From positions 62,001-126,000 of the forward strand of contig JAUXRX010000041.1 in NCBI GenBank assembly GCA_030681645.1: 64,000 nucleotides of DNA. Direction: 5' to 3'. This document shows, in pieces, positions 1-64,000 of the stretch; the first letter of the stretch is position 1, and the number at the start of each line of letters is the position of its first letter. The position numbers and the translations under genes were made by a program. This DNA comes from Archangium sp. GTDB lineage: Bacteria > Myxococcota > Myxococcia > Myxococcales > Myxococcaceae. Below the pieces are notes generated by a model. The model ran no database searches. It saw nothing but the letters and a program-made list of their open reading frames with translations, and was not told the DNA's origin.

Positions 1-1
1 G

Positions 2-1174
2 AACCTGAACCCGTGGTTCGTGAAGGTGGAGCAGATCCCCATGACGGAGGTGCCCATCGGCTCGGTGGGCGTGGTGGTCAGCTACGTGGGCAAGGAGCAC
101 CTCGACGTGTCGGGGGCGGACTTCACGCACGGTGACCTGGTGGAGCGCGGCCGCAAGGGCGTGTGGGTCGAGGCGCTGCTGCCGGGCAAGCACCCCATCA
201 ACACGAAGGTGATGAAGGTCGAGCTCGTGCCCACCACGAACATCGTCCTCAACTGGGCGGGGCGGGTGGAGCAGCACGGGTACGACCAGAAGCTGGCGCC
301 CATCACCGTGCGCTCGCACGACGGGTTCAGCTTCACGCTCGACGTGTCGCAGATCATTCACATCGGCATGAAGCAGGCGCCGCGGGTCATCTCGCGGGTC
401 GGCAGCATGCAGAACCTGGTGGACCACGTGCTGCAGCCCACGGTGGCCAACTACTTCCGCAACTCGGCGCAGCAGGTGGGCGTGCTCGAGTTCCTGTCGG
501 CGCGCAGTGACCGGCAGCGCGAGGCGTACGACGCGATCAAGGCGGCGCTGTCGGCCTACGACGTGGAGTGCATCGACACGTTGATCGGCGACATCCAGCC
601 TCCGGCCGAGCTGATGAAGACGCAGACCGACCGGAAGATCGCCGAAGAGCTGCAGCGCACCTACGGGGTGCAGCGCGAGGCGCAGGTGAAGCGGCAGCAG
701 CTCGAGCGCGAGACGTCGATCGCCAACATGCAGGGCGAGGTGGTGCGAAGCGAGCAGATGGTGGCCATCAGCGAGAAGAACGCGCTGGCGGTGGCCGAGA
801 CGGCGCGCGGTGAAGCGAGCCGGGTGCGCTTCGCGGCAGAGGCGGAAGCGGACGCGACCCGGCAGCGCGCCGAGGCGCAGGCGACGGCGACGCGGCTCAA
901 CGGTGACGCCGAGGCCGAGGCGACGAAGGCGATCGGCGCGGCGAAGGCCGAGGCCTACAAGGTGGGCGTCGAGGCGATGGGCAACGCGGCGTTCACCTCG
1001 GTGCAGCTGGCCACGATTCTCGGCCAGCACGGGGTGAAGCTGGTGCCGGACATCGCGGTGAGCGGCGGCGGCGAGGCGGGCGGGCTGGCGTCGGTGATGG
1101 TGGCGAAGTTGCTGCAGCGCGAGCTGCCGGCGAAGGCGGCGCTGACGCCGGCGAACGGCAAGCCGGCCGTTTGA
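2..1174 (+). CDS. SPFH/Band 7 (flotillin-like) protein, 5' end cut by window
   Basis: Membrane-associated scaffold protein of the SPFH (stomatin/prohibitin/flotillin) superfamily. The reading frame is open to the first bases of the window and continues a plausible N-terminal sequence ahead of the first possible start (GTG at 20), so the true start and probably a membrane anchor lie upstream. The first ~200 visible residues form the SPFH domain. About residues 190-330 are a charged, Ala/Glu/Arg-rich coiled coil typical of flotillins, followed by a Gly-rich tail. Family members oligomerise on membranes. No NfeD-type partner is seen downstream. The family call is firm; the cellular role is not. 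Confidence 0.85.
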   Translation, partial: NLNPWFVKVEQIPMTEVPIGSVGVVVSYVGKEHLDVSGADFTHGDLVERGRKGVWVEALLPGKHPINTKVMKVELVPTTNIVLNWAGRVEQHGYDQKLAPITVRSHDGFSFTLDVSQIIHIGMKQAPRVISRVGSMQNLVDHVLQPTVANYFRNSAQQVGVLEFLSARSDRQREAYDAIKAALSAYDVECIDTLIGDIQPPAELMKTQTDRKIAEELQRTYGVQREAQVKRQQLERETSIANMQGEVVRSEQMVAISEKNALAVAETARGEASRVRFAAEAEADATRQRAEAQATATRLNGDAEAEATKAIGAAKAEAYKVGVEAMGNAAFTSVQLATILGQHGVKLVPDIAVSGGGEAGGLASVMVAKLLQRELPAKAALTPANGKPAV

Positions 1175-1246
1175 AGTGAGCGAGGTGGGCGGAGGCCGAA
1201 GAGGCTTCCGCCCGCTTCGGCTGACTTGACCGGGTGTGGAGCCGAG

Positions 1247-1852
1247 TCAGGCCTCGCTGGTGAAGGCGCGCCAACGCGTTCCCAGCCCTCGGAGCGCGAG
1301 TCGCGCCCGTCGGAGGCTGTCGCTTCGCTGGGCGGCGACTGCCAGTCGCCAATGCTGCGAGGCGAACTCCACGATAGCTGTCACGTAGCCAGGGCCCACC
1401 TGCGAGTGCGCGCCATCAGCCGGAACGATGTCACGCTTGAGTCGGGAACTGGTGGAGTGTCGGACGAGGTCGACGAGCGTCCGCTTCGGGTCCGCAAGCC
1501 CATCCGGGTCCAAAGGAACGCGCGTCGGAGCCACTCGAAAGAACTCGGCGAACCTCTCCCGATCTGCAAGCAGCCAAGCTTCGGTTTCTCGAACCGCCAG
1601 GCGCAGGCAGAACCATCGAGCCTTGGGCCTTCCTTCGATCCAGGCCGGGGCACACGGTGCATCCTGGTCCAAGTCTCGAAGGATGAACCACGGCTGGCGT
1701 TCTGCCGCTGCCGCATACTTTGCCAACTGCGCATCGAGCTTCGTCTTTCCCTGGGCTGACTTCGCGAGGAAGACTGCCAGGCCGGCGTCGTCCATCAGGG
1801 CGCGCGCCAACGGCTCGTCGGTCGGTCCTTCGAACACGATGAAGCCTGTCAT
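1247..1852 (-). CDS. DUF4276 / TOPRIM-like putative nuclease
   Basis: A 201-residue protein whose motifs match the DUF4276/TOPRIM-like fold: an N-terminal acidic motif (E8-G9, T11-D12), a central D60-x-D62 after a hydrophobic strand, and the DUF4276 hallmark RETEAWLLAD at 88-97. TOPRIM-like proteins of this type are metal-dependent nucleases often paired with ABC-class ATPases. Its ATG overlaps the TGA of the upstream ATPase gene by 4 nt (ATGA), so the two are almost certainly coupled. The pair is visibly less GC-rich than its surroundings. Nuclease activity and a defence role are inferred from motifs and pairing. Confidence 0.7.
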   Translation of the reverse strand: MTGFIVFEGPTDEPLARALMDDAGLAVFLAKSAQGKTKLDAQLAKYAAAAERQPWFILRDLDQDAPCAPAWIEGRPKARWFCLRLAVRETEAWLLADRERFAEFFRVAPTRVPLDPDGLADPKRTLVDLVRHSTSSRLKRDIVPADGAHSQVGPGYVTAIVEFASQHWRLAVAAQRSDSLRRARLALRGLGTRWRAFTSEA

Positions 1853-2997
1853 CAGGGCTCCGCAACGAGCGGAAGCGGTAACTGCGAGACGCGGTAGGGG
1901 CGGGTCCGGGCGCCGACCAACTCGCTCAGCGGAAGACCGCTTCTGGCAGCACTGACGAACTCCGGGATCTCGCTCCCGAGCTTCGCGACCGTCTCCTGGT
2001 CGGTCGGCTCGAGCACGATGACTTCGCGCGGATCGATGCCCGGGTCGGCCAGCATGTTCATCGCATGCGTGCTGACGAACATCTGGCGGCGATGTCGCCG
2101 CGCCGCGCTGTGCAAAAGTTGTGGGAGTGTCTGAACAATTCCCTCGTGAAGCGAGAGCTCGGGTTCCTCCAGCACCAACGGGGCCTTGCCCTCGAGAATC
2201 GCCCAGAGAAGGCCGATGAGTCGCACTGTCCCATCAGAGAACTCGCGCTCGCTCTGCCAACTGCCCTGGGGTCGCCAATGGGCGTATTTCGCCTCGAGAT
2301 GAGGGGTGCCACTCCTCTTGTCGCGCATCACCCGAAGTTCGTCGAACTGCGGCACCGCGAACTTCAGCAACTTCTCGAGACGGCGAAGGGCGCCTTTCTG
2401 CTTCTTGTTTGGAAGACCAGCGAGCTGCTCGATGAAGTCAGACCCCGGGGCATCCCGAAGCACATCGCGCATCTGGACAGACTTCACGACCTGAGGGACG
2501 ACGTGAACGAACACGGTGCTGGCCAGCGCGTCCGCCAGTGCCCGGAACTTCGCGTTCTGTGTCACCTGCTCGAGGTGCGTCTGCTCGAGCCGCCGAGCGT
2601 CTTTGCTGTCGTCGGCGTCAGGCCGGTCCAGCAGAACCTGGTCACCACGGCGAACGACCTCGCGCTCGACTCGGAACGGCCTGGTCTTGCTGCCGTTCAG
2701 AGCCAGTTCGTATTCCCAGATCACGCCGTCCACGTTCACCGTGACTGCAACCTTCAACTCGCTGTTGAAGCGCGCATGGAGGCTGCGGAGGTGCGTGAAC
2801 CCGACCCGCTCATCCAGCGCCGTGGCGAGCCCTCCCTTAGGTTTGGCGACGTCTCGCAGGAACTTCAAAGCGTCGAGGAGGTTCGTCTTGCCTGCGGCGT
2901 TGGGCCCAACGACGAACATGCGCTCTTGCAGCTCCAACTCGACCGAGCGGAAGTTGCGCCAGTTGGAGAGAGCAAGACGGGTGAACTGAATCGACAT
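1852..2997 (-). CDS. AAA (SMC/OLD-like, AAA_21) ATPase
   Basis: A 381-residue ABC/SMC-type ATPase. Walker A is GPNAAGKTN (31-39), the signature-like element is FSDGT (253-257), Walker B is LVLEEPE (274-280) and the switch histidine lies in STHA (309-312). The N-terminus starts directly at the first strand of the fold. ATG at 2997 is chosen because it begins the conserved fold and follows GGAAG; a longer frame upstream lacks family-like sequence. ATPases of this class act with a nuclease partner in OLD/Gabija/PARIS-type systems, and the downstream gene is TOPRIM-like. Base composition is lower in GC than flanking genes, suggesting acquisition. Confidence 0.8.
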   Translation of the reverse strand: MSIQFTRLALSNWRNFRSVELELQERMFVVGPNAAGKTNLLDALKFLRDVAKPKGGLATALDERVGFTHLRSLHARFNSELKVAVTVNVDGVIWEYELALNGSKTRPFRVEREVVRRGDQVLLDRPDADDSKDARRLEQTHLEQVTQNAKFRALADALASTVFVHVVPQVVKSVQMRDVLRDAPGSDFIEQLAGLPNKKQKGALRRLEKLLKFAVPQFDELRVMRDKRSGTPHLEAKYAHWRPQGSWQSEREFSDGTVRLIGLLWAILEGKAPLVLEEPELSLHEGIVQTLPQLLHSAARRHRRQMFVSTHAMNMLADPGIDPREVIVLEPTDQETVAKLGSEIPEFVSAARSGLPLSELVGARTRPYRVSQLPLPLVAEP

Positions 2998-3080
2998 TGC
3001 TTCCGAACAGACCCCACCTCGACCCGGCGGACAACACCAAGCAGCAGACCTGCTGCCGCACTCGGGCATGAGGAGGCCGG

Positions 3081-3752
3081 TCAACCCGCGAGGTCCACCC
3101 ACAACGCTGCGCCCTGCCCCTCGAGCGTTACCTCGCCGCGCTCGAGCCGCGCGCCTTCTCCGGTGGCGAGCGTAGCCGCGCCCACCTGGAGCGGCCCGGC
3201 GATCGCCAGCAGGTATCCCCGGCGACCGGTGGCGATCTCCAGGGTGCGGCGTCCCTTCACGTCGACCCACCACACGCGGGCATCGCAGCGCAGCGGCATG
3301 CCCTCGTCGCCCGCGACCAGGTGCTGCCCCGCTTCGTCGGGGAGCTGCCGGTAGAAGTACGCCGGCGCGCCCCCGCGCGTGACGGGCTCGAACCAGATCT
3401 GCAGCATGCGGGTGTTCGCGTCGGTGTCGTTGCCCTCGGCGTGCCGCATGCCGTCGCGCGAGGAGATCAACTGCGCACCGCGCGGCCGCACCACCGAGCC
3501 GTTCGCGCCGTCGCCGTGGTGGCTCATGTCGCCCTCGAGCACCACGCTCAAGATCTCCATGTCCCGGTGCGGGTGCAGTGGGAAACGAGAGCGCGGCGAG
3601 AACGTGGCGTCGGCCAGCACCAGCAGCGGACCCAGCGGCTTGCCCTGGCCCGCACTCGGCCCCACGGTGGCCACGAAGTGATCTCTCAAGGTCAGCCACG
3701 GCAGCGTGGTGGTGGGCAGCGACGCGAGCGGTCGGGGGTGAATCGGGGCCAC
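3081..3752 (-). CDS. Pirin family protein
   Basis: A 223-residue bicupin of the pirin/YhhW family, which binds a metal and in some members has quercetin 2,3-dioxygenase activity. The N-terminal cupin keeps the metal-ligand pattern: LHPHRDMEI supplies two histidines, and GMRHAEGN supplies the third histidine and the glutamate. GTG at 3752 is chosen because CGGAG sits just upstream and the length matches the ~230-residue family norm; longer readings add unrelated sequence. It stands alone, divergent from the DUF3788 gene. Substrate unknown. Confidence 0.82.
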   Translation of the reverse strand: MAPIHPRPLASLPTTTLPWLTLRDHFVATVGPSAGQGKPLGPLLVLADATFSPRSRFPLHPHRDMEILSVVLEGDMSHHGDGANGSVVRPRGAQLISSRDGMRHAEGNDTDANTRMLQIWFEPVTRGGAPAYFYRQLPDEAGQHLVAGDEGMPLRCDARVWWVDVKGRRTLEIATGRRGYLLAIAGPLQVGAATLATGEGARLERGEVTLEGQGAALWVDLAG

Positions 3753-3906
3753 GGGACTCCGGGGTGAACGAGTGCAGGACCAGACAGAGAGGCCGCCAAG
3801 GACGACGGCGCGGCGGGGAAGGCTCACGGGCAACAAGCTACTCTCTGGGCCGGTTGCCCTGGTCACCGTCCTTGTCTGCGGGTCGCCAGTAGAGGAGAGG
3901 ACCCTC

Positions 3907-4305
3907 ATGAGCACCAACGTCCTCAACGATGCGGCCGACCAGCCGACCGACCCGCAGGTGAAGGCTGCGCTGGGCCCGGCGTGGGAGCACTTCGAGGTGC
4001 TGCGCGCGGCCACCGCCACCTGCGAGCACGAGTGGCGTCACTACGGGAAGAAGTACGGCTGGAAGCTCAAGGTGCACGCCGACGACAAGGTGCTCTTCGA
4101 GCTCACGGTGGCCGATGGGTGGTTCCTGGTGTCACTGGCCCTGAGGGAGAAGGAGCGGCTCGAGCTCAAGGGGGATGCGCTCCAGGCGCTGGCCTCGCCG
4201 GAGGGTTTCGTGAAGCTCGAGGTTCGGGACGCGGCCTCCTGCGAACGCGCGCTCGCGCTGGTGCGCTTCATCATGGCCAGGCGCCAGCCGGCAGCTGAGC
4301 AGTAG
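3907..4305 (+). CDS. DUF3788-like protein
   Basis: A 132-residue soluble protein. The segment around YGKKYGWKLK followed by a hydrophobic strand and a second helix resembles the DUF3788 family, small cytosolic proteins of unknown biochemistry. ATG at 3907 is preceded by a strong GAGGAGAGG ribosome-binding site, so the in-frame extension upstream is not used. The stop lies six bases from that of the convergent gene. Nothing points to a specific role. Confidence 0.7.
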   Translation: MSTNVLNDAADQPTDPQVKAALGPAWEHFEVLRAATATCEHEWRHYGKKYGWKLKVHADDKVLFELTVADGWFLVSLALREKERLELKGDALQALASPEGFVKLEVRDAASCERALALVRFIMARRQPAAEQ

Positions 4306-4311
4306 CGGCGG

Positions 4312-4836
4312 TCAGGCTGGCAGCCGCTCGGGTTCCTTCACCCGCGCGAACCCGACCACGTAGTTCGTGCCGTAGGCCTTCGCGCAGGCGGGGCACATCA
4401 CGTACGCGAAGAAGAGCTTGTCGAGCTCGCAGCCCCGCCCGCGGACGAAGGTCCGCATCTCCTCGGACCATCGGCCCATCTCGCTGTAGGGGCCGGAGAA
4501 GACCCTGGTGAGGAACGTGCCCGAGAGGCGTTCCATCTTCGCGCCCGGCACCGGCCTGGTGACGTCGATGTACAGCTCGGAGCCCCAGGGCGAGGAGTCG
4601 TCGGCGAGCATGAGCTGTTGCTCGGACTTCGCGCCGGCCGCCTCGATGAGCGCCATGTCCTTCGTGAGGCGGCGGCCCATGTTCAGCGGCACGTGGAAGA
4701 AGGACACGACGTGGTCCTTGAGGAAGAGCTTGTCATCCCAGTGGACCTCCTTCGCTTCCCAGGTGGCGGGGTCGAACGGTGGGCAACAACCGGTGGGTGT
4801 GACGCTCTTCGGGGTCTGCGCTTGTGCGGTTTGCAT
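4312..4836 (-). CDS. Conserved cysteine-motif protein (often annotated hydrolase)
   Basis: A 174-residue protein with two conserved cysteine clusters: GCCPPFDP near residue 16 and CPACAKAYGTNYVV near residue 151. This arrangement recurs in a widespread uncharacterised bacterial family labelled hydrolase on weak grounds. The middle carries the family's LSGTFLTRVFSGPY-like strand/helix. The C-terminal Cys-x-x-Cys could bind a metal or act as a redox pair. Start ATG at 4836 follows GGAGG, which is itself in a small hairpin. Function not established. Confidence 0.7.
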   Translation of the reverse strand: MQTAQAQTPKSVTPTGCCPPFDPATWEAKEVHWDDKLFLKDHVVSFFHVPLNMGRRLTKDMALIEAAGAKSEQQLMLADDSSPWGSELYIDVTRPVPGAKMERLSGTFLTRVFSGPYSEMGRWSEEMRTFVRGRGCELDKLFFAYVMCPACAKAYGTNYVVGFARVKEPERLPA

Positions 4837-4841
4837 CGGAA

Positions 4842-4855
4842 CCTCCGCAGGGAGG
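4842..4855 (-). promoter_or_regulatory. Small hairpin over the ribosome-binding site
   Basis: CCTCC (4842-4846) and GGAGG (4851-4855) form a 5-bp perfect inverted repeat with a 4-nt loop. On the transcript of the gene starting at 4836, the copy nearest the ATG is its Shine-Dalgarno sequence, so pairing would mask it. It is short and may be chance; two stronger examples occur elsewhere in the window. Confidence 0.3.
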
Positions 4856-5025
4856 AAAGCACCGCGCGTGCCCTGCCCCCGCGCGGCCGGAAATACGGGC
4901 CTGCGAGGGTGCGTCCGCGCAACCGTTGCGGCTGCGTCCAGAGGTCACTTCGCCACGTGCACTCGAAGGTAAGGCGAACCCGGACCTTCTGCACCTGGGC
5001 CAGCGGTCCTGATACTCAGTCCCTG

Positions 5026-5448
5026 ATGAAGGCACCCGTTGCCCACGATGGTTATGCCGGTGTCGCGAAGGGGCTTCTGCGCTGGGCGCTGCTGGGCCTC
5101 GGGACTGCCGGGGTCGGTTGCTTCCTTACGAGCGGTGCCGTCGCGCTTCTCTTCGATTCGGGCGATCAGAAGGCCGATCGCGCTGAACTCGACATCACCA
5201 ACATCAACGCCTCGCTCGCGTCCTTCAGCGCCAAGACGGGCACCTGGCCTTCGGAATCAGGTTGGGCGCAGGCACTGGTCGAAGCGCAGATCCTCGCGCA
5301 CGAACCACTCGACCCATGGGATCACCCCTACCAGTACCGCCTGGCGTCGCCGGACGGAGGAGCCGCTCGCCCGGTTGTGACCTCCGCCGGTCGTGACGGT
5401 GAGCCCGGCACGGACGACGATCTGCCACGGCCCACCTCAATGCGCTGA
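5026..5448 (+). CDS. GspG-like pseudopilin-type protein
   Basis: A 140-residue protein with one N-terminal transmembrane segment (about residues 17-42) and a C-terminal domain like the type II secretion major pseudopilin: DPWDHPYQYR near residue 100 and a calcium-loop-like GTDDDL near the end. It lacks the prepilin-peptidase motif (G-F-T-x-x-E) at the N-terminus, so it is probably anchored by an uncleaved segment and is not a classical pilin subunit. It is a single gene, with no other secretion genes near. ATG at 5026 directly precedes the membrane segment. Confidence 0.65.
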   Translation: MKAPVAHDGYAGVAKGLLRWALLGLGTAGVGCFLTSGAVALLFDSGDQKADRAELDITNINASLASFSAKTGTWPSESGWAQALVEAQILAHEPLDPWDHPYQYRLASPDGGAARPVVTSAGRDGEPGTDDDLPRPTSMR

Positions 5449-5500
5449 ACACGGCTGGGCTCGCTGCGTGCCAGCTACGGGGACCGCCAGCCAACCGAAA

Positions 5501-6922
5501 TTACGAAGGGGCGCGCCTGGTGAGGAGCGAGTCGCCGGGCTCGAGGTCGCGATGAACGACGCCCTTCTGGTGGACCGGGCCAGGGAGGTCGCCCACGGGC
5601 ACCCGCACCGTCGCGCGCGTGCCCCGGTCCTTCGCCGAGATCAGCTCGAACGTGCCGCCCAGCCCGCGGACCTGCTCTCGCAGGCTGAACAGGCCGAAGC
5701 AGGTGTGGGACGCCGAGGCCGGCTCGAAGCCGCGGCCCCCATCTTCCACCACGAGCTCCAGGTGCCCCTCGCTCTCGCGCAGGTGCACCGTCGCGGTGGC
5801 CGAACCGGCGTGCTTGATCACGTTCATCAGCAGCTCGCGCGCGGCGCGGAACACCGCCAGCGCCGTCGTCTCGTCGACCTGACCGCCCCCAGCCTCGAGC
5901 TCGACCCGCAGGCCGTGCTTCTTCTCGAGGTCCTCCGCCAACCAGGAGAGCGCCGCGCCCAGGCCCAGGTCGTAGAGCACCGGCGGACTGAGCGCGAAGA
6001 CGAGCGTGCGGCTGTCGTCGAGTGACTGACGGAGCACCTCCACCACCTCGTCGATGCTGGCGCGCGACGCGCCGCTCACCTCGTCGCGAACGGCGGTGAG
6101 CTTCATCACCGACACGGCCAGCGACTGACCGATCGAGTCATGCAGCTCGAGCGCGATGCGGCGCCGCTCCCGCTCCTGCGCCGCGGTGGCTTCGAAGGCC
6201 ATCCGGCGGAGGCGTTCCTGGTTGTCATGGAGCTCCCGCTCGCGCTCCAGCAACGTCGCCTCGATCTTCTTGCGGACCAGCGCTTCGCCGATCTGCGTTG
6301 CGACCTCCTCGAGCACCTCGATGCGTTCGCAGGCGAAGCGGTCGGGGTTGCGGTCGTTGAGCTGAATGAGGCCGACGATGCGCCCCTTGCTGCGAATGGG
6401 CACGAGGGCCACTGACGCGTAGCCGTGGTGAATGCAGACGTTGCGAGGCCTGAAGCGGGGGTCCTCCCCCGGCGTGAGCTCGAGCAGTTGGGGCGAGTCG
6501 TTCGTCCAGAAGCTGCCGCGGGGCGTGAGGAGCGGGCTGCCGCGCCCCGAGATCACCAGGCCGCAGGTGCACGCGAGGTTGAGCGTGCCGTCGGGCGCTC
6601 GGCACACGGGGCCGGGCCCCTCGCTCTCGAGCAGCGTCATCTCGGTCTCGAGGAACGCGTTCGAGAAGCCCTCCTGGACGAAGTACGGGTAGTCCTCGCC
6701 TTCCTGCAGGCGAATGCCCACCGCGTGAAAGCCGGTGCGGACCTTGAGGGTGTTCAGCACGCGCTGGATGCACTCGCGCCACGGGCCCGTCTCGTTGAGG
6801 ATCTCGAGGATCTCCTGCCCCGCAATCCGGTACTGCTCGAGCGCATCGGCGTGCTCGAGGTCGGGGGCGGGGGCGGGGGCGGCGGTCGTGACCTGCGAAG
6901 CGTTCAGCTTCATCAACAACAA
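5501..6922 (-). CDS. GAF-domain sensor histidine kinase (NarL/DegS type)
   Basis: A 473-residue cytosolic sensor kinase. Residues ~35-215 form a GAF domain with several cysteines (CRAP, CTCG near 107-120 and CIHH near 163) that could bind a ligand or metal. A short coiled coil leads into a HisKA_3 domain with phosphoacceptor H261 in the ERERRRIALELHDSIGQ motif, then an HATPase domain with RELLMNVIKHAG, EDGGRGF and FGLFSLREQ. This subclass normally phosphorylates NarL/LuxR-type regulators; none is adjacent. No transmembrane segment is seen. No clear ribosome-binding site; ATG at 6913 is an equal alternative. Confidence 0.85.
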   Translation of the reverse strand: MLLMKLNASQVTTAAPAPAPDLEHADALEQYRIAGQEILEILNETGPWRECIQRVLNTLKVRTGFHAVGIRLQEGEDYPYFVQEGFSNAFLETEMTLLESEGPGPVCRAPDGTLNLACTCGLVISGRGSPLLTPRGSFWTNDSPQLLELTPGEDPRFRPRNVCIHHGYASVALVPIRSKGRIVGLIQLNDRNPDRFACERIEVLEEVATQIGEALVRKKIEATLLERERELHDNQERLRRMAFEATAAQERERRRIALELHDSIGQSLAVSVMKLTAVRDEVSGASRASIDEVVEVLRQSLDDSRTLVFALSPPVLYDLGLGAALSWLAEDLEKKHGLRVELEAGGGQVDETTALAVFRAARELLMNVIKHAGSATATVHLRESEGHLELVVEDGGRGFEPASASHTCFGLFSLREQVRGLGGTFELISAKDRGTRATVRVPVGDLPGPVHQKGVVHRDLEPGDSLLTRRAPS

Positions 6923-7044
6923 CAGAGCACGGGCACCACGCGCGACAACACCCCCGGCGTTGGGGGGGCGTGATCAGAATCAAGTCGCCCCGGACTCAGT
7001 CAGCGAGTTCGCTCGCTACCTCCGACAGACCGCCGGGATGCCCA

Positions 7045-7268
7045 TCAACTCCGTCTGGCCCTCGGCGAACAGGACCAGGCGCGGTCCTTCTGACTGGCCA
7101 CGCAGAGGGTCACACAGCAGGGAATGGTCAGGCTGAAACTCTCGTTGCCCGGATAAGGAAAGGTGCGGCAACCACAGACCGAGGGGTCGCGCTTCTGCCG
7201 GAGAGCTCAAGGACGGCGCAGCCAGTCAGCGCGAGGACGACGAGCAAGGAGGGCGAAGGGTGTGCCAT
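7045..7268 (-). pseudogene. Possible frameshifted small Cys-rich lipoprotein
   Basis: The 423-bp gap 6923-7345 has no intact gene, but the minus strand from ATG at 7268 encodes a convincing lipoprotein signal (MAHPSPSLLVVLALTGC, lipobox LTGC) and then runs on only to a total of 46 codons. A shifted frame continues with a cysteine-rich stretch (PSVCGCRTFPYPGNESF, then PCC, TLC and WSC) to a stop at 7045. Joined by one frameshift the two parts would make a ~73-residue secreted Cys-rich protein. This could be a decayed gene, a sequencing error, or chance. The rest of the gap shows nothing recognisable. Confidence 0.3.
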
Positions 7269-7345
7269 TCGGCTCAAGCTGACGTTGGCACCCGTGACGC
7301 AATCGGACCTTCGGGTCGATCGCCTGCGGTGCGAAGCTCACACAG

Positions 7346-8521
7346 ATGAGCGAGAACCCGGGCGAGGGCGTGAGCGAGGTGGTTCCCCCGGTTCCCGAGG
7401 CGCCCGCTCCGCCGGAGCCGCCCGCGCCGCCCCCACCACCGCCGCCGCCCGTCGACAGCCGCGTGCACCCGATCGCCGTCGCGATCATCGCCCTGACCGT
7501 GTCGCTGGGGACGTACCTGGCGCTCTCTCTGGTGGGCAGCTTCATCAACCTCGCCTTCTCGCTGGTGTTGTCCCAGTTGGCATTGCTCGGCGTCGCGGTC
7601 GTGGTGCTGCGGCTCTCGCGGCGCGACATCGCGCGCTTCACCGGGCTGGTGGGCAGCCGCCCGCGCGCGTACCTCGTGGGCGCCGCGATCGGGCTCGGCA
7701 ACGCCCTGCTCTTCAGCGCCCCGCTGCAGGTGTTCTCGCGCAAGCTCTTCCCCGAGTGGTTGGTGAAGCTCTTCGACATGACCGAGCTCCTCTCGCGGAT
7801 GAACTTTCTGCCGCTGGAGAAGTGGGCCTTCTTCCTGGCGGCGGTGTGCATGGCGCCGATCGTCGAGGAACTGCTCTTCCGCGGGGTGTTCTTTCGAGCG
7901 CTCTCGCCGTGGAACGTGCGCTGGGCGGCCTTCCTCAGCGCGGGCGTCTTCAGCGCGTACCACCTCGACCCCGTGGGCTTCCTCGCGCGCTTCGAGATTG
8001 GCCTGCTGCTCGCGTGGCTGTTCTGGCGCACGCGCTCGCTGGGCGCCTGCATCGGGGCGCACGCCGCGAACAACCTGCTCGCCATGAGCGGTGCCCTCAT
8101 CGCCCAGCAGGGCCCGAGCGACCCCACCGAGCCGACTACCCTGCTGGGCTGGCTGCCGGTGCTCGCGGTGGGCGCGATGTTCTTCATTCCCGCGGCGCGG
8201 GCGCTGTGGCGCAGCGAGCCCGCCGACTGGGCCACGCCGGCCGACGACCCCGAGGCGCCGCGCCGCTCGTTCTTCGCCGAGGTGCTGCCCTGGGCCACCG
8301 GGCTGGTCCTGAGCATCGCCCTGATGCTGCGCGTCGATGCCGCGGGCGCGCAGCTCACCATCATCGACCTCACCACGCCGCTGCGCAGCGCGAAGACGCC
8401 CCTCGAACATCACGAACGTGACGTGCTGCAGCGCCTGCGGAGAGGCGCTCGCGACGGCACCGGCTCGGTGCGGGCCTACACCCAGCTGAGGCGCGAGCTG
8501 CAGCAGCGGGAGGGGCGATGA
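7346..8521 (+). CDS. CPBP (Abi) family intramembrane metalloprotease
   Basis: A 391-residue membrane protein of the CPBP/CAAX protease (Abi) family, intramembrane glutamate proteases related to Rce1. After a Pro-rich cytosolic start (residues ~13-36) there are about eight transmembrane segments. Catalytic motifs are complete: EELLFRG at 174-180, FSAYH with H206, and HAANN with H239 and N243. The long hydrophilic C-terminal tail is unusual for the family. The stop overlaps the next start by 4 nt (ATGA), so the downstream protein is a likely partner or regulator. No clear ribosome-binding site precedes the ATG. Confidence 0.87.
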   Translation: MSENPGEGVSEVVPPVPEAPAPPEPPAPPPPPPPPVDSRVHPIAVAIIALTVSLGTYLALSLVGSFINLAFSLVLSQLALLGVAVVVLRLSRRDIARFTGLVGSRPRAYLVGAAIGLGNALLFSAPLQVFSRKLFPEWLVKLFDMTELLSRMNFLPLEKWAFFLAAVCMAPIVEELLFRGVFFRALSPWNVRWAAFLSAGVFSAYHLDPVGFLARFEIGLLLAWLFWRTRSLGACIGAHAANNLLAMSGALIAQQGPSDPTEPTTLLGWLPVLAVGAMFFIPAARALWRSEPADWATPADDPEAPRRSFFAEVLPWATGLVLSIALMLRVDAAGAQLTIIDLTTPLRSAKTPLEHHERDVLQRLRRGARDGTGSVRAYTQLRRELQQREGR

Positions 8522-9954
8522 AGCCGCAGTACGTCTTCTCGTTCTTCGCGGCAGCCGCCACCGCCGCGGTGTTCTGGCACCCGAAGCCGCCCGAGCCCGT
8601 CGTCAGCACGCGGGTCGAAGATGGGTTCGAGGTGCGCATCACGCGCCACGCCGAACCCCATCGCTTCGAGGAGCTGCCGGTGCCGGCGCTCGAGCGCCCG
8701 GACCGCACCGCCTTCCAGCTGCCGCAGAGCTACCTCCGAAACAGGCTGTGTGCGGGAGATGACGTGATGCTGGCGGGGGTGCAGGCGCGCCTGCTGCTCA
8801 CGCCGGGCGAAGGGGAAGCGTTCGGCGCGCTGGCGGCGGACTGCGCGGGCGAATCCCCGTTCTGTGCGCGCGCCGCGGCCGCGTTGGCGGAAGACGCCGG
8901 GCTGAGCGGCGACGAGCTCTGGTTCTTCGCCCAGGCGCTCGCGGGCTGCGCGCCGGAACGCCTCGCCCCGTACCGCGCGGACTCGCGCCTGCCGCTCGAG
9001 GTGCGCGTGCGCGCCTGGATCGCGCTGGCGGACGCCGGCTCGTGGTCGCCCGAGCTCGGCGCGCTGATCGACGAGGACTTCGCCACCAATGATGGGGGCG
9101 GTGTCCAGTCCTGGCGGCTGGCGACCGCGGTGCTCGCCGTTCGCGAGGACAGCCCCGAGCTCCTCGACGCCTCGAAGCGCTTGATGGACCGCTACCCGTT
9201 GTTCGAGCGCGTGCTCAGGCGCTCACCTGTTCCCGCAGTGCGCGCGGCGGCCTGCGCCCGGATCGGCTGCGACGCAGGCGTCGAGGAACCAGTCGACGGT
9301 GGCATCGAACCACGAGAGGCGCTGGCGGCCTGCGCCCTGCGGGGCGAGAAGCGCGGCTCGTGCCTGGAGGCGCTCTCGATGCTGGATTGGCCGATGGCGC
9401 ACCTCGTCGCGAAGCGGGTGGACAACGAAGGAACCCTGGCCGCAGCGCTGCGGGCGTTCGAGACCCGGGAGGCCTTCGTCGAGTTCGCCCGCTCGGTCTC
9501 GGTCTCGCCCCGCGCCGACGGCGGCCTCACCCCGTGGGACCTGCTCGGCCTGCCGGACCGGAAGAGCATGGTGCGCCTCTTCACCGCCGACGGCCTGGGC
9601 CACGACGAGCTCGCCGCGCGGTGGGCTGAGCAGGCCCCCGAGCTGAAGGGCGCGTTCTTCATCGAGTCGGGTGACGGCGACGCGGGCGATGACCTGCGCC
9701 TCTCCGTCCGGCATGGCGACGACCACTTCTCCGTCCTCGTCCGGCGCGAGCGCGAAAGCCTCGACGCGCGCGCGGTCCTCGCGTTGCTCAACGCGACGGT
9801 CTCGGACCTCGGCGGCAGCAAGAGGTTCTTCCTGGTCCGCTCGGACTGGATGCCGCTGGTCCAGTTCTCCGACCCCGCGCACGTCGCGAAGCTCGTCGAG
9901 CATGGCCTGGTCGAGCTCGAAGACCCCGACCTGCTGCGCCAGGCCGAAGAGTAA
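8518..9954 (+). CDS. Membrane-anchored helical protein coupled to CPBP protease
   Basis: Not recognised. A 478-residue protein with a short N-terminal hydrophobic segment (residues ~5-20, an uncleaved anchor or signal) and a mostly alpha-helical body rich in Ala and Leu, with paired cysteines and HEAT-like helical hairpins from ~95 to ~330. The last ~110 residues look like a separate alpha/beta domain. Translation is coupled to the CPBP protease by a 4-nt overlap, so the two probably act together at the inner membrane. The stop is immediately followed by that of the convergent cyclase gene. Confidence 0.6.
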   Translation: MKPQYVFSFFAAAATAAVFWHPKPPEPVVSTRVEDGFEVRITRHAEPHRFEELPVPALERPDRTAFQLPQSYLRNRLCAGDDVMLAGVQARLLLTPGEGEAFGALAADCAGESPFCARAAAALAEDAGLSGDELWFFAQALAGCAPERLAPYRADSRLPLEVRVRAWIALADAGSWSPELGALIDEDFATNDGGGVQSWRLATAVLAVREDSPELLDASKRLMDRYPLFERVLRRSPVPAVRAAACARIGCDAGVEEPVDGGIEPREALAACALRGEKRGSCLEALSMLDWPMAHLVAKRVDNEGTLAAALRAFETREAFVEFARSVSVSPRADGGLTPWDLLGLPDRKSMVRLFTADGLGHDELAARWAEQAPELKGAFFIESGDGDAGDDLRLSVRHGDDHFSVLVRRERESLDARAVLALLNATVSDLGGSKRFFLVRSDWMPLVQFSDPAHVAKLVEHGLVELEDPDLLRQAEE

Positions 9955-12900
9955 TCAGAACTTCGGGTCGACCGTGTCCTTGAGCGACTTCGGAATGCGG
10001 AAGCGGGCGTTCTTTCCCTCGCGCTCGGCGAGCACCACGCCTTCCATGAACAGGTGGGTCGCCCACGCGAACAAGCGCGCGCTCGGCGAGCGGGGGTCTC
10101 CACGTGGAATCCACTCGTCCACGACCGTGGCCGCGTCGAGCAGCTGCCGCGTCCAGTCGGCCGGGGGCAACCCGAGGAGATCGGCGCAGTGGTCTCCCGA
10201 CAGCGCGCGAATGAGCGCGATGGGAAACCCATCGAGCACCTCGCCCGGGAAGTACGACTGCATCAGCTCCACCAGCGGCCGCATCAGCTCGACGCCGTCG
10301 ACCGAGGGGCGCCACTGGCGATCGCGGATCGCTTCCATCAGCTCTTCCGCGTCGATCAGATCGACCGGGAGCAGCTCGTCGCGCAGCCCCAGCAGGTGCC
10401 CGACCACCTTCCAGGCGTGCAGCCAGGCGTCGGCCTCTTCCGCGGCGAAGGGGATCTCGAGCAGCCGCAGCCCGTCGAGCGTCACCACCGAGAAGGTCAT
10501 CAGGGTGCCGGCGAGATCTTCCTGGTTGATGGGCAGGCCCAGCTTCGCCGCGTCCCACTTCGGCGACTCGCGCCTCGAGATGAGGTGCCGAATGGCCGCG
10601 TGCATGAGCCGCACCTTCTTCGCGGTCAGCACGCCCCGGCCACCCGGCGCGAGCGCACCTTCGTCCATCACGTCGAACAGGAACTGCGCCGTCTCGAAGA
10701 TGCGCTGCTTCGTGTGCTTCGTCATGCCCTGGGTCTGGGTGATGACGTGCGCGCCGTTCGCCGCGGCGTAGGCCTGGGGCAGCGAGCTGCAGAACAACCC
10801 CATCGCGATCTGCCAGCCGGTGCGCGTGAACAACTGCTGCGCGATCGCGAGCTGCTTTGGATCGGCCCACGAAGGCAGCGCGGTGTCAGCGAAGTACGCG
10901 GCCGCTTCCGGCGGCAGGCCGGGCGGCAGCGGCTCGGTGGTGCGGAAGATGCTGTTCATCAGCCCGTTCACCGCGTCGACCTGCCCGCGCGCGAAGATGG
11001 CGGCGATCACGTCGTCGGCGGCCGGGTCGGTCACCTGCCGCATCGGGTCGAGCTTCGCGTTGCTCCAGCGGAGGCGATCGTCGCCGGCGGTCGACGGGTG
11101 CTGGCGGTGCGCGAGGTACCTGCCCAGCGCCTCGGTCGGGTAGAAGCGCGCCGCTTCGGGGTACACGTAGAAGGTGTCGGGCGGAATGTTGACGTGCAGG
11201 TACTCGCCGTTGCCCCACGTCCCGTCAGCGCGCTGCGTGTCGAGCAGCAGCTTCACCGCCCTCTTCACCGCGAACGAGTCACCCTCGCCTGCGTCGATCA
11301 ACGCCTGCACCACCAGGCCGGTGAGCGGCAGCATGGTGGGCCCGACGCCCGCGGCCGAGTCGGTGCGGTACGACTCGGGACCCTCGCCCCAGCCGCCGTC
11401 GGCGTTCTGCTTCGAGAGCATCCACTTCACCGCGCGCTGCACCCACGGTTCCTGCAGGTTCACGCCCACGGCCTTGAGGCCGAGCACCACGAAGGCGGTC
11501 GCCGAGAGGTAGTTGACCACCCAGCGCCCCCACCACGCCCCGTTCACCCACTGCTGCTTCTTGAGGAAGTCGACCGCGCGCACCACCGCGGGCGAAGAGA
11601 CGATGGTCTCGCCGAGGTGACCCATCGCGTGCAGCACGCGCGCGGTCACGTCTTCGGTCGAGGGGTCCTGCGTCACCGGGGGCGGCACCAGGAACGCTCC
11701 GGCCATCGACCACAGGCTCGAGAGATCGATGTGCGGCGCTTCCTTCATGATCGGCCCGGGCGGCTTCTGGCCCAGGTTCCACACGAAGGCCGACCAGCCG
11801 CCGTCGGGGTTCTGCATGTCGAAGAGCCAGCGCTTGCCCAGCTCGGCCGCCTTCGCGAGCGGAGGGCGCAGGTCCGCGGGAAGCCGGGGATCTTCCAGCG
11901 CCAGGCCGATGGGAGACAGCGCCACCCCCGCGTCGTCGCTGTCGGGCATGGTGACGTTGCTGCGCTGAAAGCCCCAGCCGCCGGTGAGCACCGCGTTGGG
12001 CTTGCGGTTGTCCATGTGCGGCTGCCGCGTGTCGTTGAGCTGCGCGTCAGCCAGCCACTCGAGGCCCCGCGCGACGTCGGGATCGGCGGGGGAGATGCCG
12101 CCGGCGAGCAGCGCCCTCACGTCGAACGCGGTGGACCACACGTTGGTGCCGTAGCCGGTGAAGTACGTGCCGTTCGGGTCGCGCAGCTTCTGGCTCTCGA
12201 GCCAGCCCAGCGCGCGGGCCCGCATGCCCCGGCTCTCGCTGGTGTCGATGCTGGTGAGCATGGGCAGCACCAGCGCGGTGATGGCGGTGCCGCCGTTGAA
12301 GCTGCCTTCGGGGTTCTGGAACTGGCGGAAGAGCGCGAGCGCGGCGCGGCCCTTGAGCGTGCCGAGCAGGCCGATGCGCTTGCCGTCGGCGCCGAACTCA
12401 CCGCGCAGGCGGCGCACCAGGAACTCGGTCTGGTACGCGCCCATGAGCACGCCCGCGTGAAAGCGCGTCTCCATCAGCGACATCACCGGCGGCGGCACCA
12501 TCAACGTGGTGCCCGGGCACGGGAGTTCCTTCGCGTCGACCAGCCCCGCCATGCCCAGGAAGAGCGCGGCGAAGTCCTGCTCGGCCATGCGGGCGACGAC
12601 GCCCTTCACCCCACCGTGGGCGTCGACCCACTTCTTCGCCTCGGCGGCGGCCGCCGTCGCGCCGCACAGGTGCAGCGCCGCCCAGCCGCAGGCGGTCGCG
12701 CCGAGATCGCCCTGCTTCGCGTAGCGCTGAATGGTGAACGAACCGTCGGCCTGCTGCTGGCCGGTGAGCCACCTGCCCGCGGCCGTGGTGTCAGCCGGGC
12801 CGAGCTGGTCGAGGTAGCGCAGCACCACCACCACCTGCGCGCTCACCCACGCGCCGATGTCGGCGGCCACGTCCCACGAGCCGTCAGCGCGCTGCGTCTT

Positions 12901-12969
12901 CCACAACACGCGCTGCGCGCGATCGACCGCGAGCTGCACGTCTTCGATCTTCGGCTCCCCGATGCTCAT
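9955..12969 (-). CDS. Class II terpene cyclase-like / MpaB-type oxygenase fusion
   Basis: A 1004-residue two-enzyme fusion. Residues 1-~630 match a complete squalene-hopene-type cyclase: QW-like motifs at 26-32, 72-78, 218-224, 386-392, 521-527 and 579-585, and the protonating-acid motif DSDD at 343-346 inside a GWGFQRSN...PDSDDAG context. Residues ~640-985 resemble the MpaB/DUF2236 oxygenase family (related to Lcp rubber oxygenase): KKVRLMHAAIRH with R787 and H790, then INQEDLAGTL and WKVVGHLLGL. A strong GGGGGAGGG ribosome-binding site precedes the ATG. It lies 27 bp behind a DUF2378 gene, probably one operon. Cyclisation followed by oxidation of a triterpene-like substrate is inferred. Confidence 0.8.
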   Translation of the reverse strand: MSIGEPKIEDVQLAVDRAQRVLWKTQRADGSWDVAADIGAWVSAQVVVVLRYLDQLGPADTTAAGRWLTGQQQADGSFTIQRYAKQGDLGATACGWAALHLCGATAAAAEAKKWVDAHGGVKGVVARMAEQDFAALFLGMAGLVDAKELPCPGTTLMVPPPVMSLMETRFHAGVLMGAYQTEFLVRRLRGEFGADGKRIGLLGTLKGRAALALFRQFQNPEGSFNGGTAITALVLPMLTSIDTSESRGMRARALGWLESQKLRDPNGTYFTGYGTNVWSTAFDVRALLAGGISPADPDVARGLEWLADAQLNDTRQPHMDNRKPNAVLTGGWGFQRSNVTMPDSDDAGVALSPIGLALEDPRLPADLRPPLAKAAELGKRWLFDMQNPDGGWSAFVWNLGQKPPGPIMKEAPHIDLSSLWSMAGAFLVPPPVTQDPSTEDVTARVLHAMGHLGETIVSSPAVVRAVDFLKKQQWVNGAWWGRWVVNYLSATAFVVLGLKAVGVNLQEPWVQRAVKWMLSKQNADGGWGEGPESYRTDSAAGVGPTMLPLTGLVVQALIDAGEGDSFAVKRAVKLLLDTQRADGTWGNGEYLHVNIPPDTFYVYPEAARFYPTEALGRYLAHRQHPSTAGDDRLRWSNAKLDPMRQVTDPAADDVIAAIFARGQVDAVNGLMNSIFRTTEPLPPGLPPEAAAYFADTALPSWADPKQLAIAQQLFTRTGWQIAMGLFCSSLPQAYAAANGAHVITQTQGMTKHTKQRIFETAQFLFDVMDEGALAPGGRGVLTAKKVRLMHAAIRHLISRRESPKWDAAKLGLPINQEDLAGTLMTFSVVTLDGLRLLEIPFAAEEADAWLHAWKVVGHLLGLRDELLPVDLIDAEELMEAIRDRQWRPSVDGVELMRPLVELMQSYFPGEVLDGFPIALIRALSGDHCADLLGLPPADWTRQLLDAATVVDEWIPRGDPRSPSARLFAWATHLFMEGVVLAEREGKNARFRIPKSLKDTVDPKF

Positions 12970-12996
12970 GGCACGCCCTCCCCCTGCTGGTGATCG

Positions 12997-13548
12997 TCAG
13001 ATGCTGTTCTTGAGCTCGAGCACGCACGCGTCGCCGTCCTGGCTCTTGACGGTGATGAGATCGGGCCAGCCGGGAATGACCGGGTGTCCGGCGCTGAGCA
13101 GCCCTGCATAGAAGTGAGGGACGCCGCTGGCGTCGTTGAGCCAGAGCTCCATCGTCTTCTCGTCGATGATGGTGAGCTTCGACTGGAGAAAGTTGGCGCC
13201 TCTGCGCAGGCTGTTCGACATGCGCTGCAGCGAGCGCCGCGCCCCGAAGAGCTTGGCCGCCGACAACATCGCCCTGCCCACCAGGCCGTCGGTGAACTGC
13301 ATCACCGTGGCGCGACCCACCTCGAAGTGCTGCTGCGTGGCCTCGACGTTGGGGAAGAGATCGGCGCCGACGAGTTGAACGGCCTTCGCCCAGTCGGCCG
13401 CCGCGTAGGCAGGCTCGAGCTTGTGCGGCGGGCCGATGCGCAGCGCCGCGAGTGCGCGCTCGGTGTGCGGCTTCACGCGCCCCGCTGCGACCTTGAGGAG
13501 TGCTTCGATCGAACTGCTGAAAATCAACTTCGAACCGCCGACGCCCAT
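12997..13548 (-). CDS. DUF2378 family (myxobacterial TIGR02265-type) protein
   Basis: A 183-residue protein resembling the DUF2378/TIGR02265 family, a lineage-specific paralogous family of Myxococcales with no known biochemical function. Typical features are the opening helix (FSSSIEALLKVAAG), a central FPNVEATQQHFEVGRATV segment, the GARRSLQRM helix and a C-terminal beta-rich part ending LPELKNS-like. It is 27 bp upstream of the cyclase-oxygenase gene on the same strand, so co-expression is likely. No membrane segment or signal peptide. Confidence 0.75.
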   Translation of the reverse strand: MGVGGSKLIFSSSIEALLKVAAGRVKPHTERALAALRIGPPHKLEPAYAAADWAKAVQLVGADLFPNVEATQQHFEVGRATVMQFTDGLVGRAMLSAAKLFGARRSLQRMSNSLRRGANFLQSKLTIIDEKTMELWLNDASGVPHFYAGLLSAGHPVIPGWPDLITVKSQDGDACVLELKNSI

Positions 13549-13577
13549 CCGGTGAGCCTACCCAATACGGGTGAGAC

Positions 13578-13943
13578 TCAAAGCGGCTCGTGCGTCGACA
13601 CGTCAGCGCCGGGGAGACGGGTGAGCTGACCGACCGTCCAGTCGGTGGGCCGGGTCGACTCGAACTGCGCGGGTTCGAGGTCGGCGACGACGAAGGTCAC
13701 CGTGGTGAGGTGGGAGAAGCGGTGAAGGCCGCTGCGGGTGCCGCTGGCCGCCAGGCTCCGCGCCGTCTCTCCGTCGTGCAGGCGCCCGCCGTCGGAGAAG
13801 GTGGTGCCGCTCGAGTAGTGCTTCGAGGTCCACCTCATCGCCCGGCGATCGACGCGGAACATCTCGCACACCGGTTCCCGCGCGCCCTCTGGCCAGACGA
13901 TGGCGATGGCGCACTCGACGGGGTTCTCCAGATTCTCTGCCAT
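13578..13943 (-). CDS. Hypothetical small protein
   Basis: Not recognised. A 121-residue soluble protein with no signal peptide, no membrane segment and no repeats. It is rich in polar residues and probably beta-strand (for example LTTVTFVVADLEP near residue 85). ATG at 13943 is chosen because AGGGA lies just upstream; a start at 13970 has no ribosome-binding site. It is the first gene of a same-strand run into DUF2378 and the cyclase, 29 bp upstream of DUF2378, so it may belong to that operon. Confidence 0.5.
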   Translation of the reverse strand: MAENLENPVECAIAIVWPEGAREPVCEMFRVDRRAMRWTSKHYSSGTTFSDGGRLHDGETARSLAASGTRSGLHRFSHLTTVTFVVADLEPAQFESTRPTDWTVGQLTRLPGADVSTHEPL

Positions 13944-14048
13944 GAGTCCCTCGCGGTTCGGTGCGCCCATGACGAGCCGGGCGGGCGCGCATTCACCCCG
14001 TTCGTGCCCGCGACCCCATGTGGGTGTTCACCGCCCCCCGCCCTCCAT

Positions 14049-14891
14049 TCAGAGACAGCGCCCGGCGGCGCACTGAAAGGAGCAGCACTGCTGGGAATTC
14101 AGGCAGGTCGCGTTGGTCGCCAGGCAGCTCATCGCCCCGCATCGCCCGCCGTTGCATTGGCCCGAGCAGCACTGCCCCTGCTCGGTGCACACCTCGTTGG
14201 TGGGCAGACAGCTGCCGCGGCACTGGCCCAGCTGACAGCTCAGGCCCAGGCAGCAGTCGGCCGGCAGCGTGCACGTCTCATCGAGCTGCCGGCATTGCGA
14301 GCGGCAGGTGAAGGTGGCCGCGCTGCAGAACCCCACGCAACACTCGGCGTCCTGCTGGCACATGGCGCCCGCCGGGGTGCAGGCGACGGCGCGGCACAGG
14401 CCGGCGCTGCACGAGCCTTCGCAGCAGTCCTTCGCTTCGGCGCAGGTGGCCCCCGTCGCGCCGCACGCCGCCGCGCGGCACAACGAGCCGGCGCAGGTCG
14501 AGCCGCTGCAGCAGTCCGGCGTCTGGGTGCACCCCTGACCCGGGCTCGCGCACGTGCCGTCGCCCACGCACCGGTTCGAGAGGCAGCTCTTCGAGCAACA
14601 CACCGACGGGGTCGAGCACCCTTCACCCGCGGCGGAGCAACCACACGTGCCGTCGTTGCGGCATTGCCCGTCGCAGCAGTCGCTGTGGAAGCTGCAGGTC
14701 TCCCCGGCGGCCTTGCAGGGCAGCAGGCACAGGCTGCCCACGCACGAGCCCTGGCAACAGTCTGCGTTCGTGCCGCAGCTCGCGCGCAACTTCACGCAGG
14801 TGGGTGGTGGCGCCTCGACGGTCGGGCCGCAGGCCATCACGAGGAGGCACAGCCACGGGAGCGCTCGCAAGCGCTCATCATACAGGGTCAC
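14049..14891 (-). CDS. Cys-rich lipoprotein with tandem knottin-like repeats
   Basis: A 280-residue lipoprotein: a hydrophobic signal ends in lipobox LVMAC (Cys21). The rest is about nine tandem cysteine modules of 25-32 residues with the pattern C-x5-6-C-x5-CC-x3-4-C-x4-C (for example CGTNADCCQGSC and CTLPADCC), which resembles the inhibitor cystine knot spacing. The protein is probably disulfide-rigid, surface-attached and protease-resistant. GTG at 14891 overlaps the TGA of the upstream 1023-residue gene by 4 nt (GTGA), supporting this start and coupled translation; a longer reading to 14924 is possible. Function unknown; adhesion or inhibitor roles are guesses. Confidence 0.75.
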   Translation of the reverse strand: MTLYDERLRALPWLCLLVMACGPTVEAPPPTCVKLRASCGTNADCCQGSCVGSLCLLPCKAAGETCSFHSDCCDGQCRNDGTCGCSAAGEGCSTPSVCCSKSCLSNRCVGDGTCASPGQGCTQTPDCCSGSTCAGSLCRAAACGATGATCAEAKDCCEGSCSAGLCRAVACTPAGAMCQQDAECCVGFCSAATFTCRSQCRQLDETCTLPADCCLGLSCQLGQCRGSCLPTNEVCTEQGQCCSGQCNGGRCGAMSCLATNATCLNSQQCCSFQCAAGRCL

Positions 14892-17800
14892 TTCCCCCGC
14901 AGCGCCTTGCTCTGGGCGGTGCACTGGGGGATCAGCTCGCCCAGCGTCGTCTCGGCGCCGGCGACCACGAACTTGCGCCCCTTGAGCTCAGGGCTGCGCG
15001 TCTGGAGGATGATCCCCGTCGCGATGCACTCGTCGAACTGGGCGAGGGCCTCGGGCTTCTTGCCCTTGTCGAGCAGGCTCTTCGCCAGCTCGTAGGCGCG
15101 CCGGGGGCCTTCCTCGAAGGCGAGCAACGGCACCACCTGCTTGAGCAGCTGGTCGGTGGCGGTGACCTGCTGAACGCACGAGGCCACCACTTCCTTCGGG
15201 GTGCTGGGCCGGCCGTCGACGACGACCGCGGCGTTCGAGAGCATGGCGTTCTCCCTGAGCATGCTCGCGCCGTCGGTCGAGCACGCCTTGAAGAGGCCCA
15301 TCGCCTTCTCGTACTGCGTCTTCTGCGTGCGCAGATCTGCGCTCGAGGCCTGGTTCACCGCGGCGGTGCCTGCCGAGAAGGCCTCGACGGTGCGCTTGCG
15401 CACCTCGCGCACCTGCCTGGCGATCTCGAGCTTCTCGAAGAGCTTCATCAGCTCGTCGCGCGACTTGTTGGCCTGCGCGTAATAGCCGTAGTCCTGCGTC
15501 TCGAGCCCCACCTGCGCCTCGATCGACTGGTTGAGGCCCTCGACGGCCTGGGTGGCCGCCGTGAGGTCCGCGTCGGTGGACTCGGGCTGGCGGGCTGCGT
15601 CGACCTTCGCCTTCGTGGACGCGACGGCCTCGACCAGGGCCGCGCGCGCGTTGGCCGCGGCCAGCACCACCTTGCGCCCGCCCATCTTCTTGGTGAGCTC
15701 GGCCACGCGCTTGCGCACCTCGCGGTCGTAGGCGCCGTACTGCCGGTCTTTCTTCGTGAGCTCGGCGCTCGCGTCGAGGGTGGCGAGCAGGTCCTTGATG
15801 CCGCCTTCCGCTGCGTCGACCTGGGCCTGGGTGAAGCCGGGCTTCGAGAGCGCGTCGTACAGCGTGGTCAGGGTCTGGCGGCCGGCCTCGACCTTCACGC
15901 GCTGGCGCTCGACGTCGACCTCGATGCGGCGCTTGTTGGTGCTCGCCTTCGCGTCACGCAGGAGCGCCTTCGCGTCGTTGACGTAAGCCGCCAGCAGCGC
16001 GTTCTTCGCGTCCATCGCGGCGATGGTCTTCTCGAGGATGCCGATCGCGCTGTTGGCCTCGGCGAAGGCGTCGTCGGGCGGGTTGTTCTTCGCGATGGAC
16101 TTGAGGCCCTGGTTCACGTCCTTGCTCGCCTCGGCGAGCTGCTTGCGTTGGAGGTCGGCGTCGACCTCGTTGCGACGCTGCTTGGTGCTCGCCTTGCCGT
16201 CACGCAGGAGCGCCTTCGCGTCGAACACGAAGGGGCCCAGCATCGCGTTCTTCGCGTCGGTCGCGGCGATGGTCTTCTCGAGGACGCCCAGCGCGCTGTT
16301 GGCCTCGGCGAAGTTCTCGTCGGTGACGTCCTTCCTGGCGATGGTCTTGAGCGCCTGGTTCACGTCCTTGCTGGCCTGCGCGAGCTTCTTCTTCTGGGCG
16401 TCGGCGTCGACCTCGGTGCGGCGCTGGCCCGCGCTCGCCCTGCCCTCGCGCAGCAGCTTGTTCGCGTCTCCGACGTACGCGGCCAGCAGCGGGTTCTTCG
16501 CGTCCATCGCGGCGATGGTCTTCTCGAGGATGCCGAGCGCGCTGTTGGCCTCGGCGAAGTTCTCGTCGGTCGCGTCCTTCTTCGAGATGGCCTTGAGGGC
16601 CTGGTTCACGTCCTTGCTGGCCTCCGCGAGCTTCTTGCGCTGGCCGTCGGCGTCGACCTCGGTGCGGCGCTGGGCCGTGCTCGCCCTGCCCTCACGCAGG
16701 AGCTTGTTCGCGTCGAAGAGGTACGGGGCGAGCGTGGGGTTCTTCGCGTCCATGGTGGCGATGGTCTTCTCGAGAACGCCCAGGGCGCTGTTGGCCTCGG
16801 CGAAGGCCTCGTCGGGCGCGTCCTTCTTCGCGATGGCCTTGAGGGCCTGGTTCACGTCGTTGCTCACGGCCTCGAGGTTTCGACGGTGGAGCCCGGCCTC
16901 GACCTCGAAGAGCAGGCCCTTCACCTCGATCACGTATTGGGCGAACGCCTGGCTGCGCGCGGCCTCGGGCTCGAACTTCTCGATCAGCTTGCGCACCACG
17001 ATGGCGGCGGTGCGCGCCTCGGCGAGCTGATCGGGGGTGGGCTTCCGGGCGCGCACGCCCCTGGCGGTGGTGGCGAGGTCCTTGCGGGCCGGTTCGATCT
17101 CCGCCTTGAGCCGGGCCAGGCCGGTGGCGCTCCACAGGTCGTCGGCCTTCTTCTTTCCCTGCGTGAGCTCGGCCCTGATCTTCGTGGCGTCGCCGCGGTA
17201 CGCCGCGTCTTTCGCCTCGAGGGCCTTGCCGTCGTCGAGCCTCTTCGCGAGCGCAGACGCGGCCGTGTCGGCGTCCTTGAACTGGGCATCGGTGGCGGCG
17301 GGGCTCAGCGCAGCGAGCGCGGTGGAGAAGGCCTTCCGGGCTTCCTCGAGCAGCGGCCGCTGCCCGGCGACCAGCTGCGCGAGGGTGCGGTCGTCGAGCG
17401 CCTTCTCGCGGCGCGCGAGGGTGGCGGTCAGCTCGGTGAGGTAGGCGGCGAACTTCGGGTCTTCCTTCCCGAGGGGCTTCGCGTCGTCGACGAGCTTGCG
17501 GAGCGCTGCGATGGCGGCGCGATCGTCGTCGAAGTCTTTCGCGGTGGCGTCCTTGCCTTCGGCGCGCGTGGCCTTCTCGGTGAGCGTGGCGAGCGCGGCG
17601 TCGAGCACGCGGCGGCTGTCGAAGACGTGCACCTTCGAGCGGCGCTGCTCGACGTACTCGCGCTGGGTGCGCAGTTCCTTCCGCGCGGCGAGCACGGCCC
17701 TGGCGTAGTCCAGGTCGTTCGCCTCGGCCTCGGCGCCGGCGTCGATCGCGGTCTTGAGCGCCTCGACGGCCGCCAGCGCTGCGTCGAGGTCGGGGTTGCT

Positions 17801-17959
17801 GGGTGGATCCTTCTCGATCCGCTGGACCGCCGCGGTCAGGCTGGACCGAGCCGTGTCGAGCCGCTTCTGCGCGTCCGCGACGCGTGCGTCGGGCGCAGCG
17901 AGGACTTCGAGAGGGAAGAGAAGCAGCGAGAGGGCCACGACCGTGCGTGCGAAGTTCAT
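14888..17959 (-). CDS. Secreted all-helical protein with 82-residue repeats
   Basis: A 1023-residue protein with a cleavable signal peptide (MNFARTVVALSLLLFPLEVLA) and an almost entirely helical, Lys/Ala/Asp-rich body. Four strongly conserved 82-residue repeats run from ~362 to ~690 (DVNQ recurs at 368, 450, 532 and 614). Weaker copies appear before and after, recognisable by an aromatic residue followed by a basic helix (Y85, Y173, Y254, Y342, Y748, Y836), giving roughly ten units. The C-terminus (~870-1023) is different and has three cysteines. It is followed by a coupled Cys-rich lipoprotein. Likely periplasmic or extracellular; not matched to a known family. Confidence 0.7.
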   Translation of the reverse strand: MNFARTVVALSLLLFPLEVLAAPDARVADAQKRLDTARSSLTAAVQRIEKDPPSNPDLDAALAAVEALKTAIDAGAEAEANDLDYARAVLAARKELRTQREYVEQRRSKVHVFDSRRVLDAALATLTEKATRAEGKDATAKDFDDDRAAIAALRKLVDDAKPLGKEDPKFAAYLTELTATLARREKALDDRTLAQLVAGQRPLLEEARKAFSTALAALSPAATDAQFKDADTAASALAKRLDDGKALEAKDAAYRGDATKIRAELTQGKKKADDLWSATGLARLKAEIEPARKDLATTARGVRARKPTPDQLAEARTAAIVVRKLIEKFEPEAARSQAFAQYVIEVKGLLFEVEAGLHRRNLEAVSNDVNQALKAIAKKDAPDEAFAEANSALGVLEKTIATMDAKNPTLAPYLFDANKLLREGRASTAQRRTEVDADGQRKKLAEASKDVNQALKAISKKDATDENFAEANSALGILEKTIAAMDAKNPLLAAYVGDANKLLREGRASAGQRRTEVDADAQKKKLAQASKDVNQALKTIARKDVTDENFAEANSALGVLEKTIAATDAKNAMLGPFVFDAKALLRDGKASTKQRRNEVDADLQRKQLAEASKDVNQGLKSIAKNNPPDDAFAEANSAIGILEKTIAAMDAKNALLAAYVNDAKALLRDAKASTNKRRIEVDVERQRVKVEAGRQTLTTLYDALSKPGFTQAQVDAAEGGIKDLLATLDASAELTKKDRQYGAYDREVRKRVAELTKKMGGRKVVLAAANARAALVEAVASTKAKVDAARQPESTDADLTAATQAVEGLNQSIEAQVGLETQDYGYYAQANKSRDELMKLFEKLEIARQVREVRKRTVEAFSAGTAAVNQASSADLRTQKTQYEKAMGLFKACSTDGASMLRENAMLSNAAVVVDGRPSTPKEVVASCVQQVTATDQLLKQVVPLLAFEEGPRRAYELAKSLLDKGKKPEALAQFDECIATGIILQTRSPELKGRKFVVAGAETTLGELIPQCTAQSKALRGK
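15890..16876 (-). repeat. Four tandem 246-bp coding repeats
   Basis: In-frame tandem repeats inside the 1023-residue secreted protein. Each unit encodes 82 residues including NQALKAIAKKDA-, AEANSALGVLEKTIA- and DAKN-like blocks. The near identity of the four copies against the more divergent outer copies suggests recent internal duplication. Confidence 0.85.
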
Positions 17960-18019
17960 CGGGGGGCCGACCCTACCTCTCCGGGGTCGGTCTCTGTGAT
18001 CTGAAGGTGTGCGGCAAGG

Positions 18020-19669
18020 TCACCCTTTCTGCTCCCGCCGGGGGGCCGGTGAGGCGGGGAACTCCAGCCGCCGACGCTCCGCGGCCTGGGGCTTCTGGCG
18101 GCGCTCGGCCTCGGCCGGATTCGCCTGCTCCTGCTCACGCCGTCGCGCCTCTTCGTTCTGGCGGCGCTCGGTCTCGAGGCGCTGCTCCTGCTCGCCACGC
18201 TGACGATCAGCCTCGGCGCGGCGCCGCGCGTCTTCCTGCTGGCGGCGCGCGGCCTCGATGCGGTTCGCCTGATCCTCCGCCGTCCGACGGCGCTCAGCCT
18301 CGACCCGGAGACGCTCTTCCTGGTTCCGCCGGCGCTCGGCGTCGAGGCGGTTGGCCTGCTCCTCGGCCGCCCGGCGTCGCTCAGCTTCGGCACGCAGGCG
18401 CTCGTCCTCCTTCTGGCGGCGTCCTGCCTCGACGTGACTCGCCTGCTCCTCAGCCGCGCGGCGGCGCTCGGTCTCGACGCGGAGCCGTTCCGCGTCGTCG
18501 CGACGCGCAGGCGAGGCGCGATCGGCCTGCTCTTCCGCCGCCCGGCGACGCTCAGCCTCCTCACGAAGCCGCTGCTCCTGGTTCTGGCGACGCGCGGCCT
18601 CCATGCGATTGGCCAGCTCTTCCGCTTCACGGCGGCGCTCGGCCTCTGCGCGAATCGCCTGCTCCTCAGCGGCACGGCGACGCTCGGCCTCGAGACGATC
18701 GACCTGCTCCCGCTCGCGGCGCTCCGTCTCGAGGCGATGGGCCTCCGCTTCTGCTGCGCGGCGCTCGGCCTCGTGGCGATTGGCCTGCTCCACGCGGCGA
18801 CGCTCCGCCTCGAGGAGATTCTGCTGCTCCACGCGGCGACGCTCCGCCTCGAGGAGGTTCGTCTGCTCCGCGCGGCGGCGCTCCGCCTCGAGGCGATCCG
18901 CCTGCTCCACCCGGCGACGCTCCGCCTCGAGGCGGTTCGCCTGCTCCACCCGGCGGCGCTCCGCCTCGAGGACGTGGGCCTGCTCGACCCGGCGGCGCTC
19001 CGCCTCGAGGACGTGGGCCTGCTCCACCCGGCGACGCTCAGCCTCGAGGACGTTGGCCTGCTCCGCCCGGCGACGCTCCGTCTCGAGGACGTTGGCCTGC
19101 TCCGCCCGGCGACGCTCCGTCTCGAGGACGTTGGCCTGCTCCGCCCGGCGACGCTCCGTCTCGAGCCGACTGGCCTGCGCTTCCGCGCGTCGGCGCTCGC
19201 TCTCGAGACGCTCGGCGCCGCGACGCTCGGCCTCGGCGCGGAGAAGCCGCTCTTCCCTGCGCTCCTGTTCCCGCTGCGCGTCCCGGCGCTGCTCGAACGG
19301 AGACCGCGTGTCGCGCGCCACGTGCATGGGCCGCTCGAGCCGGTGCCTGCGAGCGCCTCCGCCGTGGCCGGGCGACCAGGCCCACGGGGTTCCCCGGTTC
19401 CGCCGGTCATGGGCGTCACGCCGCACGCACCGTTGACCATCGACGAAGACGTACGTGTCGCCCTCGAAGTACTCGGTGGTGGCGTAGAAGTAGACGTCTC
19501 CCTCGTAGAGGTTCTCGTCGGGCTGGTACGCATACGCGGCGACGGGCTCGATCACCCCTCGAGGCGCGAGTTCGCCGCTCACCACGGGCTCGACCTCGAA
19601 GTGGTGCGCGCAGGCCGAAGCCATCAGCAGCGCAACCACGATCACCGCAGCGGAGTTGTTCGTTCTCAC
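18020..19669 (-). CDS. Lipoprotein with long Arg/Glu single-helix domain
   Basis: A 549-residue lipoprotein: the signal ends in lipobox MASAC (Cys20). Residues ~20-125 are a small domain (YEGDVYFYATTEYFEGDTYVF). From ~125 to ~540 the protein is an uninterrupted run of Ala, Glu, Arg and Gln in a 13-residue period (AERRRVEQANRLE), expected to form a stable single alpha helix or extended coiled coil tens of nanometres long. It ends in a basic Pro-rich tail. It starts with GTG and has no clear ribosome-binding site. Such lipoproteins could span the periplasm or act as a spacer; that role is inferred. Confidence 0.7.
   Translation of the reverse strand: MRTNNSAAVIVVALLMASACAHHFEVEPVVSGELAPRGVIEPVAAYAYQPDENLYEGDVYFYATTEYFEGDTYVFVDGQRCVRRDAHDRRNRGTPWAWSPGHGGGARRHRLERPMHVARDTRSPFEQRRDAQREQERREERLLRAEAERRGAERLESERRRAEAQASRLETERRRAEQANVLETERRRAEQANVLETERRRAEQANVLEAERRRVEQAHVLEAERRRVEQAHVLEAERRRVEQANRLEAERRRVEQADRLEAERRRAEQTNLLEAERRRVEQQNLLEAERRRVEQANRHEAERRAAEAEAHRLETERREREQVDRLEAERRRAAEEQAIRAEAERRREAEELANRMEAARRQNQEQRLREEAERRRAAEEQADRASPARRDDAERLRVETERRRAAEEQASHVEAGRRQKEDERLRAEAERRRAAEEQANRLDAERRRNQEERLRVEAERRRTAEDQANRIEAARRQQEDARRRAEADRQRGEQEQRLETERRQNEEARRREQEQANPAEAERRQKPQAAERRRLEFPASPAPRREQKG
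18690..19190 (-). repeat. 39-bp tandem coding repeats (13-residue helical unit)
   Basis: About a dozen consecutive 39-bp units, each encoding a version of AERRRVEQANRLE. Some neighbouring units are identical at nucleotide level. They lie wholly within the lipoprotein gene and keep frame. Confidence 0.85.
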
Positions 19670-19700
19670 GCACCGACGGACGGGTCACCCCACCCTTCAC

Positions 19701-20023
19701 ATTCAGCGCCTGATTGTGAAGAAGGGTTGCGGCGGGTGGCACGTCCTCCACGTGAAGCTCGAGAAGGCAGCCGACACCGGGCGCTGCGAGGTCTCGTTTC
19801 AGACCGAGGACGACGCGCGGTACCCGCAGGCGCCGGGCCACGTGGGCTCGCGGTGCGCGGCTTCTGGACGGTGGTGCCCGCGGACGCAGGGAAGCTGAAC
19901 ATCACCTACCTCATCTTCAGCGACCCGGGTGGCGCCGTACCTCCGTTCCTCGCGAAGGGCGGCCAGCGCAAGGCGGCGATCGACTTCTTCAAGACCATCC
20001 TCGCGCGCGTGAAGGACCGCTGA
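19701..20023 (+). pseudogene. Truncated, frameshifted START-domain gene remnant
   Basis: The plus strand encodes the C-terminal half of a START/SRPBCC lipid-binding domain in two frames. The first part runs to about 19845 (RLIVKKGCGGWHVLHVKLEK..., EVSFQTEDDARYPQ). The second resumes in another frame (VRGFWTVVPADAGKLNITY, then SDPGGAVPPFLAKGGQRKAA) to the stop at 20023. The SDPGG-x-x-P motif and the final amphipathic helix are typical of bacterial START proteins. The N-terminal half is missing: the sequence before it is the oppositely oriented lipoprotein gene. The frameshift and missing 5' half indicate a dead gene. Confidence 0.6.
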
Positions 20024-20024
20024 C

Positions 20025-20843
20025 TCAGGGCACGATGAACGTCGCCTTCACGCGCTTCGACTGCGCGAAGTACGCGATCCACACCAGGCTCGAGATGAAG
20101 GCGCGGCCGACCTGCACGCCCGCGTTCTGCTCGCCGACCGGCGTGCCGGCGATGCTCTCGATCCACCCGGTCAACACCAGCGAGAGAACCGCGAGCAGCA
20201 TCGCCGCCGTGTAGAACGAGATCATCAGCGGCACCGCGCGCCGCTTCTTCTGGAAGAAGGCGATGGCCGCGAAGATCGCCAGCGCGAGGTACGAGGCGTT
20301 CGCGAGCATCTCGACCACCACCGGCGCGAGGAGCGGCCCCGAGACTTCCGGCACCGCCATCGCGTCCTGCCCCAGGCCTACGAGGGCGGACAGCGGGCCG
20401 ACCAGCGTCACGTGCAGCGCCGGCAACACCAGCCACCCGCCGATGCCCTGCACGTGCGGGAAACGCGCCTCGCAGGTGGGGCACTGGTTCGACTCCGGGG
20501 CGCGCACGAAGCCCGCGTCCTTGAGGCAGCGGGCGCAGAAGAACTTGCCGCAGCGTGTACAGGTGCCGACCACGGGCCAGGCCGCGTGCAATGGACAGGG
20601 GTGTGTCGGCGTCTCGGCGGGAGGCTCCGAGGGGAGCTCCACGGGCTGGCTCTGCGGTGCGCCAGGCGTCGCGACGGCAAGGGAGAAGCCGGCTTCCCCG
20701 CGCCCTGCCCGCGCGGCGATGCGCGCCTCGTCCTCGTCGAGCCCCCGCTCCCGCAGCGCCCGCTCGATCTCCAGAATCGCCGCGCCCTGGGAATGGAGGC
20801 GCTTCGCCAACGCGTAGGGTGTCTCCGCCGTCTCGTCTGCCAT
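20025..20843 (-). CDS. DUF2569-like membrane protein with B-box-type zinc finger
   Basis: A 272-residue protein. Residues ~5-45 are a helical hairpin; ~90-135 are a cysteine/histidine-rich zinc-binding segment (CPLH, CTRCGKFFCARC, CPTC). The C-terminal half has four transmembrane helices and begins GIGGWLVLPALH, as in DUF2569 proteins. ATG at 20843 follows GGGAG at good spacing, so the slightly longer upstream reading is rejected. Family function unknown. The stop is one base from the remnant START gene on the other strand. Confidence 0.7.
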   Translation of the reverse strand: MADETAETPYALAKRLHSQGAAILEIERALRERGLDEDEARIAARAGRGEAGFSLAVATPGAPQSQPVELPSEPPAETPTHPCPLHAAWPVVGTCTRCGKFFCARCLKDAGFVRAPESNQCPTCEARFPHVQGIGGWLVLPALHVTLVGPLSALVGLGQDAMAVPEVSGPLLAPVVVEMLANASYLALAIFAAIAFFQKKRRAVPLMISFYTAAMLLAVLSLVLTGWIESIAGTPVGEQNAGVQVGRAFISSLVWIAYFAQSKRVKATFIVP

Positions 20844-20957
20844 CGCCACGCTCCCGTCGCGGCAGAATACAGTCACGCGATGCGCTTCACCCGATCAGAT
20901 CCGCGCTCCGAGGTGAGCGCGCTCTGGTTCATGGGACGTTGAAGAGTCCCGTCGGCG

Positions 20958-23900
20958 TCAGCTGATCAGCCCCGGGAAGTAGAGCCGGGCCATGCGGTCG
21001 ACCGACTTCACGCCCAGGCGCTCCGCGGCGGCGCGTGCGTGCGCCTCGCCTGCGGCGTCAGCGTGGAGCCGCGCGGTGACGAACCGGCCGCAGTGGGCGT
21101 GCAGCTCGAGGCCAGCCTCTTCGCAGCGCTTCACCGCGCGCTCGAGCGGCCCGGCGGGGTCAGCCCCCGCCGCGCGCCGCTCACCCGCCCTCAGCGAGAG
21201 GGCCAGCGCATCGGCCCACGGGCGCCTGCGTTTCTCCAGCGTGTCGACCTCGCGGAGCAGCGCCCTGCGCGAAGCGCCCGAGGCGCCCGCCAGGAGCAGC
21301 GCGCGACCGCGCATCCACGCGATGGCCACGGCGATCCACTCGGTGCGTGAGAGCAGCGAGCGCTCGAGCGCGGGCAACCCTTCGTCGAGCACCTGCTGCG
21401 CGGCGGCCCCGTCGCCCACGTAGAGCTCGATGTGGAACCGGCAGAGCAGGTGAAAGAAGTGCTGCACCGAGTAGCCGGTGGTCTCGAGCCCCGCGCGCGC
21501 CAGCTCGGCCTCGAGCCGCGCGCGCGGCTCGTCGTCGGCCGCCAGCCACACCAGGTTCGGCAGGCCTGCCCTCAGGTTGGCCTCGGCGTAGCGATCGCCC
21601 CGCTCGATCGCCAGCCGCAGGTACCCGCCCAGCCGGCGCCCCAGCTCGGCGAAGTCCCCTGCCTGCGCCAGGCCCGCGAGCGCGAAGAGCTGAATGGTGA
21701 ACCGCTCCTTCACCGCGCCGGGGCAGCGGGTGAAGAGCTCCACCGCCTCCTCGAGCCGCGCCCGCGACTCCGCGAGGTGCCCGAGGTGAAAGAACGCGAT
21801 GCCCGCGCCGCCCAGCGCGCAGGCGCGGGCGTAGGGCTGGCCCAGCGCGGCCGAGACCTCGTCGGCTTCGGCCATGAGCTGGCGGGTGCGCGCCTCGGCC
21901 CTGCCGCCGGCGTTTCCCGAGAAGGCGGTCTCGAAGCCCAGGCATACGGCCACGCGCGCCGATTCACCCGCGCGCAACGCTCGCAGCAGCGCCTGCCCCA
22001 TCAGGTCGGCCGCGCGCAGCGAGTCGACCGCGGCCAGCCCGATGGACGTGGAGGTCAACGCGTCGATCCGCGCCAGCTCGGCGGAAGCGATCGTCTCGGC
22101 CGCCCGCGCCACGAAGTGACGCCCCCGCAGCCGCAGCCGGGCGCGCGTCCACACCAGCGAGGCGACGGCGCCGCGCGGGGTGTTCGCCAGCGACAGGCCC
22201 TGCGCCTCGAGCACCGAGCGGGTGAGCGACAGGCCCCGCTCGAGATGGCCCGAGCGCAGCAGCTGGCCAGCCGCGCGGCGACGGAGCTCGAGCTGCTCGG
22301 TGGGCGGCGCGCCCTCGCACGCCGCGAGCAACGCCTCGGCGGCGCCTTGACCCTGTCCCGCATTCGAGAGCGCCTCGCCCAGCGCCGCCTTCACTGCGCG
22401 CGCGCCGGGCTGGGACGGCGCCCACTCGAGCGACCTGGCGTAGAGCTGGGCCGCGTGGTGGAAGGCGAGCGCCGACATCGCGCGCTCGGCGCCGCGGGTG
22501 GCCTGGGCCGCGGCCGCTTCGGGGCGCCCCGCGCCATGGAGGTGCAGCGCGAGCAGCTCGGGGTCGACCGCACCCGCCGCCTCGAGCGCGTGGGCGAGCC
22601 CCGCGTGGCGCTCCGACTTGAGGGGCGCGGGCAGCTCGGCCTCGACCGCGCGCCGCAGGGTGTCGTGGTAGGGCTCGAGCGAGCCATCGCGCCGCACCCG
22701 CACCAGCCGGCCTGCCCGCAGGTGGCCCAGCGCGAGGCCGTCGTCGGTGCCCAGCGCGGCGGCGGCCACCCAGAGCGCGCGCGGCAGCGGCGCCCCTGCC
22801 AGGCACACCACCTCGAGCAGCCGCTGCGCCGCAGCAGGGAGCTTCGCCACGCGCGCCGAGACCGCCCCGCGCAGCCCGCCCTCGTGACCGGCGAGGGTGT
22901 GCAGGAGAAATGGGTTGCCTCCGGCCTCCGCCACCAGCGCCTCGACCGCCCGGCCCTCGGGGAGCAGCGCGCGGGCGAGGTGATGACTCTGCGTGGGCGT
23001 GAGCGGAGCCAGCCGCAGCTCGAGGCGCTGGGCGCGCGCGCCGAACGGACCCCGGGGGCTGACCTCGTCGGCCGGCGGCGGCTCGGCTTTCGCGCGGGGT
23101 GCCGGGTCGCCCGCGTTCGCCGCCGCGGCCCGCTCGACCCTCTCTCCGCGGAACGCCTCGAGCAGCGGGTGGCCTTCGTCGCGCAGCGCCCCCAGGAAGA
23201 GCACCGGCGGTGGCGACTCGCCCTCCAGCAGCTCGCGGAGGAAGGGCACCGAGTCGGTGTCGGCCCAGTGGAGATCGTCGATGCACACCAGCACCCGCGC
23301 CTCGCTCGCCGCGAAGGTCAGCACCTCTCGCAGCGCGACGGCCGACTCGTGGAGGTGCGCCTCGGGGGGAGAGCTCGACGGCGTCGCCCCGGCGAGCGCG
23401 GGCACGTGCCGCAGCGCCGGAAAGCTGCGGCCCAGGTTCGCCGCGTGCCTGAGCAGCGGGCCCGGGAGCGGCGCGCTGCGCGAGGTCAACCAGCGGGCGA
23501 GGCCATCGACGAGGCCGTCGATGGCCTTGAAGGGCGTGCTCTCGTGCTCGAAGCAGCGCGAGGCGAGCACCAGCACGCCGTCGACGTCCCGCTTGCTGGC
23601 GAGGAACTGCCTCAAGAGCGCCGACTTCCCCAGCCCGGGCGCGCCCTGGAGCCACACCGCCACCGCGCCCTCGGCTCGCACCCGCTCGAAGGCACGCTCG
23701 AGCTCGGAGAGCGCGTCCTCGCGGCCGATCAACGGCGCGTCGGGCCGCCACGCGAGCAGCGGCACCAGGGTGGAATCGAGCGCCGTCACCACCTCGGCGG
23801 CCGAGGGCCTCGCGGCGGGTGAGAGGGCGAGCATGCGCGCGCACAGCGCCCGCAGCGGCCCGGGCGTGGCCGCGTCGAGCTTCAGCACCGCCTCGCCGCG

Positions 23901-24575
23901 GCGCTTGTTCGCCAGCACCTCGAGCGCAGGGCCCTCGAAGGGCCGAACGCCGCACAGCGCCTCGTGCAGCATCACGCCCAGCGCGTACACGTCACTCGCC
24001 GCGCTGGCGTGCGCCCCCGCGGCCTGCTCGGGCGCGAGGTACCCGGCTGCGCCCACCAGGCCCTCACCCGCGTCGGGAGCGCCGTCGACCGCGAGGCCGA
24101 AGTCGAGCACCACCGCGCGCCCCGCGGGCGTGACGCGCACGTTCGACGGCTTCAGGTCGCGGTGCAGCCGCCCCGAGGCATGGAGGAAGCTCAAGCCCAG
24201 CGCGACCTGCACGAAGACGTGGCGCACGCGCTCGACGCCCGCGCCCTCGAGCGCGGGCCGCAGCTCGAGGCCGTCGACCGCCTCCATCACCAGGAACCAG
24301 TGGTCGCCCTCGCGGCCCAGCTCGTGGAGCGCGACCAGGTTGTCGTGCGCGAGATCGGTGAGGGCGCGGAACTCGCGCTTGAAGGCCTGGAGCGCGGTGG
24401 GGCGATCGGCGCGCAGCGCCTTGACGGCCACCCGGGCACCACGCGCGCGCTCGGTGGCCGCGAAGACGGTGCCGAACTGGCCGCGGCCCAGCAGCGCCGT
24501 GGGGGTGAAGCGCCGGGAGAGCGCCTCTGGCCACGCGGCGAGGGCGAACTCGCGCCTCGAGGGGGAGACGGTCAC
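20958..24575 (-). CDS. Ser/Thr kinase-AAA ATPase-TPR signalling protein
   Basis: A 1205-residue multidomain protein. Residues ~23-270 are a complete eukaryote-like kinase: GRGQFGTV (30-37), catalytic K52, HRDLKPSN (138-145), DFG (158-160) and APEQ. Residues ~280-560 are a STAND-type ATPase with Walker A GAPGLGKSAL (311-320) and Walker B VCIDDLHWAD (430-439). The remainder (~640-1190) is TPR-like helical repeats. Such proteins integrate signals through regulated oligomerisation. Its ATG overlaps the stop of the upstream sigma-54 activator gene by 4 nt, so the kinase probably acts on, or with, that regulator. Confidence 0.85.
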   Translation of the reverse strand: MTVSPSRREFALAAWPEALSRRFTPTALLGRGQFGTVFAATERARGARVAVKALRADRPTALQAFKREFRALTDLAHDNLVALHELGREGDHWFLVMEAVDGLELRPALEGAGVERVRHVFVQVALGLSFLHASGRLHRDLKPSNVRVTPAGRAVVLDFGLAVDGAPDAGEGLVGAAGYLAPEQAAGAHASAASDVYALGVMLHEALCGVRPFEGPALEVLANKRRGEAVLKLDAATPGPLRALCARMLALSPAARPSAAEVVTALDSTLVPLLAWRPDAPLIGREDALSELERAFERVRAEGAVAVWLQGAPGLGKSALLRQFLASKRDVDGVLVLASRCFEHESTPFKAIDGLVDGLARWLTSRSAPLPGPLLRHAANLGRSFPALRHVPALAGATPSSSPPEAHLHESAVALREVLTFAASEARVLVCIDDLHWADTDSVPFLRELLEGESPPPVLFLGALRDEGHPLLEAFRGERVERAAAANAGDPAPRAKAEPPPADEVSPRGPFGARAQRLELRLAPLTPTQSHHLARALLPEGRAVEALVAEAGGNPFLLHTLAGHEGGLRGAVSARVAKLPAAAQRLLEVVCLAGAPLPRALWVAAAALGTDDGLALGHLRAGRLVRVRRDGSLEPYHDTLRRAVEAELPAPLKSERHAGLAHALEAAGAVDPELLALHLHGAGRPEAAAAQATRGAERAMSALAFHHAAQLYARSLEWAPSQPGARAVKAALGEALSNAGQGQGAAEALLAACEGAPPTEQLELRRRAAGQLLRSGHLERGLSLTRSVLEAQGLSLANTPRGAVASLVWTRARLRLRGRHFVARAAETIASAELARIDALTSTSIGLAAVDSLRAADLMGQALLRALRAGESARVAVCLGFETAFSGNAGGRAEARTRQLMAEADEVSAALGQPYARACALGGAGIAFFHLGHLAESRARLEEAVELFTRCPGAVKERFTIQLFALAGLAQAGDFAELGRRLGGYLRLAIERGDRYAEANLRAGLPNLVWLAADDEPRARLEAELARAGLETTGYSVQHFFHLLCRFHIELYVGDGAAAQQVLDEGLPALERSLLSRTEWIAVAIAWMRGRALLLAGASGASRRALLREVDTLEKRRRPWADALALSLRAGERRAAGADPAGPLERAVKRCEEAGLELHAHCGRFVTARLHADAAGEAHARAAAERLGVKSVDRMARLYFPGLIS

Positions 24576-26146
24576 TCGCGCCCGAGCCCGTAGGACGCCA
24601 TGCGGCTGAGCAGGCTGGTGCGGGGCAGGCCCAGCTCGCGCGCGGCGCGCGAGACCACGCCGTCGGCGCGCGCGAGGGCCGCGCGGATGACGTCACGCTC
24701 CTGGGCGTCGAGCGTATCGCGGCGCTGCTGCAGCTCGAGCCACCCGGCCGGCGGTGCCGGGGCCTCCGCGGGTTTCGGCGCGACGCCGGGCGTGGGGGCG
24801 CCGTCGACGTGCGCGGTGGTGAGGCGATCGGCGTCGGCGTCTTCGAGCAGCGCGTGGTCCATCGCGCGGCGGAGCGTGGCCTCGAGCTGGCGGAAGTTGC
24901 CCGGCCAGTCGTGCTGTTCCGAGGTGAGCCACTTCACCAGGGCGGGCTCGAGGCTCCACTGCCGGGCGGGATCGACGCGGCGCAGGTAGTCGAGCGCGAG
25001 CGCCCCGAGGTCGGCGCGCCGCTCGCGCAGCGAGGGCAGGTGCAGCCGGTGCCCGGCGATGCGGTAGTACAGGTCGGCGCGGAAGCGGCCGTCGGCGACC
25101 GCGGCCTCCATGTCGCCGTTGGTGGCGCAGATGAGCCGGGTGCGGCTGCGCCGCGACTCAGGGCGGGCCCAGCCCAGCGGGCGGTAGGTGCCGAACTGGG
25201 TGAAGTCGAGCAGCAGCTGCTGCGCCGCGCGGGGAAGGTTGAGGATCTCGTCGAAGATGAGGCTGCCGCCGTCGGCGTACTCCACCAGGCCCACCCGCCG
25301 GGCGAGCGCGCCGGAGAACGCACCCTTCTCGTGGCCGAAGAGCTCGGAGGTGATGGTGTTGAGATCGTCGCTGCTGCCCAGCGTGGCGCGCACCACCGGG
25401 GTGCGGCCCGACGCCTCGGCGAAGAGCTGGGCGAGCATCGTCTTGCCGGTGCCCGATTCCCCGGTGAAGAGGATGGGGGCGTCGGAGAGCAGCGCCGCCC
25501 TCACGCTGCGGGCGAGCGGTTCGAGCGCGGGTGAGCCGAGCAGTTGATCGAACGTCGGCCCCACCGGGCGCTGCAGCCGCACCCGCTCGCTGCGCAGCGA
25601 TTCCCGCGTCTGGGCCAGGCGTTGTCCCTGGGCCACCACCGACGAGAGCAGCGCGGCGGCGGCGGTGAGGAACTCGGCCACCCGGGGCGAAGGGATCTTC
25701 GAACGATCGCGGAAGTCGACGTACAGCACGCCGCGCCGCGCGCCGTCGTCACCCTGCGCGGCCGACAGCACGCCCGGCTCGAGCGGCACCGCGAAGGCCG
25801 CGAGAATGCCGAAGGCCTGCACGCTCTCGGTGCCGCCGTCGCCGTCGAAGGCCGACATCGAGACGCAGCGCCCCGCCTGTTCGGCCTCGCGCACCAGGGT
25901 GCGGGTGAGCTGCTGCCGCTCGGCAGCGCTCAGCGCCCGGCCCTCTTTCCGCGCGTTCACCGGCACCGTCTCGCCCTCGGCGTACGAGAGCAGGAGCAGG
26001 GCGCGGTCGGCGCCCAGCACGTCGGCGAGCGCGTCGAGGAAGTCGTCGGGGGTCAGGTCGCTGTTCCCCAGGCGCGAGAGGAGCGCCTGCAGCCCTGCCC
26101 ACAGGCCTCGCTCGTCGAGGGAAGGATCGATTGCCAGCGGCCGCAT
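24572..26146 (-). CDS. Sigma-54-dependent activator with N-terminal GAF domain
   Basis: A 524-residue enhancer-binding protein. Residues ~20-180 form a GAF-like sensor domain; ~200-430 are the AAA+ sigma-54 interaction domain with Walker A GESGTGKT (229-236), GAFSGA (275-280, a Thr-to-Ser variant of the sigma-54-contacting GAFTGA loop) and Walker B SLIFDE (295-300). A Pro-rich linker leads to a Fis-type helix-turn-helix at ~485-520. There is no receiver domain, so control is by ligand or protein contact. ATG at 26146 starts the recognisable protein; an in-frame ATG at 26230 is possible. Coupled to the downstream kinase gene. Confidence 0.87.
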   Translation of the reverse strand: MRPLAIDPSLDERGLWAGLQALLSRLGNSDLTPDDFLDALADVLGADRALLLLSYAEGETVPVNARKEGRALSAAERQQLTRTLVREAEQAGRCVSMSAFDGDGGTESVQAFGILAAFAVPLEPGVLSAAQGDDGARRGVLYVDFRDRSKIPSPRVAEFLTAAAALLSSVVAQGQRLAQTRESLRSERVRLQRPVGPTFDQLLGSPALEPLARSVRAALLSDAPILFTGESGTGKTMLAQLFAEASGRTPVVRATLGSSDDLNTITSELFGHEKGAFSGALARRVGLVEYADGGSLIFDEILNLPRAAQQLLLDFTQFGTYRPLGWARPESRRSRTRLICATNGDMEAAVADGRFRADLYYRIAGHRLHLPSLRERRADLGALALDYLRRVDPARQWSLEPALVKWLTSEQHDWPGNFRQLEATLRRAMDHALLEDADADRLTTAHVDGAPTPGVAPKPAEAPAPPAGWLELQQRRDTLDAQERDVIRAALARADGVVSRAARELGLPRTSLLSRMASYGLGRE

Positions 26147-26308
26147 GGGTTGAACAGGGTACCTCAGGCGCCGCCCGTCTTCCCCGCGAAGTGACGCGCT
26201 GACGTCGCCCCGACACCCGGGGAGCGTCATTTCGACCGTCGCCCGAAGGGGAACGGCGGCATGCCCGGTGCTTCCGTGCCATTCCCCGCCTGCCCCAGGA
26301 GCTTCCCC

Positions 26309-27409
26309 ATGCTGCTTCGCTCGCTGCTCGCCGTGCTCACGTTGTCCTCGACTTCGTTTGCACAGAGCCCCGCGGAGGTCGCCGAGTGGCTGCGCGGCAT
26401 CGGGGCGAAGGTGAACTCACAGCCGCCCACGCCGGAGCTGATCGCGAAGGCCCGCAGCGTCAGCTTCGAGGGCCCGAAGGACAAGACGGTGGCGACCGAC
26501 CTGGCGAAGCTCAAGGGCATCCCCGGGCTGCGCGAGGTGGCGTTCTCGAACAAGATCGCCACCGACGCGATGGTGACCGAGCTGGTGAAGGCGGTGCCCG
26601 ACCTCGAGACGGTGAAGATCCACTACTCGGGCGTCACCGACGCGGCGTTCGTCGAGCTGGCGAAGCTGCCCAGGCTCAGGGAGATCGTCGCGTTCGACAC
26701 GCCCATCACCGCGGCGGCGATGGTGTCGATCGCCAGACTCCCCGCCCTGTCGCGGCTCGACATCAGCAGCACGAAGGTGGGCGACGAGGGGCTCGAGGCG
26801 CTCAAGGCCACGCCCATCACCAACCTCTGGTTCAACGGCATGAAGGGCGTGACACGCAAGGGCATGGCGGCGATCGCGGCGATGCCGAAGCTGACCAACC
26901 TCGTGATCCAGAACGCCGAGATCAACGAAGAGGTGGAAGAGCTGGCGAAGTCGAAGACGCTCAAGGACCTCACCGTGATGTCGAGCAAGGTCGACGACGT
27001 GGGCGGCGTTCACCTGGGGAAGATCAAGACGCTCGAGAGCCTCTACGTGTGGAGCACCAGGGCCGGTGACAAGACGATGGAGGCCATCTCGGGGCTCTCG
27101 CTGCGCACCATCTACGTGAGCAAGACGGCGGTGACCGACGCGGGCATGAAGTCGCTGGCGAAGATCAAGACGCTCGAGACCGTGTGGTTCGACCGCACCG
27201 AGATCGGCGACAAGGGCGTGGCGCACTTCGCGAAGCACCCGAAGATCCGCTGGCTGCAGGGCGACGAGACGAAGGTGACCGACGCGGTGACCGCCACGCT
27301 GGTGACCCTGCCGGAGCTGACCACCTTCAGCGCCCGCAAGACGGCGGTGACTGATGCGGGCATCAAGAAGCTCGTCGAGAAGTTCCCCAAGGGGCGCTTC
27401 TCGAAGTGA
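26309..27409 (+). CDS. Secreted leucine-rich-repeat protein
   Basis: A 366-residue protein with a cleavable signal peptide (MLLRSLLAVLTLSSTSFAQ) and about twelve leucine-rich repeats of ~24 residues resembling the cysteine-containing/GALA class (units such as TDAGMKSLAKIKTLETVWF). The repeats fill the whole mature chain and should form a curved solenoid for protein binding. ATG at 26309 follows AGGAG; the upstream reading lacks a ribosome-binding site and would spoil the signal peptide. The stop TGA is one base from the stop of the convergent kinase-like gene. Confidence 0.78.
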   Translation: MLLRSLLAVLTLSSTSFAQSPAEVAEWLRGIGAKVNSQPPTPELIAKARSVSFEGPKDKTVATDLAKLKGIPGLREVAFSNKIATDAMVTELVKAVPDLETVKIHYSGVTDAAFVELAKLPRLREIVAFDTPITAAAMVSIARLPALSRLDISSTKVGDEGLEALKATPITNLWFNGMKGVTRKGMAAIAAMPKLTNLVIQNAEINEEVEELAKSKTLKDLTVMSSKVDDVGGVHLGKIKTLESLYVWSTRAGDKTMEAISGLSLRTIYVSKTAVTDAGMKSLAKIKTLETVWFDRTEIGDKGVAHFAKHPKIRWLQGDETKVTDAVTATLVTLPELTTFSARKTAVTDAGIKKLVEKFPKGRFSK

Positions 27410-27410
27410 G

Positions 27411-29537
27411 TCAGCGCACCGGCTCCTCGAGCTGAGGCGGGGCCGCGCGGCGCGGGCTGAGCGCGCCCCTGTACCAGGCGACGGCGAGCCCGACGGCGAT
27501 CAACAGCAACACCAGCGCCGCCACCACCCGCGCCCGCTGAGCCGGGGTCGCCGCCGGCACCACGGGTGGAACCGAGTCTTCGGGCCCGGGGGCCCGGGGC
27601 GGCGCGGGCACGGAAGGAGGCTCGGCCCGGCTCTTCTCCCCTCGCGGCCCCTCAGGTCGCGTCGGCGAGGGCTCGAACGGAGAGAGCGGAGCAGCCGGCG
27701 AAGGCGCGCGTTCCACGGGCGCAGCGGCGGGCGGTGCCGCGAGCTCGGCGGGCCAGGCAGCAGGCTCGGGCGCGAGCGACGGAGGTGACAGCTCGGCGGG
27801 CCACGCGGCTGGCGGCGGAGGCGAGAGCTCTTTCGGCCAACCGGAAGGGGCGGGCGGAGAAGACAGCTCGGCTGGCCACGCGGCAGGCGGCGGTGGCGAG
27901 AGCTCGGACGGCCAGCCGGCAGGTGCAGGTGGAGCCGAGAGCTCGGACGGCCAACCGGCAGGCGCAGGTGGAGCCGAGAGCTCGGACGGCCACCCGGCAG
28001 GCGCAGGTGGAGCGGAGAGCTCAGCTGGCCACGCGCCAGAGCCCGGAGGGGTCGAGCGCGCAGACCGCCGCGCCCCACCCGCGGGCGGGGGCGCGAGCTC
28101 GGCTGGCCAGGCGACAGGCGGCGGGGGGCGCGTCTGGGGTCCACTCGGGGGGGCCGCTGGCGCGAGCGGCTCGTCTGCCCACGCCACAGGGCCGGGCGCG
28201 GGAGCGAGCGCGAGCGGTTCGTCTGCGGGCGCGGAGTCCACCGGAGCCACGGGCGGTGGCGCGAGCACGGACGGCCACGCGGGTGTGGTCGACGTGTGCA
28301 GAGGGCTCGCGGGCGCAGCCCCGGTGGACCACGTCGCCGAGGGCGCCGGCTCGAGCGCAGCCGGCCACGAAGCGGACGGCGGTGGCTGCGCAGGCGGGGC
28401 GAGTTCAGCCGGCCAGGGCGCAGCAGGCTCGGGTGGTGGCGGCAGCTCAGCCGGCCACGCCAGGGCGGGCGCCCGGGGCGGGACGACCGGCCGCACCGGG
28501 GGCGGCTGATGCGAGACGCCCTCACCTTCCCAACGCGACAGCCACGCATACAGCGTCGCCTCGTCGGGATCGTCGGCGGCCAGCGTGGCGAGCAGCGCCT
28601 GCGTCGCCCGCTGGTCCTCGGCGAAGAGCCGCGTCACCAGCTCGGTGACCTCGCTGGTGGGGGCGAGCGGCACGGCCGCGGCGATCGCGCAGGCGAAGTC
28701 GTACGCCGACGCGTGGCGCTGATCGGGGTTCCTCTCGAGCGCCTTGAGCACCGCGTCGTCGAGATCCGGCGGCACGTCGGGCGCGAGCGTGCTGGGCGCG
28801 GGTGGCCGCTCCATCACCACCGCGTGCGGCGCCGCCAGCTCGTTGGGGAACATCTTCCGCCCGCTGATCAGCTCGAAGAGGATGGTCGCGGCGGCGAAGA
28901 GGTCGGTGCGCGCGTCGATGGGGTGACCCAGCACCTGCTCGGGGCTGATGTAGCTCAGCGTTCCCTTCGCCAGCTCGGGGTGCGTCAGGCGCAGCTCGCG
29001 GCGCGCGCGGGAGAGGCCCAGGTCGATCAGCTTCGCGCGGCCCTCGAAGGTGATCACCACGTTGCGCGGGGTGACGTCACCGTGCACCAGGCCCAGCGCG
29101 GCGCCCGAGGCATCGGCCAGCTCGTGTGCCGCCTGCAACCCCAGACACACGTCGTGCACGATGCGGCAGGCGAGGGGCAGGGGCAGCTGGAAGCCGTGCT
29201 CTTCGGCGACCTTCACCAGGCCCGCGAGGGTCTTGCCGGCGATGAACTCCGTCGCGAGGTACGGGTCACCCCGCCCGGGATCGCGCCCGAGCTTGAGCAC
29301 GCGGCCCACGTTGGGGTGGGTGAGGCCCGCAGAGAGCCGGGCTTCCTCGAGGAACCGCTGGGTGAACTCCGGGTCGTCGCGGAACGGGCGGCAGAGCTGC
29401 TGGAGCATCACGAACTTCTTGAGGGTTCCTCCCCCGGGGGCGGCGGCGAGGAACAGCTCGGCCAGGCCATCGACCGAGAGGGGCGCGACGATCTCGAGGT
29501 CGCCCACCTGCCTTCCACTGTCTGATGAAGCGACCAC
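27411..29537 (-). CDS. Kinase-fold protein with degenerate motifs and Pro-rich repeats
   Basis: A 708-residue protein. Residues ~10-290 have a Ser/Thr kinase fold, but the glycine loop is absent, the VAIK lysine position reads Q46 (FVMLQQL), HRD is HGD (152-154) and DFG is DLG (172-174); N159 and SPEQ (198-201) remain. Weak activity or a pseudokinase role is possible. Residues ~335-640 are Pro/Ala-rich with repeated WPAEL/WPSEL units. A single transmembrane helix (ARVVAALVLLLIAVGLAVAW) lies near the C-terminus, placing the kinase fold in the cytosol. The GTG start at 29537 is inferred from where family similarity begins. Confidence 0.75.
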   Translation of the reverse strand: MVASSDSGRQVGDLEIVAPLSVDGLAELFLAAAPGGGTLKKFVMLQQLCRPFRDDPEFTQRFLEEARLSAGLTHPNVGRVLKLGRDPGRGDPYLATEFIAGKTLAGLVKVAEEHGFQLPLPLACRIVHDVCLGLQAAHELADASGAALGLVHGDVTPRNVVITFEGRAKLIDLGLSRARRELRLTHPELAKGTLSYISPEQVLGHPIDARTDLFAAATILFELISGRKMFPNELAAPHAVVMERPPAPSTLAPDVPPDLDDAVLKALERNPDQRHASAYDFACAIAAAVPLAPTSEVTELVTRLFAEDQRATQALLATLAADDPDEATLYAWLSRWEGEGVSHQPPPVRPVVPPRAPALAWPAELPPPPEPAAPWPAELAPPAQPPPSASWPAALEPAPSATWSTGAAPASPLHTSTTPAWPSVLAPPPVAPVDSAPADEPLALAPAPGPVAWADEPLAPAAPPSGPQTRPPPPVAWPAELAPPPAGGARRSARSTPPGSGAWPAELSAPPAPAGWPSELSAPPAPAGWPSELSAPPAPAGWPSELSPPPPAAWPAELSSPPAPSGWPKELSPPPPAAWPAELSPPSLAPEPAAWPAELAAPPAAAPVERAPSPAAPLSPFEPSPTRPEGPRGEKSRAEPPSVPAPPRAPGPEDSVPPVVPAATPAQRARVVAALVLLLIAVGLAVAWYRGALSPRRAAPPQLEEPVR
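27780..28460 (-). repeat. WPAEL/WPSEL Pro-rich coding repeats
   Basis: Tandem in-frame repeats of about 33-39 bp encoding units such as WPSELSAPPAPAG. Three nearly identical 39-bp copies lie at ~27900-28017, with looser copies on both sides. They form the extracytoplasmic-proximal or linker region of the kinase-fold protein. Confidence 0.75.
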
Positions 29538-29596
29538 GGGGCCATAGTGCACGAGCCACCGCCCGCCGGGCGCGCAAAAAATGGCGGGCCCCGCCT

Positions 29597-30907
29597 TCAG
29601 AGCAGGCCGGGCACCGGGCCGCAGGCGCCGTCGTCTCCGAAGCCGTTGACCTGAACGCCCATCAAGCGCGCGACCGAGGTCAACACGGTGTCGTTGAAGA
29701 TGGGCGTGTTGAACTTGAGGTAGCGGTTGGTGCGCAGCCCGCCCTTCGCGGTGCCGAAGAGCACCGCGGGCAGGCGGCGGATGTCGTGGTGCCCACCGAA
29801 GTGCGAGATGCCGAGCACGATGGTGTTGTCGAGCATGTTGCCGTCGCCTTCGGGCGTCTCGCGCAGGCGCCGCACGAACTCGCCCAGCATCTGCCAGTCG
29901 TACTTCGCGCAGCGAATGTAGAGCTCGCGCTGCTGCACCGGCTGGTGGTGCACGTCGTTGTGCAGGTCGGCCACGTTGGTGTTGGGCAACCAGTCGTAGC
30001 GCCAGCCGAAGCCCGACCCACCCCACACCATCGAGCCCACCTGGGCGCGGTTGCAGGCGAAGGCGGCGTGCATCACGTCGAAGTGCGCGCGAATGCGGTG
30101 CGGAATGTTGAAGTCGTTGGTGGGGCGCACCGGCGGCTCGCAGCGCGTGAGCGGGGGCGGCACGTTGCCCAGGTCTCGCAGCACGCTCTGCTCGGCGCTG
30201 CGAATGGAATGCTCGTGCACGTCGAGCTTGAGCTTCTCCACGCCCGAGAGCTCGGCGCGCAGCCTCGAGAGGTCGCGGCCCAGGCCGTCGAGCAGCGAGC
30301 GCCGCGCGGTGAGCCGGCGGATCAAGGTGTCGCGCTGGCCCAGGTCACCCTGGGGAGGGACGAAGCCACCGAACATGCGATCCCACGCGGCCGAGGGCGG
30401 CTTGATCGCCACCTTGAACGCGTTGGCCCCGGTGGCGAACGGCCGCTCGCGGATCGACTCGTCGCTGCGGCCCTCGACGTCGGTGATGTTCACCTCGAGC
30501 GCGGTGAGGCCCCGCTGCTGCGCGACGAATTGATCGATCGACGCGCCGCCCGGCAGCCCCTCGCCGCCGTCGTCGATGACGTCCTTCGCGGTCACCACCT
30601 TGCCCGGCGCGCGCGCGTGGTTCGCGCCGGCGGCGTTGTAGCCGGAGTCGCGGATCTGCACGCCGTCCAGCACCACCATGTTCTCCTTCACCGCGCCGCA
30701 GTTCGCGAGGATCTCACCCAGCTGCCAGTTGTTCTCCTGGCCGTTGCTGAAGAAGGCGTTCTCGTCGGGGTAGCCGGCGGAACACACCCAGACGAAGAGC
30801 CGTTTGGGCGGCGTCGTGGCCTGCGCGTGAGCGCGGCGCGACGAGAGCACCGGGGAGAGGAGCGCGGCGGCGCTCAGAGAGCTGAAGATGAACTCGCGGC
30901 GCTTCAT
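29597..30907 (-). CDS. DUF1552 family secreted protein
   Basis: A 436-residue protein of the DUF1552 family, seen mainly in Planctomycetes and Myxococcota next to DUF1592 proteins. It begins with a twin-arginine-like signal (MKRREF followed by a hydrophobic stretch and AHA), suggesting folded export. Family landmarks include VCSAGYPDE near residue 41 and GISHFGGHHD near residue 387 with clustered histidines. The start overlaps the stop of the DUF1592 gene by 4 nt, so the pair is made together. DUF1552 proteins resemble alkaline-phosphatase-fold DUF1501 proteins; activity unknown. Confidence 0.85.
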   Translation of the reverse strand: MKRREFIFSSLSAAALLSPVLSSRRAHAQATTPPKRLFVWVCSAGYPDENAFFSNGQENNWQLGEILANCGAVKENMVVLDGVQIRDSGYNAAGANHARAPGKVVTAKDVIDDGGEGLPGGASIDQFVAQQRGLTALEVNITDVEGRSDESIRERPFATGANAFKVAIKPPSAAWDRMFGGFVPPQGDLGQRDTLIRRLTARRSLLDGLGRDLSRLRAELSGVEKLKLDVHEHSIRSAEQSVLRDLGNVPPPLTRCEPPVRPTNDFNIPHRIRAHFDVMHAAFACNRAQVGSMVWGGSGFGWRYDWLPNTNVADLHNDVHHQPVQQRELYIRCAKYDWQMLGEFVRRLRETPEGDGNMLDNTIVLGISHFGGHHDIRRLPAVLFGTAKGGLRTNRYLKFNTPIFNDTVLTSVARLMGVQVNGFGDDGACGPVPGLL

Positions 30908-32979
30908 GGAACTCCCGATGACCAGAGCTCGCGGCCATTCGTCGCGAGGATGAGGAGACGTCCGTTGGGGTCGACGTGCAGCACGGCGCCGGGGTTGCCG
31001 TTCGTGCCGGTGTGGAAGCGCGGCTGGCCGTCACGGTCGTAGACCACCAGGTTGCCGTCACCCTGCATCGCGGTGACGCCGGGCGTCCCCTGGGTGTTGG
31101 TGGCCCAGACCGGCACGCCGCCCGTGCGGTAGAGCACGAGGTTTCCGTCGAGCTGGTTGAGGAGGGTGAAGGCACCTCCGAGCGAGGGCTTCGACGCGCC
31201 CGGGGCCAGGCTCTCTCCCGAGGCGAGCAACACCGAGCTTGCGACCGGCACGCCCGCGTCGACGCCGGCGTCGGGCGTGACCCCGGCGTCGGGGGGTCCG
31301 GCATCCGGTGTCGAGGCGACCGGCGCCTCGGGGACTCCGCGCCGCACGTAGAGGTGGGGGCTGGACAGAGTCTCTTCCACCAGGCGCGCCACCTCGAGGG
31401 GCCCGGTGCCGAGCTGCTGCACCAGCGAATCGCCGAGTGTCTCGGTGTGAGGCGCCGCGGGCGAGCCGAGCGCGAACTTCATGAAGTTGCGGCTGAAGCA
31501 GGCGGTGGTGGTGGGGCTCTTCGCGATGGTGTCGACGAGGTCCTGCGCGCCGTCGAACGCCTTCACCTCTCCGCCGAACGGCACGTCGGACACCGCGGGG
31601 TCGATGGCCTTCCCGTGCTGGGTGGTGCGGTAGCGGCCCAGCGCGTCGTAGCGGCCGAAGGCGAAGCCCAGCGGCATGAACTGCCGGTGGCACGCGCGGC
31701 ACTCGGCGCCCTGCTGCATCATCGCCTCGTACTGCTGGCGGGTGGTGAGCTGGTCGAAGCCGGCCACCATCATGGCGGTGTCGCGCGCGACGACGGTGTT
31801 CACGCTGGACGGCGGCCCGACCTCTTCGCAGAGCAGCTGCTTCTTGAGCATCAGCCCGCGCAGCACGGGGCGGTCCCTGCCCGGGTCGGACGCCGAGCCG
31901 ATCGCCGCCAGGGTGCTGGCGAGCGTGAGAATGCCCCTGCGCTGCGTGGGATCGAGCGCGACCCGCTGCGCCACGTCCTGCGTCGAGCTGAGGCCGTACA
32001 GCGGCGCGGTGTGCCGATCGACGAAGGTGAAGCTCTCGGAGAACAGCGCCGGCAGCGTGCCCGCACCATCGAAGATGACCGCGCTCACGAACGCGTCGAA
32101 CTCGGCCTTGAGCGAGCGGCCCTGCTCGGGCGCGGTGAGCTTGGCGAAGTCGCCGGGCTGGCGCGCCATCTGGTCGAGCGTGGTGACCTTGAGCCACTGC
32201 CTGAAGAAGTCGGCCTGGCGCTCGCGGGTGCGCGGCGAAGCCCACAGGCGGCGAATGTGCGCGCGCAGGTGCACGTCGTCGAGCAGCCCCGCCTCGGCGT
32301 CGGCGAGCAGCGCCTCGTCGGGCATGGTGCCGGTGAGCGTGTAGGAGATGAGCGAGGCCTTCTCGAAGTCATCAAGCGCGAATTGATCGCTCCCGGCCTG
32401 CACCCGCTGGCCGACCTCGGTGCGGTAGAGAAGATGGGGCGAGGTGATCAGCCGGGTGATGAGCAGCTCCACGCCCAGCGGCCGGTCGCCCACGCCGCCG
32501 AAGAAGGTGAAGAGCTCCTCGGCCTGGGCGGCGGTGAGCGGGCGGCGATACGCCCGCCGGCCCAGCTGAACGATGACCGTGCGCACGCAGGCGTCGGAGA
32601 GAGCCGCGGGGTCGTAGCAGGGAAAGTCGGCGGCCAGGCGCGTCGCCACGTACTGCTGGGCGAGCGCCTCGCCTTCGGTGAGCAACGCAGAGAAGAGGTT
32701 CTCGTCGACCTGAATCGCCGCGCCGTTGTCGAAGCCGCCCGTCCAATCGGCGTGGGTGAGGGTCGAGGCCACGGTGAGGCCCAGCAGGTCGCGAATGGTG
32801 CTGCGGTACTCGGGCGCGCTCAGCACCCGGGCCTGCGCAGGCGCGATGGCGACCTCGATGGGCGGCTTCACCGGCTCGGCGGGCGCGTGGTCTCCGCCGG
32901 CCGGCGTGGTGCCTGGCATGAGGTCTCCCACGCAGGCGGCGAGGCAGAGGAGACAGAGGGCGAGGAGGCTGCGGAGCAT
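30904..32979 (-). CDS. DUF1592-type lipoprotein with heme motif and bulb-lectin tail
   Basis: A 691-residue lipoprotein: lipobox with Cys16. Residues ~50-545 carry the DUF1587/1592/1588/1585 series found in planctomycete-type cytochrome-like proteins, including a heme-binding CRACH at 427-431. A PDAG-rich linker (~555-580) leads to a C-terminal bulb-type lectin domain (583-691) with the Q-x-D-x-N-x-V-x-Y motif at 609-617 and 639-647; its third copy is degenerate. This lectin fusion is unusual for the family and suggests sugar binding at the surface. Coupled to the DUF1552 gene. Confidence 0.85.
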   Translation of the reverse strand: MLRSLLALCLLCLAACVGDLMPGTTPAGGDHAPAEPVKPPIEVAIAPAQARVLSAPEYRSTIRDLLGLTVASTLTHADWTGGFDNGAAIQVDENLFSALLTEGEALAQQYVATRLAADFPCYDPAALSDACVRTVIVQLGRRAYRRPLTAAQAEELFTFFGGVGDRPLGVELLITRLITSPHLLYRTEVGQRVQAGSDQFALDDFEKASLISYTLTGTMPDEALLADAEAGLLDDVHLRAHIRRLWASPRTRERQADFFRQWLKVTTLDQMARQPGDFAKLTAPEQGRSLKAEFDAFVSAVIFDGAGTLPALFSESFTFVDRHTAPLYGLSSTQDVAQRVALDPTQRRGILTLASTLAAIGSASDPGRDRPVLRGLMLKKQLLCEEVGPPSSVNTVVARDTAMMVAGFDQLTTRQQYEAMMQQGAECRACHRQFMPLGFAFGRYDALGRYRTTQHGKAIDPAVSDVPFGGEVKAFDGAQDLVDTIAKSPTTTACFSRNFMKFALGSPAAPHTETLGDSLVQQLGTGPLEVARLVEETLSSPHLYVRRGVPEAPVASTPDAGPPDAGVTPDAGVDAGVPVASSVLLASGESLAPGASKPSLGGAFTLLNQLDGNLVLYRTGGVPVWATNTQGTPGVTAMQGDGNLVVYDRDGQPRFHTGTNGNPGAVLHVDPNGRLLILATNGRELWSSGVP

Positions 32980-33265
32980 GGGCGGGTGTTCCAGAGCAGC
33001 CTTCGTGCCGCGGCCCAGATGTAAACGGACGGCGCAATGACCTGGATCAGGGGTCCTGATTGTTTTTGCTTACGTAATGCAAATTGAGGAACGGCTCCAG
33101 CCCGTTGCCCACTGCAGGTCACCCTGTTCACTGCAGTGCACAGGTCAGTGGGAGCGAAAGTCATTGCGGCCTCGACTCCCGAGGAGGCGCGAAGGGCAGC
33201 CACTTGTTCACTGAGGCGGCGAGTCTACTCGTCTCGAGGGGGGGCCCGGTGGCACGCTCGAATGC
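32980..33265. other. Divergent intergenic region with AT-rich palindromes
   Basis: This 286-bp spacer separates two divergent genes. It has an AT-rich patch containing TTACGTAA inside an imperfect inverted repeat (33066-33082) and a perfect 10-bp palindrome CACTGCAGTG (33129-33138) with a related half at ~33110. These are candidate protein-binding sites. No gene or terminator was seen. Confidence 0.35.
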
Positions 33266-34159
33266 ATGAGCACGTTCGAGCTTCCGTTGAGCTGGAGTCA
33301 CGGCGGTGCCGACGGCCTCGTCGACTGGCGCGCGCTGGCGCTGGAGACGGGCGGGCAGTTCATTCACGCGCCGCAGGTCGGCCCCGGCGCGACGCTCGAG
33401 TCGCTCAAGGAGCGGCTCGACACGTTGGCGAAGCAGGCGCCGCTGGTGGCGCAGGGGCTCGACGCGGAACAGCTCCAGGCGCTGGGGGCGGAGAGCGGCG
33501 CGGTGTTGATCGGCTCGAGCGCGCGCATCACGCTCGGTGGCTACCGGCCCCCGCACAAGGTGAGGAACCTGGCGCGGCGCGCCAGCGAGGCGGCCGCGGC
33601 AGAGGTGAAGCCGGCGGCTTCCGGACCGCTCCAGGACGAGCTCGAGCTGGCCGCGCGCGGTGGGCAGGCGACGCTGCGCTACGTGTTCCGGGCGCGGGTG
33701 GAAGACGCCGATCGCGCCTTCGTGGTGAGCGCCGCGGGCCGCGCGGTGGGGCTGGTGTCACTCACCCAGACGGGCGGCGGCGCCTGGCACGTCGAGCTGC
33801 TGGTGCGCCACCCCGAGGCGCCCGATGGCGCGATGGAGCTGCTGCTCTCGCACGTGGTCGAGGTGCTGCAGCGCGAGGCGCAGGCCCGGCTCGACCTGGG
33901 CCAGGTGGCCTTCTTCGTGGAAGAGCCCGCGCGCGAAGGGCTCGGTGCGCTCAACCGCGCGCTGCTCGCCGCGGTGCCCGCCGCCGTCGCCGCCACCGGC
34001 AGCCGCTTCAACTTCGAGGGCCTGCGGCGCTTCAAGAACAAGTTCGACGTGCAGTGGGTGCCCCGCTACTTCGCGGGTTGGCCGCGCCTGCGGCGGCGCG
34101 ACTTCCGGGCGGCGTGCGACGCGGCTGACCTGGGGCAGTTCCTTCGCCTCGGGTGGTGA
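33266..34159 (+). CDS. DUF2156 / MprF C-terminal-like protein
   Basis: A 297-residue soluble protein. The C-terminal part (FNFEGLRRFKNKFDVQWVPRY) matches the GNAT-like fold of DUF2156 and the MprF/LPG-synthase catalytic domain, which transfers amino acids to phospholipids; the membrane flippase half is absent. The N-terminal ~110 residues are divergent. A standalone member could be an acyltransferase of unknown acceptor. Its TGA directly abuts the stop of the convergent permease gene. Catalytic role inferred only. Confidence 0.6.
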   Translation: MSTFELPLSWSHGGADGLVDWRALALETGGQFIHAPQVGPGATLESLKERLDTLAKQAPLVAQGLDAEQLQALGAESGAVLIGSSARITLGGYRPPHKVRNLARRASEAAAAEVKPAASGPLQDELELAARGGQATLRYVFRARVEDADRAFVVSAAGRAVGLVSLTQTGGGAWHVELLVRHPEAPDGAMELLLSHVVEVLQREAQARLDLGQVAFFVEEPAREGLGALNRALLAAVPAAVAATGSRFNFEGLRRFKNKFDVQWVPRYFAGWPRLRRRDFRAACDAADLGQFLRLGW

Positions 34160-36511
34160 TCACCCCTGCTGCAGCGCCTGGTGGGCCGGCGACCGCAGCG
34201 CCGAGCGGGCGGGTGCCCAGCTCGCCAGCAGGCTGAAGACGAAGGTCACGCTCACCGTCACCACGAAGCCGGCGCCGCTGAACGCGGGCTCGAGCCGCCC
34301 TCCGTCCCCGAGCATGAGGTCTCCGAAGAAGCCCGCCGCGGTCCGGGTCAGCGGCAGCGCGAGCAACAACCCCAGCCCGATGCCGAGCGTGCTCATCACC
34401 AGGCCCTCGCGGCGCAGCAGCCTCGAGATGACCTCCGGCGTGGCGCCGATGGCGCGCATCACGCCCAGCTCGCGGGTGCGCTGCAGCACGTCGACACCCG
34501 CGGCCGCGGCATTGCCGATCGCGCTCACCACGAGCACGAGCAACGAGAGCACCAGCAGCGTCACCAGGATGATGTCCAGGTGCTCGGAGATGATGCGCAC
34601 CCGCTCGGCGTGCGACATCACGTACAGCACCGGGAGCCCTGACGACGCCACCGCCTGCTCCAGGTCGCGCTCGAGCTTCAGCACCTCGTCGTAGCCGTCA
34701 CGCTGGGCGACGAAGAGCAGCGTGGTGACGCGATGTTCGGGGTTGAAGCGCGCGTCGAAGTCGCCCTGGTCGACGTAGAGCTTCGCCTTCTCGAACTGCT
34801 GCGCCAGGCCCACCACCACCGCCGGCGCCGACTGCGCACCGACGAACAGGTCGACGCGGTCGCCCAGCGCGGGTTTGCCGTACGCGAGCCACGCCTGCTG
34901 GTTGAGCACCACCTCGAGCCCGGGCGACGGCTCGAGCCAGCGCCCGGCGGTGAGCTCGAGCTTCAGCAGCGCCGACTCACGCGGCAGCGCGACCACGCCC
35001 ACCCCTTCACGCGTCGAGAGCACCCGCGACTGCACCTCGCCCTGCCCTCCGGCCCAGGCCTCGACCCGCTCGACGTTGGCCACGGCCGCGAAGGGCGCGA
35101 ACGCCCGCTCGCGTTCCACCGGGCCCGAGAGGACCACGGTCACGTCGTAGCGGTTCTCGCTGCTCACGTTCGAGAGCAGCTGCCACAGCGACGCCCGCAC
35201 GTTGAAGCCGGTCTCGAAGATGGCCACGCCCACGCCCATCGAGAGCACGGTCACCACCAGCCGGGTGCGATCGCGCAGCACGTTGCGCAGCGCCAGCCGC
35301 CACTGGGGCGACAGCCAGCCGCGCGCCGCCACCTGGGCGCGGCTCGCGGGCGCCACGCCCACGTCCCGCAGCGCGGCCTTCACCGTGAGGCGGCTGCCGC
35401 GCACCAGGGTGGGCAAGGAGAAGAGCAGCGGCAGCACCAGGCTCGCGCCCGCCAACACCACCAGCACCTCGTGCGGCACGCCCGGCGTGAGGACGTCGAA
35501 GTTGAGGGTCTTCGCCACGAACGCCGAGAAGAGCCGCCCCGAGAGGGCGGCGAGCGGCACCCCCAGCAGCCCCGCGGCCACCCCCATCGCCATCGACGTC
35601 ATCACCGAGACGCGGAGCACCTGGCCGCGCGTCGCGCCCACCGCCTTGAGCACGCCCACCTGCCGCACCTGCCCCGCAAGGACCGCGCGCATCAACTGCG
35701 AGACGAGCACCGCCGCCATCGCGAAGGCGAGCGCCCCCACGGCGCTGACCAGGAACAGCAGGGTGTCGAGCTGCCACTGGTGCGGGTGCTGCTCGAAGCG
35801 CGGCACCTCGGTGGAGGTGACCTGCACGCCCGCGCCCGCCAGCCGCTCCACCAGGCGCGCCGTCACCCGCTGCACGTCGCCGGCCGAGCGCACGTCGCGA
35901 AGGCGCACGGCGAGGCGGTGCCCGGTGGGCGCCCCGGTGAGCGCCGCCCAGGTCGGCCTGTCTGCGTACGCGTAGATGAACGCGTCCTGCGTGGCGGGGG
36001 CCTGGCTGGCGTCGAAGGTGACGCCGCTGATGGGCAGGGTGCCCAGCCGGCCGCCCACGCTGATGCGCGGCGCGGCGCCCACTCCGAACGTCGCCACGCG
36101 CAGCCCATCGCGCTCGACCAGCACGGTGCCCGGCGGAGGGGTCGCCGCGCCCTGCTGCGGCGTGAGCCGGCCCAGGGGCGCGTCGGTGAAGGCGTCCACG
36201 CCGTAGAGATAGAGGGGCAACCACTTGTCGGGCGCGACCTCGACGCGGTGGACCGCGAAGTCGCGCAGCGTTGCCGACTCCACTTCCGGAAACGCGGCCG
36301 CATCGAACGCACTGAAGTCGTCGGACCGCAGGATGACGTGGGGCGGCCGCGTGCGCTGGAAGTTGGCGGCGAGGTCGGGCGTGAGGATGCGTGACGACAC
36401 CAGGGGCGTGCCCATGCCCCACACCCCCAGCACCAGCGCCGCCACCACCAGGCCGGTGCGTCCCGGGTGCAGGCGCAGCTCACGCAGCGCCAGCGTGGCC
36501 TGCAGCCTCAT
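34160..36511 (-). CDS. FtsX-type ABC transporter permease (two FtsX domains)
   Basis: A 783-residue permease of the FtsX/MacB/LolC superfamily with a duplicated FtsX layout. One TM helix lies near residues 18-42, then an extracytoplasmic domain, three helices between ~248 and ~375, a fifth near 420-437, a second extracytoplasmic domain and three C-terminal helices (~650-770). Such transporters move lipoproteins, peptides or lipids without entering the membrane in the classical way. ATGA overlap with the upstream ATP-binding subunit gene. Substrate unknown. Confidence 0.87.
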   Translation of the reverse strand: MRLQATLALRELRLHPGRTGLVVAALVLGVWGMGTPLVSSRILTPDLAANFQRTRPPHVILRSDDFSAFDAAAFPEVESATLRDFAVHRVEVAPDKWLPLYLYGVDAFTDAPLGRLTPQQGAATPPPGTVLVERDGLRVATFGVGAAPRISVGGRLGTLPISGVTFDASQAPATQDAFIYAYADRPTWAALTGAPTGHRLAVRLRDVRSAGDVQRVTARLVERLAGAGVQVTSTEVPRFEQHPHQWQLDTLLFLVSAVGALAFAMAAVLVSQLMRAVLAGQVRQVGVLKAVGATRGQVLRVSVMTSMAMGVAAGLLGVPLAALSGRLFSAFVAKTLNFDVLTPGVPHEVLVVLAGASLVLPLLFSLPTLVRGSRLTVKAALRDVGVAPASRAQVAARGWLSPQWRLALRNVLRDRTRLVVTVLSMGVGVAIFETGFNVRASLWQLLSNVSSENRYDVTVVLSGPVERERAFAPFAAVANVERVEAWAGGQGEVQSRVLSTREGVGVVALPRESALLKLELTAGRWLEPSPGLEVVLNQQAWLAYGKPALGDRVDLFVGAQSAPAVVVGLAQQFEKAKLYVDQGDFDARFNPEHRVTTLLFVAQRDGYDEVLKLERDLEQAVASSGLPVLYVMSHAERVRIISEHLDIILVTLLVLSLLVLVVSAIGNAAAAGVDVLQRTRELGVMRAIGATPEVISRLLRREGLVMSTLGIGLGLLLALPLTRTAAGFFGDLMLGDGGRLEPAFSGAGFVVTVSVTFVFSLLASWAPARSALRSPAHQALQQG

Positions 36512-37206
36512 GACGCGCGCTCCGCCAGGCGGCCGTCGGTGAGCTGCACCACCCGCGAGCAGGTCGCGGCCACCGCGGGGTCGTGCGTCACCACCACCAC
36601 GGTCTTCCCCCGCCTCGCGAGGTCCCGCAGCAGCGCGGCGACGCTCGCCGCGGTCTCGGTGTCGAGGTTGCCGGTGGGTTCGTCGGCGACCAGCAGCCCG
36701 GGGTCGTTGGCCAGCGCGCGGGCGATGGCGGCGCGCTGCTGCTCCCCGCCGGACAGCGAGCCGGGGAGCCGGTCCGCGTGCGCCGCGATGCCCACCTCTT
36801 CCAGCAGCCGCTGGGCCCGGGCGTCGCGGGCCGAGGGCGGAACCGCGCCCACCAGCTCCATCGCCAGCAGCACGTTCTCGCGCACGCTCAGGGTGGGGAT
36901 GAGCTGGAAGAACTGGAACACGATGCCGATGTGGCGGCCGCGGAAGACCGCGAGCGCGCCTTCGTCGAGCGTGCCCAGGTCGACCCCATCGACCTCCACC
37001 GAGCCCGAGGTGGGGCGATCGATGCCGGTGAGCATGTTGAGCAACGTCGACTTGCCGCTGCCCGAACGGCCGATCACCGCCACGTGCTCCCCGGGGCCCA
37101 GGGTGAGGTCGACCGCCCGGAGGGCGCTCGAGTTCGGGTAGGCCTTGCTCACCGCGCGCAAGGTGGCGGCGGGCCGCTGCTGGTCTGACTGAGTGTTAGT
37201 GGTCAT
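36508..37206 (-). CDS. ABC transporter ATP-binding protein (LolD/MacB type)
   Basis: A 232-residue ATPase with Walker A GRSGSGKST (48-56), signature LSGGEQQR, Walker B LLVADEPTGNLD and the switch histidine in VVTHD. It pairs with the adjacent FtsX permease, with which it overlaps by 4 nt. The start codon lies inside a 23-bp palindrome shared with the divergent TetR gene, only 11 bp from the TetR start, so repression by that regulator is very likely. The transcript probably has no leader. Confidence 0.92.
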   Translation of the reverse strand: MTTNTQSDQQRPAATLRAVSKAYPNSSALRAVDLTLGPGEHVAVIGRSGSGKSTLLNMLTGIDRPTSGSVEVDGVDLGTLDEGALAVFRGRHIGIVFQFFQLIPTLSVRENVLLAMELVGAVPPSARDARAQRLLEEVGIAAHADRLPGSLSGGEQQRAAIARALANDPGLLVADEPTGNLDTETAASVAALLRDLARRGKTVVVVTHDPAVAATCSRVVQLTDGRLAERAS

Positions 37207-37223
37207 AGTGTCTCACTATGGCC
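37201..37223. promoter_or_regulatory. Palindromic operator covering two divergent start codons
   Basis: GGTCATAGTG (37201-37210) and CACTATGGCC (37214-37223) form a near-perfect inverted repeat (9 of 10 positions) with a 3-bp spacer. CAT at 37204-37206 is the start codon of the ABC gene on the minus strand and ATG at 37218-37220 is that of the TetR gene. Each arm read in the other direction contains CATAGT, a -10-like hexamer whose expected start of transcription falls at the opposite gene's start codon. It is the obvious TetR binding site. Confidence 0.7.
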
Positions 37224-37835
37224 ACGCGTCCACGAACCCGCCTCGACACGCCGAAGCCGCCGTCCAGAACCGGACAGGCGGGCCCGCGAGTCCAGAAACA
37301 GCCAGACGACCGGCGGGTGCGCAGGACGCAGCGGCAGCTCCGCGAGGCGCTGGTCAGCCTGATCCTCGAGCGCGGGTGGGACGCGGTCACCGTGCGCGAC
37401 GTGACGGAGCGCGCCGACGTGGGGCGCTCGACCTTCTACGTGCACTACGCCGACAAGGAAGCGCTGCTGGTGAGCGGCTTCGACGAGCTGCACGCCGAGA
37501 TGGCCGCGCTGGGCCGCGACGCGAAGGTGCCGTTCGCCTTCGCCGAGCCGTTGCTGAGCCACGCCGTGGAGAACGAGCGGGTGTTCAAGGCCGTGGTGGG
37601 GCGCCAGAGTGGTCAGCAGGTGCAGTGGCGGTTTCGCGAGGTGGTGGTGACGGCGCTCACGCACGAGCTCAGCGTGTTGAAGGTGCCCGCGGCGGTGCGG
37701 GCGACGACCGCGCACTTCCTGGCCGGCGGGTTCCTCGAGCTGCTCGCGGAGCTGCTCGAGTCGCCCAGTCCAGCGCGAGCCCAGTCCATCGCCGCGACCT
37801 TCAGGCGGCTGGCGCTGGGCGTGCTGCGCACCTGA
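37218..37835 (+). CDS. TetR/AcrR family transcriptional regulator
   Basis: A 205-residue repressor with the classic N-terminal helix-turn-helix (residues ~38-85: LREALVSLILERG, VTVRDVTERADVGRSTFYVHY) and a TetR_C-like ligand-binding helical domain. A ~30-residue basic, proline-rich N-terminal extension precedes it. It is divergent from the ABC exporter genes with 11 bp between start codons and one palindrome covering both, so it should repress the exporter and itself. The ligand is probably the exporter substrate. Confidence 0.9.
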   Translation: MATRPRTRLDTPKPPSRTGQAGPRVQKQPDDRRVRRTQRQLREALVSLILERGWDAVTVRDVTERADVGRSTFYVHYADKEALLVSGFDELHAEMAALGRDAKVPFAFAEPLLSHAVENERVFKAVVGRQSGQQVQWRFREVVVTALTHELSVLKVPAAVRATTAHFLAGGFLELLAELLESPSPARAQSIAATFRRLALGVLRT

Positions 37836-37883
37836 TGTCGAATGAACGCCCCACCGCGGCGAGGTGTGAGAGGGTTCATCACC

Positions 37884-38699
37884 ATGAAATTCGGGTGGCT
37901 GGCTCTGGGGTGCGCCGTCGCGACGACAGCCTGGAGCGCGGGTGAAAAGCCGAAGCTGCTGGTGCTCGAGCTGCAGGCCGCCGGCGGCATCGAACCGGCG
38001 CTGGCGCACAGCTTGAGCGAGGCGCTGGGCGCCACCGCGAGTCAATCGGGGCTGTTCTCGGTCGCGACCTCGAGCGACGCGATGACGCTGCTGGGCGTGG
38101 AGCGGCAGAAGCAGCTGCTGGGCTGCTCCGAAGACGGCAGCTCGTGCCTGGCGGAGCTCGCCGGTGCGATGGGCAGCCGCTTCGTGCTCAGCGGCACGCT
38201 GGCGAAGCTGGGTGACGAGGCGTTTCAGCTCACGCTGCAGACGCAAGACGTGGCCCTCGCCCGCGCCGTCGGGCGCTCGGCGCGCATCACGAAAGATCTC
38301 GTCTCGCTGCGGGCCGAGCTGCCGTGGGCCCTCGCAGAAGCCACCGCCACCCCTGCGCCCCCGTCCCCCTCGCGCGCGCTGCCGATTGCGCTGGTGACCA
38401 GCGGGAGCGCGGTGGCGCTCGCGGGCGGCGTGTTGCTGCTCCAGTCGTTGTTGCGCGAGAACGAGCTGGCCGCCGAGCTGCGGCTCTCGCGCGAGCAGCC
38501 CGAGGTGCAGCTGCGCACCGCCAGCTACTACCAGGGGCAGCTCGACTCGGTGGTGGCGCTGCGCGTGGGTGGTTTCGTCGCCGCGGGCGTGGGCGTCGCG
38601 GCGCTCGTGGCGGGCCTGGTGGTGTGGCCGCGGGGAGAATCGGGGCGCGTCGCGCTCGTGCCCACCCTCAACGGGGCCTTCGTGGTGGGGGTGTGGTGA
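37884..38699 (+). CDS. Secreted/membrane protein with two C-terminal TM helices
   Basis: A 271-residue protein with a signal peptide (MKFGWLALGCAVATTAWSAG), a ~140-residue extracytoplasmic domain that resembles TolB-N/FlgO-like or PEGA-protein amino-terminal domains (KLLVLELQAAGGIEPALAHSLSEAL), and two transmembrane helices at ~172-192 and ~232-253. ATG at 37884 is chosen to give a clean signal peptide; an in-frame upstream start exists. It overlaps the next gene by one base (TGATG), so both are probably co-translated. Function not known. Confidence 0.65.
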   Translation: MKFGWLALGCAVATTAWSAGEKPKLLVLELQAAGGIEPALAHSLSEALGATASQSGLFSVATSSDAMTLLGVERQKQLLGCSEDGSSCLAELAGAMGSRFVLSGTLAKLGDEAFQLTLQTQDVALARAVGRSARITKDLVSLRAELPWALAEATATPAPPSPSRALPIALVTSGSAVALAGGVLLLQSLLRENELAAELRLSREQPEVQLRTASYYQGQLDSVVALRVGGFVAAGVGVAALVAGLVVWPRGESGRVALVPTLNGAFVVGVW

Positions 38700-40882
38700 T
38701 GCGAGCGTGCCTGGCCTTCCTGGCGCTGGCGGCCGGTTGCACCACCGTCGACCTGGACCAGGGCTACCGTTTTCTCTGCACCCGCGGCGGGCCTGCGACC
38801 GATTGTCGCGGCGCGTTTCACTGCGGCCTCGAGAACCGCTGCCTGCCCGACGAGCCCGGTCCGTGGGCGTGCGCCGAAGAGACCGACTGCTATGGCTGGC
38901 ACTGCGGCGTGGCGCGCACCTGTTACGACCTCGGCACGGCCGAAGCCGTGGCGTGCCGCGATGATGGTGACTGCTCGACCGCCCGTGGCTGGCGCTGCGA
39001 CCCCGATGGGCAGTGCGTGCAGACCTCGCCCGAGGCGCTGCGCCCCGCGAGCGCGATCGTCTCGATGCAGAAGGACCTCACCCCGCCCCTGTGGACGCGT
39101 ACCCCGCGACTGGTGAGCATCGGCGGCCGTGCGCACCCCAGTTGTGCGAACGGCAACCTGCTCACGGTCGACCTCGTCGACTCGACGGGGCTCACCCACC
39201 TCGAGATGTCCCAGTCTCTCCCGGGGACCTGCGACGCAGGCACGGCGCGCTACGAGCTGCCCCTCGCGAGCTCACCGCGCGCCGTCGTCAGCGCCCAGGA
39301 CCTGACCTACCTGCTGGACAACACGGGGGCGATCTCCAGCTACGCCTGGCCCAACCTCACCCCCACCCTGGACCGGGGCACCCAGGCGGCTCCGTTCGAC
39401 CTCCGCGAATTCAAGCAGCTCGACACCTCCACCATCGCGTTCGGAGACGATGGGCTGACGCGGCTGACTTCGAGCGCCGCCGCCGATGCGGTGCTCGACT
39501 CGCCGGTCCGCGACGTCATCGAGGTGCCGATCATCGACGGCGGCCGGGAGCTTCTCGTGGCGACTGATCGGGCGCTCTTGCAGGGAACGCCCGAGACCTC
39601 GTTTCGCGCCCCGGGAGACGGCTCACCCTGCTCGACCCTCATGGCCAGGAGGCTGGCCTACACCGAATACCCGGTGCGCCAGTTCTGGGTCCTTCAGTCG
39701 AGAGGCGATGGAGGGCAGAGCCTGCTGCGGTTCAGCCACATCGACGGGGGCGCCGACATGTACCCGTTCTGCCTGCCCGAGCTTCCGCCGGGCCAGGCGT
39801 GGCACTACGAATCGCAGCTGAGCCGGCCCATCGACGATTGCGACTTCGCGGGCTGGGCCGACGCCCTCGACGGCGGCTTGAGGCTCCTGTGCCAGGTCGA
39901 CGGCGGCGTCGCAGCGCGCGGCACGGCGAAGGTCTTCGAGGCGACCGCCATCACCCGCACCGGTCCGACCAGCTTCGCTGCGAGCTGGCCGCAGCTGAGG
40001 ACCTTCTCCGAGCTCGGGGTGGTTCCCCTCATCTCGAATCAGGCGCCAGGGGCAGTGGTGGTCTTGCGCAACGGAGTTCTGGGCTTCAACTTCGACCCGC
40101 CGCTCACGACGTACATCGCCAACGACGCGGCGCAGACCCTGCCCGGCTTCTTTGCGAGCGCCGTCGAAGTCACCGGGCGCCCCACCTGGGTTGCGGCCAA
40201 TGCCGGCTCCACCTCGGCCGTGTACGACATGGAGCGAATCCTCGCCTTCGACTACCGGCCTCAGTTGCTGCTGCCCACCGGCTCGAAGCCGACAGCCGCA
40301 GCCATCGATACCGGCGCCGACGGCGGAATCCGCTACCTCATCGCGACGGGTGACACGGTGCGCTTCTCGGAAGGCGGCCCCCTCAGCCTCGCGTTCGTTC
40401 CCGCGCCGCAGAGCAACATCACTTCCATCGCCCCGGTGCCCAACGCGCCCGGGGCGCGCTTCGCGGGCGGTTACGTCGTGGCGAGTGGCCGCATCTACCG
40501 CTACCGCGCGGAGAACCCCGTGGTGTGGCGCACCGACGAGCTCGTGGTGAACGCCGATGAGGTCGTCGAGGTGCTCGTCGATGGCACGCGTGGCCGCGTC
40601 GCGCTGCGCACCGGGGCGGTCTTCAGCCTGCCTTCGCGGGTGCAGCTCGCGCCTCCGACCAGCGCGCCGGCGAATGACTTCGTTCAGCGCTGCGAGCACA
40701 CCTTCGCGCTCACCGAGGAAGGCCTGGAGCACCTCGTCTCGGAGGGTTCGACGGTCGGCCGTTGGGAGCGGCTCATCACCCACGCGGGCGGTGGGCGGCT
40801 CTTCTCGGCGGATCAACGGCTGCTGGTGTTCTGGGCCAATGGGCTCATCAGCGAGCTGCCCGACATTCCCTGCACGCGCTGA
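38699..40882 (+). CDS. Large lipoprotein, unknown function
   Basis: A 727-residue lipoprotein: signal MRACLAFLALAAGC gives lipobox LAAGC. Residues ~25-105 contain about fourteen cysteines in EGF-like spacing (CRGAFHCGLENRC, CAEETDCYGWHCGVARTC); the remainder is beta-rich and looks like a repeat/propeller domain. Similar Cys-rich-plus-beta lipoproteins are frequent in myxobacteria. Coupled to the preceding membrane protein by a 1-nt overlap. No known family recognised. Confidence 0.6.
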   Translation: MRACLAFLALAAGCTTVDLDQGYRFLCTRGGPATDCRGAFHCGLENRCLPDEPGPWACAEETDCYGWHCGVARTCYDLGTAEAVACRDDGDCSTARGWRCDPDGQCVQTSPEALRPASAIVSMQKDLTPPLWTRTPRLVSIGGRAHPSCANGNLLTVDLVDSTGLTHLEMSQSLPGTCDAGTARYELPLASSPRAVVSAQDLTYLLDNTGAISSYAWPNLTPTLDRGTQAAPFDLREFKQLDTSTIAFGDDGLTRLTSSAAADAVLDSPVRDVIEVPIIDGGRELLVATDRALLQGTPETSFRAPGDGSPCSTLMARRLAYTEYPVRQFWVLQSRGDGGQSLLRFSHIDGGADMYPFCLPELPPGQAWHYESQLSRPIDDCDFAGWADALDGGLRLLCQVDGGVAARGTAKVFEATAITRTGPTSFAASWPQLRTFSELGVVPLISNQAPGAVVVLRNGVLGFNFDPPLTTYIANDAAQTLPGFFASAVEVTGRPTWVAANAGSTSAVYDMERILAFDYRPQLLLPTGSKPTAAAIDTGADGGIRYLIATGDTVRFSEGGPLSLAFVPAPQSNITSIAPVPNAPGARFAGGYVVASGRIYRYRAENPVVWRTDELVVNADEVVEVLVDGTRGRVALRTGAVFSLPSRVQLAPPTSAPANDFVQRCEHTFALTEEGLEHLVSEGSTVGRWERLITHAGGGRLFSADQRLLVFWANGLISELPDIPCTR

Positions 40883-40945
40883 CCATCGACGGGCGAGCCG
40901 CACCTCGGGGTCTCCCGAACGGCGAACTCGCGCCATACTCGCCCG

Positions 40946-42382
40946 ATGCATTTCCTCGACGACCGCCGCCCCGACACCGATCTCACCTACAGCGACGTCT
41001 TCCTCGCGCCGTCGCGCTCGAAGGTGGCCAGCCGCATGGAGGTCGACCTGACGCCGCGCGACGGCACCGGCCTCACCCTGCCCCTGGTGGTGGCGAACAT
41101 GACGGCGGTGGCCGGGCGGCGCATGGCCGAGACGGTGGCGCGCCGCGGCGGCATCGCGGTGATGCCCCAGGACATTCCCGTCGACATCCTCGAGTCGAAC
41201 GTGCGCTACGTGAAGTCGCGCCACGCCATCTACGAGACGCCCATCACCCTGCAGCCCACCCAGACCGTGCAGGAAGCGCTCAACCTCATTCACAAGCGCG
41301 CGCACGGCGTGGTGGTGGTGGTCGACGGCGAAGACAAGCCGGTGGGCATCTTCACCGAACACGACGGCGCGGGGGTCGATCGCTACACGCAGCTCTCGCG
41401 CGTGATGTCGACCGAGCTCCTCTCGTTCGAGGCCGGCACGCCGCTCGAGACGATGTTCGAGCGCATGAGCCAGGCGCGCGTGCACTGCGCGCCGGTGGTG
41501 CAGGGCCAGAAGCTGGTGGGGGTGATCACCCGCAAGGGCGCGCTGCGCACCACCCTGTACAAGCCGGCGGTCGACGCGGCCGGGCGCCTCAAGGTGGCCG
41601 GGGCCATCGGCATCACCGGCGACGTGAGGGGCCGGGCCGAGGCGATCCTCGCGACGGGCGTCGACCTGCTGGTGATCGACGTCGCGCACGGGCACCAGCA
41701 GCGCATGCTCGAGGCGGTGGAGTCGATCAGGAAGCTCGCCCCGAAGGTCCCGGTGATGGCGGGCAACGTGGTGACGCGCGAAGGCGTGCGCGATCTGGTG
41801 GCCGCGGGCGCAGACCTGGTGAAGGTGGGCGTCGGCCCGGGCGCGATGTGCACCACCCGCATGATGACGGGCGTGGGGCGGCCGCAGTTTTCGGCGGTGC
41901 TCGACTGCGCGGAGGAAGCGACGAAGCAGGGCAGACACGTCTGCGCCGACGGCGGGGTGCGCTACCCGCGCGACGTGGCGCTCGCGCTGGCGGCGGGCGC
42001 GTCGACGGTGATGATCGGCTCGTGGTTCGCCGGCACCTACGAGAGCGCGGGTGACGTGCTCCGCGACGCCGACGGGCGCCTCTACAAGGAGAACTTCGGC
42101 ATGGCCTCGCAGCGGGCCGTGAAGAACCGCACCCGGCAGGACTCGCTCTTCGAGCGCGCGCGCAAGGAGCTCTTCGAGGAAGGCATCAGCACCTCGCGCA
42201 TGTACCTCGACCCCGTGCGTCCCGGCGTGGAGGACATCATCGACCAGGTCGTCGCCGGCGTGCGGAGTGCGTGCACGTACGCGGGCGCGGCAGACCTCGA
42301 GAGCTTCCACCAACGCGCGGTGGTGGGGACGCAGAGCCAGGCCGGCTACGACGAAGGCCGGCCCGTGCGCACGAGCTGGTGA
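40946..42382 (+). CDS. guaB1: GuaB1 family IMP dehydrogenase-related protein (GMP reductase type)
   Basis: A 478-residue TIM-barrel enzyme of the IMPDH-related GuaB1 family, whose mycobacterial member is a CBS-containing GMP reductase (GMP to IMP with NADPH). It shows the family opening DLTYSDVFLAPSRS and VVANMTAVAGRRMAETVARRGG, a Bateman module of two CBS domains at ~95-200, the catalytic loop GVGPGAMCTTRMMTG with Cys302, and CADGGVRYPRDVALALAAGA. The CBS pair suggests allosteric control by adenine or guanine nucleotides. It stands alone; its TGA abuts the stop of the convergent gene. Confidence 0.9.
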   Translation: MHFLDDRRPDTDLTYSDVFLAPSRSKVASRMEVDLTPRDGTGLTLPLVVANMTAVAGRRMAETVARRGGIAVMPQDIPVDILESNVRYVKSRHAIYETPITLQPTQTVQEALNLIHKRAHGVVVVVDGEDKPVGIFTEHDGAGVDRYTQLSRVMSTELLSFEAGTPLETMFERMSQARVHCAPVVQGQKLVGVITRKGALRTTLYKPAVDAAGRLKVAGAIGITGDVRGRAEAILATGVDLLVIDVAHGHQQRMLEAVESIRKLAPKVPVMAGNVVTREGVRDLVAAGADLVKVGVGPGAMCTTRMMTGVGRPQFSAVLDCAEEATKQGRHVCADGGVRYPRDVALALAAGASTVMIGSWFAGTYESAGDVLRDADGRLYKENFGMASQRAVKNRTRQDSLFERARKELFEEGISTSRMYLDPVRPGVEDIIDQVVAGVRSACTYAGAADLESFHQRAVVGTQSQAGYDEGRPVRTSW

Positions 42383-44779
42383 TCACCTGCAGCGGCCAGA
42401 CCTGCAGGTCGTGCCGGGCACGCAGTCGCTGTTCACCTTGCACCTGAGCCCCACCGCGCAGGGCGCACAGGTCGTTCCGCCGCAGTCGACGTCGGTCTCG
42501 CGGCCGTTGCGCACCAGGTCGAAGCACGACGGCTCGCAGGCGTCGCCGACGCCGTTCTGGTTGGTGTCGAGCTGCGAGGCGTTGGCGACGGACACGCAGT
42601 TGTCGCAGGAGTCGCCCACGCCGTCGCCGTCGGTGTCGCGCTGGCTCTGGTTCCAGTAGGTCGCGCAGTTGTCCACGCCGTCGCAGAGGCCGTCGTAGTC
42701 GGTGTCGGTGCCGGGCCCGGAGCACCAGTCGCAGCGCCAGCAGTCGCCCAGGCCATCGCCGTCGGCGTCGGCCTGCTCGGGGTTCCAGCACACGCGGCAG
42801 TTGTCGCGGGCGTCACACACCCCATCGCTGTCGTCGTCGCCGGTGCACACGGGAGGCACGCCCGCGTCGGCGGGAGGCGGCGTTCCGGCGTCGGGCGTGC
42901 CCGCGTCGACCGGAGGCAGTGTCCCGGCGTCGGGCGTACCCGCGTCGACCGGAGGCGGTGCTCCGGCGTCGGGCGTGCCCGCGTCGGCCGGCGGCGGTGC
43001 ACCCGCATCGACCGGCGGCGCACCTGCATCGACCGGCGGCGGCGCACCCGCATCGACCGGCGGCGGCGCACCCGCATCGACCGGCGGCGGCGCACCCGCA
43101 TCGACCGGTGGCGGCGCACCCGCATCGACCGGCGGCGGCGCACCCGCATCGACCGGCGGCGGCGCACCCGCATCGACCGGCGGTGGCGCACCCGCATCGA
43201 CCGGCGGCGCACCCGCGTCGACCGGCGGCACACCGGCGTCGATGGGAGCAGCCGCGCCCTCGGAGATCTGGATGACGTTGTTGCCGCTGAGCGTGGACAG
43301 CAGGGTCACGTAGAGCCTGTCGGCGGCCTCGTCGATCGACGCGCTGTAGCCGCTGCCCGGGAGCGCGTCGCCGTTGAGGCTGACCGTGACCGCGCCGACC
43401 TCGCTGCCGGTGTAGCGATGCACCACGAACACCGGCCGCTTGAAGGTGATCCCTCCGAGGTCGAAGGCAACCGTGACCGCGTTCCCGCTGCTGGCGAGCT
43501 CCCACGTCCGGTACACGTGGTTGTAGCCGGCGGGAGAGTAGAGGTGCGGCGTGGGGTTGCCGGTGCCCTCGGGGCCGGAGGTGAGCAACTCACCTTCGAG
43601 CGCCCGCACCGAGACGGCGCCGTTGTGAATGCCCTCGGTCTCCTGGATCAACGACGGCGCGCCGTGGTCGCTGTACCGGCCGAGGTGCAGCGCCAACGAG
43701 TAGTTCTGGTAGCCGGGCGTCGCGCCGCCGCCTCCGTACAGCGTGCCGTAGGCCGTGCCCCAGGTGAGCCGCTTCGAGTCGTAGCCGTCGAAGAAGTTCA
43801 TCTGGTAGCTGTACTCGAGGCCATGCAGGTCGGGGTACACGGGCAGGCGCGTACCAGACGCGTCGGTGCCGCCCGCGAAGCCCTCGCCCGCCGGCTTCTG
43901 CGCGTACGTCTCGGTCTGCACGTAGGCGGCCTCGGCGTCACCATTCGCCGGCGCGACCCACTGCCAGATGAAGGGGATGGTGTTGACCCCTCCGTAGGTC
44001 CAGTTGGCCATGTCATGGGTCACGAAGAGCTTCGCGTCGCCGAAGCTCTGGCCATCAGGCGCGCCGGTGTACGTGCCGGCCCAGTCCTGCGTGCCCTTCC
44101 ACGTCGCGGGGACCACCAACGAGTACGGGGCGAGCGTGTTGTTGCGGAAGGCGAGGCCGTCGGTGAGATACGCGTGGGAAGCGTCGATGGTGATGGCGTA
44201 GACGACGTGGTCGACGCCGTCGGCGATGAACCAGTCGACCGTGACCTTGACCCACTTCCGCTCCACGCCCGGCTTGAGCAGCGTGGTGTACTGCTTGTAC
44301 TCGACGCGGAAGATCAGGTGATGCGGCCCGAGGAAGAGCGGGCGCTGCACGAAGTCGAAGCCGTCGCGCTTGCTCGTGGTCGCCGAGAAGCCCGGGCCGA
44401 AGTACGGGTTGCTGCCCCCGTACTGCAGCCAGTGCATGTGCATCACGTTGGTGCCCCAACCCTGGGCGTTCCCCGCATTGATGCCCGACGGGTCTTCCTC
44501 GGCGACGATGCGCGGGGCGGTGGCGTCCTTCTTCCAGGTCAGGCGCGTCACGTAGCCCATCAACTGCGGAACGATGGAGTTGGGGTACGACTTCGCGAAG
44601 TAGAGCTCGCGGTCGAGCCCCTTCGAGTCACGCCAGGTGATCTTGTCGACGGTCGAGAAGCCGTTCACCCCGGGCGCGTCCTCCACGTACGAGACGGCCC
44701 GTGAGAGGCTGGAGACGAGACAGAGGCCCGTGAGCACCGAGGCGACGACTGGAGAAACACGTCCATGTGCGAGTCGCAT
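42383..44779 (-). CDS. Large secreted protein with PPVDAG and TSP3-like repeats
   Basis: A 798-residue secreted protein. The signal peptide runs from ATG 44779 (GGGGG lies upstream). Residues ~40-510 are a beta-rich domain I do not recognise, with many aromatic residues. About residues 511-610 are tandem Gly-Ala-Pro-Pro-Pro-Val-Asp-Ala units forming an extended linker. The C-terminal ~180 residues are thrombospondin type 3-like calcium repeats ([25 protein letters not shown]) plus a Cys-rich end. Calcium-binding surface or matrix proteins have this layout; a carbohydrate-binding N-terminal domain is plausible but unproven. Confidence 0.7.
42999..43243 (-). repeat. 24-bp PPPVDAGA coding repeats
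   Basis: Tandem 24-bp units encoding Gly-Ala-Pro-Pro-Pro-Val-Asp-Ala, several of them identical. They are in frame within the secreted protein and form a proline-rich linker between its two halves; the copy number is likely to vary between strains. Confidence 0.85.
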
Positions 44780-44888
44780 AGGCCTACCCCCCATGGGAGG
44801 TGGTGCAAGTGCGGCGCCGCGGCCCATCGCGCAGGATTGGCGCCTCTTGCCTGGGCGCCGCGCAGGCCCGACGCGCTACGGTGCGTTC

Positions 44889-45722
44889 ATGCGCGCAGCC
44901 CCGTGGTTCATCTGTCTGGGTGTGATGGCGTGCAGCCCCGGCGCCGAAGTTGACGCCGGTGAAGGACGCGATGCGGGTGCGGGCCCCGACGCAGGAAATT
45001 CGGACGGTGGCGGGTGGCTGCGGCTCGCACCGGGTACGTCGTGGCAGTGGCAGCTCTCGGGGACGATCGACACGAGCGTCGAAGCGGGCGTGTACGACCT
45101 CGATCTCTTCGACGCGCCGCAGGCGACCATCGACGCACTGCACGCCGCGGGCCGGAAGGTCATCTGCTACTTCGACACCGCCTACGAGCCGAACCGGCCC
45201 GACTCGGCACAGCTCGCTCCGTACCGGGGCAACGCCGTGCAGGGCTGGCCCGGCCAGTACTGGCTCGACTTCCGGCAGAGCGCGGTGCGCACGGTGATGG
45301 CCGCGCGGCTCGACCTCGCGGTCTCGAAGCGCTGCGACGCGGTGGAGCCCGACGACGTCGACGCCATCGACAACGACCCGGGCTTTCCGCTGACCGGCGC
45401 GGACCAGCTCGACTTCTGCCGCTTCCTCGCGGGCGAGGCGCACGCGCGCTCGCTGGGCGTGGGGCTCAAGAACGACCTCGCGCAGGTGCCCCAGCTCGTC
45501 GCGGACTTCGACTTCGCCGTGAACGAAGAGTGCTTTCGGTATTCCGAGTGCGACGCGCTGGCACCCTTCATCCAGGCGGGGAAGGCGGTGCTGCAGGTCG
45601 AGTACACGGCAGGGAACCTCGAGACGAAGGCTGCGCAGATCTGCCCCCAGGCCAACGCGCTCGACTTCGACACGCTGATCAAACACCTCGACCTCGACGC
45701 GCCCCGCAGGCCCTGCCGTTGA
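44889..45722 (+). CDS. GH114 endo-alpha-1,4-polygalactosaminidase-like lipoprotein
   Basis: A 277-residue lipoprotein (lipobox VMAC, Cys15) followed by an Asp/Gly-rich linker and a TIM-barrel domain like glycoside hydrolase family 114. Landmarks are YDLDLFDAPQ near residue 74, ICYFDTAYEPNRPD near 98, VEPDDVDAIDNDPGF near 153, GVGLKNDLAQ near 193 and FAVNEECFRY near 211; acidic residues in these strands are the expected catalytic ones. GH114 enzymes cut alpha-1,4-linked galactosamine polymers. A surface enzyme attacking other microbes' exopolysaccharide fits a predator; this is inferred. Confidence 0.78.
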   Translation: MRAAPWFICLGVMACSPGAEVDAGEGRDAGAGPDAGNSDGGGWLRLAPGTSWQWQLSGTIDTSVEAGVYDLDLFDAPQATIDALHAAGRKVICYFDTAYEPNRPDSAQLAPYRGNAVQGWPGQYWLDFRQSAVRTVMAARLDLAVSKRCDAVEPDDVDAIDNDPGFPLTGADQLDFCRFLAGEAHARSLGVGLKNDLAQVPQLVADFDFAVNEECFRYSECDALAPFIQAGKAVLQVEYTAGNLETKAAQICPQANALDFDTLIKHLDLDAPRRPCR

Positions 45723-45862
45723 ACCCCACCGGCTGAGCTCTCGGGCCGCGGGCTGTGCTCATGGATGAGATGAGTTCGTCACGCCCGGCAGCGCGCGACG
45801 CCCTTTCCTCTCCCTCCCCGAGGCGCACCATCAGGGTGCTGGTTTCACCTGGAGGCCTCGCC

Positions 45863-46696
45863 ATGAAGCTCTTCCGCACCTGCCTGATGCTCTGCCTCGG
45901 ACTCTCCGCGTCCGCCGCCGCGAAGGGCGACAAGCCCGGCTGCGTCGACCACCCGCTCCTGCCCACGCGCATGCCGGGCTACGACCTGCGCGACTGCGTG
46001 ACGAAGGAGTTCGATGGCTACGACTTCTTCGTGGCGAAGGGCCCGAAGCGCCACGAAGAGGGCAGGTTCACCTTCCTCACCTACGCCCTCGATCGCAAGG
46101 GCGGCCAGAGCGAGCAGAGCGGGCTGGCCGTGGTGCGGAACTACGAGAACGCGCTCACGAAGATCGGCGCCACCATCGCGGCGACCGACCCCCAGCGCTG
46201 GGTCAACGGCAAGGTGGTGATCGACGGCAAGGAAGTCTGGGTGCAGGCCGAGAAGGGCAACGGTCTCATCTGGCTGCGCATCATCGAGAAGGCCGCGATG
46301 ACGCAGCACATCGTGGCGGACGCGGCGGCCTTCGCGAAGGACCTCGCGGCCACCGGCCACGTCGCGGTCGATGGAATCCTCTTCGACACCGGCAAGGCGG
46401 TGCTCAAGGCCGAGTCGACGCCGGCGCTCGAGGAGGTGGCGAAGCTGCTCAAGGCCGACGCCGCGCTCAAGCTCTGGGTCGTCGGGCACACCGACGCGGT
46501 GGGCAGGGCCGAAGACAACCTGAAGCTCGCGCAGGCGAGGGCAGAGGCGGTGGTCGCCGCCCTCAGCACCACGCACGGCATCGCCGCGGCGCGGCTCAAG
46601 GGCTACGGGGTGGGCCCGCTGGCGCCGGTGGCCAGCAACGACACCGAAGAGGGCCGCGCGAAGAACCGGCGGGTCGAGCTGGTGAAGCAGCCCTGA
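45863..46696 (+). CDS. OmpA-family peptidoglycan-associated outer-membrane protein
   Basis: A 277-residue protein with a signal peptide (MKLFRTCLMLCLGLSASAAA) and a C-terminal OmpA-like domain (~170-277) that binds peptidoglycan: GILFDTGKAVLKAEST, WVVGHTDAVGRAEDNLKLAQ and AKNRRVELV carry the conserved positions. The N-terminal domain (~22-160) is not the OmpA barrel and is probably a soluble module, as in DUF4892-type proteins. ATG at 45863 follows GGAGG. The stop is one base from the stop of the convergent macroglobulin gene. Confidence 0.85.
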   Translation: MKLFRTCLMLCLGLSASAAAKGDKPGCVDHPLLPTRMPGYDLRDCVTKEFDGYDFFVAKGPKRHEEGRFTFLTYALDRKGGQSEQSGLAVVRNYENALTKIGATIAATDPQRWVNGKVVIDGKEVWVQAEKGNGLIWLRIIEKAAMTQHIVADAAAFAKDLAATGHVAVDGILFDTGKAVLKAESTPALEEVAKLLKADAALKLWVVGHTDAVGRAEDNLKLAQARAEAVVAALSTTHGIAAARLKGYGVGPLAPVASNDTEEGRAKNRRVELVKQP

Positions 46697-46697
46697 G

Positions 46698-49600
46698 TCA
46701 GCGCACCGCCACCGCCACCGGGGGCGCCGACGCGCGCACCGCGGGATCGTAATAGAGGTACGCCAGGCTGCCGGCGCCGCGGGTGTCGACGGCCATGGTG
46801 GCCTTGAAGCGCAACGAGAAGCTGAAGCGCTCCTGCGGGCTGAGGCGGTCGAGGTAGAGGCGCACCTTGCCCGCGCTCACCTGGTACTTCGCCACGTGCT
46901 TCGAGGCGCGCAGGCTCTCGAGATCCTCCACCAGCGGGGTCAGGCCCGCGGGCACGCCCAGCTCGACCAGCGCCATGCCCGACGCCTCGGCGCCCCGGTA
47001 GGTCACCCGCACGTCGACCGGCACCACGCCCCCGACGTCGACCTTCTTCGTGCCGTACTCCACGCTCAGCGCGAGCGGCTTGCCGTCGTCTTCTCCCTGC
47101 TGCCGCCAGGGCAGCGTGTACGTGGCGGTGGCGATGAAGGGCGCGCTCACGTCGGAGCTGAGCTCGATCACGTTCAGCCCCTTCCGCGCGCGATCTCCCA
47201 GGTCGAGCACCTTCGCCTTGCCGTCGTTGAGCAGAAACGTGCCCGCCGCCGTGCCGTTGATCGACACCGTCACCTTCGGCACGCCCTTCGTCTCGCTGCC
47301 TTCCAGCAGCGCCTTGAGCGCGAGAATGGTGCCCTGCGTCGAAGGCCACGCGCCGTGCCCGAGGCGCCGCGCGAGGAGGAAGTCGAGCGCGCCCTTCACC
47401 AGCGCGGGTTCCCGGCCCGCCTTCGCCAGCGCGTAGGCAGCCAGCGCGGTGGTCTCGACGTCGGCCGCCACCCCGCGCCCGTAGTACGCCGTCGCGCCCG
47501 CGGGGTTGAACACCACCAGCCCCTCGACCCGCCGCGCCCGCTTCGCCAGCAGGTCGGCCGCGAGCGCGGTCTGGGCGTGCCCCGTCTTCGCGAAGCCCGC
47601 GGTGATCAACGCCAGCGTGTACGCGTCGTCGCTGCCGGACAGGTTCTCCTCGAGGAAGCGCTGGGCCCGCTCCACCTCGGGCGAGCGCAGGCCCGACTCG
47701 GCGAGCGCCCAGGCGATGTACGCCGTCACCGCCACCCGGCCCCGGTGCTCCGAGCGCCACAGCCCGTCGCGGATCATCTGCTGGTCGGCGTCCCACGAGC
47801 CGTCCGGCTTCTGCCGCGAGAGGAGGAAGCGCTGGGTGCGCTCGATCAACGACGGCTCGACCGGAAAGACCCGGCGCATGTCCGAGAACTCCATCAGGCC
47901 GTACGCGCTGAGCACCTGGTTCGCCGGCGCGCGGCCGAACCACTCGAAGCCGCCGCCCGGCACCTCGAAGCTCACCAGCTTCTGGTAGCCCAACGAGAGG
48001 TAGCGGGCGCCCCTGCGCTCGAGCTCGGGCGTGAGCCGGCCCTCGCGGCGCAGGAATTCCCCGACCAGCACGTTGGGGTACGCGGCGGCGGAGGTCTGCT
48101 CGAAGCACCCGGTGGGCTGCGCCAGGGTTCCCTCGATGCCGTCGAGCGCCGTGGCCGCGAGCGTGGGGAAGAGCTTCACCAGCACCAGGGTCGCGCCCAC
48201 CGCGGCCTCTGGCACCTCGAGCGCCACCTTCGTCGCGGTGCCCGGCGTGACGGTGCCCGACACGGTGACCTGGTCTTCGCGGCCCGCCTCGGTGACGAGC
48301 AGCTCGCGCGCCACCACGTCGCTCTCGCTGGCGCCGTCTGCGCGCACGGTGAGCTTGTGTTCGCCCGCCTGCAGCACGCGGATGCGCAGCGAGCGGCCCT
48401 CGACCCCGCTCGCGGCCAGCGACACCTTCGACGGCGCCTCGCCCACCACCTCGAACCAGGGCTGGCGCTCGACCTCGAGCCGCACGTCTTGCGGCTTCTC
48501 GAGGTAGTTGTAGAGCGCGATGGGCACGGTGGCCTCGTCGCCGCGCACCAGCGCCACCGGCACGTCGAGGTCCACGAAGAAGTCCTGGAAGACCTTCACC
48601 GGCGCGTCCATCGAGCCGAGCTTTCCGTCGGCCGACGAGGCCAGCGCGCTCACCCGCCACGCGGTGATGGAGTCGGCGAGCGGCAGGGTGAGCTCGGCCA
48701 CCCCCTGCTCGTCGGCGACCAGCTGCGGGTTCACGTAGAGCGTCTCGGGAAAGTGCTGGCGCACCCTCACCTCGCGGCGCGGCGGCTCGTCTGCCGCGGG
48801 CGCAGGCGAGGGCGCGATCGCGCTCTTCCCGGCCGAGCCGAGGTCTCCGACGCCGCTGAGCCCGTCGAGCATCGAGGCCGACTTCGCCATCCCCCCCCCA
48901 GAGAGCTGCTTCATCACCTTCTTCTGGGACTTCTCCATCGGCTTCGACGGCTTCTCCGCCACGCTGGCGGTCACCGGCGGCTCGGGCTTGACGGCCGCGT
49001 CGAGGGCGTCGCCCGAGAACCACGGGTTGAACGACTGGAAGGTGGACGGCGTCCACGTCGCCAGCGAGAGCGCCACGGCCATCGCGGGCACCAGCAACAG
49101 CACGAAGGGCGCCTGGCTGGTGCGGCGGGTGGCTGCCACGGTCGCCGCGAAGGCGATGAGCCCACCGCCGAAGATCTGCACCTGCCAGGGCAACCGGAGG
49201 AAGCCCGCGCCCAGCAGCAACCCCCCGAGCGCGAACGCGCCCACCGTCGGCGACACCCGCGCGGCGAGGGTCGCCACCAGCACGAGCAGCAGGAGCACAC
49301 CCGCCCCCAGGCCCACGAACACCGCCGAGAGCGTGAAGCGCTCCTGGTCGAGCTTCTGCTGCGCGAGCTTCGGGGCCACGGTCGACTCGAAGAAGTGCAC
49401 CGGGTTGCTGTGAGGGCCAGGCGTCGCGAGGGCCAGCAGCAGCCGGCCCGCCACCTGCTGCTCGAGGGTCCACGAGGTGGACGCGACCAGCTCGCCCGCG
49501 CTCACGCCGAAGCGCGGCGCGAGCAGCGCGCGCTCGACGAGGAAGAAGGCGCGCACGAGCGCCGGCTTGCTCGAGGTGAGCGCGAACAGGCTCTCGTCCA

Positions 49601-52088
49601 CCACGGACAGCCCCAGCGCCGCCACCTTCGGCTTGCCCTGCGCGTCGGTCACCGTGAAGCGCAGCGTGGCCGGCTCGCCGGGCCGGTAGGTGGGCTTGTC
49701 GGTGGTCATCTTCACCGTCAGCCCCGACGGCTCGGCCACCACGATGCGGCGTGGGATCGCCGCGCGATCGCCCTGCGCCGTGATCAGCTCGAGCGTGCCC
49801 ACGAAGTTCTGGGGGATCGCCAGCGAAGCGCTGCTCTTGCCATCGCCGGCCACGGCCAGCCGTGCGCGCGCAATCAACCGCCCTTCGCCGCGCGCTTCCA
49901 CCTCGGCGGCGGGCCCCGGCGACTGCAGCTCGACCTGCACCGCCTCACCGGGCCGGTAGAACGCCTTGTCCGTCGTCAACACCGCCAGACCACCCATCGG
50001 CTGCACGGCCACCTCGCGGGTGGCGCGGCGCCCTTCGGCGTCTTCCACGCGCACCTGGAAGGTGAAGGGCCCCTTCGGCGCGTACACGAAGCGGCCGATG
50101 CCGTTCTCGGCCGTGCGCACGAGCACCGGCGCGCCGAGGGGCGTGGCCACGAACGGAGGCGGCGGGGCAGGCGAGGCGAACTCCCCGCCGAACATGAACG
50201 CGAAGCTGACGAGCGCGGTGCCGCCCTTCGGCCCGGCGAAGCGCCAGTTCTTGAGCGAGCTGAGCAGGCACATCTCCATCGCCGGGCTCGCGAGGGTGGA
50301 CGACTTCACCTTCGCCGACCCCACCGTGCCCTGCGGCGTGACCTGCCACTCCAGGACCAACTTGCCCGCCAGCGGGCCGCTCACCCGCTGCGCTCGCTCG
50401 AAGCAGTACGAGGGCTCGATGCGTGAGTTGATCACCTTCGCCACCTGGTCCTTGTCGATGGCGCCGGTCGCGCCGATGGTCCGCGCGGTGGCAGGCACGA
50501 AGCGCTTCGCGGCGCCCAGGCTGCCGAGGCCCAGCGCCTGCGCGGGAGCGCTGGTGACGGGCGTGAGCTCGACCTGGCAGGGAATGGCGCGGCCGTCGGG
50601 CGTGCTGGTCACCACGAAGAACCCATTGTCGAAGCCCGTCGCGGGCGTGCCGTCGGGGATGACCTCGACCTGCAGGAGCTCGCGCGAGACGGTGACCGCG
50701 CGTTCGCCGCGCTCCTGCTGGCCCGCGGCGTCCTTCGCCTCGAGCTGCAGCACCACCGGCTCGGGCTTGCCCGGCGCCGCCAGCTTCGAGGGCAGCTCGG
50801 TGGTGAGCGTGAGCGTGCCGTCGCCGTCGGTCTTCCCGGTGAGCTCGGCCAGCACCGTGCCGTCCTGGCGCAGCAGCAGGCCGCGCACCTGCGCGCCCAC
50901 CACGGGCTTGCCGAAGAAGTAGCGGGCGGTGACGCGGGCCCTGAAGCGCTCGCCCGCCAGGTAGCTCTCCTTGTCGGGAGAGATGGCCAGCTTGAACTTC
51001 GGCAGCGTGTAGCGCGCCACCTCCACCTGCGCGTCGGCGGTCACGCCCTCGGCAGTGGCGGTGAGCTTCCAGGTGCCCAGGGCCACGTCATCGGACAGCT
51101 CGAGGTCGAAGCTCGCCACGCCGTACGCGCCCACCTGCACGCTCTTCGAGGCGAGGCGGGCGTTGCGCGCGTCGCGCACCTCGAAGACGACGGCGCGGCC
51201 CGACGCGGGCTCGGGGCGGGGCGCGCGCATCACCAGGCTGCGCAGGTGAATGGTCTGGCCCGGCTGGTACAGCGGCTTGTCGGTGCTCAGGTGCACCTTG
51301 TAGCTGCGCTCCAGCACGAGCGGCTTCGTCACCACGTCCGACTCGGCGCCGGCACGCGTGGTCACCTCGAGCTTCGGGGCAGGGTCGTCGGTGTACGGCA
51401 CGGCCACGCTCACGTCGGCGTTGCCCGCGCTGTCGGTGCGGCCCTCGAAGAGCGCGACGCGGCCCTGGCCCAGCACCAGCGCGAGCGAGACCGGCGCGGC
51501 GGCGACGGGCACGCCGTCGCGCCGCACCTCCACGTGCACCAGCCCGTTGCCGCCCGCCTGCAGCGACGACTCGCCCTCCACGCGCGTCTCGAGCGGTGGC
51601 GCGCGAGACGAGAGGTACACCCCGCCCCCGCCCACCCAGGCCGCGGAGAGGACGAGCACCGCCAGCGTCGCCAGCCGCAGCGCCCGCGCGCTCGCGCCGG
51701 GCTGCACGCCCAGCCAGGCCCAGAAGCCCGGCAACGGCTCGTCATCGATGACGGGCCCCTCGACTGCGCTCGGGGTGACCGGGGCTGCGACGTTCGGGGT
51801 GACCGGGGCTGCGACGTTCGGGGCTGGGCTCGGGCGCTTCTTGCCCCGCTGGCGCGCGCTGGCCTCGAAGGCCTCGCTGGCCCGTTCGAGCGCGCGAGAG
51901 AGCGCTTCCTGGTCGGCGCCGGCCTCCACGTCGTACGCGCCGAGGCGCTCGATGCTGTCGCCGAGCCGGGCGTAGGCGCGCGTGCATTCCGAGCAGGTGC
52001 GCAGGTGTTCGCCCACGTGCGCCGAGGTCTCGGGGTCGAGCGTGCCGAACCGGTACTGGAGCAGCGTCTCTTCGACGGGGTGGCTCAT
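46698..52088 (-). CDS. Anti-sigma zinc finger fused to alpha-2-macroglobulin
   Basis: A 1796-residue fusion. Residues 1-50 are an anti-sigma zinc finger (H28-x3-C32-x2-C35), followed by a linker and a TM helix (~137-160). The rest is extracytoplasmic macroglobulin: MG domains with the KPLYQPG and KPTYRPG motifs, an inserted AgmX/PglI-type tail domain (548-634, C562 and C607), about four TM helices (~920-1012), then the thioester domain with GCFEQ (C1328, Q1331) and a C-terminal receptor-like region. Thioester macroglobulins covalently trap proteases. The start overlaps the ECF sigma gene stop by 4 nt, so this is the cognate anti-sigma factor. Confidence 0.85.
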   Translation of the reverse strand: MSHPVEETLLQYRFGTLDPETSAHVGEHLRTCSECTRAYARLGDSIERLGAYDVEAGADQEALSRALERASEAFEASARQRGKKRPSPAPNVAAPVTPNVAAPVTPSAVEGPVIDDEPLPGFWAWLGVQPGASARALRLATLAVLVLSAAWVGGGGVYLSSRAPPLETRVEGESSLQAGGNGLVHVEVRRDGVPVAAAPVSLALVLGQGRVALFEGRTDSAGNADVSVAVPYTDDPAPKLEVTTRAGAESDVVTKPLVLERSYKVHLSTDKPLYQPGQTIHLRSLVMRAPRPEPASGRAVVFEVRDARNARLASKSVQVGAYGVASFDLELSDDVALGTWKLTATAEGVTADAQVEVARYTLPKFKLAISPDKESYLAGERFRARVTARYFFGKPVVGAQVRGLLLRQDGTVLAELTGKTDGDGTLTLTTELPSKLAAPGKPEPVVLQLEAKDAAGQQERGERAVTVSRELLQVEVIPDGTPATGFDNGFFVVTSTPDGRAIPCQVELTPVTSAPAQALGLGSLGAAKRFVPATARTIGATGAIDKDQVAKVINSRIEPSYCFERAQRVSGPLAGKLVLEWQVTPQGTVGSAKVKSSTLASPAMEMCLLSSLKNWRFAGPKGGTALVSFAFMFGGEFASPAPPPPFVATPLGAPVLVRTAENGIGRFVYAPKGPFTFQVRVEDAEGRRATREVAVQPMGGLAVLTTDKAFYRPGEAVQVELQSPGPAAEVEARGEGRLIARARLAVAGDGKSSASLAIPQNFVGTLELITAQGDRAAIPRRIVVAEPSGLTVKMTTDKPTYRPGEPATLRFTVTDAQGKPKVAALGLSVVDESLFALTSSKPALVRAFFLVERALLAPRFGVSAGELVASTSWTLEQQVAGRLLLALATPGPHSNPVHFFESTVAPKLAQQKLDQERFTLSAVFVGLGAGVLLLLVLVATLAARVSPTVGAFALGGLLLGAGFLRLPWQVQIFGGGLIAFAATVAATRRTSQAPFVLLLVPAMAVALSLATWTPSTFQSFNPWFSGDALDAAVKPEPPVTASVAEKPSKPMEKSQKKVMKQLSGGGMAKSASMLDGLSGVGDLGSAGKSAIAPSPAPAADEPPRREVRVRQHFPETLYVNPQLVADEQGVAELTLPLADSITAWRVSALASSADGKLGSMDAPVKVFQDFFVDLDVPVALVRGDEATVPIALYNYLEKPQDVRLEVERQPWFEVVGEAPSKVSLAASGVEGRSLRIRVLQAGEHKLTVRADGASESDVVARELLVTEAGREDQVTVSGTVTPGTATKVALEVPEAAVGATLVLVKLFPTLAATALDGIEGTLAQPTGCFEQTSAAAYPNVLVGEFLRREGRLTPELERRGARYLSLGYQKLVSFEVPGGGFEWFGRAPANQVLSAYGLMEFSDMRRVFPVEPSLIERTQRFLLSRQKPDGSWDADQQMIRDGLWRSEHRGRVAVTAYIAWALAESGLRSPEVERAQRFLEENLSGSDDAYTLALITAGFAKTGHAQTALAADLLAKRARRVEGLVVFNPAGATAYYGRGVAADVETTALAAYALAKAGREPALVKGALDFLLARRLGHGAWPSTQGTILALKALLEGSETKGVPKVTVSINGTAAGTFLLNDGKAKVLDLGDRARKGLNVIELSSDVSAPFIATATYTLPWRQQGEDDGKPLALSVEYGTKKVDVGGVVPVDVRVTYRGAEASGMALVELGVPAGLTPLVEDLESLRASKHVAKYQVSAGKVRLYLDRLSPQERFSFSLRFKATMAVDTRGAGSLAYLYYDPAVRASAPPVAVAVR

Positions 52089-52666
52089 GACTTGTCCTCC
52101 CCGAGGGACGCGAGCAGGGCGCGCAGCTGCACCAGCGCCGCGTTCATGCGTGACTTGACGGTGCCCAGCGGCACGCCGGTGGCGATGGCCACCTCGTCGT
52201 AGGAGAGCTGGGTGTAGTGGTGCAGCACGAAGACCTCCCGCTGCGCGTCGGGCAGCGCGGCGAGGGCCTCGGCGATTCGCCGCGCGGTCTGGTTGGCGGC
52301 GACGCTCTGCTCGGGGTCGGGCAGCCGGCTGGCCATGGCGCTCACCTCGCCCAGGGGGCGCTCGGCGCGCTGGCCCTGGGTGCGGCGGAAGTTGCGGCAC
52401 AGGTTCGAGGCGATGCTGAAGGCCCACGGGCGAAACGACTCGGGCGAGCTGCAGCTGTCGACGCGGTCGAGGATGTTGAGCAGCGTCTGCTGGTAGATGT
52501 CGCCCGCGTGGGTGCGGTTGCCCAGCTGCCGCGCGATGAAGCCGTACAGCGGCCGCTCGTGGCGTTTGATCAAGGTCTCGAACGCCATGGTGTCTCCCGA
52601 ATCGCGCAGGGCCACGAGCAGCGCCCCGTCCGTCCGCTCATCCGCCCGCTGGTCCTCCCTGCTCAT
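52085..52666 (-). CDS. ECF RNA polymerase sigma factor
   Basis: A 193-residue extracytoplasmic-function sigma factor. Region 2 (FETLIKRHERPLYGFIARQLG..., AGDIYQQTLLNILDRVD, FRPWAFSIASNLCRNFRR) and region 4 (ALPDAQREVFVLHHYTQLSYDEVA..., GTVKSRMNAALVQLR) are complete; region 3 is absent, as expected. GGGAGGG gives a strong ribosome-binding site. Coupled by an ATGA overlap to the anti-sigma/macroglobulin gene, so it is held inactive until that protein is altered in the envelope. Confidence 0.93.
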   Translation of the reverse strand: MSREDQRADERTDGALLVALRDSGDTMAFETLIKRHERPLYGFIARQLGNRTHAGDIYQQTLLNILDRVDSCSSPESFRPWAFSIASNLCRNFRRTQGQRAERPLGEVSAMASRLPDPEQSVAANQTARRIAEALAALPDAQREVFVLHHYTQLSYDEVAIATGVPLGTVKSRMNAALVQLRALLASLGEDKS

Positions 52667-52708
52667 GATCCCTCCCCGGGACCACGCGCCTTCCGTTGGC
52701 TCGTGGGG

Positions 52709-52737
52709 TGTTGGAAACGCGACCGGGAAAAAAGTTC
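52709..52737 (-). promoter_or_regulatory. Candidate autoregulatory ECF promoter
   Basis: On the minus strand, GAACTTTTTTCCC (52725-52737) followed by GTTTCCAAC (52710-52718) resembles the AAC-rich -35 and TCCAA-type -10 of many ECF promoters. A start of transcription near 52703 would place the sigma gene ATG about 37 nt downstream. Matched by eye only. Confidence 0.4.
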
Positions 52738-52798
52738 GGCGCGGTTCGACGATTCAGCGCCGCGACTCTGCCTCAGGTGTAAGTCCCTGACACGATTC

Positions 52799-53332
52799 AT
52801 GGAACGCGCACGGCTGCTCCTCCTCCTCGGGGTCTTCTCCTGCGTCCACGCGCCGCCCCCGGCGCCGCCGTCGCCGCCTGCGCCTCCGCCTCCACCTCCA
52901 GCTGACGGGCTGGTGCTCGAGCGCACGGCCTGCGCGGGCAGTTGCCCCGTCTACTCGCTCACGCTCGAGCCCAACGGGCACGTGCGCTTCGTCGGCGTGC
53001 GCGACGTGGCGCAGGTGGGCGAGCGCGCGTGGCGCATCGAGCCGCTCTTCGCCAGGCACCTCCTCGGCGAGTTCGAGCGCGCCGGCTTCCTTGCGCTCGC
53101 GCCGCGCTACCCCACCGAGGTGGAGGAGTTCCCCGGCCTGGTGCTCAGCTTCACCCGCGCGGGCGTCACCCATCGCGTGCAGCTCGGGGGCGAAGGCACG
53201 GGCGAGCTGGCGCGCGAGGTGAAGGCCGAGCGCCTGCTCGAGCGCCTCGCCACCACCATCGACAAGCTCACCAGCTCGGCGCGCTACGTCGAGACCGACT
53301 CGAAGAAGAAGAACGGCGGCTGCGTGGAGTGA
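52799..53332 (+). CDS. DUF6438-like lipoprotein
   Basis: A 177-residue lipoprotein: lipobox VFSC (Cys15), a Pro-rich linker and a domain like DUF6438 (LERTACAGSCPVYSLTLEPNG, then WRIEPLFARHLLGEFERAGFL). Two cysteines in ACAGSC are conserved in the family. It is divergent from the ECF gene with 132 bp between starts, so it may be part of the regulon. No known biochemical function. Confidence 0.75.
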   Translation: MERARLLLLLGVFSCVHAPPPAPPSPPAPPPPPPADGLVLERTACAGSCPVYSLTLEPNGHVRFVGVRDVAQVGERAWRIEPLFARHLLGEFERAGFLALAPRYPTEVEEFPGLVLSFTRAGVTHRVQLGGEGTGELAREVKAERLLERLATTIDKLTSSARYVETDSKKKNGGCVE

Positions 53333-53335
53333 GGC

Positions 53336-53809
53336 TCAAGCCGCGGCGCGCAGCCGGCGGAGCTGGAGCAGCATCGACACGCGCCACCGGACGATCGCCC
53401 CGAACGCCAGCAGGAAGAAGAGCGCCCCGGTCTGCAGCTGCGAGACGTACGCCTCGACCCACGAGCGCAGGGCGAAGCGCACCGCGAGCAGGCCCAGGAG
53501 GATCCACCCGAACAGGGGCGAGCGCTTCATCAGGAAGTGCTCGCCTTCCCGGGTGAGCTTCGAGCTGCGCGCCAGCGGCCAGGAGAAGACGAACGCGCCC
53601 AGCGCGAGCGCGACCAGCGCCCAGCTCACCGGCACCCGCGTCTGCGGTGCGAGGAACATGAACAGCCCGGTGCTCATCGCCACCGGGGGAATGAGCAGGC
53701 TGCGCGTCGTCACCGGCGCGCTCGTCTCGCGGAAGCGCCAGGTGAGCACCACCGCCGCGCCGAACAGCGAGACGAGCACGTACAGCGACGGGGGCAGCTG
53801 CAGATCCAT
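53336..53809 (-). CDS. CcdC-like membrane protein
   Basis: A 157-residue protein with about five transmembrane helices resembling the CcdC/DUF1453 family (related to cytochrome c biogenesis in Bacillus, though the function is uncertain). Landmarks are the opening LYVLVSLFGAAVVLTWRFR, IPPVAMSTGLFMFL and a loop GEHFLMKRSPLFGWILLGLL. A single gene; convergent with the DUF6438 gene, three bases from its stop. Confidence 0.7.
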   Translation of the reverse strand: MDLQLPPSLYVLVSLFGAAVVLTWRFRETSAPVTTRSLLIPPVAMSTGLFMFLAPQTRVPVSWALVALALGAFVFSWPLARSSKLTREGEHFLMKRSPLFGWILLGLLAVRFALRSWVEAYVSQLQTGALFFLLAFGAIVRWRVSMLLQLRRLRAAA

Positions 53810-53884
53810 CAGCCCGTCACGGGAGGCTGAGCCGGCGCTTCGGGGACATGCAGGGAACTCCGGGTCGAGGAGCGGAGAATGTAA

Positions 53885-54289
53885 TCAGGCGGCGAACATC
53901 GCGCGCAGCTTCTCGTGCAGTGGGATGGTCACGGGGTTGCGCGCTGCGTCGATGCACACCATCTCGATGCTCGCCTCGACCAGCAACCGGCCGTCGGCCT
54001 TGCGGTGCGCGCGCTGGTCGAAGACCACCCGGTATTCGCTCTCGAGGCGGGCGGTGCTGCGGATCTCGACGATGTCGCCGAACACCGCGCCCTCCTTGAA
54101 CTGCTGGGTGGCCTTGTAGACCACGAAGCCCTTGCCCTCTTCGCGCCACATGCGCACCAGCTCGCCCGCGCCGAGCACGTGCTCTCGCGCGCGCTCGAAG
54201 AAGCGCAGGTAGTTCGCGTGGTAGACGACGCCGGAGAAGTCGGTGTCCTCGTAGTAGATCTGCACATCGAAGGTGTGGGGCGTGGCCAT
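53885..54289 (-). CDS. YbgC-like acyl-CoA thioesterase (4HBT)
   Basis: A 134-residue hotdog-fold thioesterase of the YbgC/4HBT family: YYEDTDFSGVVYHANYLRFFE contains the catalytic Asp and the helix entry. YbgC enzymes hydrolyse short acyl-CoA thioesters. ATG at 54289 begins the conserved strand; a longer reading starting with TTG adds nine unrelated residues. It is not next to tol-pal genes. Confidence 0.85.
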   Translation of the reverse strand: MATPHTFDVQIYYEDTDFSGVVYHANYLRFFERAREHVLGAGELVRMWREEGKGFVVYKATQQFKEGAVFGDIVEIRSTARLESEYRVVFDQRAHRKADGRLLVEASIEMVCIDAARNPVTIPLHEKLRAMFAA

Positions 54290-54344
54290 CCTCGGCAGCG
54301 CTCTACCCCACAAGCTCGATGGAAGTCAGCGCGCGACGGCGCCT

Positions 54345-54944
54345 TCAGATGGGCGCGAAGATGCGCAGGCCGCTGCGGCTGGCACCGCCGGCGAGCGTGT
54401 TGTTCTCGATGAAGTCGCTGTAGCTGGTGTGCCCGTCGCCCGCGGTGATGGCGGTGTGGCCGTAGATGCTGCCCAGCCGGGTCGAGGTGCGCTCCCAGGT
54501 GAGAATGAGGCCCGGCGTGCGGAGCGCCTCGGCCAGCGACATGTGCACTTCCTTGAAGCGGTTGCGCGGGAGGTTGTTGTCGATCTGGTTGCCGTTGCCC
54601 CAGACCTTGATGCCGTAGGTGTTCTGAATCGCGCGGCTGACGCCCGTGGCGCAGAGGCCCTGCGAGTTGTAGCCGCCCATGCTCAGCGCCGCGGCGCGAC
54701 CGGCGGCCGCGAGGCGCGAGGAACCACCGCCAGCGCCGCCGCTGCTGACCGGCGCGGGGCGGTTGGTCCTCGGGGGCTGAAAGGTGTCGCGGCCGCTGTG
54801 GCCCGGCAGGCGCAGCGACGCGCCCGCATAGATGAGGTTGACGTTCCTGATGCCGTTGAGCTGCGCGAGGGCCGCGACGCTGGTGCCGTACCGGGCCGCG
54901 ATGCCTGAGAGCGTGTCACCGCGTCGAATCTGGTAGTTCGCCAT
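54345..54944 (-). CDS. LysM protein with NlpC/P60- or CHAP-like domain
   Basis: A 199-residue protein with one N-terminal LysM domain (residues 3-47, [17 protein letters not shown]) that binds peptidoglycan, a Ser/Gly/Pro linker, and a C-terminal cysteine-peptidase-like domain with Cys98 in [10 protein letters not shown] and His163 in YGHTAI, fitting NlpC/P60 or CHAP hydrolases. There is no signal peptide, so secretion must be by another route (for example as a toxin or with lysis). A strong AGGAGG ribosome-binding site lies in a hairpin. Confidence 0.7.
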
Positions 54945-54951
54945 GTGCAAC

Positions 54952-54986
54952 CTCCTGCTCCGTTGTCGGCAAACGGAGAGCAGGAG
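54952..54986 (-). promoter_or_regulatory. Long hairpin sequestering the LysM gene ribosome-binding site
   Basis: CTCCTGCTCCGTT (54952-54964) and AACGGAG-AG-CAGGAG (54972-54986) form a 13-bp stem with a 2-nt bulge and a 7-nt loop. On the LysM transcript the arm nearest the start contains the AGGAG core of its Shine-Dalgarno sequence, so folding would block ribosome binding. Confidence 0.55.
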
Positions 54987-55071
54987 CGTTTCGGCCGACT
55001 CGTAAAAGCGCGTTACGTCCAGGGGCAGCAACCCCCGATGGGCTCAGGCTCGCAGGGCCGGCCCCGCTCAG

Positions 55072-56232
55072 TCAGGTGCCCGTGAGCGCCAGCAGGTCGG
55101 CCTCGGGCTCGTCGACGGCCGTCCACGAGACGAGCAGCGGTTCCTTCACCCCGACGGTGGAAGCGAAGTTGCGCAGCCGGGCCATCATGCTGTCGGACAC
55201 CTCGTGCCCGCGGGCGATCAGCAGCGCGCCGCTGGCGGTGCGCACGTCGTCGACCAACACCATGCCCGGGTGCAGGTTCTGCAGCGTCACCGCGCGCCGC
55301 GTGCTGCCCTCGAGGGCGAGGCCCCGCAGCTTGCGGCAGGCCTCGACCAGCACCGGGTCGAGCGAAGGGTCTTCCTTCATGCCTGAGATGAGGGCGTCGA
55401 AGTCTTCGCTGGCCGAGAGCCGCCGCTCGAGCACCGTCGCGGCGCGCAAGAGGCGCTCGTCGAGCGCGCTCGCGGCGACCGCGACCGGGCTCACGGCGTC
55501 CCTCGCCTCGAGCAGCGCGATCACCGGCTCGAGGCGGGGAATGTGGCGCAGCAGCTGCCGGGTCACCTCGGAGGAGCGGGCCACCATGCGCCGCTCGGCC
55601 TCGCTCATGCCCTCGCCAGCGAACCAGCGCTGCGCGGTGTCGGGCGGCAACGTCACCGCGCCCAGCTGGGACAACATCGCCGCCACCTCCACCGGCCAGC
55701 GCCGCTCCAGGCCCACCTCTTTCGCCAGCGCGGTGACGATTCGCTTGAGGCGCCGGCTCCGGCCGAACGCGGTGGGGTTGGCGAGCGCGAGCGTCTCGGA
55801 CAGCGCATCGACGCTGCCGGTGAGGGTGCGCTCGAGCAGCTCCTTCTCGGCCCGGATCAGGTGCCGCTGCTCGACGCCCGCCTCGAGGGCCGCCAGGAGC
55901 GACTGGCGCGACGCGGGCTTGAAGAGGAAGCGGAAGATGTTCCCCTCGTTGACCGCGTTCACCGCCGCCTCGAGGTCCGACTGCCCCGAGAGGATCATGC
56001 GCACCGCGTCGGGCTGCTGGGCGCGGGCGCGCTTGAGGAACTCGGCGCCGTTCATCACCGGCATGCGCATGTCGCTCACCACCACGTCGAAGGCGTCGCC
56101 CTGGAGCGCCTGCAACCCCTCTTCGGGCCCGCCCGCCAGGGTGAGCTCGTAGCGCCCCCGCAGGCAGCGGTTGATTCCTTCGAGCACGTTGGACTCGTCG
56201 TCGACGAAGAGCACCCGGGGCAGCTCACTCAT
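55072..56232 (-). CDS. Response regulator with degenerate HD-GYP domain
   Basis: A 386-residue protein: an intact receiver domain (D11, D12, phosphoacceptor D54, K105) followed by a domain with the outline of the RpfG HD-GYP family (EVAAML..., MSEAERRMVARSSEV, IPRLEPVIALLEARD). The catalytic residues are missing: HD is replaced by SQ at 188-189 and the later histidines are lost. It is therefore unlikely to cleave cyclic di-GMP and may bind it or act as a scaffold. Coupled by an ATGA overlap to the REC-HDOD gene. Confidence 0.75.
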   Translation of the reverse strand: MSELPRVLFVDDESNVLEGINRCLRGRYELTLAGGPEEGLQALQGDAFDVVVSDMRMPVMNGAEFLKRARAQQPDAVRMILSGQSDLEAAVNAVNEGNIFRFLFKPASRQSLLAALEAGVEQRHLIRAEKELLERTLTGSVDALSETLALANPTAFGRSRRLKRIVTALAKEVGLERRWPVEVAAMLSQLGAVTLPPDTAQRWFAGEGMSEAERRMVARSSEVTRQLLRHIPRLEPVIALLEARDAVSPVAVAASALDERLLRAATVLERRLSASEDFDALISGMKEDPSLDPVLVEACRKLRGLALEGSTRRAVTLQNLHPGMVLVDDVRTASGALLIARGHEVSDSMMARLRNFASTVGVKEPLLVSWTAVDEPEADLLALTGT

Positions 56233-57434
56233 GCGGCTTCCTGTTTCGAGAGGGAGAATGCGGCGATGAGCAGATCGAGGTCTTCCACCCCGAACGGCGC
56301 CGCGAGGGAGCGCGCGCGGGCGTGCAGCCTCTCGCGACCGGCGCCGGCGCCCGCGGCCAGCTCCTGGACCGCACAGATCAGCGCCAGCACGGACGAGAGC
56401 GAGCGCACCACCGGCCCCGTGCGGGGGGCGTGGTGGAGAGCCACGGCCTCCACCAGCGAGGGGGGGAGGTTCCAGATCGACATCAGCACCGCGCCGAGCA
56501 GGGTGTGATCGGCGCCCACCACCCGGTTCTCGACCTCGACCCGGTCGTGCCCGCCTGCGGTCTCGCGCTCGACCACCGCGGCCTCTTCCGGCGCCCGCAG
56601 CATGAGCAGCAGCTGGCCCACGTCGGCGAGGATGAGCGCGGTGGCGGCGTCCTCCCGCAGCTCGGTGGCCCCCAGCAGGCGGAGCAGCCCGGGGAGCGCT
56701 CCCAGCCGCTCCAGCGCCTGGCGCCGCAACCCCTCGACGCCGGGCGCCGCGCCCGAGAAGACCTCGGCGGCGAGCACCACGTCGCGCAGCGGGCGCAGGC
56801 CCAGCAGCCTCACCGCCTCGCGCAGCGACGAGACGCGCGTGCGCAGCCCGAACCAGGCCGAGTTGACCGCGCGCAGCACGTTCGCGCACACCGCGGTGTC
56901 GCGCTCCACCACCTGCACGAAGGCGTCGAGCGTGGCGTCGCTGTCGAGCAGCTGGTTGACCGCCGCGAAGGTGCCCGGCAGCGCGGGCAGCGCGCCGAAC
57001 CGGCAGACCAGGGCCTTGAGCCGGGGAGAACCGAGCCGCTCCCTCGCCGCCAGGGCCTCTTCGATGCGCGCGTGCAGCATCGGCACGGCCACCGGCTTGG
57101 GGATGAAGTGGTGGCACAGGCCGCTGAGGCGCGCGGTGCCCTCGCGCCCCACGTCACCCGAGAGCACCACCCGCAGCAGCCCGGGCCAGCGATCGCGCGC
57201 GGACAGGAGCAGGTGTTCACCGTCCATCACCGGCATCTGTGCGTCGCTCACCAGCGCGTCGAAGGGCTCGGCCTCGAGCCGCAGCAGCGCGTCGGCGCCC
57301 GAGGTGGCGGTCTCGACCTCCCAGTGTTGGCGGTACTGTCGCAACGACTTGCGCAGGCCCTCCACCACCCGTGGCTCGTCATCGACGAAGAGCAATCGCC
57401 GGCGTGGCCCTCCGCTGAGCTCTCCCTGATCCAC
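56229..57434 (-). CDS. Response regulator with HDOD domain
   Basis: A ~401-residue protein: receiver domain (D18, D19, phosphoacceptor D64, K113) followed by an HDOD domain (~135-330) without HD catalytic residues. HDOD proteins are signalling adaptors, often with other regulators. There is no ATG near the N-terminus; GTG at 57434 is the best compromise, TTG a few codons later is possible. Together with the downstream degenerate HD-GYP protein it forms a two-receiver pair opposite a kinase operon. Confidence 0.75.
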   Translation of the reverse strand: MDQGELSGGPRRRLLFVDDEPRVVEGLRKSLRQYRQHWEVETATSGADALLRLEAEPFDALVSDAQMPVMDGEHLLLSARDRWPGLLRVVLSGDVGREGTARLSGLCHHFIPKPVAVPMLHARIEEALAARERLGSPRLKALVCRFGALPALPGTFAAVNQLLDSDATLDAFVQVVERDTAVCANVLRAVNSAWFGLRTRVSSLREAVRLLGLRPLRDVVLAAEVFSGAAPGVEGLRRQALERLGALPGLLRLLGATELREDAATALILADVGQLLLMLRAPEEAAVVERETAGGHDRVEVENRVVGADHTLLGAVLMSIWNLPPSLVEAVALHHAPRTGPVVRSLSSVLALICAVQELAAGAGAGRERLHARARSLAAPFGVEDLDLLIAAFSLSKQEAA

Positions 57435-57600
57435 GCAGGGGGCCAGTGCAAACCCGGGCCCGGGTCGATCCGCCCGAACCGACTCACCGGAGGGGGGGTC
57501 AGGGGCGCTCCAGAGGTCAGCAGTGGCCCCGCCTGCGCTCACCCAGAGGCTCGCCGTTCCTGCCGTCCGCGGGGGTAGCCGAATTGCACGCGTCACGCGG

Positions 57601-58713
<1,113 letters not shown>

Positions 58714-58723
58714 GGACACGGCG

Positions 58724-58954
58724 ATGCTCCTCCCGGAGAGAGATGATCCGCGCTGGCGTGACGTGGTGGGCGGGCGGCGCAAGTACGCGCTCCAGAGCCT
58801 CGCCGCGCGCATGCTGGTGACCCGGCTGCGGCTGCGCACCGTGCGCGGCGACGAGGAGGCGGTGCAGCAGGCGATCGCCTCGGCCTGGGACTTCTTCGAG
58901 CGCAACGAGGCCACCACGCAGGCCGACATCGACGCCCTCTTCGGGGGGCTGTGA
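58724..58954 (+). CDS. Small helical protein in signalling operon
   Basis: Not recognised. A 76-residue basic, helical protein with no TM segment, 10 bp behind the kinase gene and one base overlapping the next gene. GAGGA lies 8 nt before the ATG, supporting translation. Likely an accessory or adaptor for the kinase or the FIST-like protein; evidence is position only. Confidence 0.6.
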   Translation: MLLPERDDPRWRDVVGGRRKYALQSLAARMLVTRLRLRTVRGDEEAVQQAIASAWDFFERNEATTQADIDALFGGL

Positions 58955-59940
58955 TGAGAACGCTGCTGACCGTCGAGGACGTCTCGAAGTTGATCGCCGG
59001 CGGCCGCCCGCTGCTGGTGGCGGGCACCGAGGCGCTGCTGCGCCGCCTGCCGCGGGGCTGCTGGCTGGGCGGCACCATCCCGTACTTCATGACGGAAGAG
59101 GGAGGCCAGCACAGCGAAGAGAGGCTGCTGGCCACCACGCTCCCGCCCGAGTGCGTGTCGGCCACGGTGAAGCTCTACGCGGACGCCGAGCTGGCCTCGA
59201 TTCCGCGCGACTACCCGGCGCAGGGTGTCTCGTTCATCGTGCTCCCCGCCGGCAGCAGCGCCACCGCCCGCTACGCGCGGGAGAGCGCGTCGTGGCCCGG
59301 GTTCTTCGAGCGCCCGCTGGTGGGCTGGGTGGCGGGCGTGTCGCTGGACCGGCTCGCCACCGAGCGGGCGAAGGTGATCGACGGCAGCACCGGCGACGTT
59401 CGGGACGACGCGGCGGGGGTGCTGCACGTCACCCTCGCGCCAGGGGTGGTGGCGAAGACCGAGATCATCAACCTCTTCGAGGCGGGCGACGGCGAGGTGA
59501 TCACCTTCCCCACCGAGGGCTTCTCCGCGCAGCAGTGCACGGTGAACGGCCGCCCGTACGACTTCGCCACCTGGCTGACCGAGCGGAAGGTCGACGTGCG
59601 CTGGCCGCTGGTGGCCGACTTCTCGGGCGCGAACATCAACGTGGCCTTCCAGTCGGTCGACGTCGCGGCCGGCAGGGTGGCCTTCTACGCGCCCGTCTTC
59701 CGCGGCGTGGAATACCGGCTCGCCCGGCCGGTGACCGACTACGTGGACCGCTTCGCCAGGGTGCTGGGCCGCCGCGGCGTCACGCCCATCTTCAGCTGCA
59801 ACTGCATCCTCAACTACCTCTACGCCGAGCTGGAAGGGAAGAAGACCGGCGACGTGGTGGGCCCGATCACCTTCGGCGAGGTGGCGTGGATGCTGCTCAA
59901 CCAGACGATGGTCTACGTGACCCTCGAGCGCGTGGGCTGA
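58954..59940 (+). CDS. FIST-like uncharacterised protein
   Basis: A 328-residue soluble protein. The C-terminal part (IFSCNCILNYLYAELEG, then VVGPITFGEVAWMLLNQT) resembles the FIST_C fold, in which a cysteine and a Gly-x-x-x-Gly-Glu loop bind small ligands such as amino acids, and FIST proteins commonly act upstream of signalling enzymes. Lies downstream of a PAS kinase and a small protein, overlapping the latter by one base (TGATG). A start at GTG 58951 is equally possible. The FIST assignment is by pattern only. Confidence 0.55.
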   Translation: MRTLLTVEDVSKLIAGGRPLLVAGTEALLRRLPRGCWLGGTIPYFMTEEGGQHSEERLLATTLPPECVSATVKLYADAELASIPRDYPAQGVSFIVLPAGSSATARYARESASWPGFFERPLVGWVAGVSLDRLATERAKVIDGSTGDVRDDAAGVLHVTLAPGVVAKTEIINLFEAGDGEVITFPTEGFSAQQCTVNGRPYDFATWLTERKVDVRWPLVADFSGANINVAFQSVDVAAGRVAFYAPVFRGVEYRLARPVTDYVDRFARVLGRRGVTPIFSCNCILNYLYAELEGKKTGDVVGPITFGEVAWMLLNQTMVYVTLERVG

Positions 59941-59943
59941 GGA

Positions 59944-61272
59944 TCAGCGGGGCGCGCGGGGGGCAGCCCTGCGGATCAGCTCGTCGCGCCACTGGAGGAA
60001 CGCCTCGTCTTTCGAGCGCACCGAGAGCAGCTCCTCCGCGAGGGCGGGCGACCAGCTGTCGGTGAGGACCGTCTCGAGCTCGCTCTTCGCGAACGGGTCG
60101 CTCACCGCCAGCGGCGCGTACTTGAGCCACTTCGGGTCCTTCAGCTCGCGCAACACCACCATCGCCGCGGCCCTCGAGCGTGGGCAGGTCTCGGCGAGGC
60201 GGTGGGCCTCGGTGCTGGCGAGCCGGCGGTCTTTGAGCACGGTGAGCGTCGGCACCTCGTCGCCGTTGAACGGGCAGGCGAGCCTCGAGAACAGGTGCGC
60301 CTGCGCCGCCGGGTCTCCGCTGAGCAGCCATGGCCGCAGCAGCGCCGGGTCGTTGCGCCGCTCGTCGGGGGTGAACTCCGCGAGCCTGTCCACCAGCAGG
60401 CCGCGGCTCAGCAGCAGCCGCAGCGCCTTGCGCCGCGAGTCCTTCGGGTAACGCTCGAGGTCGCGCTGCAGCAACGAGAGCGCCTCCTTTTCCCAGGGAG
60501 AGCGGCTCTCCACCAGCGGCAGCAGCACCGCCGAGGCGTCGCCCTTCTGCTGCAGCGGCGCATAGGTGGCCAGCAGGCAGCTGCCGCTGGCCTCGGTGCT
60601 CACCCCGTTCGCCTCGACGCGGAAGGTGAAGTTCTTTCCGGACGAACCCCAGCCGCGCAGCTCGAAGGGCCCCGCGGCGATCAACGCGGCCGCGCCCCGC
60701 TCGTCGTCGCAGGTGCCGCGCTTCGTGGCGCTGCTGGCCAGCTTCGCCAGGGCCGCCAGGGGGCCTCCCGGCCGCCCCCGGCGGCGCATCACCGCGCACT
60801 GCTTGAGCGACATCAGCAGGCGCCGCTCGCCCTCGGCGAGGGCGGGCGCCTCGAGCTGGCCCGACAGCTTCTGCAGGGCGGCGTCGTCGTCCCACACGCT
60901 CGCCACGGCGATCAGCTTGTCGAGCCCGTGACCCGAGGTCGCCAGCTGCACCCTCACCTGCTCGTCGGCGCCCGCCAGCGAGAGCAGCAACCCCGCCGCC
61001 GCGCTGGTGGGGGCGGGCTCGAAGCGAGGGCCACCCATCATCATGAAGGGGCACTCGAGCCTTTCGCGCAGCACGTCCTGCAGCGAGCCGGGGCCGGCGA
61101 GCCTCACGGCGTACGAGAGCAGGGGCCCGGCGGCCTTCGGGTCTGCGCGGAGCGCCTGCTCGGCGGCGGCGCGGTCGGGGCCGGCGAGCTCGAGCACCTG
61201 CTCCAGCTTCTTGAGGTCGTACGAGGGGGCCTGAGCCAGCGCCAGCACCGTCAAGAGCGTGAGTGCGTTCAT
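59944..61272 (-). CDS. Secreted helical (HEAT-like) protein
   Basis: Not assigned to a family. A 442-residue secreted protein: signal peptide MNALTLLTVLALAQA, then an alpha-helical body of short helix pairs (HEAT/Armadillo-like) from ~30 to ~430. Five cysteines, scattered. ATG at 61272 is the start that gives a signal peptide; there is only a weak ribosome-binding site. Its stop is three bases from the stop of the convergent FIST-like gene. Confidence 0.55.
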   Translation of the reverse strand: MNALTLLTVLALAQAPSYDLKKLEQVLELAGPDRAAAEQALRADPKAAGPLLSYAVRLAGPGSLQDVLRERLECPFMMMGGPRFEPAPTSAAAGLLLSLAGADEQVRVQLATSGHGLDKLIAVASVWDDDAALQKLSGQLEAPALAEGERRLLMSLKQCAVMRRRGRPGGPLAALAKLASSATKRGTCDDERGAAALIAAGPFELRGWGSSGKNFTFRVEANGVSTEASGSCLLATYAPLQQKGDASAVLLPLVESRSPWEKEALSLLQRDLERYPKDSRRKALRLLLSRGLLVDRLAEFTPDERRNDPALLRPWLLSGDPAAQAHLFSRLACPFNGDEVPTLTVLKDRRLASTEAHRLAETCPRSRAAAMVVLRELKDPKWLKYAPLAVSDPFAKSELETVLTDSWSPALAEELLSVRSKDEAFLQWRDELIRRAAPRAPR

Positions 61273-61335
61273 GGAAGGGAAACGTACTCCTGGAAGATGG
61301 GCAGGTGAGCGGGACCGAGTAGTCTGGTGGCCCCG

Positions 61336-63291
61336 ATGCTCGACAAGATCCGCCCCTGCCTGCTGCCGACCGCCGAGATCCGTCGCCGGTCTGATGGCAC
61401 CGAGGGCATCTACGACGCCCAGAGCGGGCACAGCTTCGAGACCGCGCCAGAGCAGGCCAACCTGGTGCAGCTCTTCGACGGCAAGCGCTCGTTGCTCGAG
61501 ATCTCCGCCGAGTACATGAACCGCTACGGCTTCGTGCCCTTCGCGGCGATCGACGATCTCATGTGGGGCCTGGCCGACGCGAACCTGCTGGTCGACCCCC
61601 CCGAGAGCCTCGAGCGCCTGGGCATGCTCGACCGCAGCTCGTGGGCCGAGCTGATCACCCCCACCCCCAAAGTCCGCTGGAAGACGAGCTGGCCCACGGT
61701 GCTGCGCGCGCTCGAGCTGATCGTGTGGCCCGCGCTCGCCGTCGCCTCGGTGTCGATGGTGCCCGCCACCCCGCTGGGCCCGCTCGACGTGCTGCTCTTC
61801 TACCCGGGGCTGGTGCTGGCGCTGACCCTGCGCGATCGCTTCAAGGGCGCGGTCTGCGCGCTGGCGGGGTTCGCGCCACGCCGCGCTCACCTCGTCTCGG
61901 CCCTGGGCCTTCTCTATTACTGGGGCCCGGACAACGCGGTGGTGACGCTGATGGACAAGCGGCCCCGCGTGATCGCCCACCTCGGCGCGCTGGCGGGCGC
62001 GGTGACGGCGCTGGTGATCGCCTGGCCCTGGCCGGGGGTGTGGGCCGGCGCGACCATCGTGCTGCTGCTCGATCTCTGCCCGCTGTTCCAATCGTCGGCC
62101 AGCTCGATCATCGGCACGCTCATCCGCCAGGCGAACCTGCGCGAGCACCTGCGCGTGTACGTGGGCATTCCGCTGGTCAGAGACCTCTTCTCGTTCCGGG
62201 TGCCGAAGGCCGACCGAGGGCTGTTCATCGCGGGCCTCTACGCCTCGGCGTGGATGGCGCTGCTCTTCTTCGTCATCCTCGGGCTGGGGCTCTCCACCGG
62301 CGTGCGGTTGATCGAGCTGGGCGGCAAGGAGAGCGGCGCGATGCAGGTGCTCACCGGCATCGGCGCGATGGCGCTGTTCGCGATCTGCCCGGTGCCGGTG
62401 CTGCTGGGCGTCTCGCAGTTCATCGAGTCGGCGTTCGCGGTGCTCTGGCCGCGCGACACGGGCGGCCGGCACTCGAGCGGCGCGGCCGACCTCTCGGCGT
62501 TCCGCTCGATTCCGCTGTTCTCGAAGCTCGCCGACGCCGACCTCGCCGCCATCGCGGCCCAGTCGCGCGAGGTGACGTACGGCGCGGGCGAGATGATCGT
62601 GCAGGAAGGCGCGCCGGGCGACACGTTCTATTCGATTCGGAGCGGCTCGGTGCTGGTGGCCCGCGGCACCTCGAGCGATCGCGCGCGCGTCATCGCGCGG
62701 CTGGGCGCGGGCGACTGCTTCGGTGAGACGGCGATGCTCAAAGACGGCGTGCGCACCGCGACGGTGCGCGCGGCCACCCGCACGGTGGTGATCGAGCTCG
62801 CCAGCCAGGCGTTCGAGAAGATGGTGGCGACGGTGGGCGGGGTCGACTTCGCCGCGGTGCTGCGCGCCGCCAGCGCCATCGGCAAGAGCAAGCTGTTCAA
62901 GGAACTGCCGGCCGAGCGGCTCTCTTCGCTGGCCAGCCGCTTCGTGCCGCGCATGGTGCCCGCCGGGACCGACGTGGTGAAGTTCGGAGACCAGGGGCAC
63001 GAGTTCTTCCTCATCGCCAAGGGCCAGGTCGACGTGCTCTCGGGTGAAGGCAAGCTGCTCACGAAGCTGGGCGACGGCGATCACTTCGGAGAGATCGCGC
63101 TCTTGCGCAGCGTGCCCCGCACCGCGACGGTGCGCACCACGGCCGACACGCTGGTGCTGGTGCTGGGGCGCGACGTGTTCCTGCAGGCGCTCCACGCCGA
63201 CCTGCTGCTCTCGGCCCGCGTCGAGCAGATCGCCGCCTCACGCGCGACCAACGAGAGCAAGGCGTTCGTGCCCAGCGAAAAATCGAGCTGA
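61336..63291 (+). CDS. Degenerate M50-like membrane protein with two cNMP-binding domains
   Basis: A 651-residue protein. Residues ~20-95 are PqqD-like (GIYDAQSGHSFETAPEQAN..., FDGKRSLLEISAEYMNRYG). About residues 115-375 form seven or eight TM helices with the outline of an M50 metalloprotease, but HExxH is lost and the LDG-type motif reads LLLDLCPLFQ, so catalysis is unlikely. Two cyclic-nucleotide-binding domains follow (391-500 and 510-625) with intact FGETAMLK...RTATV and FGEIALLR...RTATV motifs. The arrangement suggests peptide handling or sensing under cyclic-nucleotide control; function inferred. Confidence 0.75.
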   Translation: MLDKIRPCLLPTAEIRRRSDGTEGIYDAQSGHSFETAPEQANLVQLFDGKRSLLEISAEYMNRYGFVPFAAIDDLMWGLADANLLVDPPESLERLGMLDRSSWAELITPTPKVRWKTSWPTVLRALELIVWPALAVASVSMVPATPLGPLDVLLFYPGLVLALTLRDRFKGAVCALAGFAPRRAHLVSALGLLYYWGPDNAVVTLMDKRPRVIAHLGALAGAVTALVIAWPWPGVWAGATIVLLLDLCPLFQSSASSIIGTLIRQANLREHLRVYVGIPLVRDLFSFRVPKADRGLFIAGLYASAWMALLFFVILGLGLSTGVRLIELGGKESGAMQVLTGIGAMALFAICPVPVLLGVSQFIESAFAVLWPRDTGGRHSSGAADLSAFRSIPLFSKLADADLAAIAAQSREVTYGAGEMIVQEGAPGDTFYSIRSGSVLVARGTSSDRARVIARLGAGDCFGETAMLKDGVRTATVRAATRTVVIELASQAFEKMVATVGGVDFAAVLRAASAIGKSKLFKELPAERLSSLASRFVPRMVPAGTDVVKFGDQGHEFFLIAKGQVDVLSGEGKLLTKLGDGDHFGEIALLRSVPRTATVRTTADTLVLVLGRDVFLQALHADLLLSARVEQIAASRATNESKAFVPSEKSS

Positions 63292-63401
63292 CGCCGGCCT
63301 CGCTCACCGAGGGGAGAGCGCAGGCCTCTGGCGAAAACTCTGCACCCCCCGTTCATCCTGGGCGAGGTCGCTGAAGGGGCATGGTGCGCACCGTGCAGGA
63401 C

Positions 63402-63424
63402 CTCCTCCTCCGGCGAAGGAGGAG
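63402..63424 (+). promoter_or_regulatory. Hairpin sequestering the ribosome-binding site
   Basis: CTCCTCCT (63402-63409) pairs perfectly with AGGAGGAG (63417-63424) across a 7-nt loop. The right arm is the complete Shine-Dalgarno sequence of the gene starting at 63429. Folding would hide the site, so translation may respond to temperature, a factor or an upstream ribosome. Confidence 0.55.
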
Positions 63425-63428
63425 CACC

Positions 63429-64000
63429 ATGAGCAGGCTCAGGTTCAGAGATCGAGAGGACGCGGGCCTGCGGCTGGCGAGCGAGCTGCGCGGCTACGCG
63501 AAAGATTCGCCCATCGTCATCGCCCTGCCCCGCGGAGGCGTGCCGGTGGGCTTCGAGATCGCCCGCGCGTTGGGCGCCCCCCTCGACATCTGGGTGGTCC
63601 GGAAGATCGGCGTGCCCTGGCACCAGGAGCTGGGCGTGGGGGCGATCGCCGAGGGCGGCCAGCTGTACATCTCGCGCCCGCTCATCGAACAGATCGGCCT
63701 CACCGGCCTCGAGCTGGCGCAGATGACCGAGACGAAGCGCCGCGAGGTCGAGGAGCGCGTGCGCCTCTTCCGCGGAGATCGGCCCCGGCCCTCGCTGCGG
63801 GGCCGCACGGTGCTGCTCGTCGACGACGGCATCGCCACCGGCGGCACCATGCGGGCGGTGATCGAGGCGATCCGCGCGGAAGGACCGAAGCAGCTCGTGC
63901 TCGCCGTGCCCGTCGCGGCACCCGACACGCTCAGCGAGCTGGGCCAGCTCGTCGATCGCGTCGTCTGCCTGCTCACGCCGACTGATCTCCACGCGATCGG
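63429..64000 (+). CDS. Phosphoribosyltransferase (3' end cut by window)
   Basis: At least 190 residues of a type I phosphoribosyltransferase-fold protein, open to the window end. It has VIALPRGGVPVGFEIA near residue 30 and the PRPP-binding loop LLVDDGIATGGTM near residue 129. This matches the COG1926 family, proteins of unknown substrate sometimes fused to a hydrolase domain, which would be beyond the window. The start is secure: AGGAGG at perfect spacing. The ribosome-binding site lies in a hairpin. Confidence 0.88.
   Translation, partial: MSRLRFRDREDAGLRLASELRGYAKDSPIVIALPRGGVPVGFEIARALGAPLDIWVVRKIGVPWHQELGVGAIAEGGQLYISRPLIEQIGLTGLELAQMTETKRREVEERVRLFRGDRPRPSLRGRTVLLVDDGIATGGTMRAVIEAIRAEGPKQLVLAVPVAAPDTLSELGQLVDRVVCLLTPTDLHAI

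Follow-up and report, generated by a model that had tools for sequence, protein, structure and literature searches.

Terpene cyclases usually pass their product to separate oxygenases. The described systems closest to the locus reported here are the class II triterpene cyclases, such as AacSHC (PDB 1gsz), and the oxygenases LcpK30 (PDB 5o1l/5o1m), MpaB of mycophenolic acid synthesis and bacterial MpaB-family enzymes, among them Nro1, reportedly described by Purwani et al. in 2024. A b-type heme and cleavage of C=C bonds have been reported for MpaB relatives, and the sections of the source cited here do not mention a cyclase fusion (PMC12724181). In the cited part of PMC10036551 the name MpaB designates an unrelated protein. 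We analysed a window of 64,000 nucleotides (the whole stretch of Archangium sp. DNA under study) in which a single gene carries a cyclase and an MpaB/Lcp-type oxygenase. Our search of the open-access literature found no description of such a fusion, in line with the sequence-only reading of the window, which knew of no example. The myxobacterial host is a soil bacterium.

Architecture of the fusion gene

The gene is a minus-strand open reading frame at positions 9955-12969, including the stop codon, with an ATG start, 1004 amino acids and no internal stop; the earlier reading had given no strand. It was annotated from the reading frame, Pfam and orthologues. The cyclase half (residues 15-619; 11113..12927, minus strand) was delimited by Pfam, PDB sequence match and alignment, and the oxygenase half (residues ~646-992; 9994..11034, minus strand) by Pfam and a full-length alignment with LcpK30, covering ~347 residues. 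Both domain sets exceeded their Pfam cut-offs, namely SQHop_cyclase_N (E 4.5e-24, 85.6 bits vs 26.2) and SQHop_cyclase_C (1.8e-71, 241.2 bits vs 26.1) for the cyclase and MPAB_Lcp_cat (PF09995; 6e-23, 82.5 bits vs 23) for the oxygenase, and the proposed one-protein fusion is thus borne out. Sequence searches of the PDB matched one half to SHC (2.3e-53), presumably that of A. acidocaldarius, and the other to Lcp rubber oxygenase (4.9e-29). The predicted structure of the full fusion, from an alignment of 3 rows, had a mean pLDDT of 35. No frame break was seen at residues 620-650 in other strains, as the reading frame was continuous in 11/11 fusions aligned, which refutes a fusion made by assembly error; the chance that a sequencing or assembly error merged two neighbouring genes is negligible given the identical fused frame in 11 genomes, and only genome G017, with the halves as two genes, speaks for it. 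Scanning of 14 different neighbouring ORFs, drawn from the window's first 33 kb, revealed no terpenoid family, consistent with the earlier remark that no other terpenoid gene is near.

A DUF2378/TIGR02265 gene (12997..13548, minus strand) lies 27 bases upstream on the same strand and probably shares an operon with the fusion. Such a gene adjoins 8/12 fusions; gene neighbourhoods were drawn by a rough caller based on third-position GC, and one DUF2378 gene that it overlooked was later found with tblastn. The low-confidence model of the DUF2378 protein (mean pLDDT 59.8, pTM 0.53, 3-row alignment) weakly resembles H-NOX: of its 24 best Foldseek matches 22 carry H-NOX or soluble guanylate cyclase in their titles, and the remaining pair, 3m0b and 3nvr, are porphyrin/heme entries that we take to be H-NOX, with E-values from 3.3e-3 to 0.45 and none at or below 0.001. 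Since no histidine is invariant across 7 DUF2378 neighbours and the sequence search against the PDB gave one chance-level match (E 0.9), membership of H-NOX is not claimed.

Cyclase half

The Pfam N and C domains, the DXDD motif and the QW motifs place the cyclase half in the SHC/OSC superfamily, and cyclisation itself is predicted. The DSDD motif lies at residues 343-346, as read before (D343-S344-D345-D346; 11932..11943, minus strand), and D343, D345 and D346 are present in 12/12 fusions. QW motifs had also been recognised correctly, but their count was seven rather than six (pattern Q-x2-5-G-x-[W/F], overlaps counted once), with five ending in W. The cyclase half gave 11 raw QW matches and one DXDD, compared with a mean of 0.78 raw matches (maximum 5) and 0.15 DXDD in 2000 shuffles. 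Like AacSHC, the fusion has equivalents of W312, F365 and W489.

Unlike AacSHC, the fusion differs at F601, F605, Y612 and Y495. F601, F605 and Y612, which we take to be late-cascade aromatic residues, align with I595, T599 and A606 in a remodelled pocket (residues 594-606; 11152..11190, minus strand). Other residues occupy these three positions in 12/12 fusions, which suggests that the cyclase half would close a shorter cascade than an ordinary squalene-hopene cyclase; the aromatic residues are retained in 10/12, 10/12 and 12/12 of the standalone SHC-type cyclases compared, and two unfused SHC-type cyclases (L072 and L081) likewise lack F601, F605 and Y495. The place of AacSHC H451, presumably the acid-activating partner, is taken by R444 in 12/12 fusions and by R in 6/12 standalone SHC-type cyclases. 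Furthermore, alignment with 22 standalone cyclases, a sample chosen from a larger number found, revealed a lengthened loop at residues 398-436 (11662..11778, minus strand; 39-40 residues in the G017 enzyme as in the 12 fusions, compared with 21-24 for the standalone set) and a shortened stretch at 121-201 (74-81 residues vs 94-132). The best NCBIfam model was hopene_cyclase (TIGR01507), with 261.4 bits vs an equivalog cut-off of 431.1, and the fusion of G138 also scored below it (273.1 bits). The description as squalene-hopene-type therefore stands at superfamily level and not beyond, given this score and the several differing late-cascade residues.

Oxygenase half

The R-x3-T motif and the proximal histidine of MpaB/Lcp (DUF2236) oxygenases are matched by R756, T760 and H790, and heme binding is predicted. 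Lcp R164, K167 and T168 align with R756...E759-T760 (10690..10704, minus strand), with R and T retained and K replaced by E, and Lcp R195 and the proximal heme ligand H198 align with R787-L-M-H790 (10600..10611, minus strand), where the sequence-only reading had already placed conserved R787 and H790. The equivalent of Lcp R202 is likewise retained, and R756, T760, R787, H790 and R794 were present, read by eye, in 54 MpaB-type domains compared. The roles of the Lcp heme-site residues are taken from the cited part of PMC5522427. Unlike LcpK30, the fusion, joined to a cyclase, lacks equivalents of the distal K167 and the catalytic base E148, which align with E759 and G739 (the alignment at E148 being moderately sure). 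Judged by these two residues it would not count as an Lcp rubber oxygenase, and Lcp's own chemistry may not transfer.

Distribution and evolution

The fusion was found as at least 12 genes in at least 11 of the 195 Myxococcota genomes searched, all in one family; these counts are lower bounds, since at most 4 candidates were scored in each genome. One gene is split over two contig pieces, and one genome holds two copies. The 10 other aligned fusions were 45-69% identical to the window's protein. A candidate second fusion in G127 (L095) was discarded, as its N-terminal extension resembled, by eye, read-through of an upstream frame. The 12 fusions formed a single clade in the MpaB tree (support 100/100) and, together with the G017 cyclase, in the cyclase tree (100/100), with G138 and G017 at its base in either order. 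In G017, a deeper relative from another family, cyclase and MpaB are two neighbouring genes overlapping by ATGA; its cyclase has the long loop of the fusions and V/T at the F601/F605 places, and its MpaB half falls outside the fusions' clade, at a loosely defined place within a wider clade. The tree program flagged long branches, G017 included.

The dN/dS ratios over 6 pairs were 0.26-0.49 for the cyclase half and 0.22-0.29 for the MpaB half. In the cyclase tree the branch of the window's lineage measured 0.46 vs 0.15 and 0.18 for its two nearest relatives, and its dN was 0.27-0.28 vs 0.20; this faster evolution could be relaxed constraint. A viral carrier was rejected, with no relative among 49 viral stretches, and so was a plasmid carrier, as 80 plasmid records matched and none had a place spanning 80% of the fusion. 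A role in anti-phage defence was likewise dismissed (0 hits for 2 proteins).

Substrate supply and isoprenoid gene neighbourhoods

An SQS-type squalene synthase gene was present in 7/11 fusion genomes; many genomes are incomplete, so its absence from the other 4/11 is weak. These absences raise the possibility that squalene is not the substrate and that the fusion may act on another compound. One of the four genomes had no SQS_PSY match at all, and G150, likewise one of the four, had two further SQS_PSY genes whose best model was HpnD, below its cut-off, so squalene could be available there. For the window's genome, with its SQS-type gene, the existing pool such as squalene suggested earlier is possible; it fits less well with the four genomes that lack such a gene. 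On contig C47 of the window's genome, SQS-type and SE-family genes lie near an oxidosqualene-cyclase-type gene, in what is probably a sterol pathway. This cyclase belongs to the same superfamily as the fusion, but it is separate, has a DCTAE motif and falls in another clade, and a sterol-pathway role of the fusion was rejected. The PF08491 model also matched E. coli and Caulobacter controls and is thus not specific for squalene epoxidase. PF10776, which we take to be the partner synthase family of the tetraprenyl-beta-curcumene cyclase system, was absent from the window's own genome (0/1) with a positive B. subtilis control, and this route was rejected too.

Elsewhere in the bacterial family that holds the fusions, MpaB-type genes adjoin terpene cyclases of the Pyr4-like transmembrane type, which unlike the fusion belong to PF25129 and form two genes instead of one. 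Of the 13 Pyr4-like genes in Myxococcota, at least 8 come immediately after an MpaB-type gene, and 4 had no MpaB match nearby among the matches listed. Moreover, a polyprenyl synthetase gene lies directly upstream of MpaB in 5/5 of the nearest Streptomyces plasmid relatives, and no relative of the fusion's cyclase was found beside this unit.

Discussion

The sequence-only reading was right that a real and conserved fusion exists, with its acid motif and heme-site residues, while its hopene-type identity holds at superfamily level only. We consider it somewhat more likely than not that the fusion combines cyclase and oxygenase activities on a polyprenyl substrate, with the cyclase working first and closing fewer rings, followed by oxidation or cleavage of a C=C bond. 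In the mechanism that we infer, from substrate and heme loading through both activities, the truncated cascade and the step order to the product, the N-terminal class II (DXDD) cyclase would protonate an olefin in a polyprenyl substrate of considerable length, ring closure would stop earlier than in squalene-hopene cyclase and leave an unsaturated tail, and the C-terminal domain, probably with heme b as in MpaB/Lcp, would oxidise or cleave a C=C bond in that molecule, giving an aldehyde, a ketone or an acid with a cyclic terpenoid skeleton. It is the residue changes that lead us to place tail oxidation last, tentatively.

The reverse order is rather doubtful. Here the MpaB half would first epoxidise or trim the terminal olefin, leaving the cyclase half to protonate the epoxide or shortened chain. 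This order has a parallel in squalene epoxidase with oxidosqualene cyclase and in fungal monooxygenase-Pyr4 pairs, whose characterised Pyr4-like members open epoxides, and it agrees with the standalone MpaB-type genes that directly precede Pyr4-like cyclases and with the Streptomyces MpaB, which follows a polyprenyl synthetase and, with no relative of the fusion's cyclase adjoining, may act on an uncyclised chain. However, the fusion retains a complete DXDD, the form that protonates olefins, where 10 oxidosqualene-cyclase-type sequences have DC, and MpaB/Lcp relatives of known chemistry cleave C=C bonds.

It is unlikely that one half is inactive, or that the halves serve unrelated molecules and are fused for co-expression only: the altered H451, K167 and E148 equivalents would fit, as would a cyclase half that evolves faster along the window's lineage, but the main catalytic residues are retained in the fusions compared, dN is below dS in both halves, and the gene overlap in G017 and the repeated MpaB-isoprenoid pairings point the other way. 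Similarly unlikely, finally, is an ordinary hopanoid enzyme that makes a hopene-type triterpene from squalene for decoration by the MpaB half; SHC as the nearest solved structure by sequence, hopene_cyclase as the top NCBIfam model and the SQS-type gene in most fusion genomes favour it, against the sub-cut-off score, the late-ring pocket altered in every fusion and the four genomes without that gene.

Judged from relatives, the two halves of the fusion seem to cooperate toward a lipid-like compound. A wider proposal, which we advance with some reserve, is that MpaB-type heme oxygenases are recurring partners of terpene cyclases in bacteria, in the usual place of P450s or flavin monooxygenases, that one Myxococcota family pairs them with two cyclase families (a fused class II and an adjoining Pyr4-like membrane cyclase), and that the fusion's product is a partly cyclised, oxidatively cleaved terpenoid from a non-squalene polyprenyl. 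The MpaB-Pyr4 neighbours offer a second, independent test of the cyclase-MpaB partnership. If true, a single polypeptide that unites an MpaB/Lcp-type oxygenase with a class II cyclase would be a new enzyme architecture and a natural catalyst that makes oxidised cyclic terpenoids in one pot, and the fusion would serve as a marker in mining myxobacteria for unknown terpenoids.

A single cyclase-oxygenase reading frame conserved in one family

The fusion is a single open reading frame running from ATG to stop over 1004 codons (window 9955-12969, minus strand). Residues 1-620 of its product match the N- and C-terminal SQHop_cyclase families and the last third matches MPAB_Lcp_cat, all far above the Pfam cut-offs. 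Among solved structures, the first half comes closest in sequence to squalene-hopene cyclase and the second to the rubber oxygenase Lcp. The DSDD at 343-346, R787 and H790 of the sequence-only reading were found at these residues; its QW-type motifs are present too, but count seven with a relaxed pattern, five of these with a terminal tryptophan, rather than six.

Among 195 genomes of the phylum Myxococcota, the fusion was detected in at least 11, belonging to six genera of a single family (G000, G069, G068, G151, G154, G150, G153, G146, G103, G110 and G138), which hold at least 12 fusion genes, with two copies in G146 and the G110 copy split over two contigs. We aligned 11 of the 12 proteins (alignment A1; the second G146 copy, L051, enters the trees and residue counts instead): the other ten share 45-69% identity with the window's protein, and D343, D345, D346, R756, T760, R787, H790 and R794 are invariant. 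A frame break at the cyclase-MpaB junction in relatives, named earlier as the outcome that would speak against a genuine fusion, occurs in none of these 11. The cyclase half has a dN/dS of 0.26-0.49 over six pairs, the MpaB half one of 0.22-0.29. Compared with its two nearest relatives, the lineage of the window's gene (9955-12969, minus strand) shows faster evolution in the cyclase half but not in the oxygenase half.

The MpaB tree unites the 12 fusions in one clade (support 100/100). In the cyclase tree the clade that holds them (100/100) also includes the cyclase of G017, a genome of another family, in which cyclase and MpaB are adjoining genes whose stop and start overlap in ATGA. The MpaB half of G017 shows no specific grouping with those of the fusions, the base of the cyclase clade (G138, G017) lacks resolution, and the tree program warns of long branches, G017 included; the N-terminal part of the G017 cyclase is absent from the data because the match starts at query residue 188, near a contig end. 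The trees are compatible with one fusion event, without proving it.

Residues of the two halves

The cyclase half was compared with AacSHC, the squalene-hopene cyclase whose numbering is used here for single residues outside the DXDD, and with 22 fetched standalone cyclases of the phylum (12 SHC-type, 10 OSC-type). All 12 fusions share with AacSHC the three DXDD aspartates as well as W312, F365 and W489; in every one of them F601 is replaced by V/I/L, F605 by T/A, Y612 by A and Y495 by S/T/A. SHC-type standalones retain F601, F605 and Y495 in 10/12 and Y612 in 12/12, the exceptions being L072 and L081. Arginine at H451 (12/12 fusions, 6/12 SHC-type standalones) and phenylalanine at Y420 (12/12 in both) carry little information, since the same residues occur in standalone cyclases. 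Compared with the 22 standalones, the loop at residues 398-436 of the window's protein is longer in the fusions (39-40 residues versus 21-24) and the stretch 121-201 is shorter (74-81 versus 94-132). Engineering of AacSHC at F601 and F605 is described as altering the cyclisation of shorter chains (PMC11165016), and we infer that the natural changes at F601, F605, Y612 and Y495 may shorten the cyclisation cascade.

The oxygenase half is alignable to LcpK30 across about 347 residues, and equivalents of Lcp R164, T168, R195, H198 and R202 were read by eye in all 54 MpaB-type domains compared. Unlike in Lcp, where residue roles are taken from PMC5522427, the distal lysine K167 is E in the fusion and the base E148 aligns with G739; from these residues the distal site is thus expected to differ from that of Lcp. 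An MpaB-family enzyme is reported to cleave C=C bonds and to show an absorption that suggests heme b (PMC12724181).

Substrate and gene neighbourhood

In line with the sequence-only reading that no other terpenoid gene is near, none of 14 different neighbouring ORFs in the window's first 33 kb matched a terpenoid family. Elsewhere in the window's genome, on contig C47, SQS-type, SE-family and oxidosqualene-cyclase-type genes lie within about 10 kb and probably represent the sterol pathway, which is known in myxobacteria (PMC4919349). An existing pool such as squalene, the source once proposed, could be available in the 7 of 11 fusion genomes with an SQS-type gene, the window's included (all seven best on TIGR01559, each below its cut-off), but the other four are without one. 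Typing of SQS_PSY genes covered 15 of 20 loci: G150 has two other such genes, best on HpnD and below cut-off, G138 and G151 have one phytoene-synthase-like gene each, and the search of the 11 fusion genomes returned none in G103. An oxidosqualene cyclase and an SE-family gene co-occur in the same five of the 11. Given this patchy distribution, a fixed dependence on squalene is unlikely, the absences being weakened by incomplete assemblies.

Adjoining the fusion lies a DUF2378 family gene (window about 13000-13548, minus strand), and members of this single subfamily stand beside 8 of the 12 fusion genes, seven upstream on the same strand and one divergent. They are 46-58% identical to the window's copy in alignment A3 of these neighbours (G154, 56% by tblastn), and G103 has a distant DUF2378 gene (28%) downstream. 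Adjacency by chance is improbable, as the window's genome holds 26 DUF2378 genes. The family is described as restricted to myxobacteria and of unknown function (PMC9257966). Its low-confidence model resembles H-NOX proteins, which make up most of the first 24 Foldseek matches; no histidine is invariant among seven relatives.

Convergent with the fusion are a CPBP-protease-like gene (NCBIfam matches all below cut-off) and a gene for a 478-aa protein without family match (window 7346-9951, plus strand), both absent from other fusion loci in neighbourhood clustering. At 14891-19533 (minus strand) a 1023-aa ORF has a sub-threshold M16_C match only, and the overlapping upstream 525-aa ORF has none, the GC caller favouring a different frame there. 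A DUF1552 gene adjoins a DUF1592/1588/1595/1587/1585 (PSD/PSCyt) gene at 29600-32979 (minus strand).

Other pairings of MpaB with isoprenoid genes

Thirteen genes for Pyr4-like transmembrane terpene cyclases were found in 10 of the 195 genomes, none of them a fusion genome. At least eight lie directly downstream of a standalone MpaB-type match on the same strand, in G066 (12.81 Mb), G063, G126, G093 (two places), G122 (0.9 Mb), G065 and G100 (fetched loci L152 6830-8853, L153 7434-9502, L154 6839-8830, L155 6942-8841, L156 7231-9280, L157 7281-9284, L061 8853-10864 and L063 8968-10960). In six of the eight the called genes are at most 7 bases apart or overlap by a few bases; in two the called cyclase start, which is unsure, falls inside the MpaB gene. 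For G079 the MpaB match is 4 kb off on the opposite strand, and no MpaB match was near the remaining four, three judged by surroundings and the fourth by the MpaB match list only. Upstream of some pairs are a P450, a TetR regulator and a 1385-aa adenylate-cyclase/AAA protein.

Furthermore, on Streptomyces plasmids, the best 5 of 32 records with MpaB relatives all carry a polyprenyl synthetase directly before MpaB, in the order small hypothetical protein, polyprenyl synthetase, MpaB-family oxygenase (L135 4532-7158; also L134, L136, L137 and L138). The other four MpaB proteins are 77-83% identical to the first and the strains are related, so the five units count as about one case. The unit was not seen in three weaker plasmid relatives examined, one of which has, about 3.4 kb from MpaB, a polyprenyl synthetase with 32% identity.

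Among the matches listed from the open-access literature, with subscription papers mostly outside this scope, we found no description of a cyclase-MpaB/DUF2236 fusion, in agreement with the earlier statement that no described example is known, or, in myxobacteria, of an MpaB-transmembrane terpene cyclase pairing. Each half is of a known kind and the new part is their combination. The cyclase-oxygenase fusion is real and conserved and probably acts on one isoprenoid substrate.
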